Of a stretch of 62,538 nucleotides of DNA, positions 1-62,538 are shown piece by piece. The notes beneath the pieces are model-generated. The model searched no databases. It was not told the origin of the DNA and saw only the letters and a program-made list of their open reading frames with translations. Made by a program: the position numbers and the translations under genes. The stretch is from Sphingobacteriaceae bacterium (GTDB lineage: Bacteria; Bacteroidota; Bacteroidia; B-17B0; Aurantibacillaceae), in assembly GCA_947453445.1 (NCBI GenBank), contig CANGGP010000014.1:1-62538 (forward strand), read 5' to 3'. How positions within the stretch are numbered: the first letter of the stretch is position 1; each line of letters begins with the position of its first letter.

Positions 1-64
1 CCGCTAAATAAATTACTTTTGCTCATGGTTTTTTTAGTTGTCGTAAACCAAAATTACCATTGCG

Positions 65-103
65 AAGGGAGTACTCAAAAAGTATTCCCTTTTATATTTT
101 TTT
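65..103 (+). terminator. Rho-independent terminator of a gene left of the window
   Basis: An 11-bp stem (AAGGGAGTACT, 65-75, with AGTATTCCCTT, 81-91, one G-U pair) with a 5-nt loop is followed by a T-rich run. Its orientation fits the end of a rightward gene that lies before base 1. No start of that gene is visible here. Confidence 0.7.
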
Positions 104-123
104 TATTTTCCCCGGACAGTAGT

Positions 124-365
124 GATTAATAATTAAAAATGAGGGGAAGAGAGACAAGAGGCAAGACGGGAGAGAATTTTAAATGTTGAATGTTAAATGT
201 TGAATGGGAGGAATTAATAATTGAAAATTTTGAATTAAAAATTAAAAATGGTCTAACTGAACATTTTACATCACGATGTAATTTAAATTAGGTGAAATGG
301 AAGTTAATGCGAATTCTGCAATGCCAACTCGTAACTCGAAATAATAAATAATTTTAAATGTTGAA
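124..365. repeat. AT-rich dispersed intergenic repeat, array R1
   Basis: First of six related arrays. In order it holds aattaaaaatgaggggaag, a TAAATGTTGAAT run, a GAATTAATAATT block, GGTCTAACTGAACATT, the inverted repeat ACATCACGATGT, the palindrome TAATTTAAATTA, a degraded hairpin and a TGCCAACTCGTAACTCGAAAT tail (shortened copy). It lies just 3' of the first leftward gene. No reading frame of note. Confidence 0.8.
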
Positions 366-381
366 CTTAAAACGCTTTGTT

Positions 382-2826
382 TTACTGTTTGATGATTTTG
401 AAAGTTAGGTGTTTTGTTCTTTCAAATATTTGTAGAACGTAAACACCTTCGGGCCATTCAGACATGTTGATGCTTTGCCTTGGATTGGTTTTTGAAAGTT
501 TGATATGTGTTTTGTATATTGTGTTTCCAAACACATCACATAAAATAATTTCTCCCTCAGCTGTTTGCATATTTGCTTGTTCGATGGTGATGATATCAAT
601 GACAGGATTTGGAAAAACGCGGAGGCCATCTTGAATTTCATTTTTTTGAATCGACGTGCATACACTCACGAACACTTTTATAGAATCACTTTTGGCGCAT
701 GCACCACCACCATTGCATATTACCGAATACACCGTGTTTACAAGAGGAGAAACAAGTATGAATGATTTGGTATTACCTGTGCTCCAGCTAAATTGTGACA
801 CACTTCCGGCTACGCTTAACTTCACGGTATCACCCAAACAAATGTTTGTATTTCCGTTGATCACAAAATTGGCTGATGGTTTCATGTTAACCGAGTATTG
901 TGACATTGCGGAGCATCCAAAAATGTCGTCTGCCATTACTTGGTAAATAGTGTTCACACTCGGTGAAGCCGTTATGCTGTATCCCGTAATGCCTGTGTTC
1001 CAAGTATAAGTATCGGCGCCACCTGCTGTTAAAGTGTTTTGATCACCGGGACAAATCAAAGTATTTCCTAAAATTGTGAGTGATGGGCCACTGCTCACAA
1101 CACAATTAACTGAATAAAAAGCAGCGCAAGGTCCTGTTGTAATGGTATACGCATAAACCACAGTTCGCGGCACTTTACTTGTATTTGTAAATGTTTCGGT
1201 GGGGTTTGTGTTTTGTGGTGAAGTGATGGCGGGATTTGCAATGCCTGTTACACTTGCCCTTGTCCATTGCACGCTTGAATTGGTAGGACTATAAACTGCC
1301 TGATAAGTTAAAGTGTTGCCACTGCAAATGGTCGGTAAATTTAAATTACTTGACATTGTTGGATAAGGATAATAATTGAATGTATATGGGGCAGAAGCAA
1401 TGCCGTTGGCCACAACAGACAAAGAGTAGGTGCCGAAAGGTAAATTCGCCGGCAATGTAAATTGTGTGCTGTCGATTTCGTTAAACCTTTGCACGCCGGT
1501 ATGGTTCCAATTGAAGGTTTTGGCGTAATACACATTTGTACCCAATTTTAATCGTATCAAAGGAAAATTAGTGTTCATTTGCCAATCATCACCATATGAA
1601 GCGCCTTCTGAAATTCCGTTGAACAATAGGCCGGTGGCTGTAAACAAATTGTTGCAGCCTTGTTGGGTGACATTACTAATGGTTGGAACACCAATAGCCA
1701 AGGGTGCTCCGATGGCTTTGTGAAAATAATACGTTTTATTGTTTACCTGCGAAAGTATGATGCTGCCATCGGGTAAATTTAACATGGTGAAGTTAAAAGC
1801 ACTATCGTTGGCTGTAAGGCCTCCGCCCGGGGCTTGCATGGCTGTGTAGCTGTTGGTTAAATAATCAAATTCATAAAAATAGGTGGGCGGATCAAAGGCG
1901 GTGGCAGTGGCGGTTACGGCGTTGCTGGCCGTTAACAGAATTTTACCGTCAACTTGCATGGCTGCTTGGGTATCGGGACAGCCTTTGCCTGCAGGTAATG
2001 AAGGGCCTACTTGCCATGATCCTTGTGACACATTACCTGATGGACTGTAAATCGCGGTGTTGCCCGTTGAACCGAAACAAATCATTTTACCATTTGGCAA
2101 TAACATCGAAGGACCGGTTTCGCGCACATAATTGTCGTATAATGTTACCGGTGTTGGTGCATCAACCGTCCACTGATTTAAAGCGGGAATGTAACGTTCG
2201 GTGCCGGTGCCGGCAAAATTTACAAAGAAAATACTGTTGTCGGGCAACTTAATCCATGTGGCTTCATCGTGACCTGCCAAACAATTTGGGCCAACGCTGT
2301 AACTGTTTGTGTAAGGATTATACAAATAAGTGCGTTTTCCTGTAGAGGCTAGGTCAGCTTGTAATATAGTGCCATTATCAAGGATGGCTGAATTGGCATC
2401 TGCAAATATGTGTCCGTTACCTGCAGGTATATCGGTCCACGAATTGCTTTGAGAATCATACAATTCAGCACTGCCAATGCCGCTACCGTATTCACCGCCG
2501 GCCACATACAATTGTCCGTTTTTCAAAACCTGCGAAGAAAGGTACAACCTTGAATCTTTCATTGGTGCTACAATTGACCAAGAACCGTTGAGGTAACTGC
2601 CATTGATATCGGGTTTGAGTTTGAACCAAGTGTTACCAAAACCATCGCCTTTGCCTTCGCTGCTTTTGCAGAGTACTGAACCGTCGGACATCAACAACAT
2701 CAAGCCCCCTGACTTAAGCGGTGCCTGTTGGGGATTGGCTGTCCATGTGCCTTGCGCGTTCATGTTTTCAAATGGCAATAAAAAACACATGAATAGAAAC
2801 AGCGGAATGTTGAATTTAATTTTCAT
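382..2826 (-). CDS. T9SS-sorted Kelch/galactose-oxidase-like beta-propeller protein
   Basis: Predicted secreted surface protein of 814 residues. The chosen start (MKIKFNIPLF) opens a signal peptide ending near NAQG; an in-frame ATG 20 codons upstream would put a poor leader in front of it. Residues about 30-400 hold Kelch-like blades (NGQLYVAGGEYGSG, DGKILLTASN), as in galactose-oxidase-like proteins. Two PKD/Ig-like segments with WNTG and WSTG motifs follow near residues 590-730. The last ~80 residues (VFPNPVIDIITIEQ ... WPEGVYVLQIFE ... KIIKQ) are a type A T9SS sorting domain. Catalytic copper ligands of galactose oxidase are not evident, so an enzymatic role is unproven. It stands alone between repeat R1 and a small membrane protein gene. 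Confidence 0.88.
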   Translation of the reverse strand: MKIKFNIPLFLFMCFLLPFENMNAQGTWTANPQQAPLKSGGLMLLMSDGSVLCKSSEGKGDGFGNTWFKLKPDINGSYLNGSWSIVAPMKDSRLYLSSQVLKNGQLYVAGGEYGSGIGSAELYDSQSNSWTDIPAGNGHIFADANSAILDNGTILQADLASTGKRTYLYNPYTNSYSVGPNCLAGHDEATWIKLPDNSIFFVNFAGTGTERYIPALNQWTVDAPTPVTLYDNYVRETGPSMLLPNGKMICFGSTGNTAIYSPSGNVSQGSWQVGPSLPAGKGCPDTQAAMQVDGKILLTASNAVTATATAFDPPTYFYEFDYLTNSYTAMQAPGGGLTANDSAFNFTMLNLPDGSIILSQVNNKTYYFHKAIGAPLAIGVPTISNVTQQGCNNLFTATGLLFNGISEGASYGDDWQMNTNFPLIRLKLGTNVYYAKTFNWNHTGVQRFNEIDSTQFTLPANLPFGTYSLSVVANGIASAPYTFNYYPYPTMSSNLNLPTICSGNTLTYQAVYSPTNSSVQWTRASVTGIANPAITSPQNTNPTETFTNTSKVPRTVVYAYTITTGPCAAFYSVNCVVSSGPSLTILGNTLICPGDQNTLTAGGADTYTWNTGITGYSITASPSVNTIYQVMADDIFGCSAMSQYSVNMKPSANFVINGNTNICLGDTVKLSVAGSVSQFSWSTGNTKSFILVSPLVNTVYSVICNGGGACAKSDSIKVFVSVCTSIQKNEIQDGLRVFPNPVIDIITIEQANMQTAEGEIILCDVFGNTIYKTHIKLSKTNPRQSINMSEWPEGVYVLQIFERTKHLTFKIIKQ

Positions 2827-2925
2827 AAAGGAATTCGTTAAAACAAATGTATTGTATTTAGCCTTGAATGCAAATTGTGAGAACAATTACCTTCAAGGGC
2901 AGTATTGTTTTTATAAGTCACAAGA

Positions 2926-3366
2926 TTAGGTTTTGCGTAAGGACGCATTGTAAAGTAGAACAGCTTTTTCGATGTGATGATTAACATCTTTGCTAATTGG
3001 CACTGTGTATAAAATGAACAACAAGGAGGCGCCAAGCGGAATGGCATTTTGATAATGGCCATCAATGACGCCTTGATATGTAAGGCCAATTAAAATACCA
3101 GCGGTAAATGAAATGAAACTTGCTGCGCGATTTAATTTTTTTGCCTCTTGCATTTCTAAAGCAGATTCAGGCTTACCGGCCAAAATTGTTTTTAGTTGAT
3201 GATAAGAAAGCACTTTCCCATTTTGAATAAAACTAAACTTTCGCTTTGATTTTATACATGTGATGCTGTCGGATTTGATTTGTGCAAGTATGGTTCCGAA
3301 GCCAAAAATGAGCAAGCAAACGATCAAATATTTACGCTTTGTCAACAAATTCAATTGTTTAATCAT
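2926..3366 (-). CDS. Small membrane protein, unknown function
   Basis: 146 residues, not recognised. It has an N-terminal hydrophobic segment (residues 12-29, ending LAQ, possibly a signal peptide), a short polar middle (KFSFIQNGKVLSYHQLKTILAGKPESALEMQEAKKLNRA) and two hydrophobic stretches near residues 83-101 and 109-125. It looks like an inner-membrane protein with a periplasmic N-terminal portion. It is co-directional with the T9SS genes on either side but separated by 50-100 bp, so co-transcription is possible but not shown. Confidence 0.65.
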   Translation of the reverse strand: MIKQLNLLTKRKYLIVCLLIFGFGTILAQIKSDSITCIKSKRKFSFIQNGKVLSYHQLKTILAGKPESALEMQEAKKLNRAASFISFTAGILIGLTYQGVIDGHYQNAIPLGASLLFILYTVPISKDVNHHIEKAVLLYNASLRKT

Positions 3367-3417
3367 ATATAACCTAATCTTCTTTCTGTTGCACCCATCG
3401 CCTTATTTCTTAAAAGT

Positions 3418-4599
3418 TTATTGTTTTACAACTTTTATTTTTTCACCGGATTCTGTTTTAAGAAAGTATATGCCGTTACTCAAGTTTGATAAATCAATGC
3501 TATTTTCATTAGGGTTTAATTTAAGTATGCAGATTGTATTACCAAGAACATCAAGGATTGTTGCCGATTCTCCTAAGTCGGAAAATATTTTCAATAAGCC
3601 GTTTGTAGGATTGGGATAAAATGATAGTGATTTGTTTTTTTCAAATTGACGATCTGTGAGGCTAAGAACAGAACCTATGCTGCTTTTGAAAATGTAGTTC
3701 AAAGGTGTTATGTTGTCGGAACCGGTTAAAATTAAATTATTATTAGAGTATAAAATAGAATAAGCAACCAGTAAATTATTTAAACCTACTAAAGGTGATA
3801 TTTCTGTCCAATTTATCCCAGCGTCTGTTGATTTAATAACTTTTGAATTAAAAATACCGCCGGACAATTTAGCACACACCCCATAAATTTCTTGACCGCT
3901 AACCACTGTAATGTCAACTAAACCATATGCTGGAGGAATGCCGGTGTTTGAGGAATACCAAGTTAAACCATTGTCGATTGATGCATAAACATAATAAGCG
4001 CCGGGTGCAGTGCCTGAAAGTAATAGCTTATTATTTACATAACAAATTGTGTTGGGTATAAGGGTATTTGTTAATCCACTGGTTGTAATTTCGGTCCACG
4101 AACTGCCATTGTTGATTGATTTTAAAACCTTGGGTATGAATGTGGAATTGGTGTTTTGAGAAGCCGCCAAAAAAATATCACCATTTGGTGCCTGTGTAAA
4201 ATCATTGGGACTATAACTTGGATTTAAGCCAGTATTAGAAGGTGACCAATTTAGGCCATTGTTTAGGGATGCATATATATAAAATTTATTTGCACCCGAA
4301 CCTGCTATCAAAAGTTTATTTCCGGTATAAATGATGGTGTATGGATTTAATGTATCGGGTAATCCAACAGTCATAATTTCAGTCCAATGATCGCCGTTAT
4401 CAACTGATTTAAATAATTTCGGAATGTAGTGCCCATTGTTGTTAAGTGATGATACCAAATAAATATCACCGTTTGGCGAAGTTGTAGTTTCATTGGCATT
4501 ATAGTTTGATGGAAAACCGGTATTGCTAAGTGTCCAGCTTGTTTGACAATAGCAGGATAGATAAAGGCTACATAATATGATACTTACTATTTTTTTCAT
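3418..4599 (-). CDS. T9SS-sorted Asp-box (BNR/sortilin-like) repeat protein
   Basis: 393 residues. A signal peptide (MKKIVSIILCSLYLSCYCQ) is followed by five Asp-box motifs of S-x-D/N-x-G-x-x-W type (SVDNGDHWTEI, SLNNGLNWSPS, SINNGSSWTEI, SIDNGLTWYSS, STDAGINWTEI), the usual mark of a beta-propeller. The C-terminal ~75 residues (LSFYPNPTNGLLKIFS ... LSNGIYFLKTES) form a T9SS type A sorting domain. It is expected on the cell surface or released. The propeller is small, and no sialidase active-site arginines are obvious, so I do not call it a glycosidase. Repeat R2 lies directly upstream. Confidence 0.88.
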   Translation of the reverse strand: MKKIVSIILCSLYLSCYCQTSWTLSNTGFPSNYNANETTTSPNGDIYLVSSLNNNGHYIPKLFKSVDNGDHWTEIMTVGLPDTLNPYTIIYTGNKLLIAGSGANKFYIYASLNNGLNWSPSNTGLNPSYSPNDFTQAPNGDIFLAASQNTNSTFIPKVLKSINNGSSWTEITTSGLTNTLIPNTICYVNNKLLLSGTAPGAYYVYASIDNGLTWYSSNTGIPPAYGLVDITVVSGQEIYGVCAKLSGGIFNSKVIKSTDAGINWTEISPLVGLNNLLVAYSILYSNNNLILTGSDNITPLNYIFKSSIGSVLSLTDRQFEKNKSLSFYPNPTNGLLKIFSDLGESATILDVLGNTICILKLNPNENSIDLSNLSNGIYFLKTESGEKIKVVKQ

Positions 4600-4720
4600 A
4601 AGTGAAATGATTGTTATAGGGTATTATTAAAATTAATAAAATTTATTTAATGATCCACTACTGAATCAAAATTAATACTCGCAGGAAAGTTTAATTTGAA
4701 TAAAACAATAAGATTTCTAC

Positions 4721-5047
4721 GAGAGAATTTTAAATGTTGAATTTTAAATGTTGAATTTTAAATGTTGAATGGGAGGAATTAATAATTAAAAATATTGAAT
4801 TAAAAATTAAAAATGGTCTAACTGAACATTTCACATCACGATGTAATTTAAATTAGGCGGAATGGAAGTTAACTGCGAATTCCGCAATGCCAACCCGTAA
4901 CCCGTAACTCGAAATAATAAACAATTTTAAATGTTGATTTGCTGGGAATTAATAATTAAAAATTAATAATTAAAAATGAGGGGAAGGGAGATGAGAGTCA
5001 AGACGGCAAGAGTCAAGATGTGATTACGTCTGCCTGAGCAGAATGCT
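4721..5047. repeat. AT-rich dispersed intergenic repeat, array R2
   Basis: Nearly full unit. It has tandem TAAATGTTGAAT, the GGTCTAACTGAACATT block, inverted repeat ACATCACGATGT, palindrome TAATTTAAATTA, hairpin arms GCGGAAT (4857-4863) and ATTCCGC (4879-4885), and a GCCAACCCGTAACCCGTAAC tail. A second short AT block and the segment GTCAAGACGGCAAGAG follow, then a fragment of the GCCCGAC element at 5048. Confidence 0.85.
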
Positions 5048-5068
5048 GCGTTTGGGACGGAGCGCTTA
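5048..5068 (+). repeat. 5' fragment of the GCCCGAC...CGCCC intergenic element
   Basis: GCGTTTGGGACGGAGCGC matches the first bases of the fuller copy at 10981 (GCGTTAGGGACGGAATCGCG). The flank GATGTGATT...CTGC...GAATGCT is also shared. The fragment stops where the SiaC-like gene's TAA begins (5066-5068), so only the 5' end of the element is present. Confidence 0.55.
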
Positions 5069-5458
5069 TTTGCGGTGTTCCCAATCGGATAGGGGTACAA
5101 ATCGAAATTCGATTTTCAAGAGATCTTTGTAAACATTGATGTTTTCAGCAAAATCATCATCGTTGGCATCGTAATACCAATTTACTTTTACTCTCGATTG
5201 GTTGTTGTGAATTTTTTCAAGTTGTTTGAAAAGTGCCAACAAACATTTTAATGAACTGGTATTAAAATAAAATAGTGAAATATTGACGGTGGTTTCTGAA
5301 TTGGGAACATTACAGTATTGCTCAACAGCAGAATAAAGCGGTTCGAAAAAACTCGAGGCGTTTTCAGGAACCGAAACACCTTTAATTTCAAGGATACCAT
5401 GGTGAAATTTAATTTCAGGGGTGTATTTTGTGCCGGCAATATTGTAAGGTTCAAACAT
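5066..5458 (-). CDS. SiaC family (DUF1987) regulatory phosphoprotein
   Basis: 130 residues with the diagnostic pattern of the family: TPEIKFHHGILEIKGVSVPENASSFFEPL, then the YFNTSSLKCLL core and VNWYYDANDDDFAEN. In Pseudomonas, SiaC is an anti-anti-sigma-like partner switch, phosphorylated on a Thr by the kinase SiaB and dephosphorylated by SiaA, and it activates a diguanylate cyclase. Thr67 in FNTSS here is the likely equivalent site (inference from the conserved motif). No SiaA, SiaB or SiaD homologue is next to it; upstream is the CHAT-TPR gene, 153 bp away and co-directional. Its partner must lie elsewhere. Confidence 0.9.
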   Translation of the reverse strand: MFEPYNIAGTKYTPEIKFHHGILEIKGVSVPENASSFFEPLYSAVEQYCNVPNSETTVNISLFYFNTSSLKCLLALFKQLEKIHNNQSRVKVNWYYDANDDDFAENINVYKDLLKIEFRFVPLSDWEHRK

Positions 5459-5611
5459 AAAGCTTATTCATACAAATATAGGATGATTAATTAACATTAT
5501 GCTTTAGGTCTTTGCGCTTATTCACTCATATTACTCTCTATTGCCTTGACAGATTTAGGAACGGTGACGCTTACTGATTGTAGATAGGCGCAGGGTGATC
5601 ATTCAAAGCAC

Positions 5612-8404
5612 TTATCGGCTCAACATCACAAATGCGCTCCAATAAAAAGGTTGTTTGTATTTTAGTTTTAATTGTTTTAGGGCTTCATAAAAGGCAGTGG
5701 ATTTATTGCCGCTTTTGGCAAAGTTTGAATAGAACTGCGTCATTAATTCCATGGTGGCATCGTCGCTTACATTCCATAAACTCATGATGATGCTTTTGGC
5801 ACCTGCTATTAAAAAAGCCCTTTGCAAACCATACACGCCTTCGCTTTGTTTAATGCTGCCCAGAGCGGTTTCGCAAGCACTCAACACCACCAAATCGGTT
5901 TTATCGAGATTCAAATTCATGGCTTCATAAGCTGTTAATACACCGTTTTCGCCACGCAGCACAGGATGGTAATTTTCATCAAACACATTTTCACAATTCG
6001 CAAAAAGCAAACCGCTTCTCAACAAAGGATTTTCGCTTGCGGCCTGCATGTCTACGCCCAAGGCTTTATTGCCGGTTGTATTACTTAAATCGGATAAAAA
6101 GTAACCATGCGTGGCAATGTGTAAAATATTTGGTGAATGCACATTTTTAATTTTTTGTTCGGTGGCTGCTGAACCATAAATGGCGGTGGTTTTTACTTTC
6201 AATGCATTTAGTACTTGTGTAATATTTTTTACTTCTGTTTCGGTACCCTCTAATTGCTGCACCAAACCATTGGCGCCGTAGTATGGATTGCCGAATAAAA
6301 TTGCAGAACTTGGTTTACTAAGATTTTTTTCATTTCGCTTGATGTCAATTAAATCTTTTGAATTAGCCATTAAACAAATCTCAAACTTGTCGACGAGGTA
6401 TTTTCCTGTGGCATCTTTCAACGCATACATACTCAATTTGTGATAAGCCCCATCGAGTGAGAGGTAAAGTTTTGTGCAGGACTTAATTGCTTCTTCAAGT
6501 GGTTTCCACAAAATGGCGTAAGCTTCGTTTTCGGGCTTGCTGTGTATTACTTTATTCCTGAAATCTTTGGTGGCATTTTCGATGTTGATACCGGTACCCA
6601 ATTCAATCATTTGAACAGATGAAGGTTTTAAAACCAAGGCCACATAAGTTTCGTTGCCGTTAAATCCGTTTTCATATTCACTGATTTCAACTATTTCGAT
6701 TAAAGCCTCGTTTGGTTTAAGACTTGACTGTAAACTTTCAATGCTCACACTTTGCTCACCAATGCTTTCTTTGAAAAGGGCGCTCCTTTGCGATAAGTCT
6801 TTTTCTAAATCGCGCGATCGCTCGGTAAGACTGTCGAGATTTATTTTTTCTTGAATGAGCTCTTCCTTGCTCAATTGGTATGCCAAGCTTAGATTTTCTT
6901 TTGTGATTAACCAATTTTTGTAAGTTTCTTTTAATACACTGTCCTTACTCTCAAAAATGGTATTGCGAATTTTTGCGGAGTTATTGAGCAGGAAGCCTTT
7001 GGTATTCACGAGTGTTTTGAAAAGTGCCTGAACCAGGTCTTTGTTATCAGCAGAATTGGCATGCGCAAAAGAATAGAAACGTTGCAAACGTATATTGGTT
7101 TTATCCCAATACAGATTTTTTTCGTTTTCATTCAGTGCATTAAAAAAAGTGTTGATGTAGTTGAGTGTATTATCGATGACGATTTTGTAATTCTTTTTGG
7201 TTTCAACAATCATTTTATTTTGCCATTGGCTAAGGGCTAAATCTTCGAGTGACTGAATGTAATTGGGATGCGTTTCGCCGTAAATTATTTTTTTTGTAGA
7301 TACCACACTGGTAATTAGTTCTAATGACATGGAGGGCTTGTCGGTTAAGCGGTAAAAGTTCGCCAGTTGTTGTAATACGGCAAGTGTAGCCGGATTTTTT
7401 TCGCCAAGTTTATGTTTGTATATATCGAAGGCATTTTGCAATAAGGCTTCCACCTGATCTTGTTTGCCCATTTCCATATAGAGTTGGGCCAAACCCATTT
7501 TTAAATGTGCCAGATCGGGATGCGCACCTAGTTTACGTTCTTTGATGTCGATACACTTTAAATAAATTTCTTCTGCCAGATTGAATTTTTTTTCGAAGCG
7601 GTAGATATTGGCTTTATTGATGAGCAGTTTTGTAAAATTGGCGCTATTTTCTTTAAGCACTGTTTCGGCATCTTCAATGCAATGATTGATATTGGTTTCA
7701 GCATCTTTTAAATTATTCATTTCAAGAAAGGTCATGGCTAGGTTGTTGTATACCAATGCACGCGCCAGTTTGTCGCCGCTGCTGTTGGCCAGTTCAATTG
7801 CGGATTTTAAATCGGCTTCAGCCTCGGCATATAATCCGGTTTCTTTTTTTAATACTGCATTGTTGTTAATCGACACCAGCAACATGCCATTGTTGTTTAG
7901 TTTTTTTCGAATTTGCAGGGCTTCATCGGCATATTCTTTGGCTTTGGTGAATCGGCCGCGCGACTGACACAACAAGGCTAAATCGCTGAGTGTTTGTGCG
8001 TAATTGGTGCCGGCTGTTTGACCGTCTTCTTCATACAAACGTTTTGCCAGTTTTAAACTTTGTTCGGCAAGGTAAAAACGGTTACCGGCAAAAAGTAATT
8101 CCCCATTTTTTAAATTGGTATAAGCACGGTCTTCCAATGTTTTTTGTTCGTGTGTCACCAAGCGAGTTGAATTGTAAAGGGTGCTACTGAAAGTACTGCC
8201 TTTTTCATCGGCTTCGAATGATGCACTGTTGTCAAGAAACAAAATGGCATAATTGAAATTACTTTCGTCGTAGTCCTTTTGTTTTTTCTCAAACTTTTCA
8301 TTCACTTTCTCTTTGATTTTTTCTTTCAGAAAGCCGGCGTTGCCAATTTGACTTTTAAGGCCAATGGCGATAAGCAAAAGGGATAAGCAGATTAATTTTT
8401 GCAT
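5612..8404 (-). CDS. Secreted CHAT-domain protease-like protein with TPR repeats
   Basis: 930 residues. A signal peptide (MQKLICLSLLLIAIGLKSQ) is followed by tetratricopeptide repeats over about residues 85-400 (LKLAKRLYEEDGQTAGTNYAQTLSDLALLC and further helical pairs), a helical linker, and a C-terminal CHAT domain from about residue 600. The caspase-like dyad is intact: His766 in HIATHGYF and Cys844 in VVLSACETALG, followed by GVYGLQRAFLIAGAKSIIMSLWNV. CHAT domains are clan CD peptidase relatives, some of them active proteases in defence and regulated proteolysis. The signal peptide suggests the periplasm or exterior rather than a cytosolic defence role. Substrate unknown. It is probably transcribed separately from the SiaC-like gene downstream. 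Confidence 0.9.
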   Translation of the reverse strand: MQKLICLSLLLIAIGLKSQIGNAGFLKEKIKEKVNEKFEKKQKDYDESNFNYAILFLDNSASFEADEKGSTFSSTLYNSTRLVTHEQKTLEDRAYTNLKNGELLFAGNRFYLAEQSLKLAKRLYEEDGQTAGTNYAQTLSDLALLCQSRGRFTKAKEYADEALQIRKKLNNNGMLLVSINNNAVLKKETGLYAEAEADLKSAIELANSSGDKLARALVYNNLAMTFLEMNNLKDAETNINHCIEDAETVLKENSANFTKLLINKANIYRFEKKFNLAEEIYLKCIDIKERKLGAHPDLAHLKMGLAQLYMEMGKQDQVEALLQNAFDIYKHKLGEKNPATLAVLQQLANFYRLTDKPSMSLELITSVVSTKKIIYGETHPNYIQSLEDLALSQWQNKMIVETKKNYKIVIDNTLNYINTFFNALNENEKNLYWDKTNIRLQRFYSFAHANSADNKDLVQALFKTLVNTKGFLLNNSAKIRNTIFESKDSVLKETYKNWLITKENLSLAYQLSKEELIQEKINLDSLTERSRDLEKDLSQRSALFKESIGEQSVSIESLQSSLKPNEALIEIVEISEYENGFNGNETYVALVLKPSSVQMIELGTGINIENATKDFRNKVIHSKPENEAYAILWKPLEEAIKSCTKLYLSLDGAYHKLSMYALKDATGKYLVDKFEICLMANSKDLIDIKRNEKNLSKPSSAILFGNPYYGANGLVQQLEGTETEVKNITQVLNALKVKTTAIYGSAATEQKIKNVHSPNILHIATHGYFLSDLSNTTGNKALGVDMQAASENPLLRSGLLFANCENVFDENYHPVLRGENGVLTAYEAMNLNLDKTDLVVLSACETALGSIKQSEGVYGLQRAFLIAGAKSIIMSLWNVSDDATMELMTQFYSNFAKSGNKSTAFYEALKQLKLKYKQPFYWSAFVMLSR

Positions 8405-8487
8405 GATTAAAGTTACATTCTTTTTTGGTGAAAGCTGCCCTGAAATATTAATTTTTTAGCAATACAAATGTTGATCTTCATCATTTT

Positions 8488-8738
8488 GTAATTAAAAATT
8501 AAAAATGAGGGGGGGAGACAAGAGGCAGGACTTCAAGAGGTAAGACGGGAGAGAATTTTGAATGTTGAATTGGTGGGAATTAATAATTAAAAATTTTGAA
8601 TTAAAAATTAAAAATGGTCTAACTGAACATTTTACATCACAATGTAATTTAAATTAGGCGGAATGGAAGTTAACTTAGAATTCCGCAATGCCAACCCGTA
8701 ACTCGAAATAATAAATAATTTTAAATGTTGAATGATGG
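8488..8738. repeat. AT-rich dispersed intergenic repeat, array R3
   Basis: Complete unit with the same order of blocks as R2, including GGTCTAACTGAACATT, TAATTTAAATTA and the perfect hairpin GCGGAAT...ATTCCGC. It lies between the CHAT gene (upstream side) and the 3' end of the broken T9SS gene. Confidence 0.85.
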
Positions 8739-8873
8739 GAGTTGAGACTAGTTAAAAGATAGCCGGAGTTTGGAAAGTGATTAAATCACATAGACCAAGC
8801 AAAAAAATTGGCTTAGATTGATGTTAAATAAAGGATTAAAACAAAATTGTTTGGAAGTAGAAACAACTGAAAA

Positions 8874-10679
8874 TTATTCCTTCACAATCCTCTTAATATA
8901 ATTCATCCCTTCTTTGTAACAATGCACAAGATAAAGTCCGCTTGCGAGATTGCTTGTATTCAATTGATAAGTTGTGTCAATAAGTTCTGTTTCAAAAATT
9001 AAAATGCCTTCTGCATTAAAAACACTTAATTTAAAATTGCCTTCTCCTAATACAATATTTAAAATATCGTGACAAGGATTGGGGAAGACATTGAGTGCAA
9101 AATTTTGATTGTTTAATTCATTTAATCCGCTGCATTTGTTAACAGTAACTGTTGTGACTGCTGAATTGGTGCAAGTGTTTAGTGTGCCCTTAACAGAATA
9201 AGTTGTGTTTACGGTTGGTGAAATTATAATGCTGGGTGTTTGTGCGCCATTGTTTCATGAATAAGTGCCGGCGCCGTTTGCTGAAAGGGTCATGCTTTCA
9301 CCTGCACAAATAACTGGTGGCTTCGTGCTAAGGTTTAAACTAGGCAATGGAAAGACCTGTATGGTTTTTACCATTGAATTTACACAACCGTTAGCGCTGG
9401 TGCCAATTACCGTATAATTGGTCGTAGTTGTAGGGTTTACACTTGTGCTTGGCGTAAAGTTGCCATTGCTCCAAGCATAACTTGTTGCGCCGCTTACGGT
9501 TAAAACAATTGTCTGCCCCACACAAAGGCTATTACTACCGCTAATGCTAATGTTTGGATTGGTTATAAAGTTTAATGTGGTGGTTTTGGTTAACACACAA
9601 TTATTGGCGTCGGTGGTGCTTAACGTATATATATAATTTCCGGCATTGGTTTGGGTGGTGTTATAATTAGCATTTGTAGGGCCATTGGACCAAGCATAGG
9701 CATAAGGTGCAGTACCTCCTGAACCGTTAGCACTTAATTGAATGCTATTGCCAACGCATGCCGAGGGGCTGCTTGCTACGATATTAAGGCTTAGAGCGGG
9801 TGGTTGTGTGATGCTAATCACTGAAGCAGTACCACAAACATTTGGTCCGATTACCATATAGGTGTAGTTGCCGGCACTTAAGCCGCTGGCAATGGAGGCA
9901 GATGAAACATTAGGTATCCATGAATAAGTATAAGGTGCATAGGTGGGCAAAACGCTAATGCTGGCCGCACCGGCACTAGCACCAAAGCACTGGTTGTTTA
10001 ATACAGTCACGTTCGCTGAAATGGTGTTGGTGAGCGCGGTTGTGAGTGTTGGGTTGACAACGGCCAGAAAACCTTCCCAGCCCGGATAGCCTGGTGCGCC
10101 TGACTTAACATGCACAATGAGGGTATTGGTACCGGCTTGCCAATTGTTGCATAAATTGATATTTACATTGCCGCCGGAGGTAAAACCCGAATAGGAATAA
10201 GGAATGCTTGTAGAACTTTGGTAATTGATAATCCCATTCACAAATATTTCGTAGACACAATTGTCGGCGAAAAAATTCATTGATAAACAATAAACACTTG
10301 GCGTTGAAATGGCCATGTTACCGCAAATAAAGGCAGGCAAATTAAGGTTTAACTTGTAATACACATCAATGTTTCCCAGGCACGAATGTTCGGCCGGGGA
10401 TGATGAACAGGTATGTGGGTAAGTAATCCAATTCGATAAACCATTGCTTGCATTGGTCCAACAACAAACTGCTTGATTGCCGCAACTTACGGCAGGCACA
10501 TAGCCCGTTATGCTGTTGTTTATAGCGGCGCTCCAATGCAAATCGTTCGCGCCCAGTGAAATTGTGCCGGTATTGGTGGCATTGGAAGCGGTGTTATAGT
10601 TTAGAGGATTGGGTAGTTGTGCATACAACATACCTATACCCAACAAAAAGAAAGTAAATAGCAGTCGAGTATATACCAT
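8874..10679 (-). pseudogene. T9SS-sorted Ig-like protein interrupted by an in-frame TGA
   Basis: The frame from ATG at 10679 reads 474 codons to a TGA at 9257-9255. It then continues in the same frame for 126 more codons to TAA at 8876-8874. The text across the stop is ...GAGTYS-stop-NNGAQTPSIII..., where sister modules of this protein read YAWSNG; a single TGG to TGA change explains it. The part after the stop holds a further Ig-like half-module and a complete T9SS sorting domain (NVFPNPCHDILN ... LASGLYLVHCYKEG ... RIVKE). The N-terminal part has a signal peptide (ending LYAQ) and several SprB-like/Ig-like modules. As it stands, the 474-residue product would lack the sorting signal and should not be secreted by T9SS. 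A base-calling error is the alternative. Confidence 0.85.
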
Positions 10680-10762
10680 GTTTTATGGGTTTTAATTCAA
10701 CCAAAGATAAGCTATTTTTTAAATATGAGATTTGAGCATTGACGTATTTGGAAGATTGATGG

Positions 10763-10980
10763 GGAATTAATAATTAAAAATTTTGAATTAAAAATTAAAA
10801 ACGGTCTAACTGAACATTTTAGATCACGATGTAATTTAAATTAGGCGGTATGGAAGTTAACTGCGAATTCCGCAATGCCAAGCCGTAACCCGTAACTCGA
10901 AATAATAAATTATTAGAAATGATGCAAGAGTCAAGACGGCAGGAATTAGGATGTGATTGCGGCTGCATTACTGAAATGCT
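10763..10980. repeat. AT-rich dispersed intergenic repeat, array R4
   Basis: Contains GAATTAATAATT, GGTCTAACTGAACATT, TAATTTAAATTA, the hairpin (left arm GCGGTAT with one mismatch to ATTCCGC) and the GCCAAGCCGTAACCCGTAAC tail. It then runs into GTCAAGACGGCAGGAATTAGG and directly into the GCCCGAC element at 10981, the same linkage as at 4980-5060. Confidence 0.8.
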
Positions 10981-11123
10981 GCGTTAGGGACGGAATCGCG
11001 ATATTTATCGGGATTGAGCTCTTTTGCCACCGGCATTTCGAAATGTGGCAAAAAGCGAGTAGTGACGGCCCGACCGCGTGTTGGCACTCGACGGTGAAAA
11101 AGGCCAATATCGCGGGAACGCCC
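10981..11123 (+). repeat. Structured GCCCGAC...CGCCC intergenic element, copy A
   Basis: Begins GCGTTAGGGACGGA. The first hairpin is CTTTTGCCAC (11021-11030) with GTGGCAAAAAG (11045-11055), whose loop includes the palindrome ATTTCGAAAT. Then come AGTAGTGACG and GCCCGACC (11068-11075). A second, longer stem follows: CCGCG (11074-11078) with CGCGG (11111-11115) and TTGGC (11081-11085) with GCCAA (11103-11107). It ends in AACGCCC. The layout matches copy B at 29591. I recall similar sequences in other Bacteroidota genomes but cannot confirm this here. Short ORFs crossing it are not genes. Confidence 0.75.
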
Positions 11124-11336
11124 TTTTGTAATTAATAATTAAAAATGAAGAATGGGGTTGGTAATGGATTGAGGTTGAGCGCAGCGAATTGCCCTTAGTG
11201 ACCATGATTTACAAAATAATTTTCCGCTTGGTGAACTTTGTGTATGATAAAAACGGACTGAGATGTAAAATAATGAGCAAAAAGAAAATACTTAAATTAA
11301 ATTTAAAAATCCTAAAACCCAGACAGTCAAAAAAAA
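11124..11336. other. Gap downstream of a T9SS gene, no gene seen
   Basis: AT-rich sequence with one AATTAATAATTAAAAATG remnant of the dispersed repeat near 11130-11150. No convincing coding frame, hairpin terminator or RNA gene is visible. Confidence 0.5.
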
Positions 11337-13832
11337 TTAATTTTCGATGATTATTTTTTTGTTGATGGATTTATCGGTTGCGTTAACTTTCAAATAATAA
11401 ACACCAATTGGAAAACGGGTCAGATCAATCTTAGAAATGCGTTCTTGCGAGAAATAAACTTGTACACCTAATTCATTTATCAGCTCAATTGAATTGAGGT
11501 TGTCATACAAATTACTCAAGCTTATGACATCGGCTTTTGTGGGATTTGGAAATACCAATAAATCACCTCCGTTATTGTTAAACGATACAACGATGATTTT
11601 AAAATATTCGTTGCTGCCGTTGAGGTCGGTTTGTTTTAAACGGTAATAAATGATGTCGTTATTTTCAGAAACATCTGTGGCGCTATAATTGCGTTTAGTG
11701 CTGGTATTGCCCGAAGCAGGAACTTTTAGTACAGCATTAAAATGAATGCCATCAAGCGATTTTTCTACAGTAAAAAAATCGCTGTTTTTTTCTGTCAAGG
11801 TTTCCCAGTTTAACAATACTTCCTTGCCTTTTGTTTCTGCCGTAAAATCAACAAAAGTAATCGGTAGCGGTGAATTGATTGTATTTCGTGTTCCAATTCT
11901 CCAGCTATTTGCAATAGTGCCTGATGTTAATCCGGTTCTGTTCACTTCCAGACTTGTGTTTAAATTCGTTGCTGCTGCGTGGGTTCCAATTGCTGATGAA
12001 TTAAGCGTTGCGTTTAAATCTGTTAATGTATTATTTCCAAAGCCGGTACCGCCAAATCGTATCATGCCACTGGTGCCCTGAAACACCATCGATGTTAAGG
12101 AGATGGTCCAATATGAATTTGAAACCCCTTGAATGGTATTACCCCAACTGGCGTCTTGGTGTGTAGCATTATTAAAAGTTGATGGATAAGTAGGTGTATG
12201 CGTAACCCTTGCAGAGCCTGTGTTTGGCAAACTTGAAGAATAGGCAAGCCATAAGGGGCGGTAATCACCTGATGAAGTGCCCATTGGGAACAAGCCTTTA
12301 TCGTCGCCAATACTAAAAGTGCCGGCATTAAACCACCTTCGAAAACCACCTCCGTATAAAAAACCTGTACTTCGCACTAGTGTACCCGGCGAAGCCGCAG
12401 ATAAACCCAAGGTTAGCGTTTGGTTGTTAAGATCAACGTTCCCTGCCGTTAAGGTTAATCCATCTGCTATTTGCAATGCGGTAGCAATTTGAACCGTTGA
12501 ACCCGGCGCATTGATTAGTAAATTATATAAAGGCTGCGTGCTTTCGAAACGCATCACACTGCCACTTGTTGTTGTGGCGTTACCAATGGCGAAAACCCCT
12601 CCGGTAAACCCGGCTCCGTTAGTAGATCTGTTGAGATAAGCTTGTGCAAAACCATTTACAATGCTAAGTGTTCCGCCGGAAATAGCGAAAACATCATTGT
12701 TATTGTCCATCATAAAAGTTTCGTTACTCGATGAGGTATTACCAATTGTGCCTAGATTCACTTGCCCCGCCGTCATTAAAAATGTCCAAGTATAACTCGA
12801 TTGGCTTGGAGATATTCTTCCTGCAACATTTAATGTACCGCCATTCACTTCGATGGTACTGCCTGTGGTTGGTGAAATTCTATTGTTTGCCGCCGTTCCG
12901 ATATTGATGATGCCGGCATCTAAACGAATGGCTCCATTCAATGTCCAGTTTATATTTGCGCTGCTATTCATGGTGCCGCCATTGTTCCATAAGCGTGCGC
13001 CGGAAGGAATGTTTGGGTCAGCAGTAAATGGTGTGAAAGTAGAAGCACTCGACATTTTAAAAGTACCATTGCTAAGAATGAGACCGCCGTTTGACATGGT
13101 CATGTTCGATATGACTTCTAAAATGCTACTTTGGTCGATTCCCTTGTTCACGGTGATACCGCCTCCAAATGCGGTTGTGCCGGCGCTTCCGGAAATAATA
13201 TTATTGGAAGAACCTGTAAAAGTAAGGCGACCTGTTCCTGAAGTAAAGGTGCCATTGTTTGTAAAATCACCGCCTACTGTCATCGGAACACTGTTACTTG
13301 AATTGGTGAATACACCATTATTGATAAAATTGCCGAAATACTTGGCAGCACTCGATCCCGTATTTAGTAAAACTGTTCCTGCATTATAAAAAGTACCGAT
13401 TACGTTTAACGCAATATTTTGTATGATGATACTTGCGCCGCCGGTGACAGAAAAATTACCCGCAACATTTACAAGTCTGCTACTTGAATTACCAAGAATG
13501 CTGCTTGATCCATTCATTTTAAAATCGCCGCTAAGGTTAAGGCTTGCGCCGGTTGCGCTTAAATTTATTGCCCCGCTGCCCGATAAAGTAACATTCACAA
13601 CGGTTTGACTGGTGGTAATATTGATGGTGTGTCCATTTCCAATAATGACTGTGTCGCCCGCTGAAGGCACGTTGCCGCCTGACCAAGAAGCGGTTGCGGT
13701 CCAGTTACCACTTGCAGCAGAGGTGATGCTTCCTGCCTGTGCATGAAAACCAATTAATAGAAAACAAAAAATAAAGCACAAATAAAATGCCCATTTATAT
13801 TTCAGTAATGTTATAAAAGAAAAGTTGTTCAT
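11337..13832 (-). CDS. T9SS-sorted beta-solenoid (autotransporter-like) surface protein
   Basis: 831 residues. The leader MNNFSFITLLKYKWAFYLCFIFCFLLIGFHAQAG is a signal peptide. About residues 35-500 consist of short Gly/Asn/Ser/Thr-rich beta strands (ITSAASGNWTATASWSGGNVPSAGDTVIIGNGHTI and many similar), the texture of a right-handed beta-helix; GNWxxxxxWxGG-PxAGDTVxI openings are common in Bacteroidota secreted proteins. A fibronectin/Ig-like segment (VNRTGLTSG ... ITFVDFTAETKGKEVLLNWETLTEKNSDFFTVEKS) precedes the C-terminal T9SS sorting domain (LLVFPNPTKADVISLSN ... FPIGVYYLKVNATDKS). Role probably adhesive or structural. The long frames on the opposite strand are shadows of the repeat composition. 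Confidence 0.85.
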   Translation of the reverse strand: MNNFSFITLLKYKWAFYLCFIFCFLLIGFHAQAGSITSAASGNWTATASWSGGNVPSAGDTVIIGNGHTINITTSQTVVNVTLSGSGAINLSATGASLNLSGDFKMNGSSSILGNSSSRLVNVAGNFSVTGGASIIIQNIALNVIGTFYNAGTVLLNTGSSAAKYFGNFINNGVFTNSSNSVPMTVGGDFTNNGTFTSGTGRLTFTGSSNNIISGSAGTTAFGGGITVNKGIDQSSILEVISNMTMSNGGLILSNGTFKMSSASTFTPFTADPNIPSGARLWNNGGTMNSSANINWTLNGAIRLDAGIINIGTAANNRISPTTGSTIEVNGGTLNVAGRISPSQSSYTWTFLMTAGQVNLGTIGNTSSSNETFMMDNNNDVFAISGGTLSIVNGFAQAYLNRSTNGAGFTGGVFAIGNATTTSGSVMRFESTQPLYNLLINAPGSTVQIATALQIADGLTLTAGNVDLNNQTLTLGLSAASPGTLVRSTGFLYGGGFRRWFNAGTFSIGDDKGLFPMGTSSGDYRPLWLAYSSSLPNTGSARVTHTPTYPSTFNNATHQDASWGNTIQGVSNSYWTISLTSMVFQGTSGMIRFGGTGFGNNTLTDLNATLNSSAIGTHAAATNLNTSLEVNRTGLTSGTIANSWRIGTRNTINSPLPITFVDFTAETKGKEVLLNWETLTEKNSDFFTVEKSLDGIHFNAVLKVPASGNTSTKRNYSATDVSENNDIIYYRLKQTDLNGSNEYFKIIVVSFNNNGGDLLVFPNPTKADVISLSNLYDNLNSIELINELGVQVYFSQERISKIDLTRFPIGVYYLKVNATDKSINKKIIIEN

Positions 13833-14037
13833 TTTTTAGTATCAATAATGCCCATGATTAAGTCAAAAAATCATGTTCACGTTTTAATTCGTGCACGCGA
13901 ATACGATTTTCGTGCCGACTTTTAATAATCTGTAAATGAGATTGTTATGCAAAATGAATTCATTTATTATTCCATAAATTGGAAAATTTGTGAAGTATTG
14001 GAAAGATCATTAGAGAGTGCAAGATGTGGGGAGTTAT

Positions 14038-14453
14038 GTTTAAAAATTAATAATTAAGAATTAAAAATGAGGGGAAGAGAGGCAAGACGGGAGAGAATTT
14101 TAAATGTTGAATTTTGACTGTTAAATTGGTGGGAATTAATAATTAAAAATGAGGACGGGTTTTAGATAACAAATAAATCACTCTGTTATTAAATATAGCC
14201 GGAATTAGATGCTTTTAAAATTCCTTAATGCCAACCCGCAACACGTAACTCGAAATATGAAATAATTTTAAATGTTGAATTTTGAATGTTGAATGGGAGG
14301 GCGAAATAATTAAGAATTAGAAATTAATAATTAAAAATTAGGAGTGGTATTACTTGGAAGATTGAATCATATTTAATGTAACTGGAATTGCGACGAATAT
14401 TTAATTACCTAATGTCAACCCTTAACCCGTAACTCGCAACCCAAAATAACTAA
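14038..14453. repeat. AT-rich dispersed intergenic repeat, array R5 (two variant units)
   Basis: Two tandem, more diverged units. Both have AATTAATAATTAAAAATG, TAAATGTTGAAT and the CCAACCC...TAACTCG tail; the first has hairpin arms GGAATT/AATTCC (about 14201-14222). The GGTCTAACTGAAC block is replaced by ATAAATCACTCTGTTATTAA-type sequence, the variant also seen in R6. It sits in the divergent region upstream of the acyl-CoA ligase gene. Confidence 0.75.
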
Positions 14454-14516
14454 AAACTGATTTTCCTCAATTTCACTTATTAAGCTTATCCTAACTTCGT
14501 TTGATTATTTATTGTT

Positions 14517-16571
14517 ATGATTTCAAATGCACTTTTAAATCCTGGAAGTATAGTGGTGGTTGGCGGTTCGAACGACACCTCGAAACCGGGGGGTAAGGTT
14601 TTATACAATCTCATTTCTCATCAATTCCAAGGCCGTTTATATGCCGTTAATCCAAAGGAAACAATGGTTCAAGATATACCTTGTTTCGAAAATTGTTCCT
14701 TATTACCCCAAGTTGATTTAGCCATCATTGCTGTGGCTGCTAAATTTGTGGAAGAAACCATCCGCATTTTAGCGCATGAAAAAGGCTGTCGTGGATTTAT
14801 TTTATTCTCTGCGGGTTTCAGCGAAATTGGTGAAGCAGGTAAGGCCCTCGAACAAAAATGTGTGGCCATCGTGAATGAAGTGGGTGGAACACTCATAGGG
14901 CCTAATTGCATTGGACTCATCACCGAAAAATACAAAGGAGTATTTGCGGGACCTATTCCTGAATACGATCCATTTGGTTGCGACTGTGCTTCTGAATCGG
15001 GTGCCACCATGGTGTACATTCTCGAAATGGCGATTCCGCGCGGTTTAAAATTTAAAAATATTTATTCTATTGGTAATTCAGCACAAATTGGCATTGAAGA
15101 TTTGTTGGAGTATTGGGATGTTACTTTTGATCCGCTCACCAGTTCGCGTATTAAATTATTATACATGGAACAAGTGGGAGATCCCAAACGCTTTTTAAAA
15201 CATGCGCGTTCATTGGTGAGCAAGGGATGTCGCATTGCTGCCATAAAATCGGGCGCCACCGATGAAGGCTCGCGCGCCGTTTCTTCACACACCGGTTCAT
15301 TATCGGGTTCAAACGTAGCCGTGAGTGCCTTGTTCAGAAAGGCCGGTGTTATTCGTTGCAGCAGTCGTATTGAATTGGTTTACATGGCAGCCATTTTTAC
15401 GTTTAAAGTTTTAAAAGGCAAGCGCATTGCGGTGATAACGCATGCAGGCGGACCGGGGGTGATGCTTACAGATGAATTAATTAAAGGTGGCATGGAAGTG
15501 CCGCGTCTCGAAGGTGAAAAAGCTGAGCGTTTGTTGGGCGAATTGTATGCGGGTTCTTCGGTTGCCAATCCCATTGATTTTTTAGCAACAGGCACCGCTT
15601 CGCAATTGGGAAAAATATTGGATGCTGTAGAAAATGATTTTGATAACATTGACGCTTCGGTTGTTGTGTTTGGTACTACAGGCATGTGGCGGGTAGATGA
15701 TGTTTACAAAGTGCTGCATGAAAAAATGAATGCCTCTAAAAAACCAATTTTTCCGATACTGCCATCCATTATACAAGCGGCTGAAGAAGTGAGTATGTTT
15801 AGTACCATGGGACATGTAAACTTTACCGATGAGGTAAGTTTTGCTTATGTGCTTTCACGCATTTACCGCCGTCCGCGCCCATTTACAGAAGCCATTTTGC
15901 CGCCGGTGAATCACCAATTGATAAGACAAATTGTGATGCAAGCTGAAGATGGCTATTTATCGCCTGAGAAGGCGCGTGATTTGTTGGAAGCGGCAGGCAT
16001 AAAAACAGCGAATCAGATAACGGTTCAGAGTGTTGTGCAAGCTTCGGACGCGATGATTGATTTAAGTTTTCCGGTGGTGATGAAAGTGATTGGTCCTGTG
16101 CACAAATCAGATGCCGGTGGTGTGCGGTTAAACATTAAAAACTTCAACGACTTGGAAAACACCTATCATGATTTGATGGCGATTGAAGGCAGCACCGGTG
16201 TTTTGATGCAAGAGCAATTGCGTGGCAATGAAGTTTTTATTGGCGCTTCGCGCGAAGATCCTTTTGGGCATGTTGTGATGTGTGGCTTGGGCGGAGTGTT
16301 TATTGAAGTGTTTCATGATTTAACCAGTTCAATTGCCCCGGTGAGCAGAGAAGAAGCGCATGGCATGATCAGACATTTAAAATCATATCCCATCATCAAA
16401 GGTGTGCGTGGCAAAGAAGGTGTGAATGAAGATTTGTTTGTGGCAGCGATTTTAAAATTATCGGCATTGCTTCAGGCGGCACCTGAAATAAAGGAATTAG
16501 ACATTAACCCACTGATGGGCACATCAATGTCATTGATTGCAGTGGATGCAAGGATTTGCATTGAAAAATAA
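14517..16571 (+). CDS. ADP-forming acyl-CoA/acetate-CoA ligase, fused alpha-beta subunits
   Basis: 684 residues, the usual size of a single-chain NDP-forming acyl-CoA synthetase. From the N-terminus it has a CoA-binding Rossmann domain (residues 5-130, VVVGGSNDTSKPGGKV, GPNCIGLI), a succinyl-CoA-ligase-like domain with the phosphorylated histidine His258 in VSSHTGSLSGS, a second ligase segment (ITHAGGPGVMLTDELI), and a C-terminal ATP-grasp domain (FPVVMKVIGPVHKSDAGGVRL, KELDINPLM). It converts an acyl-CoA, ADP and phosphate to acid, CoA and ATP, or the reverse; substrate not determinable. The usual G-V-S-Q-SGA loop reads CDCASESGATM here, a small departure. It stands alone, reading right, with a VIT transporter convergent to it. 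Confidence 0.92.
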   Translation: MISNALLNPGSIVVVGGSNDTSKPGGKVLYNLISHQFQGRLYAVNPKETMVQDIPCFENCSLLPQVDLAIIAVAAKFVEETIRILAHEKGCRGFILFSAGFSEIGEAGKALEQKCVAIVNEVGGTLIGPNCIGLITEKYKGVFAGPIPEYDPFGCDCASESGATMVYILEMAIPRGLKFKNIYSIGNSAQIGIEDLLEYWDVTFDPLTSSRIKLLYMEQVGDPKRFLKHARSLVSKGCRIAAIKSGATDEGSRAVSSHTGSLSGSNVAVSALFRKAGVIRCSSRIELVYMAAIFTFKVLKGKRIAVITHAGGPGVMLTDELIKGGMEVPRLEGEKAERLLGELYAGSSVANPIDFLATGTASQLGKILDAVENDFDNIDASVVVFGTTGMWRVDDVYKVLHEKMNASKKPIFPILPSIIQAAEEVSMFSTMGHVNFTDEVSFAYVLSRIYRRPRPFTEAILPPVNHQLIRQIVMQAEDGYLSPEKARDLLEAAGIKTANQITVQSVVQASDAMIDLSFPVVMKVIGPVHKSDAGGVRLNIKNFNDLENTYHDLMAIEGSTGVLMQEQLRGNEVFIGASREDPFGHVVMCGLGGVFIEVFHDLTSSIAPVSREEAHGMIRHLKSYPIIKGVRGKEGVNEDLFVAAILKLSALLQAAPEIKELDINPLMGTSMSLIAVDARICIEK

Positions 16572-16750
16572 GGTAAATGCAGTTGATTAAAATAAAGGGG
16601 CAAGGCATATTCGCCAAGCTTTATCTTGGTTGATAATTGGCGCAATAGAAAGAATAAATCACATGCCTTTTATGGATAAGGACTAAGAGAATTGTTGAAT
16701 GCTTAATTGTAGGAGCAAATCAATACACACTGAATTTTGAATTCTAAACT

Positions 16751-17452
16751 TTAAACATTCACACCAAAAAGATAACCAACAAAGGCTGAAAGGCCCATGG
16801 CAAGTGTGCCCCAAATGGTGATGCGGATGATGGCTTTTTTAATATTCGATCCGCCGGTATGCGCTGCGATGGCGCCCAGTAACATCAGAAAAATGATGGT
16901 GAAGCCATAAAGCCAATATTCCATACCTTTTACCGGGGCAAACAAAACCACCAACAAAGGTAAAACACCGCCAACCGTAAAGGCTGTGCCTGAAGCTATG
17001 GCTGCTTGAATTGGATTGGCTTGACTAATTTCATTGATGCCCAATTCATCGCGGATGTGTGCGCTCAAAGCATCTTTTTCAGTGAGTTCAATGGCCACTT
17101 GCATGGCAGTTTCTTTTTTTAGTCCGCGATTTTCATAAATCTGCGCCAATATTTTTAACTCTTCTTCAGGCATTTCTGCAAGTTCTTTCACTTCTCTTTC
17201 TATATCCGCTTTTTCGGTGTCGGTTTGTGAACTCACCGAAACATATTCGCCGGCTGCCATCGACAATAAACCGGCCACCAAACCGGCTACTGTAGCCAAT
17301 ACAATTGGTTCTCGGTTTGCGCTGGCGGCAGAAACACCAATGGCTAAACTCGAAATAGAAATGATGCCGTCGTTGGCACCTAATACTGCTGCTCTTAGCC
17401 AGTTGCTTCTATGAATATAATGGCTGTCTAAATAATTATCGATGGTGATCAT
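16751..17452 (-). CDS. VIT1/CCC1 family iron/manganese transporter
   Basis: 233 residues with five predicted transmembrane helices. The family signature is clear: NWLRAAVLGANDGIISISSLAIGV near the N-terminus, GLVAGLLSMAAGEYVSVSSQTDTEKADIEREVKEL (Gly/Met-rich pore helix leading into the cytosolic helical metal-binding arm), a second helix pair around residues 150-195 and a final one at 207-230. Members move Fe2+ or Mn2+ out of the cytosol. It is convergent to the acyl-CoA ligase with 180 bp between; no clear terminator hairpin is seen there. Confidence 0.92.
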   Translation of the reverse strand: MITIDNYLDSHYIHRSNWLRAAVLGANDGIISISSLAIGVSAASANREPIVLATVAGLVAGLLSMAAGEYVSVSSQTDTEKADIEREVKELAEMPEEELKILAQIYENRGLKKETAMQVAIELTEKDALSAHIRDELGINEISQANPIQAAIASGTAFTVGGVLPLLVVLFAPVKGMEYWLYGFTIIFLMLLGAIAAHTGGSNIKKAIIRITIWGTLAMGLSAFVGYLFGVNV

Positions 17453-17574
17453 GTTATTTGTTTTGGCTTAAACGAACTGAATTGTCAATTAAAAAGTGAT
17501 GACTTAAAGGTACGTTTGATTATTGGATTTAAATATTCGGACTTAATATTTACCGAAATCTTAAAGAATTAGAA

Positions 17575-17998
17575 ATGTTGAATGTGTGGGAAGTGATAAT
17601 TAATAATTAAAAATGAGGGAAAGGAGACAAGAGTCAGGACAGTAAAGAATTTTAAATGTTGAATTTTGAATGTTGAATGGAGGAAATTGATAATTAATAA
17701 TTAAAAATGAAGTTGGGTTTGATCTAAAAAATAAATCACATATTATTTAAAATATCCGGAAATGCGATGCTTTTCAAATTCCGCAATGCCAACCCGAAAC
17801 ACGTAACCCGAAATAATGAATAATTTTAAATGTTGAATTTTTAATGTTGAATTGGGGGAATTGATAATTAATAATTAAAAATGGGGACGAGTCAATCATA
17901 ATAAATAAATCGCGGTGATATTTAAAATAGACGGAATTGAGAAGCTTTTATAATTCCGTTATGCCAACCCGTAACCCGTAACCCGAAATAATTAACAC
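17575..17998. repeat. AT-rich dispersed intergenic repeat, array R6 (two variant units)
   Basis: Two tandem variant units. The second has perfect hairpin arms ACGGAATT (17931-17938) and AATTCCGT (17952-17959). Compared with GCGGAAT/ATTCCGC in R2 and R3, the outer pair is A-T instead of G-C on both sides. Each unit ends in AATGCCAACCC...GTAACCCGAAATAAT. This is the last array in the window; none is seen after 18 kb. Confidence 0.82.
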
Positions 17999-18028
17999 TT
18001 TAGTAAAGGTGAAAATGATAGCCTTACA

Positions 18029-18379
18029 TTAGGCTTTCTTCACATAAATTGATTTAAGCGCCATAGCGCCAAATCCTTCAATTTTACAATCAATATTATG
18101 ATCGCTATCCACCAATTTGATGTTTTTTACTTTGGTGCCTGCTTTAATGTTTTTTGAAGAGCCTTTTACGGGTAAATCTTTAATTATCACCACAGCGTCG
18201 CCATTTTGTAAAATCGCACCATTGCTGTCTTTTACCACCAAGGTATCATCATTACTTTTTTCTTCTGCTACTTCTGCTTCAGCACTCCACTCGTGGCCGC
18301 ATTCAGGACAGTTTAACAAGTGGCCCATTTGGTAAGAGAATGGGGATTTACATTTTGGACAAGGGGGAAATTCGCTCAT
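18029..18379 (-). CDS. yjdM: YjdM/PhnA-type zinc-ribbon protein
   Basis: 116 residues from the start [14 protein letters not shown]; an ATG ten codons upstream would add an unlikely leader. A four-Cys zinc ribbon (CPKC at residues 7-10, CPEC about 16 residues later) is followed by the conserved PhnA domain ([70 protein letters not shown]). Despite the old phosphonate name, the family's biochemical function is not settled. Single gene, leftward, divergent from the lipoprotein array with about 150 bp between. Confidence 0.92.
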
Positions 18380-18479
18380 GGTATTTATTTTATGTCCGCA
18401 AAAGTACACATTATTTTGCCCTGTTTTTTATCTGGGTATTCTCATGCATTCAATATGCAAAAGTTGAATCATTGCCTTG

Positions 18480-18509
18480 TTGTATTTTATTTTTTATCTT
18501 GTACTATTG
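18480..18509 (+). promoter_or_regulatory. Candidate Bacteroidota-type promoter of lipoprotein paralogue 1
   Basis: TTG (18480-18482), a 19-nt spacer and TACTATTG (18502-18509), one base from the TAnnTTTG consensus, 22 bp before the start codon. The same arrangement is preserved upstream of paralogue 2. Confidence 0.5.
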
Positions 18510-18530
18510 TTTTAACACAACACATTTAGA

Positions 18531-19136
18531 ATGAAAACAAAATCCATCCTTATTTTTTTATTGTTCAGCATCATTATCAGCTCTTGTGGCAAACACTTTA
18601 GCCTTGAAAAGAGGCATTACCGAAAGGGATTTTATTTTGCAAAAAATCACAAGGCACACAATACTAAGTCAAAGGCCGAAACGCCGAATTATGCAAAGGT
18701 TGAAGTCAATCCATCCCATCAAGCGCAAGCAAGCATGGTGCCTGCTACTTTGCCTGATGCAGACTCCATTCATTCAAGAGAAACTGTGTTGAACCAAACA
18801 AAATCTTTACTGAAAGAAGGATTTGGCAAAAGAAAATTTCAACAGCTGATGCAAAAGCTCGACCAACCCGAATTACCTGAGTATGCAAAAAAAACCATTC
18901 AATATATAGGTAAAGCCAATGAACGCCAAAAAAAATCGGGCTTCATTCAAATACTTTTCGACATCATCTTGCTTGGCATTGGTATATTTACAAGCATTTT
19001 ATTTTTATTTTTTAGCTTTGAAGCTTTTTCTTCTTCCCGAACCCCAGATGATAATAAAATAGGGGCACTATTCTTGATTTTAGCAATCATTTGTTTCGTT
19101 GCACCTTTAGTAAGATTAATTAGCGATCTCAATTAA
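18531..19136 (+). CDS. Lipoprotein paralogue 1 with C-terminal membrane segments
   Basis: 201 residues. The lipoprotein signal MKTKSILIFLLFSIIISSC puts the lipidated Cys at position 19. It is followed by the block GKHFSLEKRHYRKGFYFAKNHK, then a polar, variable middle (residues 45-140), then two hydrophobic segments (about 142-164, QILFDIILLGIGIFTSILFLFF, and 175-195). The HYRKGFYF block recurs in all three paralogues here. I do not recognise a named family. A lipidated N-terminus plus two C-terminal membrane helices suggests an inner-membrane-tethered envelope protein; function unknown. Confidence 0.75.
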   Translation: MKTKSILIFLLFSIIISSCGKHFSLEKRHYRKGFYFAKNHKAHNTKSKAETPNYAKVEVNPSHQAQASMVPATLPDADSIHSRETVLNQTKSLLKEGFGKRKFQQLMQKLDQPELPEYAKKTIQYIGKANERQKKSGFIQILFDIILLGIGIFTSILFLFFSFEAFSSSRTPDDNKIGALFLILAIICFVAPLVRLISDLN

Positions 19137-19297
19137 TTTTTCACTTTCTATTTGTTCAATGAATAAGGATTTGCATTTGTATTAGTTGAAAGTTCGCGGG
19201 CTGTCTGGATTAGAGGATACGAACGCTTATTTTTGCTTTATTTTTATCTAGGTATTCTGAAGCGTGGAATATCTTACGAAGATTAAATATTACCTTG

Positions 19298-19327
19298 TTG
19301 TATTTTATTTTTTATCTTGTACTATTG
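19298..19327 (+). promoter_or_regulatory. Candidate promoter of lipoprotein paralogue 2
   Basis: Same TTG-N19-TACTATTG arrangement as at 18480, within a segment nearly identical to the paralogue 1 upstream region. It ends 20 bp before the start codon. Confidence 0.5.
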
Positions 19328-19346
19328 TTTTAATACAATTTCGATA

Positions 19347-19955
19347 ATGAAAACAAAATCCATCCTTATTTTTTTATTGTTCAGCATTATCATCAGCTCT
19401 TGCGGTAAACACTTTAGCCTTGAAAAGAGGCATTACCGAAAGGGATTTTATTTTTCCTCTCAGCAAGCGCAAAAAAATCCTAAAATGTTAATGAATTCAA
19501 TTTTAACACCAAAAGCAACGATAATTAAAAATACCTTAAGTAATAATACAGTGATTTCAGTTAAATGTATCTTGTTTAATGAAGTACTTCCTAATCAAAA
19601 TAGTACTTTCAAAGACATAGAACCTTCAACACCAACGAATAAAAACATTAAATCAAACATCGTTGATAAGACTTTATTTAAGCAACAACGCAGACCACAT
19701 GGTGAGAAAATAAAGAACCAGTTTAGTCGTCTTTTTAAGGAAAAGATGGAAAGCAAAAAGGGTTTTATCATTATAATGTTTGATCTTTTATTAATTCTAT
19801 GTGGTGTTTTGGTTGGCGCTTTTTTTGTTTTGCTTGGATTTTCTGCAGTATCTGGCCATTTAACTTTATTTGAAATTGCAAGTTTGATTTTAATTTTTGT
19901 CGTCGGACTTTCATCCATTATTGGACCGATAATGAAGCTTATTCATGACTTATAA
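19347..19955 (+). CDS. Lipoprotein paralogue 2 with C-terminal membrane segments
   Basis: 202 residues from the start that aligns with paralogue 1 (an ATG ten codons upstream lies inside the promoter-like region). The first 36 codons match paralogue 1 almost base for base (lipobox IISSC, then GKHFSLEKRHYRKGFYF). After FYF the sequence diverges completely until the C-terminal hydrophobic pair (GFIIIMFDLLLILCGVLVGAFFVLLGF; ASLILIFVVGLSSIIGPIMKLIHDL). The sharp change from near-identity to divergence suggests a recent local duplication or gene conversion of the 5' end. Function unknown. Confidence 0.75.
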   Translation: MKTKSILIFLLFSIIISSCGKHFSLEKRHYRKGFYFSSQQAQKNPKMLMNSILTPKATIIKNTLSNNTVISVKCILFNEVLPNQNSTFKDIEPSTPTNKNIKSNIVDKTLFKQQRRPHGEKIKNQFSRLFKEKMESKKGFIIIMFDLLLILCGVLVGAFFVLLGFSAVSGHLTLFEIASLILIFVVGLSSIIGPIMKLIHDL

Positions 19956-20061
19956 AAGCGGTTGAACATCTTATGCGTAAGCCATTTTATTACAAAAAAA
20001 TTGATAACCTTAATTTTATATATTTTCCAAATAACTACTTTTTAAATTCAACACAATTAAA

Positions 20062-20697
20062 ATGAAAACAAAATCCGGCATCTTTTTTTTACTTGTTGCT
20101 TTATTATTAAGTACATGCGGTAAGCAGCTCAGCTTACAAAAAAGACATTACCGAAAGGGATTTTATTTTGCGCAAAATCATAAAGCCTCGAGTTCAAATG
20201 TGGCCACATTCGCCAAAGCGCCAAAAGCACAAATGACCCACGAAGGGCTTGGCAATCAAAAAGAATTAAGTCTTGAAGCAATTCAAACAAACTATGTGCT
20301 TAAGACAGAAGATGTAAAACCTGATTCAAGTTTATTTAATAATCAAAAAACCAAGACTAAAAACGCAGACATTCACCTTCAGCGAAAGGCACAATTACTT
20401 TTGCAACAATTGGCCTTGTCTGAAAAAAACGAAAAAAAATTGAATCGTTTTATTGGGAATAATCAACACACAAACAAAAAAGATGCCGGCAATATATTGC
20501 TTGATATTTTACTCATTTTTTTGGGCATAGCAGCGGCTGTATTTTTTATTTTTTTGGTATTTATTCTTCTGCTTGATTCAGCGAGCGGTCATTCAACCCT
20601 TGCTCCTAAAACAGAACAAAACTTGGCCGGTCTGTGTGCTTTCATCGCAGTCTTATGTGTTTACGCGCCATTCAAAAAACTCATCAATGATTTGTAA
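20062..20697 (+). CDS. Lipoprotein paralogue 3 with C-terminal membrane segments
   Basis: 211 residues. Lipobox LLLSTC with Cys19, then GKQLSLQKRHYRKGFYFAQNHK, a Gln/Lys-rich middle, and two C-terminal hydrophobic segments (about 150-175, ILLDILLIFLGIAAAVFFIFLVFILLL, and 188-205). It is a more diverged member of the same family, and its upstream region does not share the promoter segment of the other two. Convergent with the leftward pair at 20719 with only about 20 bp between. Confidence 0.75.
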   Translation: MKTKSGIFFLLVALLLSTCGKQLSLQKRHYRKGFYFAQNHKASSSNVATFAKAPKAQMTHEGLGNQKELSLEAIQTNYVLKTEDVKPDSSLFNNQKTKTKNADIHLQRKAQLLLQQLALSEKNEKKLNRFIGNNQHTNKKDAGNILLDILLIFLGIAAAVFFIFLVFILLLDSASGHSTLAPKTEQNLAGLCAFIAVLCVYAPFKKLINDL

Positions 20698-20718
20698 TCA
20701 GATTTAATTTTTTCTTCT

Positions 20719-21099
20719 TTAACCCATCATAAAAATTCCCTGCAACTTCAACACAAAGGGTTTGCCCAATTCATTCGTTTTTACAATAATGTCGCGGTCA
20801 AAATCGCGTAAAATGTGCCCGAAGTTAAAATCTTGAAATCGGTTGGTCATAAACATAAAATTTTCCAATTGTACAGGGTTGCACTTCACCCTTTGGTAAA
20901 TCACATAATCTTTGCCGTTTTCTGAGCGTACACGAATTTCAACCCCATCTTTATTGGGTTGTAAAAAGGTGAGGGTGTAAATTTTATCCTTGGGTTCGTT
21001 GATTAAATGTTCGTTTAAACGGCAAGCCTCACGCACACTGTGAAACACAATGCCGATAAAGGGTAATTTTCCTTTGGGCAATTTAAGGGCCAGTTCCAT
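20719..21099 (-). CDS. Conserved-looking protein of unknown function (second of a pair)
   Basis: 126 residues from ATG at 21099; a GTG three codons upstream (21108) would overlap the preceding gene by 8 bp. Not recognised. It is soluble, alpha/beta-like (KLPFIGIVFHSVREACRLNEHLI ... KIYTLTFLQPNKDGVEIRVRSENGKDYVIYQRVK ... FGHILRDFDRDIIVKTNELGKPFVLKLQGIFMMG) with no signal peptide or membrane segment. The start lies 1 bp after the stop of the 21101-21421 gene, so the two are probably translated together. Confidence 0.65.
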   Translation of the reverse strand: MELALKLPKGKLPFIGIVFHSVREACRLNEHLINEPKDKIYTLTFLQPNKDGVEIRVRSENGKDYVIYQRVKCNPVQLENFMFMTNRFQDFNFGHILRDFDRDIIVKTNELGKPFVLKLQGIFMMG

Positions 21100-21100
21100 G

Positions 21101-21421
21101 TCATTCACTCAGTATTAAATGTGTATTGCGCAGGGCTTTTTTTTCAAGCTTTTCCTCCAATGATAAACAGCTTTTTAGCATGCGGTGCTTGGTGTGGTGA
21201 AAGGTAAATTTTAAGTCCGACTCCGTATCCATGTGATAGCGCTCGTGCAACACCCATGAACAGTTTTTTAATTCCAACAATTCGCCACTCGCCGGTAATT
21301 TTTGTTGTTTAATGTCGAGTAAAATATCCTGAAGCAAATTATCCAATGCCTCAATACAGTTGGCCTTGCCCGTGTAAGGCAGTAATTGTATCTCGTTCAT
21401 GAAGCGCTTCAAATTTTCCAT
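21101..21421 (-). CDS. Small protein of unknown function (first of a pair)
   Basis: 106 residues from MENLKRFMNEIQLLPY. The frame is open for 88 more codons upstream, but that part crosses a GC-rich structured repeat and reads as low-quality Ala/Arg-rich sequence, so the internal start is preferred. It is mostly helical and charged (CIEALDNLLQDILLDIKQQKLPASGELLELKNCSWVLHERYHMDTESDLKFTFHHTKHRMLKSCLSLEEKLEKKAL). Function unknown. Its stop is 1 bp from the next start, suggesting a two-gene unit. Confidence 0.6.
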   Translation of the reverse strand: MENLKRFMNEIQLLPYTGKANCIEALDNLLQDILLDIKQQKLPASGELLELKNCSWVLHERYHMDTESDLKFTFHHTKHRMLKSCLSLEEKLEKKALRNTHLILSE

Positions 21422-21576
21422 AATCAAAGATACTGTTTTTTGTAGCGTGTTAATGCTATAAATTGTAGCAATTAAAACAGAAGTGTTAACAAGTGTTTCG
21501 GTCCCTATAAGCCGAATGAATGCGCCCCGCAAAATAGATGCAATGATGACTTTCGATAAAAGAAGTATCATTTTTT

Positions 21577-21712
21577 GGGCGCCTGATCGGGCTGCTGCAG
21601 GCTGCGGTTTTTTGGCCGCGGAAAATTGGGCGGCCAAAAGAACCCTGCCTGCCAACCTGCGCGCATGCCTAGTATTGGCAGGCAAGCCTTCCGCATCCCG
21701 GGCGCTTCGTGA
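21577..21712 (-). repeat. Structured GCCCGAC-type intergenic element, copy C (reverse orientation)
   Basis: A GC-rich island in an AT-rich genome with two perfect 10-bp inverted repeats: TTTTGGCCGC (21610-21619) with GCGGCCAAAA (21630-21639), and TGCCTGCCAA (21646-21655) with TTGGCAGGCA (21675-21684). Read on the minus strand it starts near GGGATGCGGAA and ends CAGCAGCCCGATCAGGCGCCC (shortened here), which parallels GCGTGAGGGAT...GCGGATAGCCCGACC...CGCCC in copy B. Assignment to the same family is less certain than for copies A and B. Confidence 0.6.
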
Positions 21713-21823
21713 ACCTTAACATTTCGAACAATTTGAATTTTAACATCTTCAAGCCATCCCAAATACATACAATTATTGCCCAACTAAAAACATTTCAATA
21801 GCTTTATGAATCAAATAAAGCAC

Positions 21824-24800
21824 ATGAAAAAAATCGCTACACTTTGCCTCCTAGTTTTCTGCATCAATTCCCTTAAAGCCCAACCATGGATTGACAGATT
21901 ACCTCAGCCTGCCACCAATTTTTATGATATTCAAAAGTCGTTTTACGATTTTTGGAAAGACAAAGACATTAGCGAAAAGGGCAGGGGCTATACGCCTTTT
22001 CGCCGCTGGGAGTATTTTGTAGAACCCCGTGTGTATCCCACCGGCAATCTTTTATTGTTGTCGAACAACTGGGAAAATTTTAAAGCTTTTCAATCCAATG
22101 CCATTAAAGCCGGTCACTTAACATTGGGTGCAAATACCGCCAATTCAACTTGGGTGCCCATGGGCCCAATTGGTTCACCCACCGGCGTAAACAATTATAA
22201 CATCAAACAAAATGTGGGTCGCGATAATTTTATCACCTTTCATCCTAGCAATCCTTCAATTTTTTGGATTGGCGCACCTGCCGGCGGTTTATGGAAAACC
22301 ACCAACAGTGGCGGGGCATGGCTCACCAACACCGATTATTTAACCGTGATCGGCTGTAGCGATTTGGCCGTTGATCCCACCAATCCAAACATCATGTATT
22401 TGGCCACCGGCGATATGGAACAAGGCGATACACGCAGCATCGGGGTTTTAAAATCAACCGATGGCGGCATTACTTGGAACAATACAGGCCTTAGCTTTAC
22501 CATAATTCAAGCACGCCGCATGAGCCGCATTCTTGTGAATCCAAATAACACACAAATTTTATTGGCCGCTACCAGCGTTGGTATTTACCGCAGCACCGAT
22601 GCCGGTGCGAATTGGACCCAAGTGACCAGCTCAGCTGCCTACGACATGGAGTTTAAACCGGGTGACCCAAATACAGTTTACGCCAGCGGAACTGCTTTTT
22701 ATTTGTCAACAAATGGCGGACAAACCTTTAGTACCATCTCTAACGGTATTAGCACTGCCGCTGAGCGCATGAAAATTACAGTTACCGCAGCCGACCCAAA
22801 TTATGTTTATGCCTTGTCTTCAAATCCTTCGAACAGCGGTTTACAGGGCGTTTATCGCTCGGTGTCAAGCGGCACCGCATTTACCCTCATGACCTCCAGT
22901 CCTGATATTTTAAACGGTTCATGCAGTAACCCTGCCGCCGGTGGCCAAGGCTGGTACGATTTAACCATTGCGGCTTCGCCCCTCGATAAAAACGAAGTGG
23001 CTGTGGGTGGTATTAACATTTGGCGCAGTACCAACGGTGGCGCCAATTTTAACATCATTGGTTGCTGGAACAGTGCCGGTAGCAGTCCTTTATACGTACA
23101 TGCCGATCAACATGAATTAGAATACAACAATGCAGGTACTTTATACGCCTGTAACGACGGGGGTTTGTTTAGTTATAACGGTTCGAGCTGGGCAGACTTA
23201 AACGCCACCCGTAACATTTCACAAATTTATAAAATGGGACTTTCGGGTGTTTCGCCAAACAAATGGATTACGGGTCACCAAGATAACGGCACAAACATTT
23301 ATAATAACGGTGTTTATAGTGCAGCCGTTGGCGCCGACGGTATGGATTGTTTTATTGACCGTACCAACGACAACAACATGTTTGCATCTTGGCAAAACGG
23401 TAATTTTTTACGCTCTTCCAATGGCGGTGCTTTTTGGACCAATGCAGGCATCACCGGTTCGGCTTGGTTATGCCCTTGGAAACAAGATCCACAAAATGCT
23501 TCAGTAATTTATGCCGGCACTTCACAACTTTATAGTTGCACCCTGCCAAGTTTAAGTTGGTCACAATTGGGCACTACAGGTGTTACAGGCAACATTAAAG
23601 AATTTGCCATCGCGCCTTCAAACAACCAAGTAATTTATGTTATTCATAACACTGCCTTAAGAAAAAGTATTGATGGTGGCACCACATGGACCGCCATGAG
23701 CGGCGTACCTACCAGTTTAGGCGCACCTACATTTATTACCGTTAGTCCTACCGACCCAAATAAATTATGGGTTACTTTAAGCGGTTACTCTGCCGCCAAC
23801 AAAGTGTTTCAATCAACCAACGGTGGCCAAACATGGACTAACATCACGTACAACCTCCCAAATTTACCGGCCAATTGCTCGGTGTACCAAGTAGGTTCAA
23901 ACGATTTAATTTATGTAGGCATGGACATTGGTGTGTATTGTAAAGACATTAATACCAATACATGGACCTTGTACAATTCAGGATTGCCGAATACACCTAT
24001 TAGTGATATGGAAATTTCTGCGGCTAATCCAAATAAACTACGTGCATCTACTTACGGTCGCGGGGTTTACGAAGTTGATTTGTATCAGGTAACGGCACCA
24101 CCGGTGAGTAATTTTTATATTCCTTCGAGTATTTGTTCAAGTACTTCAAGGTTGTTTCAAGATGCTTCCAACAACAGTCCAAATGCATGGTCGTGGTCGG
24201 TGCAGCCAAGTGCAGGGGTGAATATCAGTTCAGTCACAGTACAAAGTCCGAGTATTACTTTTGCCAATGCAGGTATTTATACCATCTCCATGGTTGCCTC
24301 CAATAGCATTGGCATTGGGTCGGTGGTGAATCAAACCGTTTTGGTAAACGCCAGTCCGAACATTACATTCAGCATACCTTCAAACACGGTTTGTATTGAT
24401 GAGGTAATCACTGTATCGGTATCGGGTGCACAGAGTTATGTATGGTCGCCCGGCAGTTTTGTGGGTGCCTCATACACTTTCACAGCCGGCGTTTCACAAA
24501 CCTTTAGTGTGAATGCCCAAAACAGCAATGGCTGTTTAGATGTTGATTCGCTGCACATTGTGGTGTCGAAATGCGACGGTGTTGCGGAAAAATACCAATC
24601 ACGCGATGTGTTTTCATTGTATCCCAACCCAAGTAACGGTAAGCTGATTGTTGCCTATAAAGGCGACAAAAACATGGCTGTTGAAATGGAATTGATAGAC
24701 GGCAACGGCAAGGTGGCCTATAAACAAAGTGTGTTGTTTAAACGCGATAGGCCGGAGGCATTGCTCAATATTTCGCATTTGTTATCGGGTGTTTATACTT

Positions 24801-24856
24801 TGCGCTTAAAGACAGCCGATGATGGTGTGCAATTACTCAAATTGCTGAAGGAATAA
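21824..24856 (+). CDS. Large T9SS-sorted Asp-box (sortilin/VPS10-like) protein
   Basis: 1010 residues from MKKIATLCLL (an ATG six codons upstream, at 21806, is the alternative), with a signal peptide ending LKAQ. Residues about 100-740 hold repeated Asp-box motifs (TNSGGAWLT, STDGGITWNN, STDAGANWTQ, STNGGQTFST, SSNGGAFWTN, SIDGGTTWTA, STNGGQTWTN), giving one or two beta-propellers. A PKD-like domain (about 755-845, NNSPNAWSWSVQPS) and an Ig-like module (SGAQSYVWSPG) follow. The C-terminus is a T9SS sorting domain (FSLYPNPSNGKLIVAYKGD ... LLSGVYTLRLKTADDG). Surface-exposed or released; binding or hydrolytic activity unknown. Confidence 0.9.
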   Translation: MKKIATLCLLVFCINSLKAQPWIDRLPQPATNFYDIQKSFYDFWKDKDISEKGRGYTPFRRWEYFVEPRVYPTGNLLLLSNNWENFKAFQSNAIKAGHLTLGANTANSTWVPMGPIGSPTGVNNYNIKQNVGRDNFITFHPSNPSIFWIGAPAGGLWKTTNSGGAWLTNTDYLTVIGCSDLAVDPTNPNIMYLATGDMEQGDTRSIGVLKSTDGGITWNNTGLSFTIIQARRMSRILVNPNNTQILLAATSVGIYRSTDAGANWTQVTSSAAYDMEFKPGDPNTVYASGTAFYLSTNGGQTFSTISNGISTAAERMKITVTAADPNYVYALSSNPSNSGLQGVYRSVSSGTAFTLMTSSPDILNGSCSNPAAGGQGWYDLTIAASPLDKNEVAVGGINIWRSTNGGANFNIIGCWNSAGSSPLYVHADQHELEYNNAGTLYACNDGGLFSYNGSSWADLNATRNISQIYKMGLSGVSPNKWITGHQDNGTNIYNNGVYSAAVGADGMDCFIDRTNDNNMFASWQNGNFLRSSNGGAFWTNAGITGSAWLCPWKQDPQNASVIYAGTSQLYSCTLPSLSWSQLGTTGVTGNIKEFAIAPSNNQVIYVIHNTALRKSIDGGTTWTAMSGVPTSLGAPTFITVSPTDPNKLWVTLSGYSAANKVFQSTNGGQTWTNITYNLPNLPANCSVYQVGSNDLIYVGMDIGVYCKDINTNTWTLYNSGLPNTPISDMEISAANPNKLRASTYGRGVYEVDLYQVTAPPVSNFYIPSSICSSTSRLFQDASNNSPNAWSWSVQPSAGVNISSVTVQSPSITFANAGIYTISMVASNSIGIGSVVNQTVLVNASPNITFSIPSNTVCIDEVITVSVSGAQSYVWSPGSFVGASYTFTAGVSQTFSVNAQNSNGCLDVDSLHIVVSKCDGVAEKYQSRDVFSLYPNPSNGKLIVAYKGDKNMAVEMELIDGNGKVAYKQSVLFKRDRPEALLNISHLLSGVYTLRLKTADDGVQLLKLLKE

Positions 24857-24911
24857 GTCTTCATTTTTATTGTTTTAAAATTTTATTATTTTTATTCGAA
24901 AATCCATCGAT

Positions 24912-26456
24912 ATGAAAAAATATTGGCAAAACTTTGGCATCATTTGCAGTTTGGTTTTATTGATTGCTTGTTCTGATGAAAACAAGGACCTGATTCCGGC
25001 TGTGAAAAAAGATTTTTGTGCCGGCATTCACCGAAACGATAGCATTACTTTATCGTCGCAATTAAAGGGATTGGAAGAAAAGATGCGAAACAAAACAGGG
25101 GTTTATGTTTTGGAAGAAGGCGATGTGTCGATGATTAGCAGAGCTTGGCTAAGTGAATATGCCGAGAAAAGCATCGATATTCAATATTTTATTTTTTCAA
25201 CCGACAATGTGGGTTTAATTGCCTGTGATTATTTGGTGCGTGCTGCCGATCGCGGTGTTAAAGTGCGCATATTGGTTGATGATATTATGGTGGAGGCAGG
25301 CCCACATGAAATACTGGCCATGGATGCCCACCCAAACATTGAGATTAAAATTTACAATCCCGGTGTTAATTTGGGGAAGAACATTTTTCAAAAGCTCAAT
25401 GCTTTTCGAAAAGATTTTTCAGGAGCCAATCAGCGCATGCACAATAAAATATTTGCTGTTGACGGTAAAATTACAATTACGGGCGGTCGCAATATTGCAG
25501 ATGAGTATTTTGATTATGACCACGAATATAATTTTAGAGACCGCGATGTTTTGTTGATTGGTAAGGCTACTGAAGTGGTGGAAAGCAGTTTCGAAAACTT
25601 TTGGCAAAATGCCATTGCCGTGCAGGTAAGTGAATTGGTGAACGACAGCACCGTGAAAACAAATGATGCTAACCGTTATGACCGATTACACCAGTATGCC
25701 TGTAATCCTGAAAACTTTTGGCCGCAGGTACGCGAAAAAATTCAAGGTATTCCGCAAGCTTTTAAAAACATTCAAGCCTCGGGCGACTTGCTTTGGACCG
25801 ACAGTGTTGTATTTGTATCGGATGTGCCCGGTAAATTTAATGAAACGGTGAAACGAAGTGGGGAGGCATTAACAACAGGGGCTTTGGCAAGTTTGATACA
25901 AAATGCTAAGACGGATGTTTACATTCAATCGCCTTATTTAATTACCAACGATAAAATTTTAAATCTTTTAAAAAGAACGGTAGCCAAGGGTGTAAAGATG
26001 AACATACTCAGCAACAGTTTAAGTTCGACCGATAATTTAGAAGCCTTTGCAGCGTATCAAAAATGCAGGGAAGACATTTTAAAAGCCGGTGTGCGTATTT
26101 TTGAATTCAGACCTGATGCTGCTGCGAGGTATAAAATTATGACGGGGGTATTACAAAAGACTTTAAGTTTTAAACCTGTGTTTGGTTTACATGCCAAGAG
26201 CATGGTGATTGATGATTACATCACGGTAATTGGTACGTTTAATCTCGATCCGCGTAGCGCGAATTTAAATACTGAGTGTGTTACAATTATTTATTCGAAG
26301 CAGGTGGCCATGGCAGTAAAGGCGCACATGATTGAAGAAATAAAACCTGAAAATGCATGGGAAACAACTTTGCAATATAACCCCGATGAAAAGGCCGGTA
26401 CATTAAAACGTATGAAAACCTTTACACGCAAAGTGGTACCTAAATCGATTTTATAA
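24912..26456 (+). CDS. Phospholipase D-like lipoprotein with two HKD motifs
   Basis: 514 residues. The signal MKKYWQNFGIICSLVLLIACSD has a lipobox, so the protein should be lipidated and exported. Two complete HxK(x)4D motifs are present: His177 in MHNKIFAVDGKITITGGRN and His427 in LHAKSMVIDDYITVIGTFNLDPRS, the paired catalytic sites of the PLD superfamily (cardiolipin synthase type). Members hydrolyse or transfer phosphatidyl groups; an exported lipoprotein form could act on envelope or foreign phospholipids (inference). 55 bp after the Asp-box gene and co-directional. It is convergent with a kinase gene only about 20 bp away. Confidence 0.9.
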   Translation: MKKYWQNFGIICSLVLLIACSDENKDLIPAVKKDFCAGIHRNDSITLSSQLKGLEEKMRNKTGVYVLEEGDVSMISRAWLSEYAEKSIDIQYFIFSTDNVGLIACDYLVRAADRGVKVRILVDDIMVEAGPHEILAMDAHPNIEIKIYNPGVNLGKNIFQKLNAFRKDFSGANQRMHNKIFAVDGKITITGGRNIADEYFDYDHEYNFRDRDVLLIGKATEVVESSFENFWQNAIAVQVSELVNDSTVKTNDANRYDRLHQYACNPENFWPQVREKIQGIPQAFKNIQASGDLLWTDSVVFVSDVPGKFNETVKRSGEALTTGALASLIQNAKTDVYIQSPYLITNDKILNLLKRTVAKGVKMNILSNSLSSTDNLEAFAAYQKCREDILKAGVRIFEFRPDAAARYKIMTGVLQKTLSFKPVFGLHAKSMVIDDYITVIGTFNLDPRSANLNTECVTIIYSKQVAMAVKAHMIEEIKPENAWETTLQYNPDEKAGTLKRMKTFTRKVVPKSIL

Positions 26457-26476
26457 ATGAAACCGGATGGCTAAAA

Positions 26477-28756
26477 TTAATTTAGCTTTTGACTGCCTCT
26501 TTCTTTCAGTGGCAAGCAGATTGTGAATGTGGTGCCAAGGTTCACAACACTTTCAACCGAAATACGACCACCTAGTAATTCAACCTGGTTTTTTACCAAA
26601 TACAGTCCCATGCCTTTGCCATCGATGTGTGGGTGGAAACGTTTGTATAAGCCAAACAGTTTATCGCCATGTGCTTTTAAATCAATGCCAATGCCATTGT
26701 CTTTGAATCTTAATTCGTACTCATCGTTTACAATTTTACCTGAAATTTGGGCAATTAAATCGTATTCAGGTTTTTTGTATTTAATGCTGTTGCTGATGAG
26801 GTTGTAAAAAATGCTTGTTAAATAAATTTTAACTGTGTATAAATAATGTTCGCCGTTTTCGAAATGGGTGAGTATTTCAAATGGTTTGCGGTGTTGGCTG
26901 CCTACAAACAAGTGTTTGATTTCATCCACCACTTTGCTAAGGTCAACTTCTTCTTTTAAGTCAACGATTTCGCTGCGTTTTTGTAAAATTTTATTCAAAT
27001 CCATGATCACTTCATCGAGCTTACCGGCTGCCTTGTGAATGCCGTTAATGGCTGTGCTTTGGTCTTCGATGCGTGTTAGTTGCGGCATGTTGAGGATGTT
27101 ACACAGGCCAAGAATATTGGCCACGGGTGCACGTAAGTCGTGTGATACAATATATTCGAATTGATCGAGGTTTTTATTGCGTTGCACCAATTCGGCAGTC
27201 ATGCGTTCTCTCTCAATTTCAATTGACTTACGTTCAGTAATCTCTTTAAGAGCAATGATTAAGCCGTTCACTTTATCATTTGTTTCGAGCATTGGGAAAA
27301 CCGTTACTTCAACAAATATTCGGTTGTCGTCCGGACCGAAATTTAATTCATAATTGATGGTTTCACCTTTAAGGGCGCGGCGATATATTTCAATGGCAGG
27401 GGTTCTTCGCTCATCGGGCAAATAATCAAACATTTTGCTGCCTTCAGTGAGTTCTTTTCCGAATACTTGCATAAAACCAATTTTGCTGGCCTCGTTGAAG
27501 GAAAGAATTTCAAATGACTTATCAAGAATAATGTAACCCACTTGAATGTTTTTTAAAACATGGCTAAGTACCGCTTCATTTTTGCTAAGGCGTTCGGTCA
27601 TTTCTTTTTGATGTGTGATGTCTTTAAAATTGATGATCACACAATCAATGTTTTTATCATCTAATCGGCTTCTAAAATGCGCTTCAATCCAAATGTAATC
27701 GTTTATTTCGCGGCGTATTTGCAATTGGTCGGTAAATTGCATGCCCGGTGTGCGCAATGCTTTTTGCATGAGGCCTTTCGCATCGTCGATGCTATTGGGG
27801 TGCAATAATTCAAAGAAGTCGCTATTGTTTAATTCGGCAAAGTTGTAACCAATGATTTTAAAAGTAGATTGACTTTGAAATTGTATTTTACCTTGCTCAT
27901 CGGTTAATACAATGGCTTCGGATAAATTTTCGAGCAAGGATTGAAATTTGGCATTGTGCAATTGCAACTGCACATTTTGTTTTACGATTTCGGTGGCTTC
28001 TCGAAAGTAAAGCACAATGGATGCTATTTCGGGCACATTGTACATGTTTTTGGCAATGCACTCAACAAGAATGGTTTCGTTGTTTTTCGATAAACTCCTA
28101 AACATAAATTGTTTGGTGGCATTGGCTTTGGTCGCCACTTCTTCAATTTTAAGTTTTACTGGATAAAGGTCTTCGGCATTGATATAAGAAGTAAAGTGTT
28201 GCCCATTTTCAACTTCATCGATGTCGCCAAAAATACGGGTAAAGGCAGGGGTAAAAAATTTGATGTTATAAATTTCATCAATCAATACCATGCCATCGAA
28301 ACTACTTTCGAAGAGCTTATTAAAGAAGTCGGTTTGATTGAAGATGAGTTTTCGCTTTAACTCATTTTTTTTGGTTTGTTGGTTTTTATTGATGGCCAAT
28401 TTAATGGCATGTGGTAATTTTTGTAATTGATCTTTCAGCAAATAATCGTCGGCGCCCTCTTTCATTAGCGTTACTGCGAAGTCGAGGGCTTTGTTATTGC
28501 TTAATATAATGAGTGGAATTTTTGTGTTTTGGGAGGCCAGCATTTGAATAACGTCGTACGAGGTAAGGCCATTTAAAAAGTGATCGCAAATCACCAAATC
28601 AATTTTGTGAAATTGAATTTCTACTTCAAATTCTACTTTCTTCTCTACACGAATGAGCTGAAAATTAAGACCTGCACTTTTAAGTTCTTGTTCAACATAC
28701 TCGCTGAATTCGGAAGATTGATCAACGTGTATGATATTTAGTGTTTGTACACCCAT
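26477..28756 (-). CDS. Receiver-PAS-histidine kinase
   Basis: 759 residues, soluble. It has an N-terminal receiver domain (residues 5-125, phospho-acceptor Asp58 in DLVICDHF, then DDYLLKDQL), three PAS domains (about 145-260, 268-385 with ITHQKEMTERLSKNE after it, 395-510), and a kinase core with His539 in FEYIVSHDLRAPVANILGL. The HATPase domain has N-box YNLISNSIKY, G1 FKDNGIGID and G2 GKGMGLYLVK. A receiver placed before the PAS and kinase parts suggests that an upstream phosphorelay feeds into it. No transmembrane segment. The 257-bp 5' region carries three ATTTGCAAAT-like palindromes. Confidence 0.92.
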   Translation of the reverse strand: MGVQTLNIIHVDQSSEFSEYVEQELKSAGLNFQLIRVEKKVEFEVEIQFHKIDLVICDHFLNGLTSYDVIQMLASQNTKIPLIILSNNKALDFAVTLMKEGADDYLLKDQLQKLPHAIKLAINKNQQTKKNELKRKLIFNQTDFFNKLFESSFDGMVLIDEIYNIKFFTPAFTRIFGDIDEVENGQHFTSYINAEDLYPVKLKIEEVATKANATKQFMFRSLSKNNETILVECIAKNMYNVPEIASIVLYFREATEIVKQNVQLQLHNAKFQSLLENLSEAIVLTDEQGKIQFQSQSTFKIIGYNFAELNNSDFFELLHPNSIDDAKGLMQKALRTPGMQFTDQLQIRREINDYIWIEAHFRSRLDDKNIDCVIINFKDITHQKEMTERLSKNEAVLSHVLKNIQVGYIILDKSFEILSFNEASKIGFMQVFGKELTEGSKMFDYLPDERRTPAIEIYRRALKGETINYELNFGPDDNRIFVEVTVFPMLETNDKVNGLIIALKEITERKSIEIERERMTAELVQRNKNLDQFEYIVSHDLRAPVANILGLCNILNMPQLTRIEDQSTAINGIHKAAGKLDEVIMDLNKILQKRSEIVDLKEEVDLSKVVDEIKHLFVGSQHRKPFEILTHFENGEHYLYTVKIYLTSIFYNLISNSIKYKKPEYDLIAQISGKIVNDEYELRFKDNGIGIDLKAHGDKLFGLYKRFHPHIDGKGMGLYLVKNQVELLGGRISVESVVNLGTTFTICLPLKERGSQKLN

Positions 28757-29013
28757 TGTTTTGGAATTAAAATATTTTGTAATTGCATGATACCTTTTGA
28801 AGCGGAAATAAATTTAAAAACACAAAAAATACTTGGGTCTTATGGTATCATTTGCAAATTGGATGATTGCTGCAAGGCAGTATGGGAAAGTTTACTTTTA
28901 CTAGTGTTGTGGGTATATTTGAATGTAATTTGCAAATCAGGAACACTTTCTTTGACGAAAGCATCAGAGCGGTACAGAAGGCATTGCAAATTACATGCAA
29001 ATACAAAATGCGA
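28757..29013 (-). promoter_or_regulatory. Leader region of the receiver-PAS-kinase gene with repeated palindromes
   Basis: The palindrome ATTTGCAAAT occurs at 28850-28859 and 28928-28937, with ATTGCAAAT at 28983-28991. The last two lie in a 13-bp perfect inverted repeat, ATGTAATTTGCAA (28923-28935) and TTGCAAATTACAT (28984-28996), with a 48-nt loop. This could be a protein-binding array or a leader RNA structure. The overlapping short ORFs are not convincing. Confidence 0.4.
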
Positions 29014-29202
29014 TTAATGGGCGGCAACGGCTTCAACGATGGAATAATACACCACCATTTTGTTTTGATCGAAATAAAAATTTTGACTTGAGCGCAACGA
29101 TACCGAACGGCCAAAAGATTTTTTTTGGTATTTGTTGCCGCGGCTTGATGGAAGTTCAAAAACTTGACCAATTTCTACATCTTTGAATTTTAATGTTTTC
29201 AT
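29014..29202 (-). CDS. Small protein of unknown function
   Basis: 62 residues. Composition looks protein-like: MKTLKFKDVEIGQVFELP opens like small beta-rich bacterial proteins, followed by a basic stretch (RGNKYQKKSFGRSVSLRSS) and NFYFDQNKMVVYYSIVEAVAAH. No family recognised. It is co-directional with the kinase gene, 257 bp upstream of it. Other overlapping frames here are shadows. Confidence 0.5.
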   Translation of the reverse strand: MKTLKFKDVEIGQVFELPSSRGNKYQKKSFGRSVSLRSSQNFYFDQNKMVVYYSIVEAVAAH

Positions 29203-29590
29203 GTGTTTGTGGTTTTTTATGAATTGCTTCGGTTAATTTTTTATATCATTTTTTTTATTCACCACTCCACCGGCTTGTGCCAATGAAGACGCGGATGATA
29301 AACAAGCCTTGTGCCAATATGTAAGTAATTGAATTACAAAGTCTTAAAAAATAACGAATAGCCTTTATTTCCAAAAAATGGAATAATTTCCATATTTTTT
29401 AATCGACCAAACCAGCGAATGCTTCGTTTAAGACTTTTTTCTTAGTCTAACGGTTATTAGCTTGATGACTTAACTGAAATGTAAAAAGCTTGCAATACAA
29501 TTTGTGTGTGACGCTATTTGCTTGGTGGCCGCTTGTTTAAAAGTCAAAATGTAACAGATGCGTTGTTGGGGATATTATGGCATTTTTTTT
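29203..29590. other. AT-rich gap between small gene and structured element
   Basis: No gene seen. It holds a direct repeat of CTTGTGCCAAT (29274-29284 and 29308-29318) and the motif TTTCCAAAAAATGGAATAA (29368-29386), which recurs exactly at 54688-54706. Confidence 0.5.
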
Positions 29591-29723
29591 GCGTGAGGGA
29601 TAGTAGCGTAAATCCTTTTTGTTCCCGCTTTTTCAGCGGGACAAAAAGATTGGAGCGGATAGCCCGACCCCCATGAAGCTTTGTTCGGCTGTTGGAGAAT
29701 TAGCTTCATAGGGGGGCACGCCC
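29591..29723 (+). repeat. Structured GCCCGAC...CGCCC intergenic element, copy B
   Basis: Begins GCGTGAGGGATAGTAGCG. The first hairpin is CTTTTTGTTCCCGCT...AGCGGGACAAAAAG (29615-29648, one bulged T). Then come GGAGCGGATA and GCCCGACC (29662-29669). A long stem follows: CCCCCATGAAGCT (29668-29680) with AGCTTCATAGGGGG (29702-29715, one bulged A). It ends in CACGCCC. The layout is the same as copy A, with different sequence in the paired arms. It lies about 170 bp upstream of the FIST kinase start. Confidence 0.78.
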
Positions 29724-29893
29724 AATATTTTACAAAATATCCCAAAATCTTACATCTGCAGTAAAAAGTTGGTTTAGGCTTTTTTCATTTTTGTAAACTT
29801 GAGGAACTTTGTAGTGGAAATGATGTGTGTGCTGTAAAATGAATTAATTGGAAAATAACAACTAAAAGCGGCACACACCACAATAAAAAAATT

Positions 29894-32800
29894 ATGCGCG
29901 TAAATGCTTATTTATACAAAAACGGGAGTTTCGAAACACACGATGACATTGCCTATAACAAAGGATTGCGTTATAGTTTGGTGTTGGGTTTCGGAAATAA
30001 AGAATTGCTGAACAAGGCAGATGTGTATCAGCAGATTGCATCTAAATTTAAGGGTGCACAAATAGCCTTGTGCTCAACGGCCGGCGAAATATTCGACGCC
30101 AAGTTGTACGACGATACAATTTCAATTACCGCCATTCAATTTGAGAATACGCCCATTAAAACGGCGCAAGTGAACATACAACAATACGCCAACAGTTATG
30201 AGGCGGGGATTGCTTTGGTAAAACAATTGGAAGGCAAAGATTTAAAACATATATTTTTATTGTCGGATGGTGGCTTGGTGAATGGCAGCGAATTGGTTTT
30301 GGGTGTTGAAAGTGCGCGTTTAGAAAATGTGAATGTTACCGGCGGTTTGGCAGGCGATGGCGATCGCTTTCAATCAACATTGGTGGGATTAAATATGCAA
30401 CCTGCCATTGGAAATATTGTGGCCATTGGCTTTTATGGCTCAGCCATCAACATTACAAATGGTAGCAATGGTGGTTGGGAAACATTTGGTTTGGAGCAAA
30501 CCATTACCAAATCGAAGAGCAATGTGTTGTATGAAATTGACAACAAAAACGCTTTGGATTTATACAAAATGTATTTGGGTAAATTTGCCAAAGATTTGCC
30601 GGGTTCGGCCTTGTTGTTTCCTTTATCGGTGAATTTACCCGGAAGTTGTGATACAGTGGTAAGAACCATTTTATCGATTGACACCGAAAACCAAAGCATG
30701 ATTTTTGCGGGTGATGTGCCTGAAGGATCGAAGGTGCGTTTTATGAAGGCGAACTTTGATAACCTGATTGAGGCGGCGAGTTTAGCTGCCAAAGAGAGTG
30801 TGGGCGAGACACATAGCGACAATACAAAATTGTCGGTATTAATTAGTTGTGTTGGTCGTAAATTAATTTTAAAAGACCGTGTGGATGAGGAATTGGAAGC
30901 CGTTAAAGAAGCCTTGGGTAAACACAGCATCACCACAGGATTTTATTCGTATGGAGAAATTGCCCCGTGTAACAGTCAAACATGTTGCGAATTGCATAAT
31001 CAAACCATGACGGTGACCACTTTTGAAGAGGATACGGTGGTGTTACATAAATTATTACAAAAACAAATTAATAAACATTTGGATGACGACATTCGCAATC
31101 ATCCGGCTGTTACGAGTTTATTACATGCCATCAACGGTTCGTATCAATCGTTTGAACAGGATAAGGATTTTTTGCACCATGCCTTTGATATCAGCGAAAA
31201 GGGATACCAGGAAGTACACAGCAATTTATTGAATGAGTTTAAACTCAAAAAATTGTCGATTGAAAAATTGAAAGAAGGTTTGGACAACATGAATCCTCAA
31301 GAATTGTTTGAAGCAAACAATGATGATGATGGTTTGTTTTCGGTGATTGATTACGTGAATTCAGAAATTTCGAAACGTAAAACAAGCGAGGCCAGTTTAT
31401 CGAGAACCAATGAATTACTCACTACACTATTGAGCAATTTGCACTCAGGCATTTTGATTGAAAACGAGGATCGGAAGATATTGTTCGCCAATGAATTATT
31501 CTGCGAGCAATTCGACATTCCGGCCAGTCCTGCTCAACTAATTGGTGCCGACTGTGCTGAATCGGCTGAACAAAATAAACACCATTTTAAAAAGCCTGAA
31601 GAATTTGTAAGTCGTATCAACGCCTTGTTGAGCAAGCGCGAAAAGGCTGCCAACATGGAGTTTGAAATGCAAAACGGTAAAATTCTTTCATTGGATTACA
31701 TACCGGTGTACATTCAAAATGAATATAAAGGTCATTTGTGGGAGTACACCGATGTAACTGAAAGGAAAAACAGCGAAAATGCCCTCATTAATTTAAATAA
31801 TTTAAAGGAAAATATTTTGAACGGCACCAATTTATCCTTGGTGTATGTTGATAAATCGGGCATGATTAAATCATTCAACCGCGGGTCAGAAGAAATGTTG
31901 GAATACAGTGCGGATGAGGTGGTGAATCAAAAAAACATCATGTCATTTTTCAGCAATGAAGAAATTGAAGCGCGTTCTAAAAAATTAAGTTACGACATGA
32001 AGATGTCGGTGCCGGCCACTTTTGAAACCTTGGTAGCCAAAGCCAAAAACGGTGTAGTGGACACCAATGAATGGACTTATTTTGGCAAGGACCATAAAAA
32101 ACAATTTGTTGTTTTATCAGTGTCACATATTAAAGATTCGAATACTGACCAAGAAGGTTATTTGTTTATTGCCCGCAACATTACCGAACAAATTGAGACT
32201 AAATTGGCCTTGCATGAAAGTGAAGCCAGGTACAAGGAAATTGTTGAAAAATCGACAGACATTATTTTTAAAACAAATGAAAGCGGACATTTTGTTTTTG
32301 TGAATCCTGTTGCTGAGCGCATTACAGGTTACAGCAAAGAAGAGTTTTTGAGTTTTAGATTTACTGACATAATAAGGGATGATTACAAGGTAAAAACAGA
32401 AAAGTTTTATGCACGTCAGATAAGGAAAAACATACCTTCTACATATTTTGAATTTCCAATTTTTGATAAATCCGGTAAAGAAGTTTGGATTGGTCAGAGT
32501 GTTCAATTGTCGTGGAAGGACGAGGAACAATTTGAGTTGATTGCATTGGCCATTGATATTACAAGACAGAAAAAAGCGGAGCGAGACATTATACAAAGTA
32601 ATCAGCGCTTAGAATTATTTCAAACCTTAATTAACCACACCTATGATGCCATTGAAGTATCGCGTGAAGACGGACAATTGTTGTATGTAAACAATGAGGC
32701 GGCGAATCGTTTTGGGATTGATGTGAATCGTTTGGATGAATATACTGTCAGTGATTTGGATCCGATGTTTCAGGATGAAGTGCGTTGGAAACGTAACTTA

Positions 32801-34897
32801 GAAGAGTTGAAGAACACTGATTTTATTACCCTTGAGAGTGAGAACATCAATCAAAAAACGGCTGAAGTTTTCCCGGTAGAGGTAACCATGCGTTATATAA
32901 AAATAAATAATACCGGGTATGTGATTGCCAATTCGCGCAATATTTCAACACGTAAAAAAATTGAACAGTTATTAAAATCACAGGAACAAAAATACCGTAA
33001 CATTATTGCCAACATGAATTTGGGTTTGTTGGAAGTAGATTTGGATGATAATATCCGTTTTGCCAACCAAAGCTTCACCCATATGTCGGGTTATGATTTG
33101 TTTGATTTGATTGGTAAAAAGGCAGCGAGTTTATTTACTTCACCTGAGAGTCAGGATTTAGTGAAATACAAAAACAGTTTACGCAAAGACGGCATTTCGG
33201 ATATTTACGAATTAAAAGTATCGACAAAACAAGGCGAATTAAAATGGTGGCTGATCAGTGGTGCGCCACTTTACAACGAAAGCGGGCAATTAATAGGCAC
33301 CATAGGTATTCACTTGGACATCACTGCACAAAAGAAATTGGAAGAGGATCTTGAAAAGGCCAAAACCAAGGCAGAAGAAGGATCAAAAGCAAAAGAATCA
33401 TTTATTGCGAACATGAGTCATGAGATTAGAACACCTTTAAATGCCATTACAGGAATGATTCGCGAGTTGGGCAAAGAGAAGCTAAATTCTAAACAAAAAG
33501 CCTATGTGCAAAACAGTGAAAATGCATCCAAGCATTTGTTATCGGTGATCAATAATATTTTGGATATTTCTAAAATTGAAGCAGGTGAATTGAATATTGA
33601 AAATGAGCATTTCATTTTGAGTGAATCATTGAACAAAGTGATTACCATGTTGAAGCCGCGCGCGGAAGAAAAGGGCATCTTATTAAAATTGGCCATTCAA
33701 CCGGCTGTGCATGATGCAGTGATGGGAGATGCATTGCGTGTTGAGCAAATACTGATTAATTTATTAGGTAATGCCATTAAGTTTACCACTAGTGGTTTTG
33801 TACAATTAAGTTGTAAGGTTTTAAAAAGTATTGCCAATGGTCAGCAAATAGAATTAAAAGTTACTGATACCGGTGTAGGGATGGAAGCAACTTATTTGAA
33901 CAGAATATTTTCGAAATTTTCACAAGAAGATAAGTCGACTTCACGCAAATATGGCGGAACCGGATTGGGTATGGCCATTACATATCAATTGGTGCAATTA
34001 ATGCATGGTGAAATTTTGGTAGATAGTGTAAAAAACAAAGGCAGTGAATTTTCGGTGATTTTAGACTTCAATAGGAGTAACAAGGAAGTTGAAGTTAGCG
34101 AAGCTGTTGAGGTTTCGAATGAGCATTTACAAGATTTGAGTATTTTATTGGTTGAAGACAATGAAATGAATCGCTTGGTGGCACAAAACACTTTAAAGTA
34201 TTATGGCTGTAAAATTACTGAGGCTGTAAATGGTTTGGAAGCCATTAAAATGTTGAGAAAAAAATCATTCGACATTATTTTAATGGATATTCAAATGCCG
34301 GAAATGAATGGTATTGAAGCCACCAAAATGATTCGTACACAATTAAACATTAAAACCCCTATTATTGCTTTAACTGCCAATGCTTTTAAAACTGAGTTGG
34401 AAGAATGTAAAGCCGCGGGCATGGAAGCTTATGTAACCAAACCTTTTGATGAAGCCAATTTGGTGAAGACAATTTTGAATTATACCAAAGCCCAAGCGAA
34501 CGTGCAGGCTTTTCAAATTCAAAATAACAATGATATAAAAACTGAAATGCTTTATAATTTAAAGCGTTTAAATGAACTCAGTCGTGGTGATGCCAGCCTT
34601 TTGAATAAAATTATTCAACTCTTCCTCGATCAAACCAGTTCAACTTTGCAAATGATGGGTACCAAGTTGAAGGAAAAAGATTTTGATGAAGTATCGCGTT
34701 TGGCACATAAAATTAAACCAAACCTATTAAACGTGGGTATTGATTCATTAAAGGATGATATTGATGCATTGGAATTTATTAATAAAACAGAGGCCAATTT
34801 TAACGACATAGAAAACCACTATGTGAAGGTTGAAAAAACTTTGGATCAAGTTTTTAAATCATTGCAGTTAAAATTTCCGAACAAACACTTGAATTAA
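29894..34897 (+). CDS. FIST-multiPAS hybrid histidine kinase with receiver and Hpt domains
   Basis: 1667 residues, no membrane segment, so a cytosolic sensor. It has FIST_N (about 1-215: ALCSTAGEIFD, GGLAGDGDRFQSTLVG) and FIST_C (about 220-375: SALLFPLSVN, ILSCVGRK-type block, FYSYGEIAP). A linker is followed by five PAS domains (about 505-625, 635-770, 775-895, 905-1025, 1030-1150), then HisKA with His1176 in NMSHEIRTPLNAI and HATPase (LLGNAIKF, DTGVGM, GGTGLGMAI). A receiver with Asp1465 in IILMDIQMPEMNG and a C-terminal Hpt with His1605 in RLAHKIKPNLL complete it. FIST domains are thought to bind small ligands such as amino acids. The protein contains every step of a four-part phosphorelay except the final output regulator. 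Confidence 0.95.
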   Translation: MRVNAYLYKNGSFETHDDIAYNKGLRYSLVLGFGNKELLNKADVYQQIASKFKGAQIALCSTAGEIFDAKLYDDTISITAIQFENTPIKTAQVNIQQYANSYEAGIALVKQLEGKDLKHIFLLSDGGLVNGSELVLGVESARLENVNVTGGLAGDGDRFQSTLVGLNMQPAIGNIVAIGFYGSAINITNGSNGGWETFGLEQTITKSKSNVLYEIDNKNALDLYKMYLGKFAKDLPGSALLFPLSVNLPGSCDTVVRTILSIDTENQSMIFAGDVPEGSKVRFMKANFDNLIEAASLAAKESVGETHSDNTKLSVLISCVGRKLILKDRVDEELEAVKEALGKHSITTGFYSYGEIAPCNSQTCCELHNQTMTVTTFEEDTVVLHKLLQKQINKHLDDDIRNHPAVTSLLHAINGSYQSFEQDKDFLHHAFDISEKGYQEVHSNLLNEFKLKKLSIEKLKEGLDNMNPQELFEANNDDDGLFSVIDYVNSEISKRKTSEASLSRTNELLTTLLSNLHSGILIENEDRKILFANELFCEQFDIPASPAQLIGADCAESAEQNKHHFKKPEEFVSRINALLSKREKAANMEFEMQNGKILSLDYIPVYIQNEYKGHLWEYTDVTERKNSENALINLNNLKENILNGTNLSLVYVDKSGMIKSFNRGSEEMLEYSADEVVNQKNIMSFFSNEEIEARSKKLSYDMKMSVPATFETLVAKAKNGVVDTNEWTYFGKDHKKQFVVLSVSHIKDSNTDQEGYLFIARNITEQIETKLALHESEARYKEIVEKSTDIIFKTNESGHFVFVNPVAERITGYSKEEFLSFRFTDIIRDDYKVKTEKFYARQIRKNIPSTYFEFPIFDKSGKEVWIGQSVQLSWKDEEQFELIALAIDITRQKKAERDIIQSNQRLELFQTLINHTYDAIEVSREDGQLLYVNNEAANRFGIDVNRLDEYTVSDLDPMFQDEVRWKRNLEELKNTDFITLESENINQKTAEVFPVEVTMRYIKINNTGYVIANSRNISTRKKIEQLLKSQEQKYRNIIANMNLGLLEVDLDDNIRFANQSFTHMSGYDLFDLIGKKAASLFTSPESQDLVKYKNSLRKDGISDIYELKVSTKQGELKWWLISGAPLYNESGQLIGTIGIHLDITAQKKLEEDLEKAKTKAEEGSKAKESFIANMSHEIRTPLNAITGMIRELGKEKLNSKQKAYVQNSENASKHLLSVINNILDISKIEAGELNIENEHFILSESLNKVITMLKPRAEEKGILLKLAIQPAVHDAVMGDALRVEQILINLLGNAIKFTTSGFVQLSCKVLKSIANGQQIELKVTDTGVGMEATYLNRIFSKFSQEDKSTSRKYGGTGLGMAITYQLVQLMHGEILVDSVKNKGSEFSVILDFNRSNKEVEVSEAVEVSNEHLQDLSILLVEDNEMNRLVAQNTLKYYGCKITEAVNGLEAIKMLRKKSFDIILMDIQMPEMNGIEATKMIRTQLNIKTPIIALTANAFKTELEECKAAGMEAYVTKPFDEANLVKTILNYTKAQANVQAFQIQNNNDIKTEMLYNLKRLNELSRGDASLLNKIIQLFLDQTSSTLQMMGTKLKEKDFDEVSRLAHKIKPNLLNVGIDSLKDDIDALEFINKTEANFNDIENHYVKVEKTLDQVFKSLQLKFPNKHLN

Positions 34898-34950
34898 TGA
34901 TTGGGCTTCACCGATAATTGTTAAGGGAAGTTTTGGACTAAAGTTTTGAT

Positions 34951-36114
34951 TTAGTGATTATGCGCAGGAATTGAAAAGTAAAAAGTAGAGCCTTTGTTTT
35001 CTTGACTTTCAACCCAAAACTTGCCTTTGTTTTTATCAATAAATTCTTTGCAAATAATTAGTCCTAGTCCTGTGCCTTTTTCCATTTTGGTGCCAGGGGT
35101 AGAAACGTTTTCGTTGAATTGAAATAATTTATCGATTCTTTCTTTCGACATGCCAAGGCCATTGTCTTTAATCGACACAATAACATCATCATTGAGCTGA
35201 TGCACCTCCAAGAATATTTTACCTTCAGGATATGTAAATTTAATGGCATTGTTGAGTAAATTTCGAATTACTGCGCCAATTAATGATTTATCGGCAAAGA
35301 CATAAAGTTCGTTCGGGAAATTTTTTTGGATTTTGATGTTTTTTAATTTGGCGGAGGCAAACAAGCTGAGTTCAGTTTCGGTTGTTAATTCTACCAGATC
35401 AAATAATTGCGGATTGTAATCCATTTTACCGGTTTGCGAATAGGTCCATTCTGTAAGGTTTATCAGTAAATTGTTGGCCCTTTGAGATGAAAGTTTAATT
35501 AATTCAACCAATTCATCGAGTTGTTCATAGTTTGTTGACCTTACTTGTTCTTGCAACAATTGACTTAAACCAAGAATTGAATTGAATGGGCTTTTTAAAT
35601 CGTGGGAAATAATTTTAAAAAATTTATCCTTGGTAGCATTTAAAGCAATAAGTTTATTCTCATTGTTTTTACTTTCAGTTATGTCGTAACATGAACCCAT
35701 GTATCCAAGAAATGTGTTGTCTAAGTCATAAAGTGGCTGACCATAATCTCTAATCCAGCAGTAATCTCCTTTGGCATTTTTCATGCGGTATTCCATCATA
35801 AAAGCTTCACGTTTATCGAAACTGTTCACATAGGTTTTTAGGCACTGATCAAAATCGTCAGGATGAACTCCTTCAGCCCAACCATTGCCAAATTCTTGTT
35901 CCATGGTTCTGCCTGTGAAATTAAGCCAGGTAGTGTTAAAATAATCGCATAATTTATCTAGGCGCGAACGCCAAATCAGTGCCGGAAAATTTTGGAAAAT
36001 TTTCAAGTATAATTCTTTCGCCGTTGTTATTTCAACCTGGCTTACTTTTAAAGCTGCATTTTCTTTTTCAAGAAAATCAATTTTTGCTTTTAATGCTTCT
36101 AGAGAATTTTCCAT
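34951..36114 (-). CDS. PAS-domain sensor histidine kinase
   Basis: 387 residues, soluble. A short N-terminal coiled coil (LEALKAKIDFLEKENAALKVSQ) precedes one PAS/PAC domain (residues 35-155, ALIWRSRLDKLCDYFNTTWLNFTGRT ... WIRDYGQPLYDLDNTFLGYMGSCYDIT). HisKA follows with His171 in FKIISHDLKSPFNSILGLSQLL, then HATPase (LLNNAIKFT, IKDNGLGMS, KGTGLGLIICKEFI). No receiver partner is adjacent. It is convergent with the FIST kinase gene, with about 50 bp between their stops. Confidence 0.93.
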   Translation of the reverse strand: MENSLEALKAKIDFLEKENAALKVSQVEITTAKELYLKIFQNFPALIWRSRLDKLCDYFNTTWLNFTGRTMEQEFGNGWAEGVHPDDFDQCLKTYVNSFDKREAFMMEYRMKNAKGDYCWIRDYGQPLYDLDNTFLGYMGSCYDITESKNNENKLIALNATKDKFFKIISHDLKSPFNSILGLSQLLQEQVRSTNYEQLDELVELIKLSSQRANNLLINLTEWTYSQTGKMDYNPQLFDLVELTTETELSLFASAKLKNIKIQKNFPNELYVFADKSLIGAVIRNLLNNAIKFTYPEGKIFLEVHQLNDDVIVSIKDNGLGMSKERIDKLFQFNENVSTPGTKMEKGTGLGLIICKEFIDKNKGKFWVESQENKGSTFYFSIPAHNH

Positions 36115-36316
36115 TTTGATGTGTTTTGGAAGAAAAGCAGTTTAAAAAATTAAATGTGATTTGCTAAATTCCCTCATTTTCGGCGAAAGTAGTGCAAGAA
36201 GCTTAAATCTGCAAGTTTAAACGAGGGCTTTTTGTAAAACTGAATGCCAAGAATTTCTTTGATTTATTGTGAGACCCCGTTAATTTGAAGGCGGAAGTTT
36301 GATAGCACATTGATTC

Positions 36317-36374
36317 AATTTGTGCAATCCTCCGCAACTCCTTGGAGTTGCAGAGGCTGGGTTTTGCACAAATT
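36317..36374. repeat. Nested inverted repeat (cruciform or hairpin)
   Basis: Outer arms AATTTGTGCAA (36317-36327) and TTGCACAAATT (36364-36374), 11 bp perfect. They enclose CCTC-c-GCAACTCC-tt-GGAGTTGC-a-GAGG (36329-36356), an 8-bp perfect stem extended by 4 bp after one mismatch. No T-run follows on either strand, so this is not a classic terminator. It lies 3' of a small leftward ORF and 200 bp upstream of the PAS kinase gene. Confidence 0.65.
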
Positions 36375-36395
36375 TGTCCACTTCAACACAAAATC

Positions 36396-36653
36396 TTAAT
36401 CTTTACCCATTGCCGGGTAAATGTTTGGGGCTATAATCAATTGGTAAGAAAAACTGGGGTGTTGGTTGGCCGGGAAATTTTCACCGTGTAGGCAGGTAAT
36501 TTCTCCCATTTTAAAGCCATTGGCAGCCAATTCGGCATATAAGCCGCTAGCTGGAACCAGGTTTCCGGCTTTATAAATAGCCTGTGGCAGCGCTGAAAAC
36601 GCTTCGTTTTTAAGCGTTTTGGGTGATTTTTGAGCTAGTTCGATTGCAGTCAT
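36396..36653 (-). CDS. Possible small protein, unknown
   Basis: 85 residues from ATG at 36653 (a TTG four codons upstream is the alternative). Sequence reads MTAIELAQKSPKTLKNEAFSALPQ..., with LVPASGLYAELAANGFKMGEITCLHGENFPANQHPSFSYQLI following. Composition is plausible for a real soluble protein, but I recognise no family. A GGGTAGAAATACCC palindrome lies 100 bp upstream of its start. Confidence 0.4.
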   Translation of the reverse strand: MTAIELAQKSPKTLKNEAFSALPQAIYKAGNLVPASGLYAELAANGFKMGEITCLHGENFPANQHPSFSYQLIIAPNIYPAMGKD

Positions 36654-36752
36654 ATACGCTTGCAAGACTGTATTGATGCGGTTTTCAAATGAAAAAGGCC
36701 AATTTCAGCACATTGCTTATGCCAAAGTTCGAGTACCTAAAATCAAAAATCA

Positions 36753-36768
36753 AGGGTAGAAATACCCT
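36753..36768. promoter_or_regulatory. Palindrome AGGGTA-GAAA-TACCCT, site 1
   Basis: Perfect 6-bp arms around GAAA, followed by ATTTTA. The same sequence occurs at 38626-38645. It sits just after the stop of the SEC-C gene and 100 bp before the small ORF at 36653. Candidate operator; the binding protein is unknown. Confidence 0.5.
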
Positions 36769-36771
36769 ATT

Positions 36772-37611
36772 TTACAAAAACTTGCTTTTTTTTTGAAATT
36801 CCCTGCTGTTTTTTAAAATACAATGGTATTGGGGGTATTTTTCCCCAATTTTGGGCATACAGCAATGCATAAAGGCTTTGCCGCTGCCGCAACGACAGGC
36901 TTGGTTTCGGCTCAAATGGGCATACGCTTCGGGTTTTCGTGTTTTTTCTTCCACCTCTAACTCCCAAGCCTGATATGGATCTTTGATTTGTTTCACAAAT
37001 TCTTCAATCACACGATAATCATAAGCATCGGCATTTTCGAATTGTTCTTCATCTCTAAAAAAGGCAACATTGTATTTATGTCTTGGATTATCCATCATGC
37101 GGGTGTTCGTCATTTCTTTGTTCACGCTTATGCGCTTGCAAATTTCACCCTTGTAAATTTCACCTTCTTCATGTTCACATAGTTGATGAATTTGCACTTC
37201 TTGATTACAGGTTGAACATATTTTTTTCGATTTAATCACATCGGCCGCGACAAATAATCGGTAAGGATATAAAATTTGAAATTGATAAAGTGATTTTTCG
37301 ATGTGCCAAAGGTGATAACTTCTTTTGTCGTAGATAAAATGAACTTTCAGCTCGCTTAAATAATTTTCGATGCTTTCAAATTCACACCAGGCTTTGTAAT
37401 AGGCTTTTTGCAGGAGGTGTTGAAAAGCGCGACGGTGGTATTGGTGTATTTTTATAATCGTTTCACTAATCCAAAGGTCTTTTGCCCTTGCCTGATCGTT
37501 AATAGCAAGCGCTTCTGCTTTTGCGGTTTTAATCATGGCTTCCACCTCACCGAAAGCAAAATCAGGTACATGTAATTGATTGAATTGGGGAGGGATGAGC
37601 ATTTTATTCAT
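36772..37611 (-). CDS. SEC-C metal-binding motif protein, unknown function
   Basis: 279 residues (start MNKMLIPPQF; Met4 at 37602 is an alternative that removes the 8-bp overlap with the gene before it). The C-terminus carries a SEC-C zinc motif, CRCGSGKAFMHCC, near residue 250. A second Cys/His group (CSTCNQEVQIHQLCEHEEGEIYKGEIC, residues about 130-156) may bind another metal ion. The N-terminal half is helical with many aromatics. SEC-C motifs occur in SecA and in many uncharacterised proteins, where they aid protein or nucleic-acid contacts. The overlap with the 37604-38185 gene indicates an operon. Confidence 0.8.
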   Translation of the reverse strand: MNKMLIPPQFNQLHVPDFAFGEVEAMIKTAKAEALAINDQARAKDLWISETIIKIHQYHRRAFQHLLQKAYYKAWCEFESIENYLSELKVHFIYDKRSYHLWHIEKSLYQFQILYPYRLFVAADVIKSKKICSTCNQEVQIHQLCEHEEGEIYKGEICKRISVNKEMTNTRMMDNPRHKYNVAFFRDEEQFENADAYDYRVIEEFVKQIKDPYQAWELEVEEKTRKPEAYAHLSRNQACRCGSGKAFMHCCMPKIGEKYPQYHCILKNSREFQKKSKFL

Positions 37612-38185
37612 ATTCCATCAATTTTATTAGAACCGTATCGAGGTTTTTCGCCGGTCCTTGGTATTCGAGATGCAGTAAATTATTTTGGGCAGTACATAAA
37701 TCAACGGAAAAAAGCACTTGTTTATTTTCTAAGAATTTTTTGCCGCTTAAAAGACTAATGTGTTGAGTTGAACTTGACTCTTTACCAACACTGTTTTGAT
37801 GAATGAGAACATTGGGTTTAAAATTTTCACCCAATACATATTGGTCGAATACATAAGCCCCCAATACCCCTGCAAAGGCTTTGGCGGCCCCCTTTTTAAC
37901 ATAAAATTTACCAAGTTGTACTTGCGCTGAAGCGAAGGCCAATTCAACATAATCTTGGTTTTGTATACAAATATCAATGAGTTGTTTGTGCAAGTGTTTT
38001 TTAAAGTATCTTAAAATGCGTTCAGTGCCCTGTGGGAAAACAGGGAAACTAATTTTTTCATAATGTTCAAATGGCATAATAATAATACCGGCCTTTTGCA
38101 AGGATTTTTTCAGTGCATCGTTCACAAATGGTTTTGTGAGAAGTGATTCGGGACTGAGTGGATTATTATGAATGGTGATGGCCAT
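37604..38185 (-). CDS. Protein of unknown function, coupled to the SEC-C gene
   Basis: 193 residues, not recognised. Soluble, alpha/beta-like, no signal peptide: KPFVNDALKKSLQKAGIIIMPFEHYEKISFPVFPQGTERILRYFKKHL, LAFASAQVQLGKFYVKKGAAKAFAGVLGAYVFDQYVLG, SLLSGKKFLENKQVLFSVDLCTAQNNLLHLEYQG. Its stop overlaps the start of the SEC-C gene by 8 bp, so the two are probably expressed together. About 690 bp of apparently non-coding DNA lie upstream. Confidence 0.65.
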   Translation of the reverse strand: MAITIHNNPLSPESLLTKPFVNDALKKSLQKAGIIIMPFEHYEKISFPVFPQGTERILRYFKKHLHKQLIDICIQNQDYVELAFASAQVQLGKFYVKKGAAKAFAGVLGAYVFDQYVLGENFKPNVLIHQNSVGKESSSTQHISLLSGKKFLENKQVLFSVDLCTAQNNLLHLEYQGPAKNLDTVLIKLMEYE

Positions 38186-38873
38186 GAATTTGAATAGAAT
38201 TGATTGTTAAGTTAGGTGGTCGACGAAACAAGGTATTTGCATTGCATTGAAATACTTGCGCGAGCATTAACCTAATGGTTTTTAAATTAGCAGCGCTGGG
38301 GTGCCTTTGATTTTAAAGATAAGTGTGGTTTAATTTGAATGGGTTGATATGATTGAATCATAAAATCAACTTTTAGCCAATATAAATATTGTAGTAAAAA
38401 GTGATTTGATTTAAAAACAATTGTTTTTGTGATTTGCCTAAAAATTTTTTTTGCGCGAAATTGTATGTTGTGTATATACCAATTACTGCGATTTAGCAGG
38501 AGGCAAAGGCTTAAACGAAACAAATATTTTAGGTCGTTTAATGGCATTTAGGCTTTTTTGATTTACAACAAATTAATGATAGAAATACTTTCCACTATAA
38601 AAATATAACCTATTTCAATAGTATGATAGGGTAGAAATACCCTATTTTAAACTTTAACAAAAGTTTGGGAAGATTGTGCTATTCATTTACAATTGTTAAA
38701 ATGTAAATTAATTTCGAATGACTGTTTTTTCGCAGCGCTCTGAAAACCTTTATTGATGAGGGTTTTGGAGATGGTGTAAAAATAAATTGATGCTGTAAAA
38801 AGCAAATAAAAAAAATCGACTCAAAAAACGCATGATAAAAGTCAGGTGTGCGCTTGGCCTCTGTTATGAATTA
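38186..38873. other. Non-coding gap with palindromic site 2
   Basis: AT-rich. An 86-codon leftward frame at 38287-38547 has poor, low-complexity composition and is not called. The perfect palindrome ATAGGGTA-GAAA-TACCCTAT (38626-38645), followed by TTTTA, repeats the site at 36753 with longer arms. No other structure seen. Confidence 0.5.
38626..38645. promoter_or_regulatory. Palindrome ATAGGGTA-GAAA-TACCCTAT, site 2
   Basis: Perfect 8-bp arms. It shares AGGGTAGAAATACCCTATTT with site 1, 1.87 kb away. It lies between the 3' end of the response-regulator gene and the unknown gene at 38185, about 440 bp upstream of the latter. Confidence 0.5.
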
Positions 38874-39563
38874 TTAGGTGTTGATGCCTGATTTTGGGAA
38901 ATCGCGAATGTTTAAAATGTGATTGTAAAAGGCATAAATGATTAAGCCGATTACATTTTTTGTTTTTGTTTTATCGAGTAATCTTTCGCGGTGGTGTTCT
39001 ATTGTTCGGGTGCTTAAATTTAATTCATCGGCAATGTCTTTCGAGCTTTTTTCGAGGCATAATAAGCGCAGAATTTGAATTTCGATATCGCTAAGCAATT
39101 GCGTTTGTACTTTGGGTGTGATTTTATGTTTAGAAACCAATTCATTAATACTATATCGTGAAACATTGTCGGAGAAAAAATAATCGCCCTGGTGCACTTC
39201 TTTGATGGCTTCAATTAAAACCTTTATATCGGTGCCTTTCGATAAAAAACCACGCGCGCCCATTTCAAAAAATTGTTGAATGTATAGATTCGAAAAGTGC
39301 AAACTCAACATGATGACTTGCACTTGGGGTTTTATTTTTTTTAAATGTTGGATGGTTTCTACACCATTCATCAAGGGCATATCAATATCGAGTAATATTA
39401 AATCGGGACAGTTGGTTTCAAGAGATTCAATAAATTCTATACCATTGTTGTAGTCGCCAACAATATCAAAGCTTTCTTCCTTGGCTAATAAGGTGATGAG
39501 GCCTTGGCGTAAAATTAAATGGTCATCTACAATGGCAATCTTAATTTTGGGTGGTTCAATCAT
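38874..39563 (-). CDS. LuxR/NarL-family response regulator
   Basis: 229 residues: receiver domain (residues 6-125, acceptor Asp in DLILLDIDMPLMNGVE, Lys in FLSKGTD) and a C-terminal LuxR-type helix-turn-helix (about 155-220, LSDIEIQILRLLCLEKSSKDIADELNLSTRTIEHHRERLLDKTKTKN). It binds DNA and controls transcription when phosphorylated by its partner kinase. Its ATG overlaps the stop of the HisKA_3 kinase gene by 4 bp, so the two are a clear pair. It is last in a four-gene operon. Confidence 0.95.
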   Translation of the reverse strand: MIEPPKIKIAIVDDHLILRQGLITLLAKEESFDIVGDYNNGIEFIESLETNCPDLILLDIDMPLMNGVETIQHLKKIKPQVQVIMLSLHFSNLYIQQFFEMGARGFLSKGTDIKVLIEAIKEVHQGDYFFSDNVSRYSINELVSKHKITPKVQTQLLSDIEIQILRLLCLEKSSKDIADELNLSTRTIEHHRERLLDKTKTKNVIGLIIYAFYNHILNIRDFPKSGINT

Positions 39564-40348
39564 AAAGGGATGCGGATGTGTATGCTGTACTTACTTTCTT
39601 CTTTTATATAATTAATGTGTCCGGCCAAAGCCAACAATCTTGTGTCAATGGATTGTATGCCAATGCTTGTGCTGTTATTACGTATGCGTTGTATGTCTTC
39701 GTTGGTAATGCCTTGACCATCGTAATCAAAGTGTATGTTAAAATTATTTTGCGCAAGCACAAAAACAATGTTGATGTGTTTCGAATGGCTGTGTTTTACA
39801 ATGTTGTTGAGTACTTCTTTGAAGAGCCTGTATACTGAAAGTTTTTTTTCAATGGCTATATTTATTTTTGCTTCAATTAAATCGTATTGAATATCGATAT
39901 CCGAATTGGCCTTTGTGTTTTCAATCACCTCCGCCAGGGTTTGCAGGAGTCCAAAATTTTTGATGGAGGAGGGGATAAGATCGCGACAAACGGCTTTAAA
40001 ATCGAGCATGATTTTATCGAGTACTTCCAAGGCTCTATTGGCTTTGTTCGGTTCTGTAATTTCAGCTTGTAATTGGTTGATGGCGTATTTAAGTAAAGTA
40101 AGCATGGAACCAATTTCGTCGTGCAAATCTTTGGCCAGACGAATTTTTTCAGTTTCCTGGGTTTCAATGGTTTTTTTGATTAGGTTAAACTGGTAATCGT
40201 TTTCACGTTGCAACATCTCCTTTTCTTTTTGGGTGAGACGTTTTCTATAAAGTGCAAAAAAGGCGAGGAAAAAAAAGAGAAAAAACCCTATAAGACCGGT
40301 ACCGGCAAAAACATAGAATATTATAGGTGTTTTTTCCTGTATTTCCAT
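39560..40348 (-). CDS. HisKA_3-type sensor histidine kinase
   Basis: 262 residues. It has one N-terminal transmembrane helix (residues about 9-32, IIFYVFAGTGLIGFFLFFFLAFFAL), a coiled linker, then the dimerisation/phospho-acceptor segment RLAKDLHDEIGSMLTLLKYAINQL and an HATPase domain (VLNNIVKHSHSKHINIVF ... IGIQSIDTRLLALAG). It has no periplasmic sensor domain, so the signal probably comes from a partner; the membrane protein encoded just before it is the obvious candidate (inference). Its start overlaps that gene by 28 bp and its stop overlaps the regulator gene. Confidence 0.93.
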   Translation of the reverse strand: MEIQEKTPIIFYVFAGTGLIGFFLFFFLAFFALYRKRLTQKEKEMLQRENDYQFNLIKKTIETQETEKIRLAKDLHDEIGSMLTLLKYAINQLQAEITEPNKANRALEVLDKIMLDFKAVCRDLIPSSIKNFGLLQTLAEVIENTKANSDIDIQYDLIEAKINIAIEKKLSVYRLFKEVLNNIVKHSHSKHINIVFVLAQNNFNIHFDYDGQGITNEDIQRIRNNSTSIGIQSIDTRLLALAGHINYIKEESKYSIHIRIPL

Positions 40349-40971
40349 ACACTAATGAATTGAAAGGTATAAAAAATTGTTGAACAACACATAAAAATCA
40401 TCCAAGAGTAGATGCGCTTGACTGCGTCATGTTGATCTATCCTGTAAAAAAGAAACATTAAAGATGGCAGGGCGCTATAGATTAATATGCCGGCATTCAT
40501 CCAAAACATGGGACTTTGGCTGAGTGATGGCTCTTCCAATAAATCCAGCATCTGAATGAAATACAGCATCGCAAAAATGGTCAAAATCAGGCATTGGATA
40601 AAGGACACTAAATCATTTACTTTATAAATGGCGCCCGGTTCAAAAAATGAAATAATGATGCTTAGGAAAATGATGACCGCCCCAACATACACCATTTTTT
40701 TAAACAATTTTCGTTGTAAAACTTGCAAATAAAACAAACACAACAAAGCCGCCTCAAACACATTGTAAATGTGAAAAATGGGGTGTGTGTTCCTGTGTTG
40801 TCGTGCTAAATAATAGCAGCACAGGTCGCAAAGTGCACTAACAATGGCTAAATAGGTGAGGGTTTTAAAGGCCTTGTTAAAGTGTCGGTAAGTAATGAAA
40901 TAAATGAATAATAAAGGGAAATGGTATACTTGGCCTGACCAAAACAATATCTTATAAATACTTTGTGACAT
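40321..40971 (-). CDS. Polytopic membrane protein, likely sensor partner of the kinase
   Basis: 216 residues from MSQSIYKILFWSGQVYHFPLLFIYFI; a further ATG ten codons up would overlap the preceding gene more. About six or seven hydrophobic helices with short loops, no extramembrane domain, ending in a basic KYRKKHL. No named family recognised. Its ATG overlaps the stop of the upstream small gene as TGATG, and its 3' end overlaps the kinase start. This suggests a membrane-embedded sensor or input module for the single-helix kinase (inference). Confidence 0.8.
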   Translation of the reverse strand: MSQSIYKILFWSGQVYHFPLLFIYFITYRHFNKAFKTLTYLAIVSALCDLCCYYLARQHRNTHPIFHIYNVFEAALLCLFYLQVLQRKLFKKMVYVGAVIIFLSIIISFFEPGAIYKVNDLVSFIQCLILTIFAMLYFIQMLDLLEEPSLSQSPMFWMNAGILIYSALPSLMFLFYRIDQHDAVKRIYSWMIFMCCSTIFYTFQFISVWKYRKKHL

Positions 40972-41288
40972 CAACTGTTTAAAGTGTTGTTTGCACCGCA
41001 ACTAATAGGACAATCCACTCCTTTATCCAAAACCACAGCGGTTATGTCATTTTCATTGGCATCGGCAGCCACGAGTACAAGCTTTTTTTTGCCGTTGGCA
41101 TCCAAAGCATAATAAGTTCGCAAGCCCATGCAGCCGGGTTGGTCAAGAATTTGTTTAAGGGTATTGATGCCAACAAAATGGGCCAAAATTAAATTTGGGT
41201 CGCCGCTATTGGCATCTCTATAAGCTTTTGTTAAAGCAGCCGCATCCGCTAAGGGGATTACTGCACCTTCGTTTCCGTTAAATGACAT
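40971..41288 (-). CDS. Small conserved protein heading the two-component operon
   Basis: 105 residues with no signal peptide or membrane segment. It has the pattern MSFNGNEG...LTKAYR, then ILDQPGCMGLRTYYALDANGKKKLVLVAADANENDI and CPISCGANN at the C-terminus. I recall small Bacteroidota proteins with the same GCMGxRxY...CPxxC layout, of unknown function, but cannot verify this here. The three conserved Cys could bind a metal or form a redox switch. It is translationally coupled (TGATG) to the membrane protein gene, so it probably belongs to the same signalling unit. Confidence 0.75.
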   Translation of the reverse strand: MSFNGNEGAVIPLADAAALTKAYRDANSGDPNLILAHFVGINTLKQILDQPGCMGLRTYYALDANGKKKLVLVAADANENDITAVVLDKGVDCPISCGANNTLNS

Positions 41289-41435
41289 AATGATTGATTT
41301 GAGGTTTATTTTGGCAAAGACCTTTGCTTTGCTTAAACAAAATTAAATAAATTTTTAAGTTGCGCAAACCTGCAAATACATGAAATAAATCAGTACAGCC
41401 GAAAATGTAATGTATTTCGAAGAAATGAGAGGGAC

Positions 41436-42113
41436 TTATTTTTTCTGTGCTTTATTTTTCCTAAAAAAACGCTTTAGGAAAAAGCTGTGGCTGGCGGCAT
41501 TCATGTTCTTTTGAAAACCACCGGCGCCTTGTTTAATGTTGTTTACTGTTTGATTGATGTCTTCGGCAAATGTGCTGTCCATAAACAATTTACCAATTGT
41601 GCCTTCACCGCGGCGAATGCTGTGCATAATGGCTGCGAGATCTTCGGTAATTTCGGCACTGTGATCACTTGTTTTTTTCAGTTGAGAAAAAATATCATCC
41701 ATGTTAATGGGCTGCACGGTTTGTATTTCACCATTATCATCAACTTCGCGTGGATTAAATTTGCCCGGACTAATAATGATGATTTTGTTGCCCATTAAAC
41801 CATCTGAGCCAACGATGGCTTTTGCGTTTATTTTAATGAATCGCTTTGAGGCTTTGTTGATAAGCATGATGACACGAACTGTGGTGTCGCTTAATTGTTC
41901 TAAATCTTCAACAATGCCAACCGTTATGCCCGTAAAACGCACGTTATTGCCTACTTGCAGGCCACTGATGTCGCTAAAAACACCTGAGAGATGAAATGTT
42001 TGCCCGAACAATTGTTGTTTTTTTCCAATAAAATAAATACCGGTGGCAAAAAGAATAATTGTAAACGATACAAAAACGCCAAGTTTAATATTGTGCGCGA
42101 TTTGGTTTTCCAT
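41436..42113 (-). CDS. MCE/MlaD-family lipid-transport substrate-binding protein
   Basis: 225 residues. An N-terminal membrane anchor (KLGVFVSFTIILFATGIYFIG) is followed by one MCE domain (residues about 38-120, FHLSGVFSDISGLQVGNNVRFTGITVGIVEDLEQLSDTTVRVIMLINKASKRFIKINAKAIVGSDGLMGNKIIII) and a helical tail. MCE proteins carry lipids between the membranes with an ABC ATPase (MlaF) and permease (MlaE). Here only a fragment of the ATPase precedes it and no permease gene is present, so the locus looks incomplete. 4 bp separate it from the ATPase fragment. Confidence 0.88.
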   Translation of the reverse strand: MENQIAHNIKLGVFVSFTIILFATGIYFIGKKQQLFGQTFHLSGVFSDISGLQVGNNVRFTGITVGIVEDLEQLSDTTVRVIMLINKASKRFIKINAKAIVGSDGLMGNKIIIISPGKFNPREVDDNGEIQTVQPINMDDIFSQLKKTSDHSAEITEDLAAIMHSIRRGEGTIGKLFMDSTFAEDINQTVNNIKQGAGGFQKNMNAASHSFFLKRFFRKNKAQKK

Positions 42114-42117
42114 GGGC

Positions 42118-42503
42118 TTATTTTTTAGGAGCGTTAAAAAATGAATTAATCCAAGGGTCTTTTGAATTTGACAAGCTATTAAAATCGCCTTCGGCTAACA
42201 CTTTACCATCTTCTAAAATGAGGATGCGGTTGGCGACCAAGGCTGCGCATTCGATGTCGTGCGTAATAACGATAGAGGAGGTTTTGTATTTATTTTGAAC
42301 GTCTAATATCAGTTGGCTGATTTCTCGGGCTGTTATAGGATCGAGGCCCGTAGTGGGTTCATCGTAAAAAATGATTTCAGGCTTCAACATCAATGTTCTG
42401 GCCAAACCAATTCTTTTGCGCATGCCGCCTGATAATTCGGCCGGCATTAACTTAATTGCATGTTCAAGTCCCACGCTAATTAATGCGTTGTATTCCTAAA
42501 ATG
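42118..42503 (-). pseudogene. 3' half of an MlaF-type ABC ATPase gene (5' end missing)
   Basis: The frame with homology runs from about 42503 (EYNALISVGLEHAIKLMPAELSGGMRKRIGLARTL) to the stop. A GTG at 42474 could start a 118-residue product. The ABC signature LSGGM, Walker B IIFYDEPTTGLDP and the H-loop VITHD are present, but Walker A, the A-loop and the Q-loop are absent. About 130 residues are missing relative to the ~250 of the family. Upstream the frame enters the truncated YceI gene and hits a stop. Without Walker A the product cannot hydrolyse ATP. Deletion scar or misassembly. Confidence 0.85.
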
Positions 42504-42841
42504 GTCAATTCAGCCCATAATATACCACTTTCGTCAGTTGCCAGTTTAGGCATGGTGGAGGCAACTAAGGTAATTTGTTTGTGTTTTTTCACGTCTAAAA
42601 AGTCAGCACCTTTTAAATGTTCATCTCTGTTAACATCGCCGGTAGTTATGCTTGAAGCATCAATCCACAAATCGATTTCGGCGGTATTGAATTCGTGGCC
42701 TTCAGTATAAATACTGGCCTCAAAAGTTTTAAAATGGCCTTTTACATGGGCAATCATAAGGTGTTTAATGTTAAAGTTGATGGAACTGTGGGTGTTGTCG
42801 ATTGTCCATTTTGTTTTGGTTTGTGTGGCTGATGAATTCAT
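42476..42841 (-). pseudogene. YceI-family protein gene truncated at its 3' end
   Basis: 121 residues. It covers the first two thirds of a YceI lipocalin-like domain: WTIDNTHSSINFNIKHLMIAHVKGHFKTFEASIY, IDLWIDASSITTGDVNRDEHLKGADFLDVKKHKQITLVAS, then ILWAELTILGI, where normal members continue with TKPVxLDVEF and about 60 more residues. Instead the frame reads QRIN and stops. The sequence from about 42503 leftward belongs to the ABC ATPase frame. YceI proteins bind isoprenoid-like lipids; this one lacks the strands that close the barrel. Confidence 0.85.
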
Positions 42842-42873
42842 GATGATTATTTTTTTTATGGTTAATATTCTAC

Positions 42874-43638
42874 TTACTGAGCGAGGTATGCACCGTCAAT
42901 TTCTAATGCGGTACCGTTTACAAATGAAGCATCTTCTGATGCAAGGAAAATAAATCCTTTTGCAATTTCTTCGGCATGTCCTAATCGTTTAATGGGATGC
43001 AAATTAATGATGTATTGCAATTGTTCTTCATGTGCATGGTTGATGCCGCCATCATTTAGGAGTGGCGTGTCGATGAATCCCGGACAAATGGCATTGATGC
43101 GGATGCCTTCGGTGGCATATTCAATGGCGGCGGTTTGTGTTAATCCAATTACGCCATGCTTCGCAGCTACATAATGCGCCGATGAATTAAACCCAACCTT
43201 GCCTAAAATGGAAGACATGTTGATAATACTGCCTGATTTTTGCTTAGCCATTTGTTTTAATTCATGGTGCATACAATTAAACACGCCACTTAAATTCACG
43301 CCAATTACTTTGAGCCAATCATGCTCCGACATGTTGGCAATTTTATTCGCTACGCCGGCAATACCGGCATTGTTGAGCGCCACATCAATACTGCCGAAAG
43401 CATCGATTGTTTTTTGCATGGCCACTTCTACATGGGTAAAAATCGAAACATCACATTCAAGAAAAATGGCCTTGGCATTTATTTTAAGTATGTCGTTCAT
43501 GGCATATTTATTTTTCGAATTAGATATATCGGCTATTGCGATATTTGCGCCTTCATTTGCAGCGGCGATAGCACAAGCCATGCCTATGCCCGACAGGCCG
43601 CCGGTGATAAACACTGTTTTGTTTTCTAGTTTTTTCAT
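42874..43638 (-). CDS. Short-chain dehydrogenase/reductase (SDR)
   Basis: 254 residues, the standard length of a classical SDR. Cofactor motif TGGLSGIGMACA near residue 11, NNAGIAG, catalytic Ser in INMSSILG and YVAAK (Tyr/Lys), followed by NAICPGFIDTPLL. NAD(P)H-dependent oxidation or reduction of a small alcohol/ketone; substrate not assignable. It lies between the truncated yceI gene and an AI-2E transporter gene, all leftward, with short gaps. Confidence 0.92.
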   Translation of the reverse strand: MKKLENKTVFITGGLSGIGMACAIAAANEGANIAIADISNSKNKYAMNDILKINAKAIFLECDVSIFTHVEVAMQKTIDAFGSIDVALNNAGIAGVANKIANMSEHDWLKVIGVNLSGVFNCMHHELKQMAKQKSGSIINMSSILGKVGFNSSAHYVAAKHGVIGLTQTAAIEYATEGIRINAICPGFIDTPLLNDGGINHAHEEQLQYIINLHPIKRLGHAEEIAKGFIFLASEDASFVNGTALEIDGAYLAQ

Positions 43639-43692
43639 GGTGTTTTTTTTAATGATAATGCTTACAATAATTTTGTTGCCTTTTGTGCTTGA

Positions 43693-44757
43693 TTATAATG
43701 GCTCGATTGGTAGTTTTGTGTTTTTAGGAACTTTTTGCAAATCACCAATTAAGAAGCCAATGGGTTTTAATACATCGAAGTGATCGAAAATGATTTTTAA
43801 AATTGCCAAAATTGGAATGGCCAAAAACATACCGGCAACGCCCCAAATCAATTGACCAATTATTAAACTTAAAATGGTGAACAATGGATTAATTTTTACT
43901 TGCGGACCTAAGATGATTGGTTCTAAAATCCAACCTTGAATAAATTGCACAGTACCATAAGTGATAATTATTCCGAAAATGATGGGGTAAGAAGCACCTT
44001 GCACTATGGCCATTGATAAGGTAAGCAGCGTACCTGTAATGTTCCCGATATAAGGTACTATTTCTAGTAAGCCACACAAAAAGGCAAAAAACAAAGCGTT
44101 TTTAATTCCCAATATACTAAAGCCGATGGCATACATGATCCATAAACACACAATCATTTTTGCCAAGCCCAAAAGATATTGTTGCGATACTTTTGCAGCA
44201 TCGGCGATCACAGTTTTAACTTCGTTTTGATGTTGCGTAGAAGATAATTGAAGAATGAATGCATGGATGTGTCGACGGTAAAAGAGAAGAAGAATAAAAT
44301 AAGCAGATACCAAAATACTAAATGAGAGAAATTCGCTTAGCGTGCCGGCAAGACTGCTCATCACATTGGTGATAGAGGGTTGTTCTTTTTGTAAGAGGAT
44401 GATTTGATCTTTGTTGTCGATGCCAAAGTGTTTTAGTACGAAGGCTTGGGCAACATTAAATGAATTGATTGCTTTTTCTTTAATGAGTATGATGTCTTTG
44501 TTAAGTTCAGAAATTTGCCAGCCTAATAAGCCAATAATTCCGCTAATGATGCTAAGTAGGATGAGAAAGCATAGAATGACGGCTATCAGTCTTGGAATAT
44601 GAATTTGTTCGAGTTTACGACAGAGTGGTAGGAACAGTGTGGATAAAATAGCAGCAATTGTTATGGGCATTAAAAAGTCTTTACCATAGTACAAGCCAAA
44701 TACCATGAGAAAAACAAAGATGGTTTTTTTGAGGATAGAATTGCCGTTAATAGTCAT
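43693..44757 (-). CDS. AI-2E family (UPF0118) membrane transporter
   Basis: 354 residues, about eight transmembrane helices in the family arrangement: a paired N-terminal set (LMPITIAAILSTLFLPLCRKLEQIHIPRLIAVILCFLILLSIISGIIGLL), a long soluble loop, and the C-terminal set with the conserved LLEIVPYIGNITGTLLTL and EPIILGPQVKINPLFTILSLIIGQLIWGVAGMFLAIPILAILKII. The family includes transporters linked to signal efflux and to Na+/H+ antiport; the substrate here is unknown. It is 54 bp from the SDR gene. Confidence 0.92.
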   Translation of the reverse strand: MTINGNSILKKTIFVFLMVFGLYYGKDFLMPITIAAILSTLFLPLCRKLEQIHIPRLIAVILCFLILLSIISGIIGLLGWQISELNKDIILIKEKAINSFNVAQAFVLKHFGIDNKDQIILLQKEQPSITNVMSSLAGTLSEFLSFSILVSAYFILLLFYRRHIHAFILQLSSTQHQNEVKTVIADAAKVSQQYLLGLAKMIVCLWIMYAIGFSILGIKNALFFAFLCGLLEIVPYIGNITGTLLTLSMAIVQGASYPIIFGIIITYGTVQFIQGWILEPIILGPQVKINPLFTILSLIIGQLIWGVAGMFLAIPILAILKIIFDHFDVLKPIGFLIGDLQKVPKNTKLPIEPL

Positions 44758-44777
44758 ATGTCATTTGCGATGCATTG

Positions 44778-45137
44778 TTATTTTTGACTGAATTGTTGCC
44801 AATCGTCGTCCTTAAATACTTTACTGATATTTGTGCCATGCTTTTGTATTATGTACAAGCCAATTTCACTCATGCGCCAATCTGAAATGAGCGAGTGGTT
44901 GTTTTCATCATATAAATAAAGTTGCTTATAATGATGACTTTTTTCCAAGCCTATTGTTTGGCAGAGTTTTAAACAGTAATGTAAATCGGTTTCTGCCTTT
45001 TCATAAGACAATCGTGCGGTTTGACTTAATTTCAAAAGTGAAAAATGCATCAATAATTCGTGAAAGGCTATTTCATTGTCTTTCAAAACTTGCGGACAAT
45101 TGCACGCTATTTGTGTTTGCATGTTAGTTTGAAGCAT
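44778..45137 (-). CDS. Small soluble protein, unknown function
   Basis: 119 residues (a start at Met5, MQTQIACNCPQVL, is also possible). Mostly helical and polar: EIAFHELLMHFSLLKLSQTARLSYEKAETDLHYCLKLCQTIGL, then LISDWRMSEIGLYIIQKHGTNISKVFKDDDWQQFSQK. No signal peptide. No family recognised. It sits between the AI-2E and BON genes with 20-27 bp gaps, so it probably shares their operon. Confidence 0.65.
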   Translation of the reverse strand: MLQTNMQTQIACNCPQVLKDNEIAFHELLMHFSLLKLSQTARLSYEKAETDLHYCLKLCQTIGLEKSHHYKQLYLYDENNHSLISDWRMSEIGLYIIQKHGTNISKVFKDDDWQQFSQK

Positions 45138-45164
45138 GATCGTGATTGTATAATTATTTATTCA

Positions 45165-45836
45165 TTATTTAACTTGCATTTTTTCTTCCATCAACACCAT
45201 TTTGTTGTCAACACTAACAATTCCTTTGGCGCTTCGGGCAATTTCGAATACTTTTTCTTTTTGCGCCATATTGCGAACAGTTCCTGATAAGGTTACTCTG
45301 TTGTCGATTACTTGTACTATCACATTTAGATTATCATGATCGAAACCAAGTGCCAATTGCATTTCAATACCATTTTTTTCGATTGTGTCTTGTTTGTCAG
45401 CTTTAATTGTCATTTCGTTGCTCAGGCCTAAAACACCATTCAGTGATTTAATCGCCAAGAGGGCAGCTTCTTTTTGCGAATGCCATTTTAATTCTCCTTC
45501 AAGGGTTACCCAACCATTCTCAACGCGTATTTTTATTTTTTCGGCAGGTATTTCTTCGTTAGAAATAAATGCATCAACAATTGCTCTGGCAAGTTCAATG
45601 TTGCCTTTTCTTAACACATTTGTAAAATGCACCTCTATGTTCTCAACCACTGCCAATACACCATCCACACTTTTTGCTGCGCTTTCAGCTTCCCATTTCT
45701 TCACCATTGAATCAACTGTTCCGGTTAAAGTTACGATGCCGTTTTTGGCTGTCACCCCAATTTCTGAAACGCTTAGCAAGGGTTCGGCGTTAATCGCTTC
45801 TTGAACTTTTTTTTGGAGAATCTCGTTTTTTTTCAT
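45165..45836 (-). CDS. Triple BON-domain protein
   Basis: 223 residues with three BON domains of about 70 residues each (1-75, 76-148, 149-223), each with the glycine pattern (VTAKNGIVTLTGTVDSMVKKWEAESAAKSVDGVLAVVENIEV; VENGWVTLEGELKWHSQKEAALLAIKSLNGVLGLSNEMTI; VIDNRVTLSGTVRNMAQKEKVFEIARSAKGIVSVDNKMVL). BON domains bind membranes or phospholipids and are common in envelope-stress proteins. No signal peptide, so it should be cytosolic. First gene of the leftward cluster. Confidence 0.92.
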   Translation of the reverse strand: MKKNEILQKKVQEAINAEPLLSVSEIGVTAKNGIVTLTGTVDSMVKKWEAESAAKSVDGVLAVVENIEVHFTNVLRKGNIELARAIVDAFISNEEIPAEKIKIRVENGWVTLEGELKWHSQKEAALLAIKSLNGVLGLSNEMTIKADKQDTIEKNGIEMQLALGFDHDNLNVIVQVIDNRVTLSGTVRNMAQKEKVFEIARSAKGIVSVDNKMVLMEEKMQVK

Positions 45837-46075
45837 CTTGCTTTCTTTTCAGTAAAGCTAGATGCTCGGATGCGCTTATCTTTTACATGAATTGGAATTA
45901 AATTTGTAAAAAGCACAGATTTATTATTTTAATTGGTATTGCACCAATAACAATTGTTAAGCAAGCCATTTTTTATTGCTGCTTAATTTTAACGCTTGTA
46001 TGCTAACATTCGGGTTTAAAACAAACAATAATTTTCTAGCTTTACATTTTTAATTAAATAACCAATAAACTGAAA

Positions 46076-46927
46076 ATGATGAACACAAAAAAGATGATTG
46101 GCGTATTTGCCATTGCAGTATGCAGCTTGTTAAATTTTAGCGCCTCAGCGCAATTAAAAGTTCCGGCCCCAAGTCCTGCTCAAACCACCAAACAAAGTTT
46201 TGGATTAGGCGAAGTAAGTATCGAATACTCTCGTCCTTCGGTAAAAGGCCGTGTTATTTTTGGTGATGTGGTGCCATTTGGAAAAATATGGCGCACAGGT
46301 GCGAATGCTGCCACCAAAATTACCTTTAGCGATGATGTAAAATTCGACGGACATGATGTAAAAGCAGGAACCTACGCAATATACACGATGCCAACCAAAG
46401 ACGCTTGGGAAATTATGTTATACAAGGATTTAACCTTGGGTGGTAATGTTGCTGATTACAAAGTTGAGAATGAGGTTTTACGCATCAGAGTAAGGGCAAG
46501 TGTTTTAAGTTATAAGGTTGAATCTTTTACAATTAATTTTGCCGATTTAACATCAACAAGTTTAAACATTGAATTGATGTGGGAAAACACCCGCGTTGCC
46601 ATTCCTTTAACCACAGATATTGATGCAAAAATCATGAAAAACATAGAAACCAATGTGGTGAATGATAACCGTCCTTATTTTCAAGCTGCCGGTTATTATT
46701 TTGACAATAACAAAGACTTAAAACAGGCGCTAATATGGGCTACCAAAGCAACCGAACAGAATCCAAAAGCGTATTGGATGATGTTGCTGAAAGCTAAAAT
46801 TGAATACAAATTAAATGATAAAGTAGCAGGCAAAGCCAGTGCCGTAAAAACTGTTGAATTGGCCTTGGCCGATAAAAATGATGATTATGTGATGATGGCA
46901 AAAAAATTGATCGAAGCAAATAACTAA
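46076..46927 (+). CDS. DUF2911 domain protein, secreted
   Basis: 283 residues. Signal peptide ending SASAQ. The DUF2911 core spans about residues 30-185 (PSPAQTTKQSFGLGEVSIEYSRPSVKGRVIFGDVVPFGKIWRTGANAATKITFSDDVKFDGHDVKAGTYAIYTMP ... WEIMLYKD). A C-terminal TPR-like helical part follows (about 195-283, YFDNNKDLKQALIWATKATEQNPKAYWMMLLKAKIEYKLND). The function of DUF2911 is unknown; the family is abundant in Bacteroidota. Transcribed alone, ending at a strong terminator. Confidence 0.93.
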   Translation: MMNTKKMIGVFAIAVCSLLNFSASAQLKVPAPSPAQTTKQSFGLGEVSIEYSRPSVKGRVIFGDVVPFGKIWRTGANAATKITFSDDVKFDGHDVKAGTYAIYTMPTKDAWEIMLYKDLTLGGNVADYKVENEVLRIRVRASVLSYKVESFTINFADLTSTSLNIELMWENTRVAIPLTTDIDAKIMKNIETNVVNDNRPYFQAAGYYFDNNKDLKQALIWATKATEQNPKAYWMMLLKAKIEYKLNDKVAGKASAVKTVELALADKNDDYVMMAKKLIEANN

Positions 46928-46944
46928 TCAGTTTCTATTATTTT

Positions 46945-46981
46945 ACCCGGTATGTTTTAATGAAACATACCGGGTTTTTTT
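46945..46981 (+). terminator. Rho-independent terminator after the DUF2911 gene
   Basis: Perfect 13-bp stem ACCCGGTATGTTT (46945-46957) with AAACATACCGGGT (46963-46975), 5-nt loop, followed by seven T. It begins 18 bp after the stop codon. Confidence 0.92.
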
Positions 46982-46988
46982 ATGCCCA

Positions 46989-48713
46989 TTAATGAGCTGA
47001 TGGTGTGGGTTTCGAAAATTGTATGATTTTTTGCGTGATTAGTGACAACATCATCAACGTTATACAACCAATTACATTCAGCCACAAAAACGATATCACA
47101 TCGGCTATGTATACTGCAATTACAAATACTTCGGTTAACAAAGCAGCATAAAACACGGCATTTCCTTTTACTTTTTTCAAATAAAAGGCTACCAAAAAAA
47201 TGCCCAAAATGGTACCATAAAATAAGGAACCCAATATGTTCACAGCCTCTATTAAACTACCGAGTTTACTGGCAAACATAGCCGTAACGATACAAAAAAT
47301 TCCCCAAGCAAAAGTAAACCACCTTGAGGCATGGAAATAATGTTCTTCGCTTTTATTGGGAACCCACAAGCGTTTATACAAATCAACTACTGTGGTAGAA
47401 GCCAATGAATTTAAGGCTGCCGCAATACTTCCCCAGGCCGCTAAAAAAATCATGGCAATTAACAAACCAATTAAGCCTTTTGGTAAATGGTGTACAACAA
47501 AGTATAAAAAAATGTAATTGGTGTCGTTCGTATCGGCACCGCTATTCGATTTTTTAATGAGTGCAATGGCTTTTGAACGAATCAATTTTGATTCTTTTTC
47601 AAAGCCCAATAATGCATTTTGATTTTGTTTGATTTGTAAATTGTTTTTTTGATGCAAGGCTTCAACCAATTGATTGGTGTTTGTTTGTTTTAATTGGTTC
47701 AATGAATCTTGCTGTGCTTGTAATTGTAAATAGTTTCGCTGATATGGGCCCGCCAATACTTTATCAATTTGACTTTGGTTAAAGAAAATAGGGGATTGGT
47801 AAAAAAGATAGAATACAAATACCAAACTGCCAATTAATAAAATGAGGAATTGCATGGGCACCTTTACAAATCCATTCATCAATAAACCAATTCGGCTTTC
47901 ACGGCTGTTTTTCGCAGTGAGGTAGCGCCCAACTTGCGATTGGTCGGTGCCAAAATAGGAAAGCGCCAAAAAGAATCCACCAATTAAACCGCTCCAAATA
48001 TTGTATTTGTCCTTCCACCAATGTGAATCTTGAATGTCAATTTTTGTTTCAATGACTTTGAGTTTCCCCATCTTACCTGCCACATGCAATGCATCGCTAA
48101 AACTCACATTGGCAGGCAATAGGTGCACCACCATGTAACCGGCTAAAAACATACCAATGAATACAATACCCAATTGTTGTACCTGCGTATAAGTAACAGC
48201 TTTGGTACCGCCCATCACTGTGTATACAATTAAAAATCCGCCCATCACCAAATTGGTGTAATAAATGTTCCAACCCATTAAAGATGATAAAATGATTGAA
48301 GGCGCATAAATACTGATGCCTGTTGACAAAGCCCTTTGTGTTAAAAACAAAAGGGAAGCCAATGCCCTAGTTTTTACATTAAAACGTTGTTCCAAAAATT
48401 CATAGGCTGTGAATACATTTAATTTTTGGTACATGGGAATAAATGTGATGCATAACACCACCATGGCCAAGGGCAATCCAAAATAATATTGCACAAAACG
48501 CATCCCATCGGTATAGGCTTGTCCGGGTGCCGATAAAAAAGTGATGGCACTGGCCTGTGTACCCATGATGGATAATAGTATCAAAAACCAAGTCATTGAA
48601 CTGCCACTTTTAAAATAGCCATGTAAACTTTTTTCGTGATTGCTTTTGAATATGCCGTAGGCAACAACCGATAAAAGACTGACAATTAAAACAAACCAAT
48701 CGATCGTGCTCAT
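46989..48713 (-). CDS. Sodium:solute symporter (SSS family)
   Basis: 574 residues from MSTIDWFVLIVSLLSVVAYG; a longer frame upstream overlaps the small gene before it. About 13 transmembrane helices. Family marks: MGTQASAITFLSAPGQAYTDGMRFVQYYFGLPLAMVVL, AYEFLEQRFNVKTRALASLLFLTQR, YTVMGGTKAVTYTQVQQLGIVF, SYFGTDQSQVGRYLTAKNSRESRIGLLMNG. A ~90-residue polar, Gln-rich loop (about 315-400) is longer than usual. It probably imports a sugar, amino sugar or carboxylate with Na+. Its ATG overlaps the stop of the 37-codon gene as ATGA. Confidence 0.93.
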   Translation of the reverse strand: MSTIDWFVLIVSLLSVVAYGIFKSNHEKSLHGYFKSGSSMTWFLILLSIMGTQASAITFLSAPGQAYTDGMRFVQYYFGLPLAMVVLCITFIPMYQKLNVFTAYEFLEQRFNVKTRALASLLFLTQRALSTGISIYAPSIILSSLMGWNIYYTNLVMGGFLIVYTVMGGTKAVTYTQVQQLGIVFIGMFLAGYMVVHLLPANVSFSDALHVAGKMGKLKVIETKIDIQDSHWWKDKYNIWSGLIGGFFLALSYFGTDQSQVGRYLTAKNSRESRIGLLMNGFVKVPMQFLILLIGSLVFVFYLFYQSPIFFNQSQIDKVLAGPYQRNYLQLQAQQDSLNQLKQTNTNQLVEALHQKNNLQIKQNQNALLGFEKESKLIRSKAIALIKKSNSGADTNDTNYIFLYFVVHHLPKGLIGLLIAMIFLAAWGSIAAALNSLASTTVVDLYKRLWVPNKSEEHYFHASRWFTFAWGIFCIVTAMFASKLGSLIEAVNILGSLFYGTILGIFLVAFYLKKVKGNAVFYAALLTEVFVIAVYIADVISFLWLNVIGCITLMMLSLITQKIIQFSKPTPSAH

Positions 48714-48823
48714 GCAAATTGATTTGTGAAGTAGTGAAAGAAAAAAATCAGTAAAAACAAAAACAATATCAACAGACCATATGCCAAGGTCCAATGCCGA
48801 TCTTTATTTTGTTCTTCTTGCAT
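48710..48823 (-). CDS. 37-residue single-span membrane protein coupled to the symporter
   Basis: MQEEQNKDRHWTLAYGLLIL... continues as a single hydrophobic helix (residues about 12-31) with a short aromatic tail (HYFTNQFA). It starts 1 bp after the PIG-L gene's stop, and its own stop overlaps the symporter ATG by 4 bp (ATGA), so it is read in one unit with both. Some SSS symporters are known to be encoded with small membrane partners (for example DUF4212 or DUF997 proteins); this one is shorter than either and I recognise no family. Confidence 0.7.
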   Translation of the reverse strand: MQEEQNKDRHWTLAYGLLILFLFLLIFFFHYFTNQFA

Positions 48824-48824
48824 T

Positions 48825-51332
48825 TTATTGATTTTTTGGCAAAGCAATGAGGTTGCTGAATAAACGATATGCACCGGGTATGCCGGCCGGCAATTGTCGG
48901 AAAAAAACCAAACCACTGTATACAAAATTGCCTTTGCCATATTTACCAATGATTAAACTTCCTTCAGAGGCTTTTTCTTTGGGATCATTCATTGAAAAAA
49001 TTGTTTCGTAATTTTTATCTATATCGCTTGCGAAATAAATGCCGCGTTCTTGCACCCAATCATTAAAATCTTGGCTTGTTATTTCATTCGGGAAATGTAA
49101 CACAGGATGCTTTGGATTGATGAAACGCACCTCTGCATTATCGTCGGTTACCCTGTCGCGGGAAATGGTAAAAGGATATGGGCCTACTTTTGTGCCAACA
49201 GGTCCAATGCGGTTGTTTGTATTGTATTGCACGATTAAATTGCCGCCATTTTGAATGTAGTTCATTAATTTGTTGTAATGTATTTGTAGGCGTTCGTTGG
49301 TATTATAAGCACGCACACCTGTAACAATGGCTTGGTATTTAGATAAATCTTCCTTGCTTAACATTTCATCGTTTAATACAGTTACACTGTAACCAATTTG
49401 TGTGAGGCAGCTAGGCACATCGTCGCCTGCACCGGGAATATAGCCAATGTTGGTATTGGCCATTTTTACATCCAATTTTAATAACTTGGCTTCGGCATCC
49501 GATAAAATAAATTGGTAAGGGATGTGATCGTATTCAATGCGTTTAATGCTTTTCGAATAATCAATACCATCTACTTGTACAATTGTTTTAAGAATACCGT
49601 CGGTGTTTTTTTCAGAACCTGTCACAAGAACTTCGACGCTCACTTCATCACCTTTATTGGCAATTGTGAAATCAGCATTTTTAATTTGTATCGGCCAACT
49701 TTCATTGCTTTTTATTTCGCCTCTTAATTGTCCAGTTACATTGGCTTTATTGGCTTTCACAATAATATTAAATGATTTGGTTTTGTTGTCGTTAAACACA
49801 AATACTTTTTCGGACAATAGAATGGTTACCGGTGGCAGTATTTCGAGATTACGGTATACCTCTCCTTTTATGGGATCGGTTGATTTGTATACCAAAGGTC
49901 GTTCTATTTTTAAATTTAAATCTTGAATGTTAATGTTGAACGTAATTTTGTTTTGTGATTCGTTTTCAGGTAAACCAATCATGTATTTTTGTTTCACCGC
50001 ATACATGCCAATGCTGTGTTTTTCGTTGAGCCAGTATGGATTTGAATAAGGTGTGTTTTGTGCAATAATATCATGGTGTTTAAAATTGTACAAAGTATTG
50101 GCATTTAATTTTATTTGAACACTTGTGTCGACTTGGTTTAAAAAAGTGATGCTGTTTAATTTTACATCGCATTGATTTCGTGCGATGATTTGTGCCGACA
50201 TGCTTAACACTGAACCGGGTACGGTGCTGTAATCGGCACTGTTGGCTTCGGCCCACAAACCGCAACAAGCCAAAAGGATGTTTTCGCACTCTTTTAGTTT
50301 TTGTTTCTTATAGGTGATTAATAAGTCGTTATTGCTGTTTAATGCCAAAAGTTGTTTGTAAACCCAAATTAAATCACTTATTGATTTTTCTGGTTGTTGT
50401 GTGTTAAATTGGGCAATGATTTGACTGATGCGTTTAGCCAATGGTTTGGTTTCTGCAAATCGGTTCCATGTTTGATCTTGGCCTTCACACAGCTCTTTGC
50501 GTGCAGAGTCGCCTTTTATTAATTTAAAATATTCGATGGCTTCGCCGCGCAATTTGGCCGAACCAAAACCTTGGCTTTTATGCATTGAGCGGCTTTCGGC
50601 GGCAATTTCGCCATAGCTTTTTCCAAGTAAAACATTGTAAACACCAACATCAATTTTTAATTGATTGGGCGCGGTGGTGTTGGTGCCACCAAAATTAAAG
50701 GTGTTCCAAAACAAACGTCTTGCTTTCCAAACTGTAGTGTATTTTAATTGTTCAGGAAAACGTGTTGAATCGGCAGCGGCATCAATTGCTTCTTGCGCAA
50801 GCATGGCGGAGGCAGTGTGATGGCCGTGGCCCCCCTCGCCGGTGGTGGGAAAGCGGCAAATGATGACATCGGGTTTAAATTTACGAATGGTGAAAACCAC
50901 ATCCGAAAGAATACTGTCTTTGTTCCAAATGCCAAAGGTTTCTTCCGGATTTTTAGAATAACCAAAATCATTGGCCCTTGTGAAAAATTGTTCGGCGCCA
51001 TCGGTTCTGCGAGCGGCCAACAACTCTTGTGTGCGAATTAATCCCAATGCTTCACCTTGTTCTTTGCCAATGAGATTTTGTCCGCCATCACCTCTGGTAA
51101 GTGATAAATAAGCCGTACGTAAATTTTTTTCTTTTGCCAAGTAGGCCAACAAGCGTGTGTTTTCATCATCGGGATGAGCAGCTATATAGAGCGCCGAACC
51201 GGTGCAATTTAATTTTTTTAAGGCTTGTAGTATATCGGCTGAATTTTGACTGTTGGTTTGTGCAGTAAAATGTTTAAAACACAAACACAGTAGTAGGAAC
51301 GTAATTTTTTTCATGGTGCTTTTAAATTTCAT
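48825..51332 (-). CDS. PIG-L family deacetylase, secreted, multi-domain
   Basis: 835 residues. The ATG at 51332 overlaps the preceding stop (ATGA); the signal peptide proper begins at Met7 (MKKITFLLLCLCFKHFTAQ, start 51314). The PIG-L/LmbE zinc domain is N-terminal (about 30-280): AAHPDDENTRLLAYLA with the AHPDDE zinc motif, GDGGQN and GEGGHGHHTASA. An Ig-like region and a C-terminal ThuA/GATase-like segment (VTGVRAYNTNERLQIHYNKLMNYIQNGGNLIVQYNTN) follow. Enzymes of the family remove N-acetyl groups from sugars such as GlcNAc conjugates; export suggests an extracellular or periplasmic glycan substrate (inference). Downstream genes may import the product. Confidence 0.92.
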   Translation of the reverse strand: MKFKSTMKKITFLLLCLCFKHFTAQTNSQNSADILQALKKLNCTGSALYIAAHPDDENTRLLAYLAKEKNLRTAYLSLTRGDGGQNLIGKEQGEALGLIRTQELLAARRTDGAEQFFTRANDFGYSKNPEETFGIWNKDSILSDVVFTIRKFKPDVIICRFPTTGEGGHGHHTASAMLAQEAIDAAADSTRFPEQLKYTTVWKARRLFWNTFNFGGTNTTAPNQLKIDVGVYNVLLGKSYGEIAAESRSMHKSQGFGSAKLRGEAIEYFKLIKGDSARKELCEGQDQTWNRFAETKPLAKRISQIIAQFNTQQPEKSISDLIWVYKQLLALNSNNDLLITYKKQKLKECENILLACCGLWAEANSADYSTVPGSVLSMSAQIIARNQCDVKLNSITFLNQVDTSVQIKLNANTLYNFKHHDIIAQNTPYSNPYWLNEKHSIGMYAVKQKYMIGLPENESQNKITFNINIQDLNLKIERPLVYKSTDPIKGEVYRNLEILPPVTILLSEKVFVFNDNKTKSFNIIVKANKANVTGQLRGEIKSNESWPIQIKNADFTIANKGDEVSVEVLVTGSEKNTDGILKTIVQVDGIDYSKSIKRIEYDHIPYQFILSDAEAKLLKLDVKMANTNIGYIPGAGDDVPSCLTQIGYSVTVLNDEMLSKEDLSKYQAIVTGVRAYNTNERLQIHYNKLMNYIQNGGNLIVQYNTNNRIGPVGTKVGPYPFTISRDRVTDDNAEVRFINPKHPVLHFPNEITSQDFNDWVQERGIYFASDIDKNYETIFSMNDPKEKASEGSLIIGKYGKGNFVYSGLVFFRQLPAGIPGAYRLFSNLIALPKNQ

Positions 51333-52660
51333 GTTTCATTTTTTGCTTGACTATTTTTATTGTTTCTTTCTTTGATATAATATGCCAAAATACCCAAGCC
51401 AATAACCGTTATACCCATTAAAACCATTTTATAACCTGTTGAAATTAAAATGCCGAGCCACAATACAATGGCGAAGTAAATAGGTAAGGGGAAGAAGGGC
51501 ATTTTATATGGAAATTGATCGGCCGATCGTTTTTTTCGCAAAATGAGTAAGCCAATAGATTGACCGATGAATTGCACAAGAATACGCATGGCAAGTATGG
51601 CCGAGATAACGTCACTTAATCTGAATAACAAACTAAATACAAAAGCCACTGCACCCAAAGCCAATAATGAAATGTGCGGAAATTGTCGTGTGGGATGTAA
51701 TTTGGCGAATACTTTAAAAAAAGCACCATCTACCGCTGCGGCATAAGGAATGCGACTATAACCCAAAGTGGCAGAAAAAACAGAGGCAAAAGCAACCCAT
51801 AACACCAAACATGTAACGATGACTGCAGCTGTTGGTCCGGCTAATTTTTGCATAAACACTGATATCACATATTGACTGTCTTTGGCCTCTTGCCATGGAA
51901 TAACGCTGGTAACGCTAATGTTCATGGCCAGATAAAGAAAGGCGATGCCGGCAATGGATAAAAACATACTGCGGGGAATATTCTTCTGGGGATTTTTAAT
52001 CTCAGCGCCAAGGTGGCAAACGTTATAATAGCCCAAATAGCTGTAAATGCTTTTTACACCTGCAAAACCAATGGCCGCCATAAAACCGTAATTCAGTGTC
52101 AAGCCATCGTTCATGTGTTGTATGGGCTCGGTAAAATGGCCATGTGCCAATCCGCCGGCAATAATCCAAATAAGCGTAAACAAAACACCCACCCATAAAA
52201 ACACACTGATTTTACCGATGGCTTCAATTTTTCGGTACAGCAAAAGTACAATGAGAATTACTACACCGCCGCTAACGGCTTTGGCAGCAAGGGTGCTCAA
52301 AGGAAACAAGTAAGACAAATAAGCTGAAAAACCGATGGAAGCAGATGCAATGACTAAAGGGGCTTGAATCATGGTTTGCCACACAAATAAAAAACTCATC
52401 AAGCCACCGGTACCGGTATCGGCATAAGCTTCTTTTAAAAAGTTATAAGAGCCGCCGGCCTTGGGAAATGCGGCGCCTAATTCGCTCCAAACCATGGCGT
52501 CGACAAATGATAAAATGGCGCCTGCAATCCATGCGTATAAAAAGTAAGGACCATTCATCATGCCAATTACCATAGGCAAGGTTATAAATGGACCAATGCC
52601 TACCATGTCAATCATATTGATGGCGGTGGCTTGTAAAAGACCAAGACGGCGTTGCAGCAT
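51329..52660 (-). CDS. APC-family amino-acid permease
   Basis: 443 residues, about 12 transmembrane helices. N-terminal motif LQATAINMIDMVGIGPFITLPMVIG, then ELGAAFPKAGGSYNFLKEAY and GFAGVKSIYSYLGYYNVCHLGAEIKNPQKNIPRSM, all typical of amino acid-polyamine-organocation transporters. Substrate not assignable. First gene of the leftward operon; its stop overlaps the PIG-L start as ATGA. Divergent from the small Tat-type gene, with 157 bp between. Confidence 0.93.
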   Translation of the reverse strand: MLQRRLGLLQATAINMIDMVGIGPFITLPMVIGMMNGPYFLYAWIAGAILSFVDAMVWSELGAAFPKAGGSYNFLKEAYADTGTGGLMSFLFVWQTMIQAPLVIASASIGFSAYLSYLFPLSTLAAKAVSGGVVILIVLLLYRKIEAIGKISVFLWVGVLFTLIWIIAGGLAHGHFTEPIQHMNDGLTLNYGFMAAIGFAGVKSIYSYLGYYNVCHLGAEIKNPQKNIPRSMFLSIAGIAFLYLAMNISVTSVIPWQEAKDSQYVISVFMQKLAGPTAAVIVTCLVLWVAFASVFSATLGYSRIPYAAAVDGAFFKVFAKLHPTRQFPHISLLALGAVAFVFSLLFRLSDVISAILAMRILVQFIGQSIGLLILRKKRSADQFPYKMPFFPLPIYFAIVLWLGILISTGYKMVLMGITVIGLGILAYYIKERNNKNSQAKNET

Positions 52661-52738
52661 AAGCCTTAAATATATTAATATAATTTTGAATTAATGTTGC
52701 ATGGCAACACTGCTGCAGATTGTTTTAGCAAGTGGGCT

Positions 52739-52784
52739 TTGATTCATTCAAAAAAAGACTAACTTAGTTTTGTACAAGTACAAA
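52739..52784 (+). promoter_or_regulatory. Candidate promoter with overlapping palindrome
   Basis: TTG (52739-52741), a 23-nt spacer and TAGTTTTG (52765-52772), an exact TAnnTTTG box. The perfect palindrome TTTGTAC-AA-GTACAAA (52769-52784) overlaps the box, a good position for a repressor. It reads toward the small Tat-type gene at 52818. Confidence 0.45.
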
Positions 52785-52817
52785 CATTAATGGGTTTAAT
52801 CTCTAAAACATAAAGTC

Positions 52818-53066
52818 ATGCAAAACAATTCACCGCAACGCCGTGGTTTTTTAAAATTAAGTTTAACGGCACTCACCTTTGTAGGATTGGCGCCTTTGTT
52901 AACGAATACACTTGGCGAAAAGTCAAGGGGTAAAAAAATTAAAATGTTGAACGCCGATGGTAAACTGGTAGAGGTAGATGAAACTTTGGTAGCGAAATTA
53001 TCGGAGCAGCAAAAAAGGGCCAGTAACCAAGATTTGAAGGAATGGATGAACACCTCTAAAATTTAA
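52818..53066 (+). CDS. Small Tat-signal protein sharing a segment with the ferredoxin gene
   Basis: 82 residues. A twin-arginine-like start (SPQRRGFLKLSLTALTFVGLAPLL) is followed by KKIKMLNADGKLVEVDETLVAKL. The next gene's product has a closely similar block (KKVRLLSPEGKIVEVDSSMI) before its Fe-S domains. This protein looks like that front part alone, with no Cys cluster, and may be an accessory or stand-alone copy (inference). Only 3 bp separate the two genes, so they are co-transcribed. Confidence 0.75.
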   Translation: MQNNSPQRRGFLKLSLTALTFVGLAPLLTNTLGEKSRGKKIKMLNADGKLVEVDETLVAKLSEQQKRASNQDLKEWMNTSKI

Positions 53067-53069
53067 TGC

Positions 53070-53999
53070 ATGGAAAAAGGAAATGAAAACGGCACCACGC
53101 GTGCTGAATTTTTGAAGAAAACATTATTGGCAGGCACTGCGGCAGCATTCACTACAGGATTGGGTTTGGTGACATCATCCTGCAAAGATGAAAAGCCTGA
53201 GAGTGGAAAGAAAGTTCGTTTACTTTCACCTGAAGGAAAAATTGTCGAAGTTGATTCTTCGATGATTAGTCCCGAAATACCGGATGTACCTTTCAACATA
53301 CGTGAAGGTGCACCGAATAAAAAATTTGTGATGGTGATTGATTTGGCCAAATGCAAGCATGCAGGTAAATGCAAAAAGGCATGTTCGAAAATGCATTATT
53401 TACCGGCTGACAGAAGTTACGTGAAGATTACAAAAATTCAAGAGTCAGAAGAAACAGCGCCATTTTGGATGCCCACTACTTGTTTTCATTGCGATAATCC
53501 GCCTTGTGTAAAAGTTTGTCCGGTTGATGCCACCTTTAAATTATCGGATGGTACGGTTGGAATTGACAATGATCGATGTATTGGCTGCAGGTATTGTATG
53601 GCTGCTTGCCCTTATTCGGCACGTATATTTAACTGGAGTGAAGAAGTTTTTCAATTAACAGAAGAAAGAGAAAAGGAGATTAAGCCGCATCATGCTTGCA
53701 GCACGCATAAAATGGGAACTGTTGAGAAATGTGATTTTTGTCCTTCTCATGCCAAACAAGGTTTGTTGCCTGATTGTGTAACGGCCTGCCCGAACGGGGT
53801 TTTTTATTTTGGTGATGAAGAAGGTGATTCGGTATCGAATGGTGATGAGGTTTTGCGCTTGAGTACTTTTTTGCGTGACCGGGCCGCATACCGCTATTTA
53901 GAGCATTTGGGCACCAAGCCAAGGGTGTACTATCTGCCGCCGGTTAACCGCAGTTTTCCATTTAACGATGCCGATGGCGTTGAGAAAGAAGACGCTTAA
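53070..53999 (+). CDS. Exported ferredoxin-like protein with four [4Fe-4S] clusters
   Basis: 309 residues. The N-terminus (TTRAEFLKKTLLAGTAAAFTTGLGLVTSSCKDE) resembles a Tat signal with only one Arg in the motif and ends in a lipobox-like VTSSC. The Fe-S domain resembles DmsB/NrfC electron-transfer subunits: CKHAGKCKKAC, CFHCDNPPCVKVCP, CIGCRYCMAACP and CDFC...CVTACPNG, enough for four clusters. Such proteins normally pass electrons between a quinol-oxidising membrane subunit (NrfD type) and a catalytic subunit. Neither is encoded nearby; the next 1 kb is non-coding. The partner is unknown. A terminator follows. Confidence 0.9.
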   Translation: MEKGNENGTTRAEFLKKTLLAGTAAAFTTGLGLVTSSCKDEKPESGKKVRLLSPEGKIVEVDSSMISPEIPDVPFNIREGAPNKKFVMVIDLAKCKHAGKCKKACSKMHYLPADRSYVKITKIQESEETAPFWMPTTCFHCDNPPCVKVCPVDATFKLSDGTVGIDNDRCIGCRYCMAACPYSARIFNWSEEVFQLTEEREKEIKPHHACSTHKMGTVEKCDFCPSHAKQGLLPDCVTACPNGVFYFGDEEGDSVSNGDEVLRLSTFLRDRAAYRYLEHLGTKPRVYYLPPVNRSFPFNDADGVEKEDA

Positions 54000-54038
54000 G
54001 TCTTTGGTGTATTGACGGTATTACAGCCTATAAAAAGA

Positions 54039-54060
54039 AAACCGCCCGGAGGCGGTTTCT
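54039..54060 (+). terminator. Probable terminator after the ferredoxin gene
   Basis: Perfect 8-bp stem AAACCGCC (54039-54046) with GGCGGTTT (54051-54058) and a CGGA tetraloop. The following T-tract is short, so efficiency is uncertain. Confidence 0.7.
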
Positions 54061-55058
54061 AAAATTACTCTAATTGATCCTGTTCTTGGAAATTGCGGAA
54101 ATGAAATTAAATGGAGACAGAATCAGAGTAATAGTTCCTTGTGTATTTGTTTGTGTTTTGCCTTTTAAATTTCCGCAAAGGCAATTGTGTTTTGATGCTT
54201 AACTCAATATTGTTTTTTTTGACTATTTCTTTTTTTATTGGCATCCTTGTGATTCTGATACAAAACTACAGGCGTGATGTGCTAAAAAAAAAGCACAAAG
54301 TAATTCTCACTTTCATATGTAAGAAAATCCTCATTTTTGTTTTTAATTTTTTTTTAAACTAAAAAAAATTAAGTGCTATTCATTTTATTTAAACTAAGTT
54401 TTATAAAATGTGATTCTATTATTTTAAAAAAAAACATTTGTTGTAAATTTTCTTGCAAACAATGTTTTACTTTTTGCTATTTCCTTTTTCAGATTAAAAA
54501 ATTTAAAAAGGTGAGAAAAACCGACGGCTAAATTGATTGGTTTGATGTAAGAAATTCGCCGATGAGCTTTGAAAAGCGCATCTTTATTCAGTTTTTTTTC
54601 TCGTCTAAGAAAAGAATCATTTTGTCTAAAAAAAGCATTTTAAATCTTTTAAAAAACCGGTGTTTTTATTCTCCATTTTAGTAAAATTTTCCAAAAAATG
54701 GAATAAATCAAGCCTCTAAAAATTCGTAGTTAATTGTATATCAATGATTTGAACTTGCGGCACAGGAATTGTGAATGGCGGCTCGGAAAATTGTTATCAC
54801 ATGAAAAACGGAAATCAAACAGGATCATACTATAATGTATGGCAAACAAATGCGCATCGAATTGCATTTAACGCATTGCATGAAAACATTCATGATGGTA
54901 AATCTAGGATCGGACATTACATATGTAAGAATTTAAAAGAAATCTACTTTTTATTGCTTCTCTCTCTTCGGTCCTTTGTGGTGGAAATGAAAGTAAAATC
55001 AAATATTGGTAAGGCCAATTTAGTTCACCACAACATTAACTTCTTAAAAGCTAAGATT
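54061..55058. other. Long AT-rich non-coding region upstream of the adhesin genes
   Basis: No convincing gene; a 73-codon frame at 54141 is hydrophobic low-complexity sequence and is not called. It contains the motif TTTCCAAAAAATGGAATAA (54688-54706), identical to one at 29368, with CCATTTT/AAAATGG able to pair across it, and CATGAA-AACA-TTCATG (about 54879-54894). It probably holds the promoter and a long leader for the genes at 55059 and 55508. Confidence 0.5.
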
Positions 55059-55499
55059 ATGAAAACTTCTGCATTAACTAACGGCATTAAGGTAACCGCA
55101 GGTTCCTTTTTACTTTACAGCATATTAATCATTGTATTATTTGTTGTAAAATCACTTGTACCAAACAGCGCAAGTATGTTATCTGGTAATTCAGGTAATC
55201 CAATGTTAAATCAAAGCGGCGCACAAATTGTTTTGCCTAAAGATTCGGATATCGTATTGAATCTTGAACACATGTTTAATAAAAAATTATTACAAGTGTC
55301 GTTAAATGTTCAGGAAGAAGGCGATGGTCGTTTAAAGATTTTTAATCTCGATGGTAAAGCATTGATTTCTGCAAATATCGAATTGATCAAATATCCATAT
55401 TACGCAACTGTAGATGTGACCAGTTTAACCAGTGGCACTTATGTTGCCATTGTTATGACTACCAAAGGAATTCACAGTACCAATTTAATCATTGAATAA
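55059..55499 (+). CDS. Small membrane-anchored protein preceding a giant adhesin
   Basis: 146 residues from MKTSALTNGIKVTAG; the frame is open for 96 codons upstream, but that part reads as non-coding. One N-terminal hydrophobic helix (about 14-33, AGSFLLYSILIIVLFVVKSLV), a Ser/Asn-rich linker, then a beta-rich C-terminal domain (LNLEHMFNKKLLQVSLNVQEEGDGRLKIFNLDGKALISANIELIK ... LTSGTYVAIVMTTKGIHSTNLIIE). That end resembles a T9SS sorting domain (the GTYVAIV pattern) but lacks an FPNP motif. The next start is 8 bp away, so it is probably co-translated with the adhesin. Confidence 0.75.
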   Translation: MKTSALTNGIKVTAGSFLLYSILIIVLFVVKSLVPNSASMLSGNSGNPMLNQSGAQIVLPKDSDIVLNLEHMFNKKLLQVSLNVQEEGDGRLKIFNLDGKALISANIELIKYPYYATVDVTSLTSGTYVAIVMTTKGIHSTNLIIE

Positions 55500-55507
55500 T
55501 TCGCATT

Positions 55508-58500
55508 ATGAAAACTATAAAATTAATAGGGACTTTATTATTTCTAAGTTATTATTCAATAGCGCAGGTAATTACCCCTTTTACCGTAAGGAAAACAGTG
55601 ACTCAGAAAGGTGGAATTTTATATCTTTCGAATACTGCATCAAAAGCAGTGCCAAACAACATTGTTCAAAATGAAATGCCGCCTTCGGGTACAGGTTACG
55701 ACAATAACTTTACAAATGGTTATGTTGACATCGACAATGATGCCACTACTTGGATGTCGAGTTCGGACCAATTGAATTTGCCCAACTGTAGTGAAATTAC
55801 TTGGGCAGGATTGTATTGGGGTGCCGATTGTTCGAGTGGTGATGAAAATTTTGCCACCCGTACACAAGTGAAATTAAAAGTAAACAGTGGCAGTTATATG
55901 AATTTAACCGCTGATTATTTAAAAGATAATACAGTTGGGTACCGCACTTACCATTGTTTTAAAGACATCACTTCTATTGTTCAAAACAATGGCTTAACCG
56001 ATGTTTACACTGTTGCTAACGTAGCGGTTGATATTGGTGGTACTAATTTATTTGGTGGTTGGACCATTGTTGTTGTTTACAAAAACAATTTGTTAACCAT
56101 GCGTAATTTAACAGTATTCGACGGTTTGGCCAATGTTAGTGCCGGTACCAGTTCTACAGTTGATATTCCGATTTCAGGATTTCAAACTCCGTTATCGGGA
56201 CCGGTAAATTTTGAATTGGGCTTGGTTGTGTATGATGGCGACAGATCTTTAACCGGTGACCAATTATTATTTAAAGGTGGTAGCACATTTATTAATTTAT
56301 CAGATGCGATCCATCCTACTACTGATATTTTTAACAGTACCATTGCAAGAAGCGGTACTTTAACACCAAACAGAAATCCAAATTATAATAACACTTTGGG
56401 TTATGATGCCAATATTTTTTCGCCAAACAATTCGTCTAAAAACTACATTGGTAATAATGCTATTTCGGCGACTATTCGCCAAACCACCGGAGGTGAAACT
56501 TATTTAACACAAGTAGTAACCTCAGCCATTGATGTGTATGAACCTGATTTGCGCTCGGCAGTGCGGGTACGAAACCTTAATCATCCAACCAGTGCTAAAG
56601 CTTATTCAGGTGATACATTAGAATACATTGTAAATGGTTTAAACATTGGTTCTGATCCATCAATCAATACTTTTATTACCGATACCATTGAAGGCAATGC
56701 GCAATTTGTACCGAATTCAATTCGCATTACATATGGTCCGAATATTGGTAACAAAACCGATGCTGCAAATGATGACCAAGCAGAATACATTGCATCAACT
56801 AAAACTGTGCGTGTAAGAATTGGTGCAAGTGCAAATAACTTTTCCGGCGGTTTGGTTAACAACTCTCCATCGGGCACCGACAGTACCCAGTTTAAATTTA
56901 AAGTAACCGTTTCGTCAGATTGTGTTTATTTGGCCTGCGATTCAACCATTGATAACTCTGCCTTTATTATCGGTACCGGAAATGTTTCGGGTAACGTTTT
57001 TAATAACGCTTCAAATCCCGGTGTATTTAATTCACAGGGTTGTCCTATTTCAGGTACTACCAAATCACCTGTAAACACCGGAACTTGTACAGCACCGTCA
57101 GCAAGCATTAACTCACCAATTTGTCAAGGCGGTAATATTTTATTAAGTGTGCCATCTTCTTCAAGTGCCACTTATTATTGGACTGGTCCGAACAGTTATA
57201 CTTCAGCGCTTCGCAATCCTACCTTAACCAACGTTAATGCGGTAAATGCCGGCACTTATATTGCTAACCTTTATATCAGTGGAACTGCTTGTCATTTTGT
57301 TTTACCGGTTTTTGCAAACTTGGTGATTGCCAATGCAGGTCCTGATCAAACCGGTACCATTACTTGTGGTGTTACCACTACTACTTTAGCAGCAAATAAT
57401 CCTCCGGGAAGTACAGGTTTATGGACCATCTTAACCGGTACCGGCGGAAGTTTTGGTGTTTCAAATGCTTCAACCAGTAATGTTGCCAATACAACTTTTA
57501 ATGGTGTACCGGGCAATACTTATACTTTACGTTGGACTTTAACCAGCGGCGCTTGCCCAAGTACCACCGATGATGTAACCATTTCATTTGAAAATGCTGC
57601 CACTGCAGCTGTGTTAACTGCTACATCAATTCCTTGTGCAAGCGAATTGGCTGTAACCATGAGCGGCGGTGTTGGTCCTTATACTTTAAACATTAGTAAT
57701 GGTGTCGGACAAATTAATAATTATGTATCGGGCGCTCACTTTACTGTGAATCCGAGTGCAACCACCAGTTACAGTTTAATTTCAGTAAGTGGGTCAAACA
57801 ATTGTTCGGCTTTAACTTTATCGGGTAATCCAACCATCACCATTAATAATGCAATGGGCAATGGTACCATTACCGCATTGAATCCGCCAAGTGGTACAGT
57901 AGCAACTACTCCAGAAAGTTTTCCGCTAGTGGGCACTGCTGCCAGTGGAAATCCAAACTGGTCAAATCCAACCTTTGCCTTAACCAGCAACAGTGTTTAT
58001 GCATCTTGCAACGTTGGCAATGGAAATCAATCACAGTACTTATATTTAAATAACTTTTTTGGTTCAGCGCCCATACCAACCGCAGCGGTAATTGATGGTA
58101 TTCGCGTGAAACTTCGTAAATACGCAACCGGTACTGTTACAGACAGCCGTGTGCAATTAAATTACGGCAATAACAGCCAAGGTAATTCAAAAACTATTTC
58201 AGGCAATTGGCCAACAACTGCAACTACTTATACTTATGGCACCAGTACTGATTTATGGGGTGCTACCTTAACACCTTCGGTAGTGAATTCGCCAAGTTTT
58301 GGCATCAGGGTACGTGTGAACGGTAATTCAAATAATGCCATTGCTTATGTTGATTTTGCATCAATGATTATAGATTATCATGTTGGCAGTAATGCATATT
58401 GTGATAATGTAAACAATGCAGGCTTCTCAGTTAGTGGCTATTCGAATGTTACTTCTTATGCCTGGACTCCGCCAACCGGTGCTTCGATAGTATCCGGACA

Positions 58501-61500
58501 AGGTACTGCATCTGTTGTAGTAGATTTTAATGGTGCCGGACAATCGGGTAACTATGCCATTTTGGTAACTCCTTCTAACGGTTGCGTGAATGGTGCACCT
58601 ACCACTTTAAATGTTCCGGTAACCGATTGCCTTAATTCAAGTTTATCAATTATGGGAAATGTATATTGGGATATTAATGGATCAACCGCACCACAAAAAG
58701 TGGATGGTACAGGGATTGGTTCAGTAAACGGTACCCAGTTGTATGTGACTTTGGTGAATACATCAAATTCATTGTTTGTGGCTACTACCAGTGTAAGTGC
58801 CAACGGTGCTTATGTTTTTACAAATGTTCTCGGTGGTAAAAATTATAGCTTAACTTTAAGTTCAGTAAATTATACTTCTGGTACCAGTCCTTCAACTGTT
58901 TTACCGAGTGGTTGTTCATACAATGGAGAAATTAACAATAACGTTGCCAATTCATTAACCGGTAACGATGGATCAGCCAATGGTAGAGTAGGTGTAAGTT
59001 CTTTTAATACAAACAACGAGACCAACGTAAACTTTGGTTTAAAAATATTAACTCCTCCGGTTGCTTCTAATGATGGAACCATTACCAATGAAGATACTCC
59101 GGTAAGCTTAACTGTAACCACCAATGATAATGATATTGACGGTACCATTTCAGTTAACACTGTTACTTTAACCACTACTTCAAGCAATGGTACTTGGAGT
59201 GCAGGTGCAAATGGGGTTGTGAACTATACCCCCAGTTTAAATTTTAACGGTTTGGCCAGTGTAACTTATTCGGTTAGGGATAATGACAACTTGGTGTCAA
59301 ATGCAGGAACTATTCAGGTTACTGTTACTCCTGTAAATGATCCGCCGGTTGGTTTAGCAAGTGTTGTTACAACCAGTCAAAACATTTCTTACACTTTTGC
59401 ACCGTCTAATTTTAATTATTCGGATGTTGAAAATAATATCATGAGTGGTATTACCATTGCAAGTTTACCTGCCACCGGTACTTTATATTATAATGGTTCT
59501 GCTGCTACTTTAAGTTTAACCATTCCGTCAAATAGTATTTCTGCTTTAAGTTTTTCTCCGGTTTACAATCAGTTTGCATCGCCATATACAACTTTTACTT
59601 TTAAAGTAAATGATGCCGCTTCGGGAATTGTAGCAGGTACAATGACTGTGAATGTATTACATGTGAATGTAGCACCTGTTGCTGTAAATGATCTTTTTTC
59701 AACCAATCAAAATACTGTTGTTTCATTTAATGTGTTAACCAACGATATCAATGTTGACGGCACCATTAGTCCGGCATCGGTTGATTTAGATCCACTCACT
59801 GCAGGTCGTCAAACCACTTTTAGTGTTTTTGGTGAAGGTACCTATTCAGTGAATAATACAGGTATTGTAACTTTTACTCCTGCATCAAATTTTTACGGAA
59901 ATACCAGCCCTATTTTATACAACGTTGCCAATAGTTTGTCGTTAACTTCAAATAATGCCACTATTCTGGTAACCGTTATACCTTACGGAGCGCCAGTTGC
60001 TGTGAATGATTTCACAACCACCAATGAAAATGTGCCTGTAACTTTTAATATCACCAACAACGATTACGATGATGGTTCAATCAATGTAAGTCATGTTGAT
60101 TTTGATCCAATCACTCCGGGCTACCAACAATCAATTATGGTGCCTAACAAAGGCCAGTTTTATGTAGATAACATGGGCAATGTAACCTTTGCACCGCTTT
60201 GGAACTACTTTGGTGTGGTAACTACCAGTTATACTGTAAAAGACAATTTAAACTTAACTTCAAATTTGGCGCAAATAACAGTTACTGTTAATTGGGTGAA
60301 TCAACCACCAATGGTAACCGATGATATTATAAGCACCAATGAAGATACTCCAATTACTTTTAGTGCTGTAGCCAATGACTATGACACTGATGGCACCATC
60401 GATTTAACTTCTCTTGATTTGGATTTAAATACTTCAGGTCGTCAAACCACCTATACCATTTCGGGCCAAGGTCAATTCAGTGCTGATAATTTGGGTAACG
60501 TAACTTTTACCCCGGCTTTAAATTTTAATGGTACTGTAACCCCTAAAGGTTATGTAATTAAAGATAATTTGGGTGCTGTTTCTGATTCAGCCTTGATTAA
60601 CATTGTGGTAATTCCGGTAAATGATGCGCCACAAGCCATTAATGATGTGGCTTATACTTCAGCTGCTACCACTACCGGTTCGGTTATTTTTAATGTGACT
60701 TCAAACGATATTGATATCGATGGCAATGTTGATTCAACAACCGTTGATTTGGATCCGATGACTTCAGGTACTCAAACCACCTATTCAGTAAGCGGTGAAG
60801 GTTCTTATACTGTAGATAACATCGGTAATGTAACTTTCTTTTACACCTTTGCCACTAATACCGGAACCCTTACTCCAATTCGTTATACTGTAAAAGATAA
60901 TTCAGGTGCAACTTCAAACAATGCTACCATTACTGTGGTGGTATTGCCATTGGGTAATCCCATTGCGGTGAATGATACCATTTATACCAATGAAGATACA
61001 CCTGTTAATTTTGATGTTACCTCGAACGATACTGATGATAACGGAATAGATGGCGCATCCTTAGTGCTTTTAAGTCCTTTGTCTACAGCTTCTGGTACAT
61101 GGGCCATCACCAGCACTACTTTAATGCCAGGATATATCACCTTTTCACCTTCTGCCAATTTTAATGGAACTGTAAGTATGACTTACAGTGTAAGCGATTT
61201 TGATCCATTGGTGTCGAATACCGCCACCATCACCTTAAATGTTCAGCCCGTAAATGATGCCCCGAGCTTCACCAAAGGCAGTAATCAAACTGTATGTGAA
61301 AATAGTGGTGTTCAAATTATCAATAATTGGGCAAGCAATATTTCAACCGGACCGGCCAATGAATCTTCGCAGACTGTAACTTTTACTGTTTTAAACAGTA
61401 ACAATTTACTTTTCTCGGCACAACCAACCGTTGATGCCTCAGGTAATTTGTCATTCAACTCTGCCAACAACAGCAATGGTGTGGCTACTGTTTCTTTGGT

Positions 61501-62538
61501 TTTACAAGATGATGGCGGTACCTTATATGGTGGTGTAAACAGTTCATCGGTGCAAGTATTTACCATTACAGTAAATCCTACCCCTTCTTTAACTACCCTT
61601 AATTCGGTTGCAAGATGTAATCCGGGTACCGTTAGTATAAGTGCTATTCCATCGGCAGGTTCTGTAGGCTGGTATGCCGCTTCATTAGGTGGATCAGCGC
61701 TGTCTGTTGGAAATGTTTATAGTCCTTCGTTGAGCGTAACCACTGTGTTTTATGTGGATGTAACCAATGCCGGATGTACTTCAACCCGTTCGGCTGTAAC
61801 TGCAACTGTGAATAGTTCACCGAGTGTTAGCGTCTCTGCATTATCTTCATCAATTTGTGCCGGATCACAAACCAGTTTAACCGTAAGTGGTGCATCAAGT
61901 TACACTTGGAGTCCAGTGGCATCCAATGCTACTGTTGTTTCAGTGAGTCCATCAATAACCACTGTTTATTCAGTTACCGGTACCGATGCGGTTGGTTGTA
62001 CCGATAGCAAAACTTTATCATTAATTGTTCAAGCAAATCCGGTATTAACCAGCACAGCTTCCTCATCTGCAATTTGTATCAATGCAAGCGCGAGTGTAAA
62101 TGCCTCGGGTGCTCAAAATTATACTTGGAATCCGGGTGCTTTAAGTGGAAATGCAGTTAGCCTCAGTCCAACTGTTACCACTGCTTATACTTTAACCGGT
62201 ATTGATGCCAATGGTTGCGGTACTTCAAGTGTGTTTACATTAACTGTAAATGCTCTCCCTACTTTAACTGCCGGTTCAACCTCATCGGCTATCTGTCAAA
62301 GTGCATCTGTTGGTTTAAATGTAAGCGGTGCTTCAACTTATACTTGGATGCCTGGTTCATTAAGCGGTAATTCGGTAAACGTTAGTCCTGCCGCCAATAC
62401 CACTTACACTGTAAATGGCACCGATGCCAACGGTTGTGTGAATAGCAAAACTGTTGCTGTCATTGTAAACACCAATCCAACTTTACCAGCTACTTCAAGC
62501 AGCTCTGCCATTTGTGCGAATGCAAGTGCAAGTATGAC
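55508..62538 (+). CDS. Giant repetitive cell-surface adhesin (SprB-like), 3' end outside window
   Basis: Open from ATG at 55508 to the window end, at least 2343 residues with no stop. Signal peptide MKTIKLIGTLLFLSYYSIAQ. Regions: an N-terminal DUF3344-like domain (about 40-345, LPNCSEITWAGLYWGAD ... FDGLANVSAG), a DUF11-like segment (about 348-530), Ig-like and SdrD-B-like parts (SIMGNVYWDINGSTAPQKVDGTGIG, about 1045-1180), then seven cadherin-like/tandem-95 repeats of about 105 residues (1181-1920; NEDTPVxF...NDxDxDG...V.DN.GNVTFTP...VNDAP). Finally come Ig-like repeats of about 73 residues (from about 2100; SSAICxxAS...VSGASxYTWxPG). It is likely exported by T9SS and used in adhesion or gliding, but the C-terminal sorting domain is not in view. 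Confidence 0.92.
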   Translation, partial: MKTIKLIGTLLFLSYYSIAQVITPFTVRKTVTQKGGILYLSNTASKAVPNNIVQNEMPPSGTGYDNNFTNGYVDIDNDATTWMSSSDQLNLPNCSEITWAGLYWGADCSSGDENFATRTQVKLKVNSGSYMNLTADYLKDNTVGYRTYHCFKDITSIVQNNGLTDVYTVANVAVDIGGTNLFGGWTIVVVYKNNLLTMRNLTVFDGLANVSAGTSSTVDIPISGFQTPLSGPVNFELGLVVYDGDRSLTGDQLLFKGGSTFINLSDAIHPTTDIFNSTIARSGTLTPNRNPNYNNTLGYDANIFSPNNSSKNYIGNNAISATIRQTTGGETYLTQVVTSAIDVYEPDLRSAVRVRNLNHPTSAKAYSGDTLEYIVNGLNIGSDPSINTFITDTIEGNAQFVPNSIRITYGPNIGNKTDAANDDQAEYIASTKTVRVRIGASANNFSGGLVNNSPSGTDSTQFKFKVTVSSDCVYLACDSTIDNSAFIIGTGNVSGNVFNNASNPGVFNSQGCPISGTTKSPVNTGTCTAPSASINSPICQGGNILLSVPSSSSATYYWTGPNSYTSALRNPTLTNVNAVNAGTYIANLYISGTACHFVLPVFANLVIANAGPDQTGTITCGVTTTTLAANNPPGSTGLWTILTGTGGSFGVSNASTSNVANTTFNGVPGNTYTLRWTLTSGACPSTTDDVTISFENAATAAVLTATSIPCASELAVTMSGGVGPYTLNISNGVGQINNYVSGAHFTVNPSATTSYSLISVSGSNNCSALTLSGNPTITINNAMGNGTITALNPPSGTVATTPESFPLVGTAASGNPNWSNPTFALTSNSVYASCNVGNGNQSQYLYLNNFFGSAPIPTAAVIDGIRVKLRKYATGTVTDSRVQLNYGNNSQGNSKTISGNWPTTATTYTYGTSTDLWGATLTPSVVNSPSFGIRVRVNGNSNNAIAYVDFASMIIDYHVGSNAYCDNVNNAGFSVSGYSNVTSYAWTPPTGASIVSGQGTASVVVDFNGAGQSGNYAILVTPSNGCVNGAPTTLNVPVTDCLNSSLSIMGNVYWDINGSTAPQKVDGTGIGSVNGTQLYVTLVNTSNSLFVATTSVSANGAYVFTNVLGGKNYSLTLSSVNYTSGTSPSTVLPSGCSYNGEINNNVANSLTGNDGSANGRVGVSSFNTNNETNVNFGLKILTPPVASNDGTITNEDTPVSLTVTTNDNDIDGTISVNTVTLTTTSSNGTWSAGANGVVNYTPSLNFNGLASVTYSVRDNDNLVSNAGTIQVTVTPVNDPPVGLASVVTTSQNISYTFAPSNFNYSDVENNIMSGITIASLPATGTLYYNGSAATLSLTIPSNSISALSFSPVYNQFASPYTTFTFKVNDAASGIVAGTMTVNVLHVNVAPVAVNDLFSTNQNTVVSFNVLTNDINVDGTISPASVDLDPLTAGRQTTFSVFGEGTYSVNNTGIVTFTPASNFYGNTSPILYNVANSLSLTSNNATILVTVIPYGAPVAVNDFTTTNENVPVTFNITNNDYDDGSINVSHVDFDPITPGYQQSIMVPNKGQFYVDNMGNVTFAPLWNYFGVVTTSYTVKDNLNLTSNLAQITVTVNWVNQPPMVTDDIISTNEDTPITFSAVANDYDTDGTIDLTSLDLDLNTSGRQTTYTISGQGQFSADNLGNVTFTPALNFNGTVTPKGYVIKDNLGAVSDSALINIVVIPVNDAPQAINDVAYTSAATTTGSVIFNVTSNDIDIDGNVDSTTVDLDPMTSGTQTTYSVSGEGSYTVDNIGNVTFFYTFATNTGTLTPIRYTVKDNSGATSNNATITVVVLPLGNPIAVNDTIYTNEDTPVNFDVTSNDTDDNGIDGASLVLLSPLSTASGTWAITSTTLMPGYITFSPSANFNGTVSMTYSVSDFDPLVSNTATITLNVQPVNDAPSFTKGSNQTVCENSGVQIINNWASNISTGPANESSQTVTFTVLNSNNLLFSAQPTVDASGNLSFNSANNSNGVATVSLVLQDDGGTLYGGVNSSSVQVFTITVNPTPSLTTLNSVARCNPGTVSISAIPSAGSVGWYAASLGGSALSVGNVYSPSLSVTTVFYVDVTNAGCTSTRSAVTATVNSSPSVSVSALSSSICAGSQTSLTVSGASSYTWSPVASNATVVSVSPSITTVYSVTGTDAVGCTDSKTLSLIVQANPVLTSTASSSAICINASASVNASGAQNYTWNPGALSGNAVSLSPTVTTAYTLTGIDANGCGTSSVFTLTVNALPTLTAGSTSSAICQSASVGLNVSGASTYTWMPGSLSGNSVNVSPAANTTYTVNGTDANGCVNSKTVAVIVNTNPTLPATSSSSAICANASASM

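Follow-up and report, generated by a model that had tools for sequence, protein, structure and literature searches.

Anatomy, spread and constraint of a structured intergenic element family of Bacteroidota related to the Flavo-1 motif

The elements described here, three of which lie in the window (62,538 nucleotides of a Sphingobacteriaceae bacterium, contig CANGGP010000014.1), belong to a known motif, Flavo-1 (Rfam RF01705), of which this account gives the full anatomy, spread and constraint. We tentatively assign the window copies to an extended Flavo-1 family of intergenic elements of 74–192 nt, in which an outer stem, P1, encloses one or two arms, and our best joint explanation, to which we give slightly less than even credence, is that of a mobile DNA element selected for its structure. 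Its predicted fold is supported by covariation, it is dispersed and polymorphic in its insertion, it has moved as part of a MITE in one relative, and at two orthologous sites it has been retained with compensatory change.

Flavo-1 was listed as a structured motif in 2010 (Weinberg et al. 2010, PMC2864571), Rfam classes RF01705 as an sRNA, and a 2021 transcriptome study, as far as its text was covered, could not assign it a function (PMC9723704). A literature search that covered the RF01705 papers in part returned no earlier account of the full anatomy, spread and constraint, and the portions of the Flavo-1 literature covered do not mention MITE movement, a position beside terminase genes or conservation in place. 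Papers matched by a text search with element motif strings look unrelated by title.

Results

Copies in the window

Copy A, a full element of subtype b (GAGCTC...GCGAG arm), occupies 10981..11123 on the forward strand and is supported by its sequence, its fold and two models, R1 and R2, described below; P1 pairs 10981-10985 with 11117-11121, P2 closes with the CCC at 11069-11071, and P3 covers approximately 11074-11115. Copy B, a full element of subtype a at 29591..29723 on the same strand, is supported by RF01705, R1, R2 and its fold, with P1 at 29591-29595 and 29717-29721, P2 at 29597-29665 and P3 at approximately 29668-29715. An earlier note, made from the letters of this DNA, had proposed both, and on reading the sequence all of the anchors and arms are present where it placed them. 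It had also proposed a reverse copy starting at 21712 and a fragment at 5048. The reverse copy, copy C, does exist (21577..21705, reverse strand, subtype c without P3, from a P1-pairing scan, its fold and R1), but its outer stem starts at 21705, where GCGCC (21705-21701) pairs with GGCGC (21583-21579). At 5048 the start of an element is indeed present on the forward strand, recognised by sequence, but only as a remnant of approximately its first 18 nt (GCGTTTGGGACGGAGCGC, 5048..5065) that neither R1 nor R2 matches. A 162-bp segment is duplicated with 93% identity at 4775-4936, upstream of this remnant, and at 10763-10924, upstream of copy A; this duplicated flank, the match of copy B to RF01705 and the extension of the element beyond the Rfam model were absent from the earlier note.

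The MFE folds of the three copies, which were read directly and located by a scan requiring P1 pairing, agree in that P1 (GCGYN/NRCGC) encloses P2. Copies A and B are predicted to form a three-way junction composed of the outer stem P1 and the arms P2 and P3, with a symmetric GNAGCGGA-type internal loop in P2; the fold of copy C comprises P1 and P2, with P3 absent. Compared with 200 shuffles, fold z-scores were -1.62 for A, -5.16 for B and -4.74 for C, the energy of copy A being unremarkable by itself. Three P2 subtypes were distinguished by eye in the window's genome, namely a (GNAGCGGAAAGCCC), b (GAGCTC...GCGAG) and c (GCGAAGGG...GCAGCAGCCCG), the last of which frequently lacks P3.

Relation to the Rfam model and covariation

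Copy B scores 62.3 bits with RF01705, above the gathering score (42), the match spanning 29586-29673 only, whereas copies A and C gave no Rfam match up to E 0.5 and fall short of the RF01705 gathering score. The 76-position Rfam model shares with the window family the P2 stem, the GNAGCGGA internal loop and an AAATCC...GATT arm, but it covers P2 only, lacking the 3' strand of P1 and the whole of P3. R1 was built from a 16-copy alignment, A1, and scores copies B, A and C, all three of which were in its training set, at 91.0, 78.2 and 30.5 bits, its match to copy C being limited to 21575-21666. R2 was built from A2, an alignment of 68 elements, all from other genomes, these being the members of a set of 112 distinct parsed elements that are at most 100 nt long and lie inside their own locus; its automatic structure contains P1 and P2 without P3. 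Within the window, R2 scores copy B at 62.4 bits (E 6e-14) and copy A at 21.2 bits (E 0.004), but it misses copy C. RNAalifold recovers P1 and P2 on both alignments and P3 on A1 only.

The proposal of the earlier note that pairing is kept under sequence change is borne out by these 68 elements. The A2 covariation score of the named structure is 0.168 as opposed to 0.048 in shuffled alignments (0 of 500 shuffles reach 0.168), it is at most 0.022 when partners are slid by 1–3 columns, and the lack of covariation that the note had named as contrary evidence did not occur. Columns 7-110 (UA 29, GC 28, AU 1, other 1), 14-78 (AU 40, UA 25, CG 1, other 2) and 25-67 (GC 45, UA 18, AU 1, other 4) covary, and the internal-loop pair 19-73 reads CG 56, TA 8, TG 2, CA 2; P3 pairs stand in 82% of A2 cells, and the named pair 26-66 is non-standard in 50 of the 68 elements. 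Both partners have changed in 5 of 17 pairs, no more than shuffles give (148/500). Shuffling leaves the relatedness of the sequences in place; the slid control and the in-place changes reported below are the weightier evidence. In the set of 112, derived from 136 left anchors after loss of 21 without a right end and 3 duplicates, right ends were picked without requiring pairing; x5-y5 and w1-w2 are each 94% Watson-Crick against 47% when shuffled, x4-y4 is nearly invariant (93% against 92%), and crossed pairs stay within the shuffled range. The predicted fold is thereby established by covariation.

Distribution

R1 finds 63 matches at E<=1 and 47 at E<=0.001 in the window's genome, its E-values there being rough and its training copies matching by construction. 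The further copies that the earlier note anticipated are therefore present in this genome, as they are in relatives, and the absence of copies that would have counted against it was not encountered. In a search of the order with strict filters, 36 matches at E<=0.001 were obtained in the window's genome and 0 to 48 in each of 64 others, such that 48 of 65 genomes (one family) have at least one; within the genus of the window the number ranges from none to 48 per genome. R2 matched 51 of 296 genomes and 30 of 146 genera across the phylum (E<=1e-4, strict filters), in agreement with the note's mention of similar sequences in other Bacteroidota. A pattern scan of named genomes yielded at least 119 stretches, by title from Bacteroidota except for two MAGs, with hosts including Flavobacterium, Mucilaginibacter, Pedobacter, Chitinophagaceae, Cytophagaceae, Bacteroidales, a Bacteroides fragilis plasmid and others. 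The two MAGs (L282, L295) are labelled Spirochaetes, which may reflect transfer or mis-binning. Overlap with an ORF of 150 aa or more occurs in 3 of the 112 elements, and the description of a structured intergenic family not explained by any gene holds.

Movement and duplication

In one relative, G028, 39 loci were read, and 27 cores share GCGTGAGCGATTG, of which 24 have the same left end (by eye); the right end of the repeat is an imperfect inverted copy of approximately 26 bp. Twenty copies had both ends located by pattern, and 11 of these are bordered by target duplications matching at 7 or more of 8 bp (four perfect, one requiring a shift), whereas 500 shuffles scored alike gave a mean of 0.9 and a maximum of 4; the nine other copies include some with misplaced right ends. 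In G028 the element is thus carried by a mobile MITE that leaves 8-bp target duplications. These imperfect inverted ends and target duplications resemble those of MITEs of TIR transposons, and the combination of terminal inverted repeats with a fixed-length target duplication was found in the G028 subfamily only; such ends were not noticed by eye at the window copies, and elsewhere the core is conserved without them. The P3 arms are mosaic among G028 copies, some 3' halves being repeated. A search for an autonomous transposon with the G028 ends gave 27 end matches, the 13 listed loci either holding Flavo-1 cores or running into contig ends, and such a transposon may exist.

Elements are duplicated in tandem together with their flanks at three places in the window's genome (C2, C25 and C33). 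At L148:1-330 (G000 C114), a tandem array of units of approximately 80 bp, each beginning with the element left end GCGCTAGGGATTACA, precedes an intact-looking element without P3. At a second site in Flavobacterium (L257), the genes on either side of the element are methyltransferase-like and leuA-like; among 30 loci fetched, the element's anchors are present in none of the 8 relatives for which both flanks could be cut, and four of these eight hold approximately 570-680 bp of other sequence there.

Candidate movers

The window's genome has two Y1 transposase genes, each with an element within 3 kb: one at C25:36620, approximately 1.6 kb away, and a weak match of 38.5 bits at C1:29462, approximately 2.8 kb away; the chance of both proximities, computed after the fact, is approximately 0.005. 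Neither gene is directly flanked by the element, both being flanked by other palindromes. The gene at L047 (G000 C25:34709-35053) encodes a 157-aa Y1 transposase amid its own palindromic repeats, CTGTTTTGCCTCTCTGAGGCAAAG and CCGGCTCCGGAGGAGCCG, a pair that is RAYT/REP-like, and there are three Flavo-1 elements at distances of 1.6 to 2.9 kb from it. At L048 (G000 C1:26379-26639) a 235-aa Y1-family gene lies between palindromes, one side carrying GGTTTCCAAAGT...ACTTTGGAAACC. Y1-like ORFs near elements numbered five in 1.20 Mb (L206-L336, 3 in 0.96 Mb; G028 loci, 2 in 0.16 Mb; order loci, 0 in 0.08 Mb) as against one in 1.32 Mb taken from three other genomes, counts that are few and set against an unmatched control. 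The proximity of Y1 genes leaves our weighting of the explanations unchanged, since the favoured explanation already includes a mover of this kind. When neighbouring genes were clustered, the largest cluster comprised 8 of 131 loci, and no cluster was transposase- or integrase-like (longest member, by eye).

REP and REPIN elements are moved by RAYT proteins (PMC3116915, PMC3686654, PMC2817692), and to judge by the parts of these papers covered, the present elements resemble them as dispersed, non-coding intergenic palindromes with short tandem arrays; copies lie near both Y1 genes of the window's genome. They differ in that the Y1 genes are flanked by other palindromes and in that the Flavo-1 fold is a junction and not a single hairpin. 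A bias in replication strand would be expected of an IS200/IS605-like mover or of a single-stranded DNA site, should the lagging-strand template be the one read, and overall none was found: 35 of 63 elements are co-directional with replication in three complete genomes, with weak and partial matches included (13 of 18 in G233 alone). The origin and terminus were placed by coding-normalised GC3 skew, with which rRNA strands agree; an apparent strand bias from runs of equal strand in G261 (scan p 0.039) vanished once they had been placed.

Constraint at orthologous sites

In Flavobacterium an element lies between an arsC-like gene and yicC. Fifty loci were taken from a search covering 199 genomes, L441-L470 on the strength of their score and L471-L490 by hand, R2 finding the element in 15 and reading by eye adding L467; orthologous copies of 14 species (L219, L304, L442-L452 and L454) were aligned, leaving out L441 (identical to L219), L461 and L467 (a different element) and L481 (unaligned). 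Between pairs of these species the element is on average 0.89 identical (lowest 0.74, gap columns ignored), and 300 bp of the arsC-like gene are 0.83 identical (lowest 0.78). The flanks average 0.53 and 0.56, and the final 40 bp ahead of yicC, where the yicC promoter region lies, average 0.88. In some species the distal P2 stem GAGC/GCTC is exchanged for GTCTCG/CGAGAC or AGGGC/GCCCT. In L461 and L467 this intergenic region holds another, distinct element; its long P3 occurs in two versions of widely divergent sequence, both of which remain paired (by eye).

An element is also found 62-63 bp upstream of ssb (PF00436) in four species of the window's genus, G004, G008, G013 and G031, each of which has one or two matches at E<=0.001. 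Between G031 and the other three, identity is 0.87-0.89 for the element and 0.79-0.82 for the gene, as compared to 0.51-0.54 and 0.62-0.68 for the left and right flanks. The contrast is slight among the three closer species (element 0.91-0.94, gene 0.85-0.94, left flank 0.80-0.87). The internal-loop pair is GC/GC in G008, GT/AC in G004 and G013, and AT/AT in G031. At both orthologous sites, therefore, the element is conserved above its flanks and mostly above the neighbouring gene, with compensatory changes in place. A general link to SSB was considered and rejected, the ssb genes beside cellular elements representing one orthologous site only.

Phages and plasmids

Searching INPHARED phages and PLSDB plasmids with copy B by blastn gave no match. 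A pattern scan of viral contigs identified 12 that carry the element pattern, five of which (two near-identical) have it at the 3' end of a terminase-like gene, so called from Walker motifs seen by eye; searches gave no match to PHROGs, and none to Pfam near cut-off. Four terminase-like proteins were aligned and led to 45 viral loci, in 13 of which R2 finds the element (five are the seed contigs and the other eight represent about four distinct sequences); in the remaining 32 R2 finds none at E<=0.1. All 13 elements are antisense to the protein match and lie at most approximately 55 bp from its 3' end, and this fixed strand suggests a strand-specific role in that phage group. A phage protein of approximately 123 aa lies beside the element in L208, L216 and L217, and in L208 and L216 it ends in DGDLPF, which we take to be an SSB-like tail; it gave no Pfam hit and matched only PHROGs of unknown function. 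The Bacteroides plasmid region with the element recurs in 32 PLSDB records, of which 30 are predicted to be conjugative. Two of four plasmid regions read have an intact element abutting the 3' end of a recombinase gene; the other two lack the exact left anchor and keep the right part.

Gene context and wobble pairs

There is no preference in orientation relative to genes, the right neighbour being on the same strand in 42 of 92 cases and the left in 39 of 92, and the 87 classified elements divide into -- 31, ++ 25, -+ 17 and +- 14; in chromosomes the element is orientation-neutral. Cellular copies lie within 40 bp of gene 3' ends more often than of 5' ends (31/90 vs 8/92, p 2e-5), a proximity that also follows if promoters are avoided.

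G-T pairs are scarce in the variable arms (7 to 1,383 Watson-Crick in 145 distinct stems, under an arm score that penalises G-T), and scarcer than in the terminator-like hairpins that these loci also contain (21 to 969 in 99 hairpins, p 0.0004), although the G-T:A-C ratio, 7:4, does not depart clearly from the 21:8 of those hairpins. Across 18 pairs of A2, G-T (11) and A-C (12) are equally rare. A first mismatch count (G-T 13, A-C 28, A-G 68) was dropped because it included the conserved loop. Given these caveats, near-perfect palindromes are demonstrated more than RNA is excluded, and the rarity of wobble is suggestive only as evidence for DNA.

Discussion

For a mobile, structure-selected DNA element, selection would act on folded DNA, either as a cruciform or as the top strand folded when single-stranded, and a putative trans-acting protein would recognise this through the conserved anchors (GCGYNAGGGAT, GNAGCGGA twice, AGCCCG and CGCCC), leaving the arm tips free to vary provided that inverted repeats persist. 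The element would spread as non-autonomous DNA, in the manner of REP/BIME or MITE sequences, and then be kept at some sites.

That the copies are instead a structured non-coding RNA, transcribed alone or within longer transcripts and acting as folded RNA, seems to us doubtful. It accords with the Rfam classification as sRNA, with the recovery of P1 and P2 by RNAalifold on both alignments (and of P3 on one), with A-G juxtapositions as the commonest mismatch, as in non-canonical RNA pairs, and with the retention of a copy at ssb by genomes having only one or two detected. In F. psychrophilum, several transcribed 5' regions coincide with Flavo-1 hits, yet in the same study, as far as it was covered, hits fall on either strand of transcribed regions without distinction, and many fall outside such regions (PMC9723704). 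At the arsC site the left flanks share no promoter by eye, and the covarying columns 7-110, 14-78 and 25-67 contain no G-U. Orientation, 3' proximity, replication strand, wobble and the F. psychrophilum data together lean to DNA without deciding the matter.

A cis-acting 3'-end element, serving neighbouring genes as terminator or mRNA protector, is improbable: it would account for the 3' proximity of cellular copies, the position just 3' of the phage terminase-like gene and the abutment on the recombinase gene in the two plasmid regions with intact anchors, but orientation shows no preference, convergent pairs are only 14 of 87, avoidance of promoters would also give 3' proximity, and the ssb copy sits upstream of its gene. 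Integron attC sites consist of conserved boxes with variable palindromic arms, and the present elements likewise place conserved boxes around arms that are free in sequence and length. By this analogy they might be structure-recognised recombination sites, for which the tandem duplications of element and flank and the mosaic P3 arms of G028 may also speak. We judge this very improbable, as attC sites have a linked integrase gene and a uniform orientation to cassette genes, whereas no recurrent integrase-like neighbour was noticed here and no uniform orientation was found, and the duplications, which take in flanking sequence, require no site-specific enzyme.

Returning to the mobile DNA element, a broader version of it, which we think rather unlikely, is that these sequences form a phylum-wide class of folded-DNA sites whose junction is read as DNA by a putative dedicated protein, 'Flavo-1 RNA' having been misfiled. 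If true, this class would be common to chromosomes, a conjugative plasmid family and phages, would be mobile in some lineages, and at some sites would be under constraint equal to or above that on coding DNA. Some phages may use the element or exploit it, as its position beside their terminase-like gene suggests. Whether the element acts as RNA or as DNA can now be asked at definite places, given its complete anatomy, the subtypes that Rfam misses, a mobile subfamily whose ends are defined and the constrained sites at ssb and arsC-yicC.
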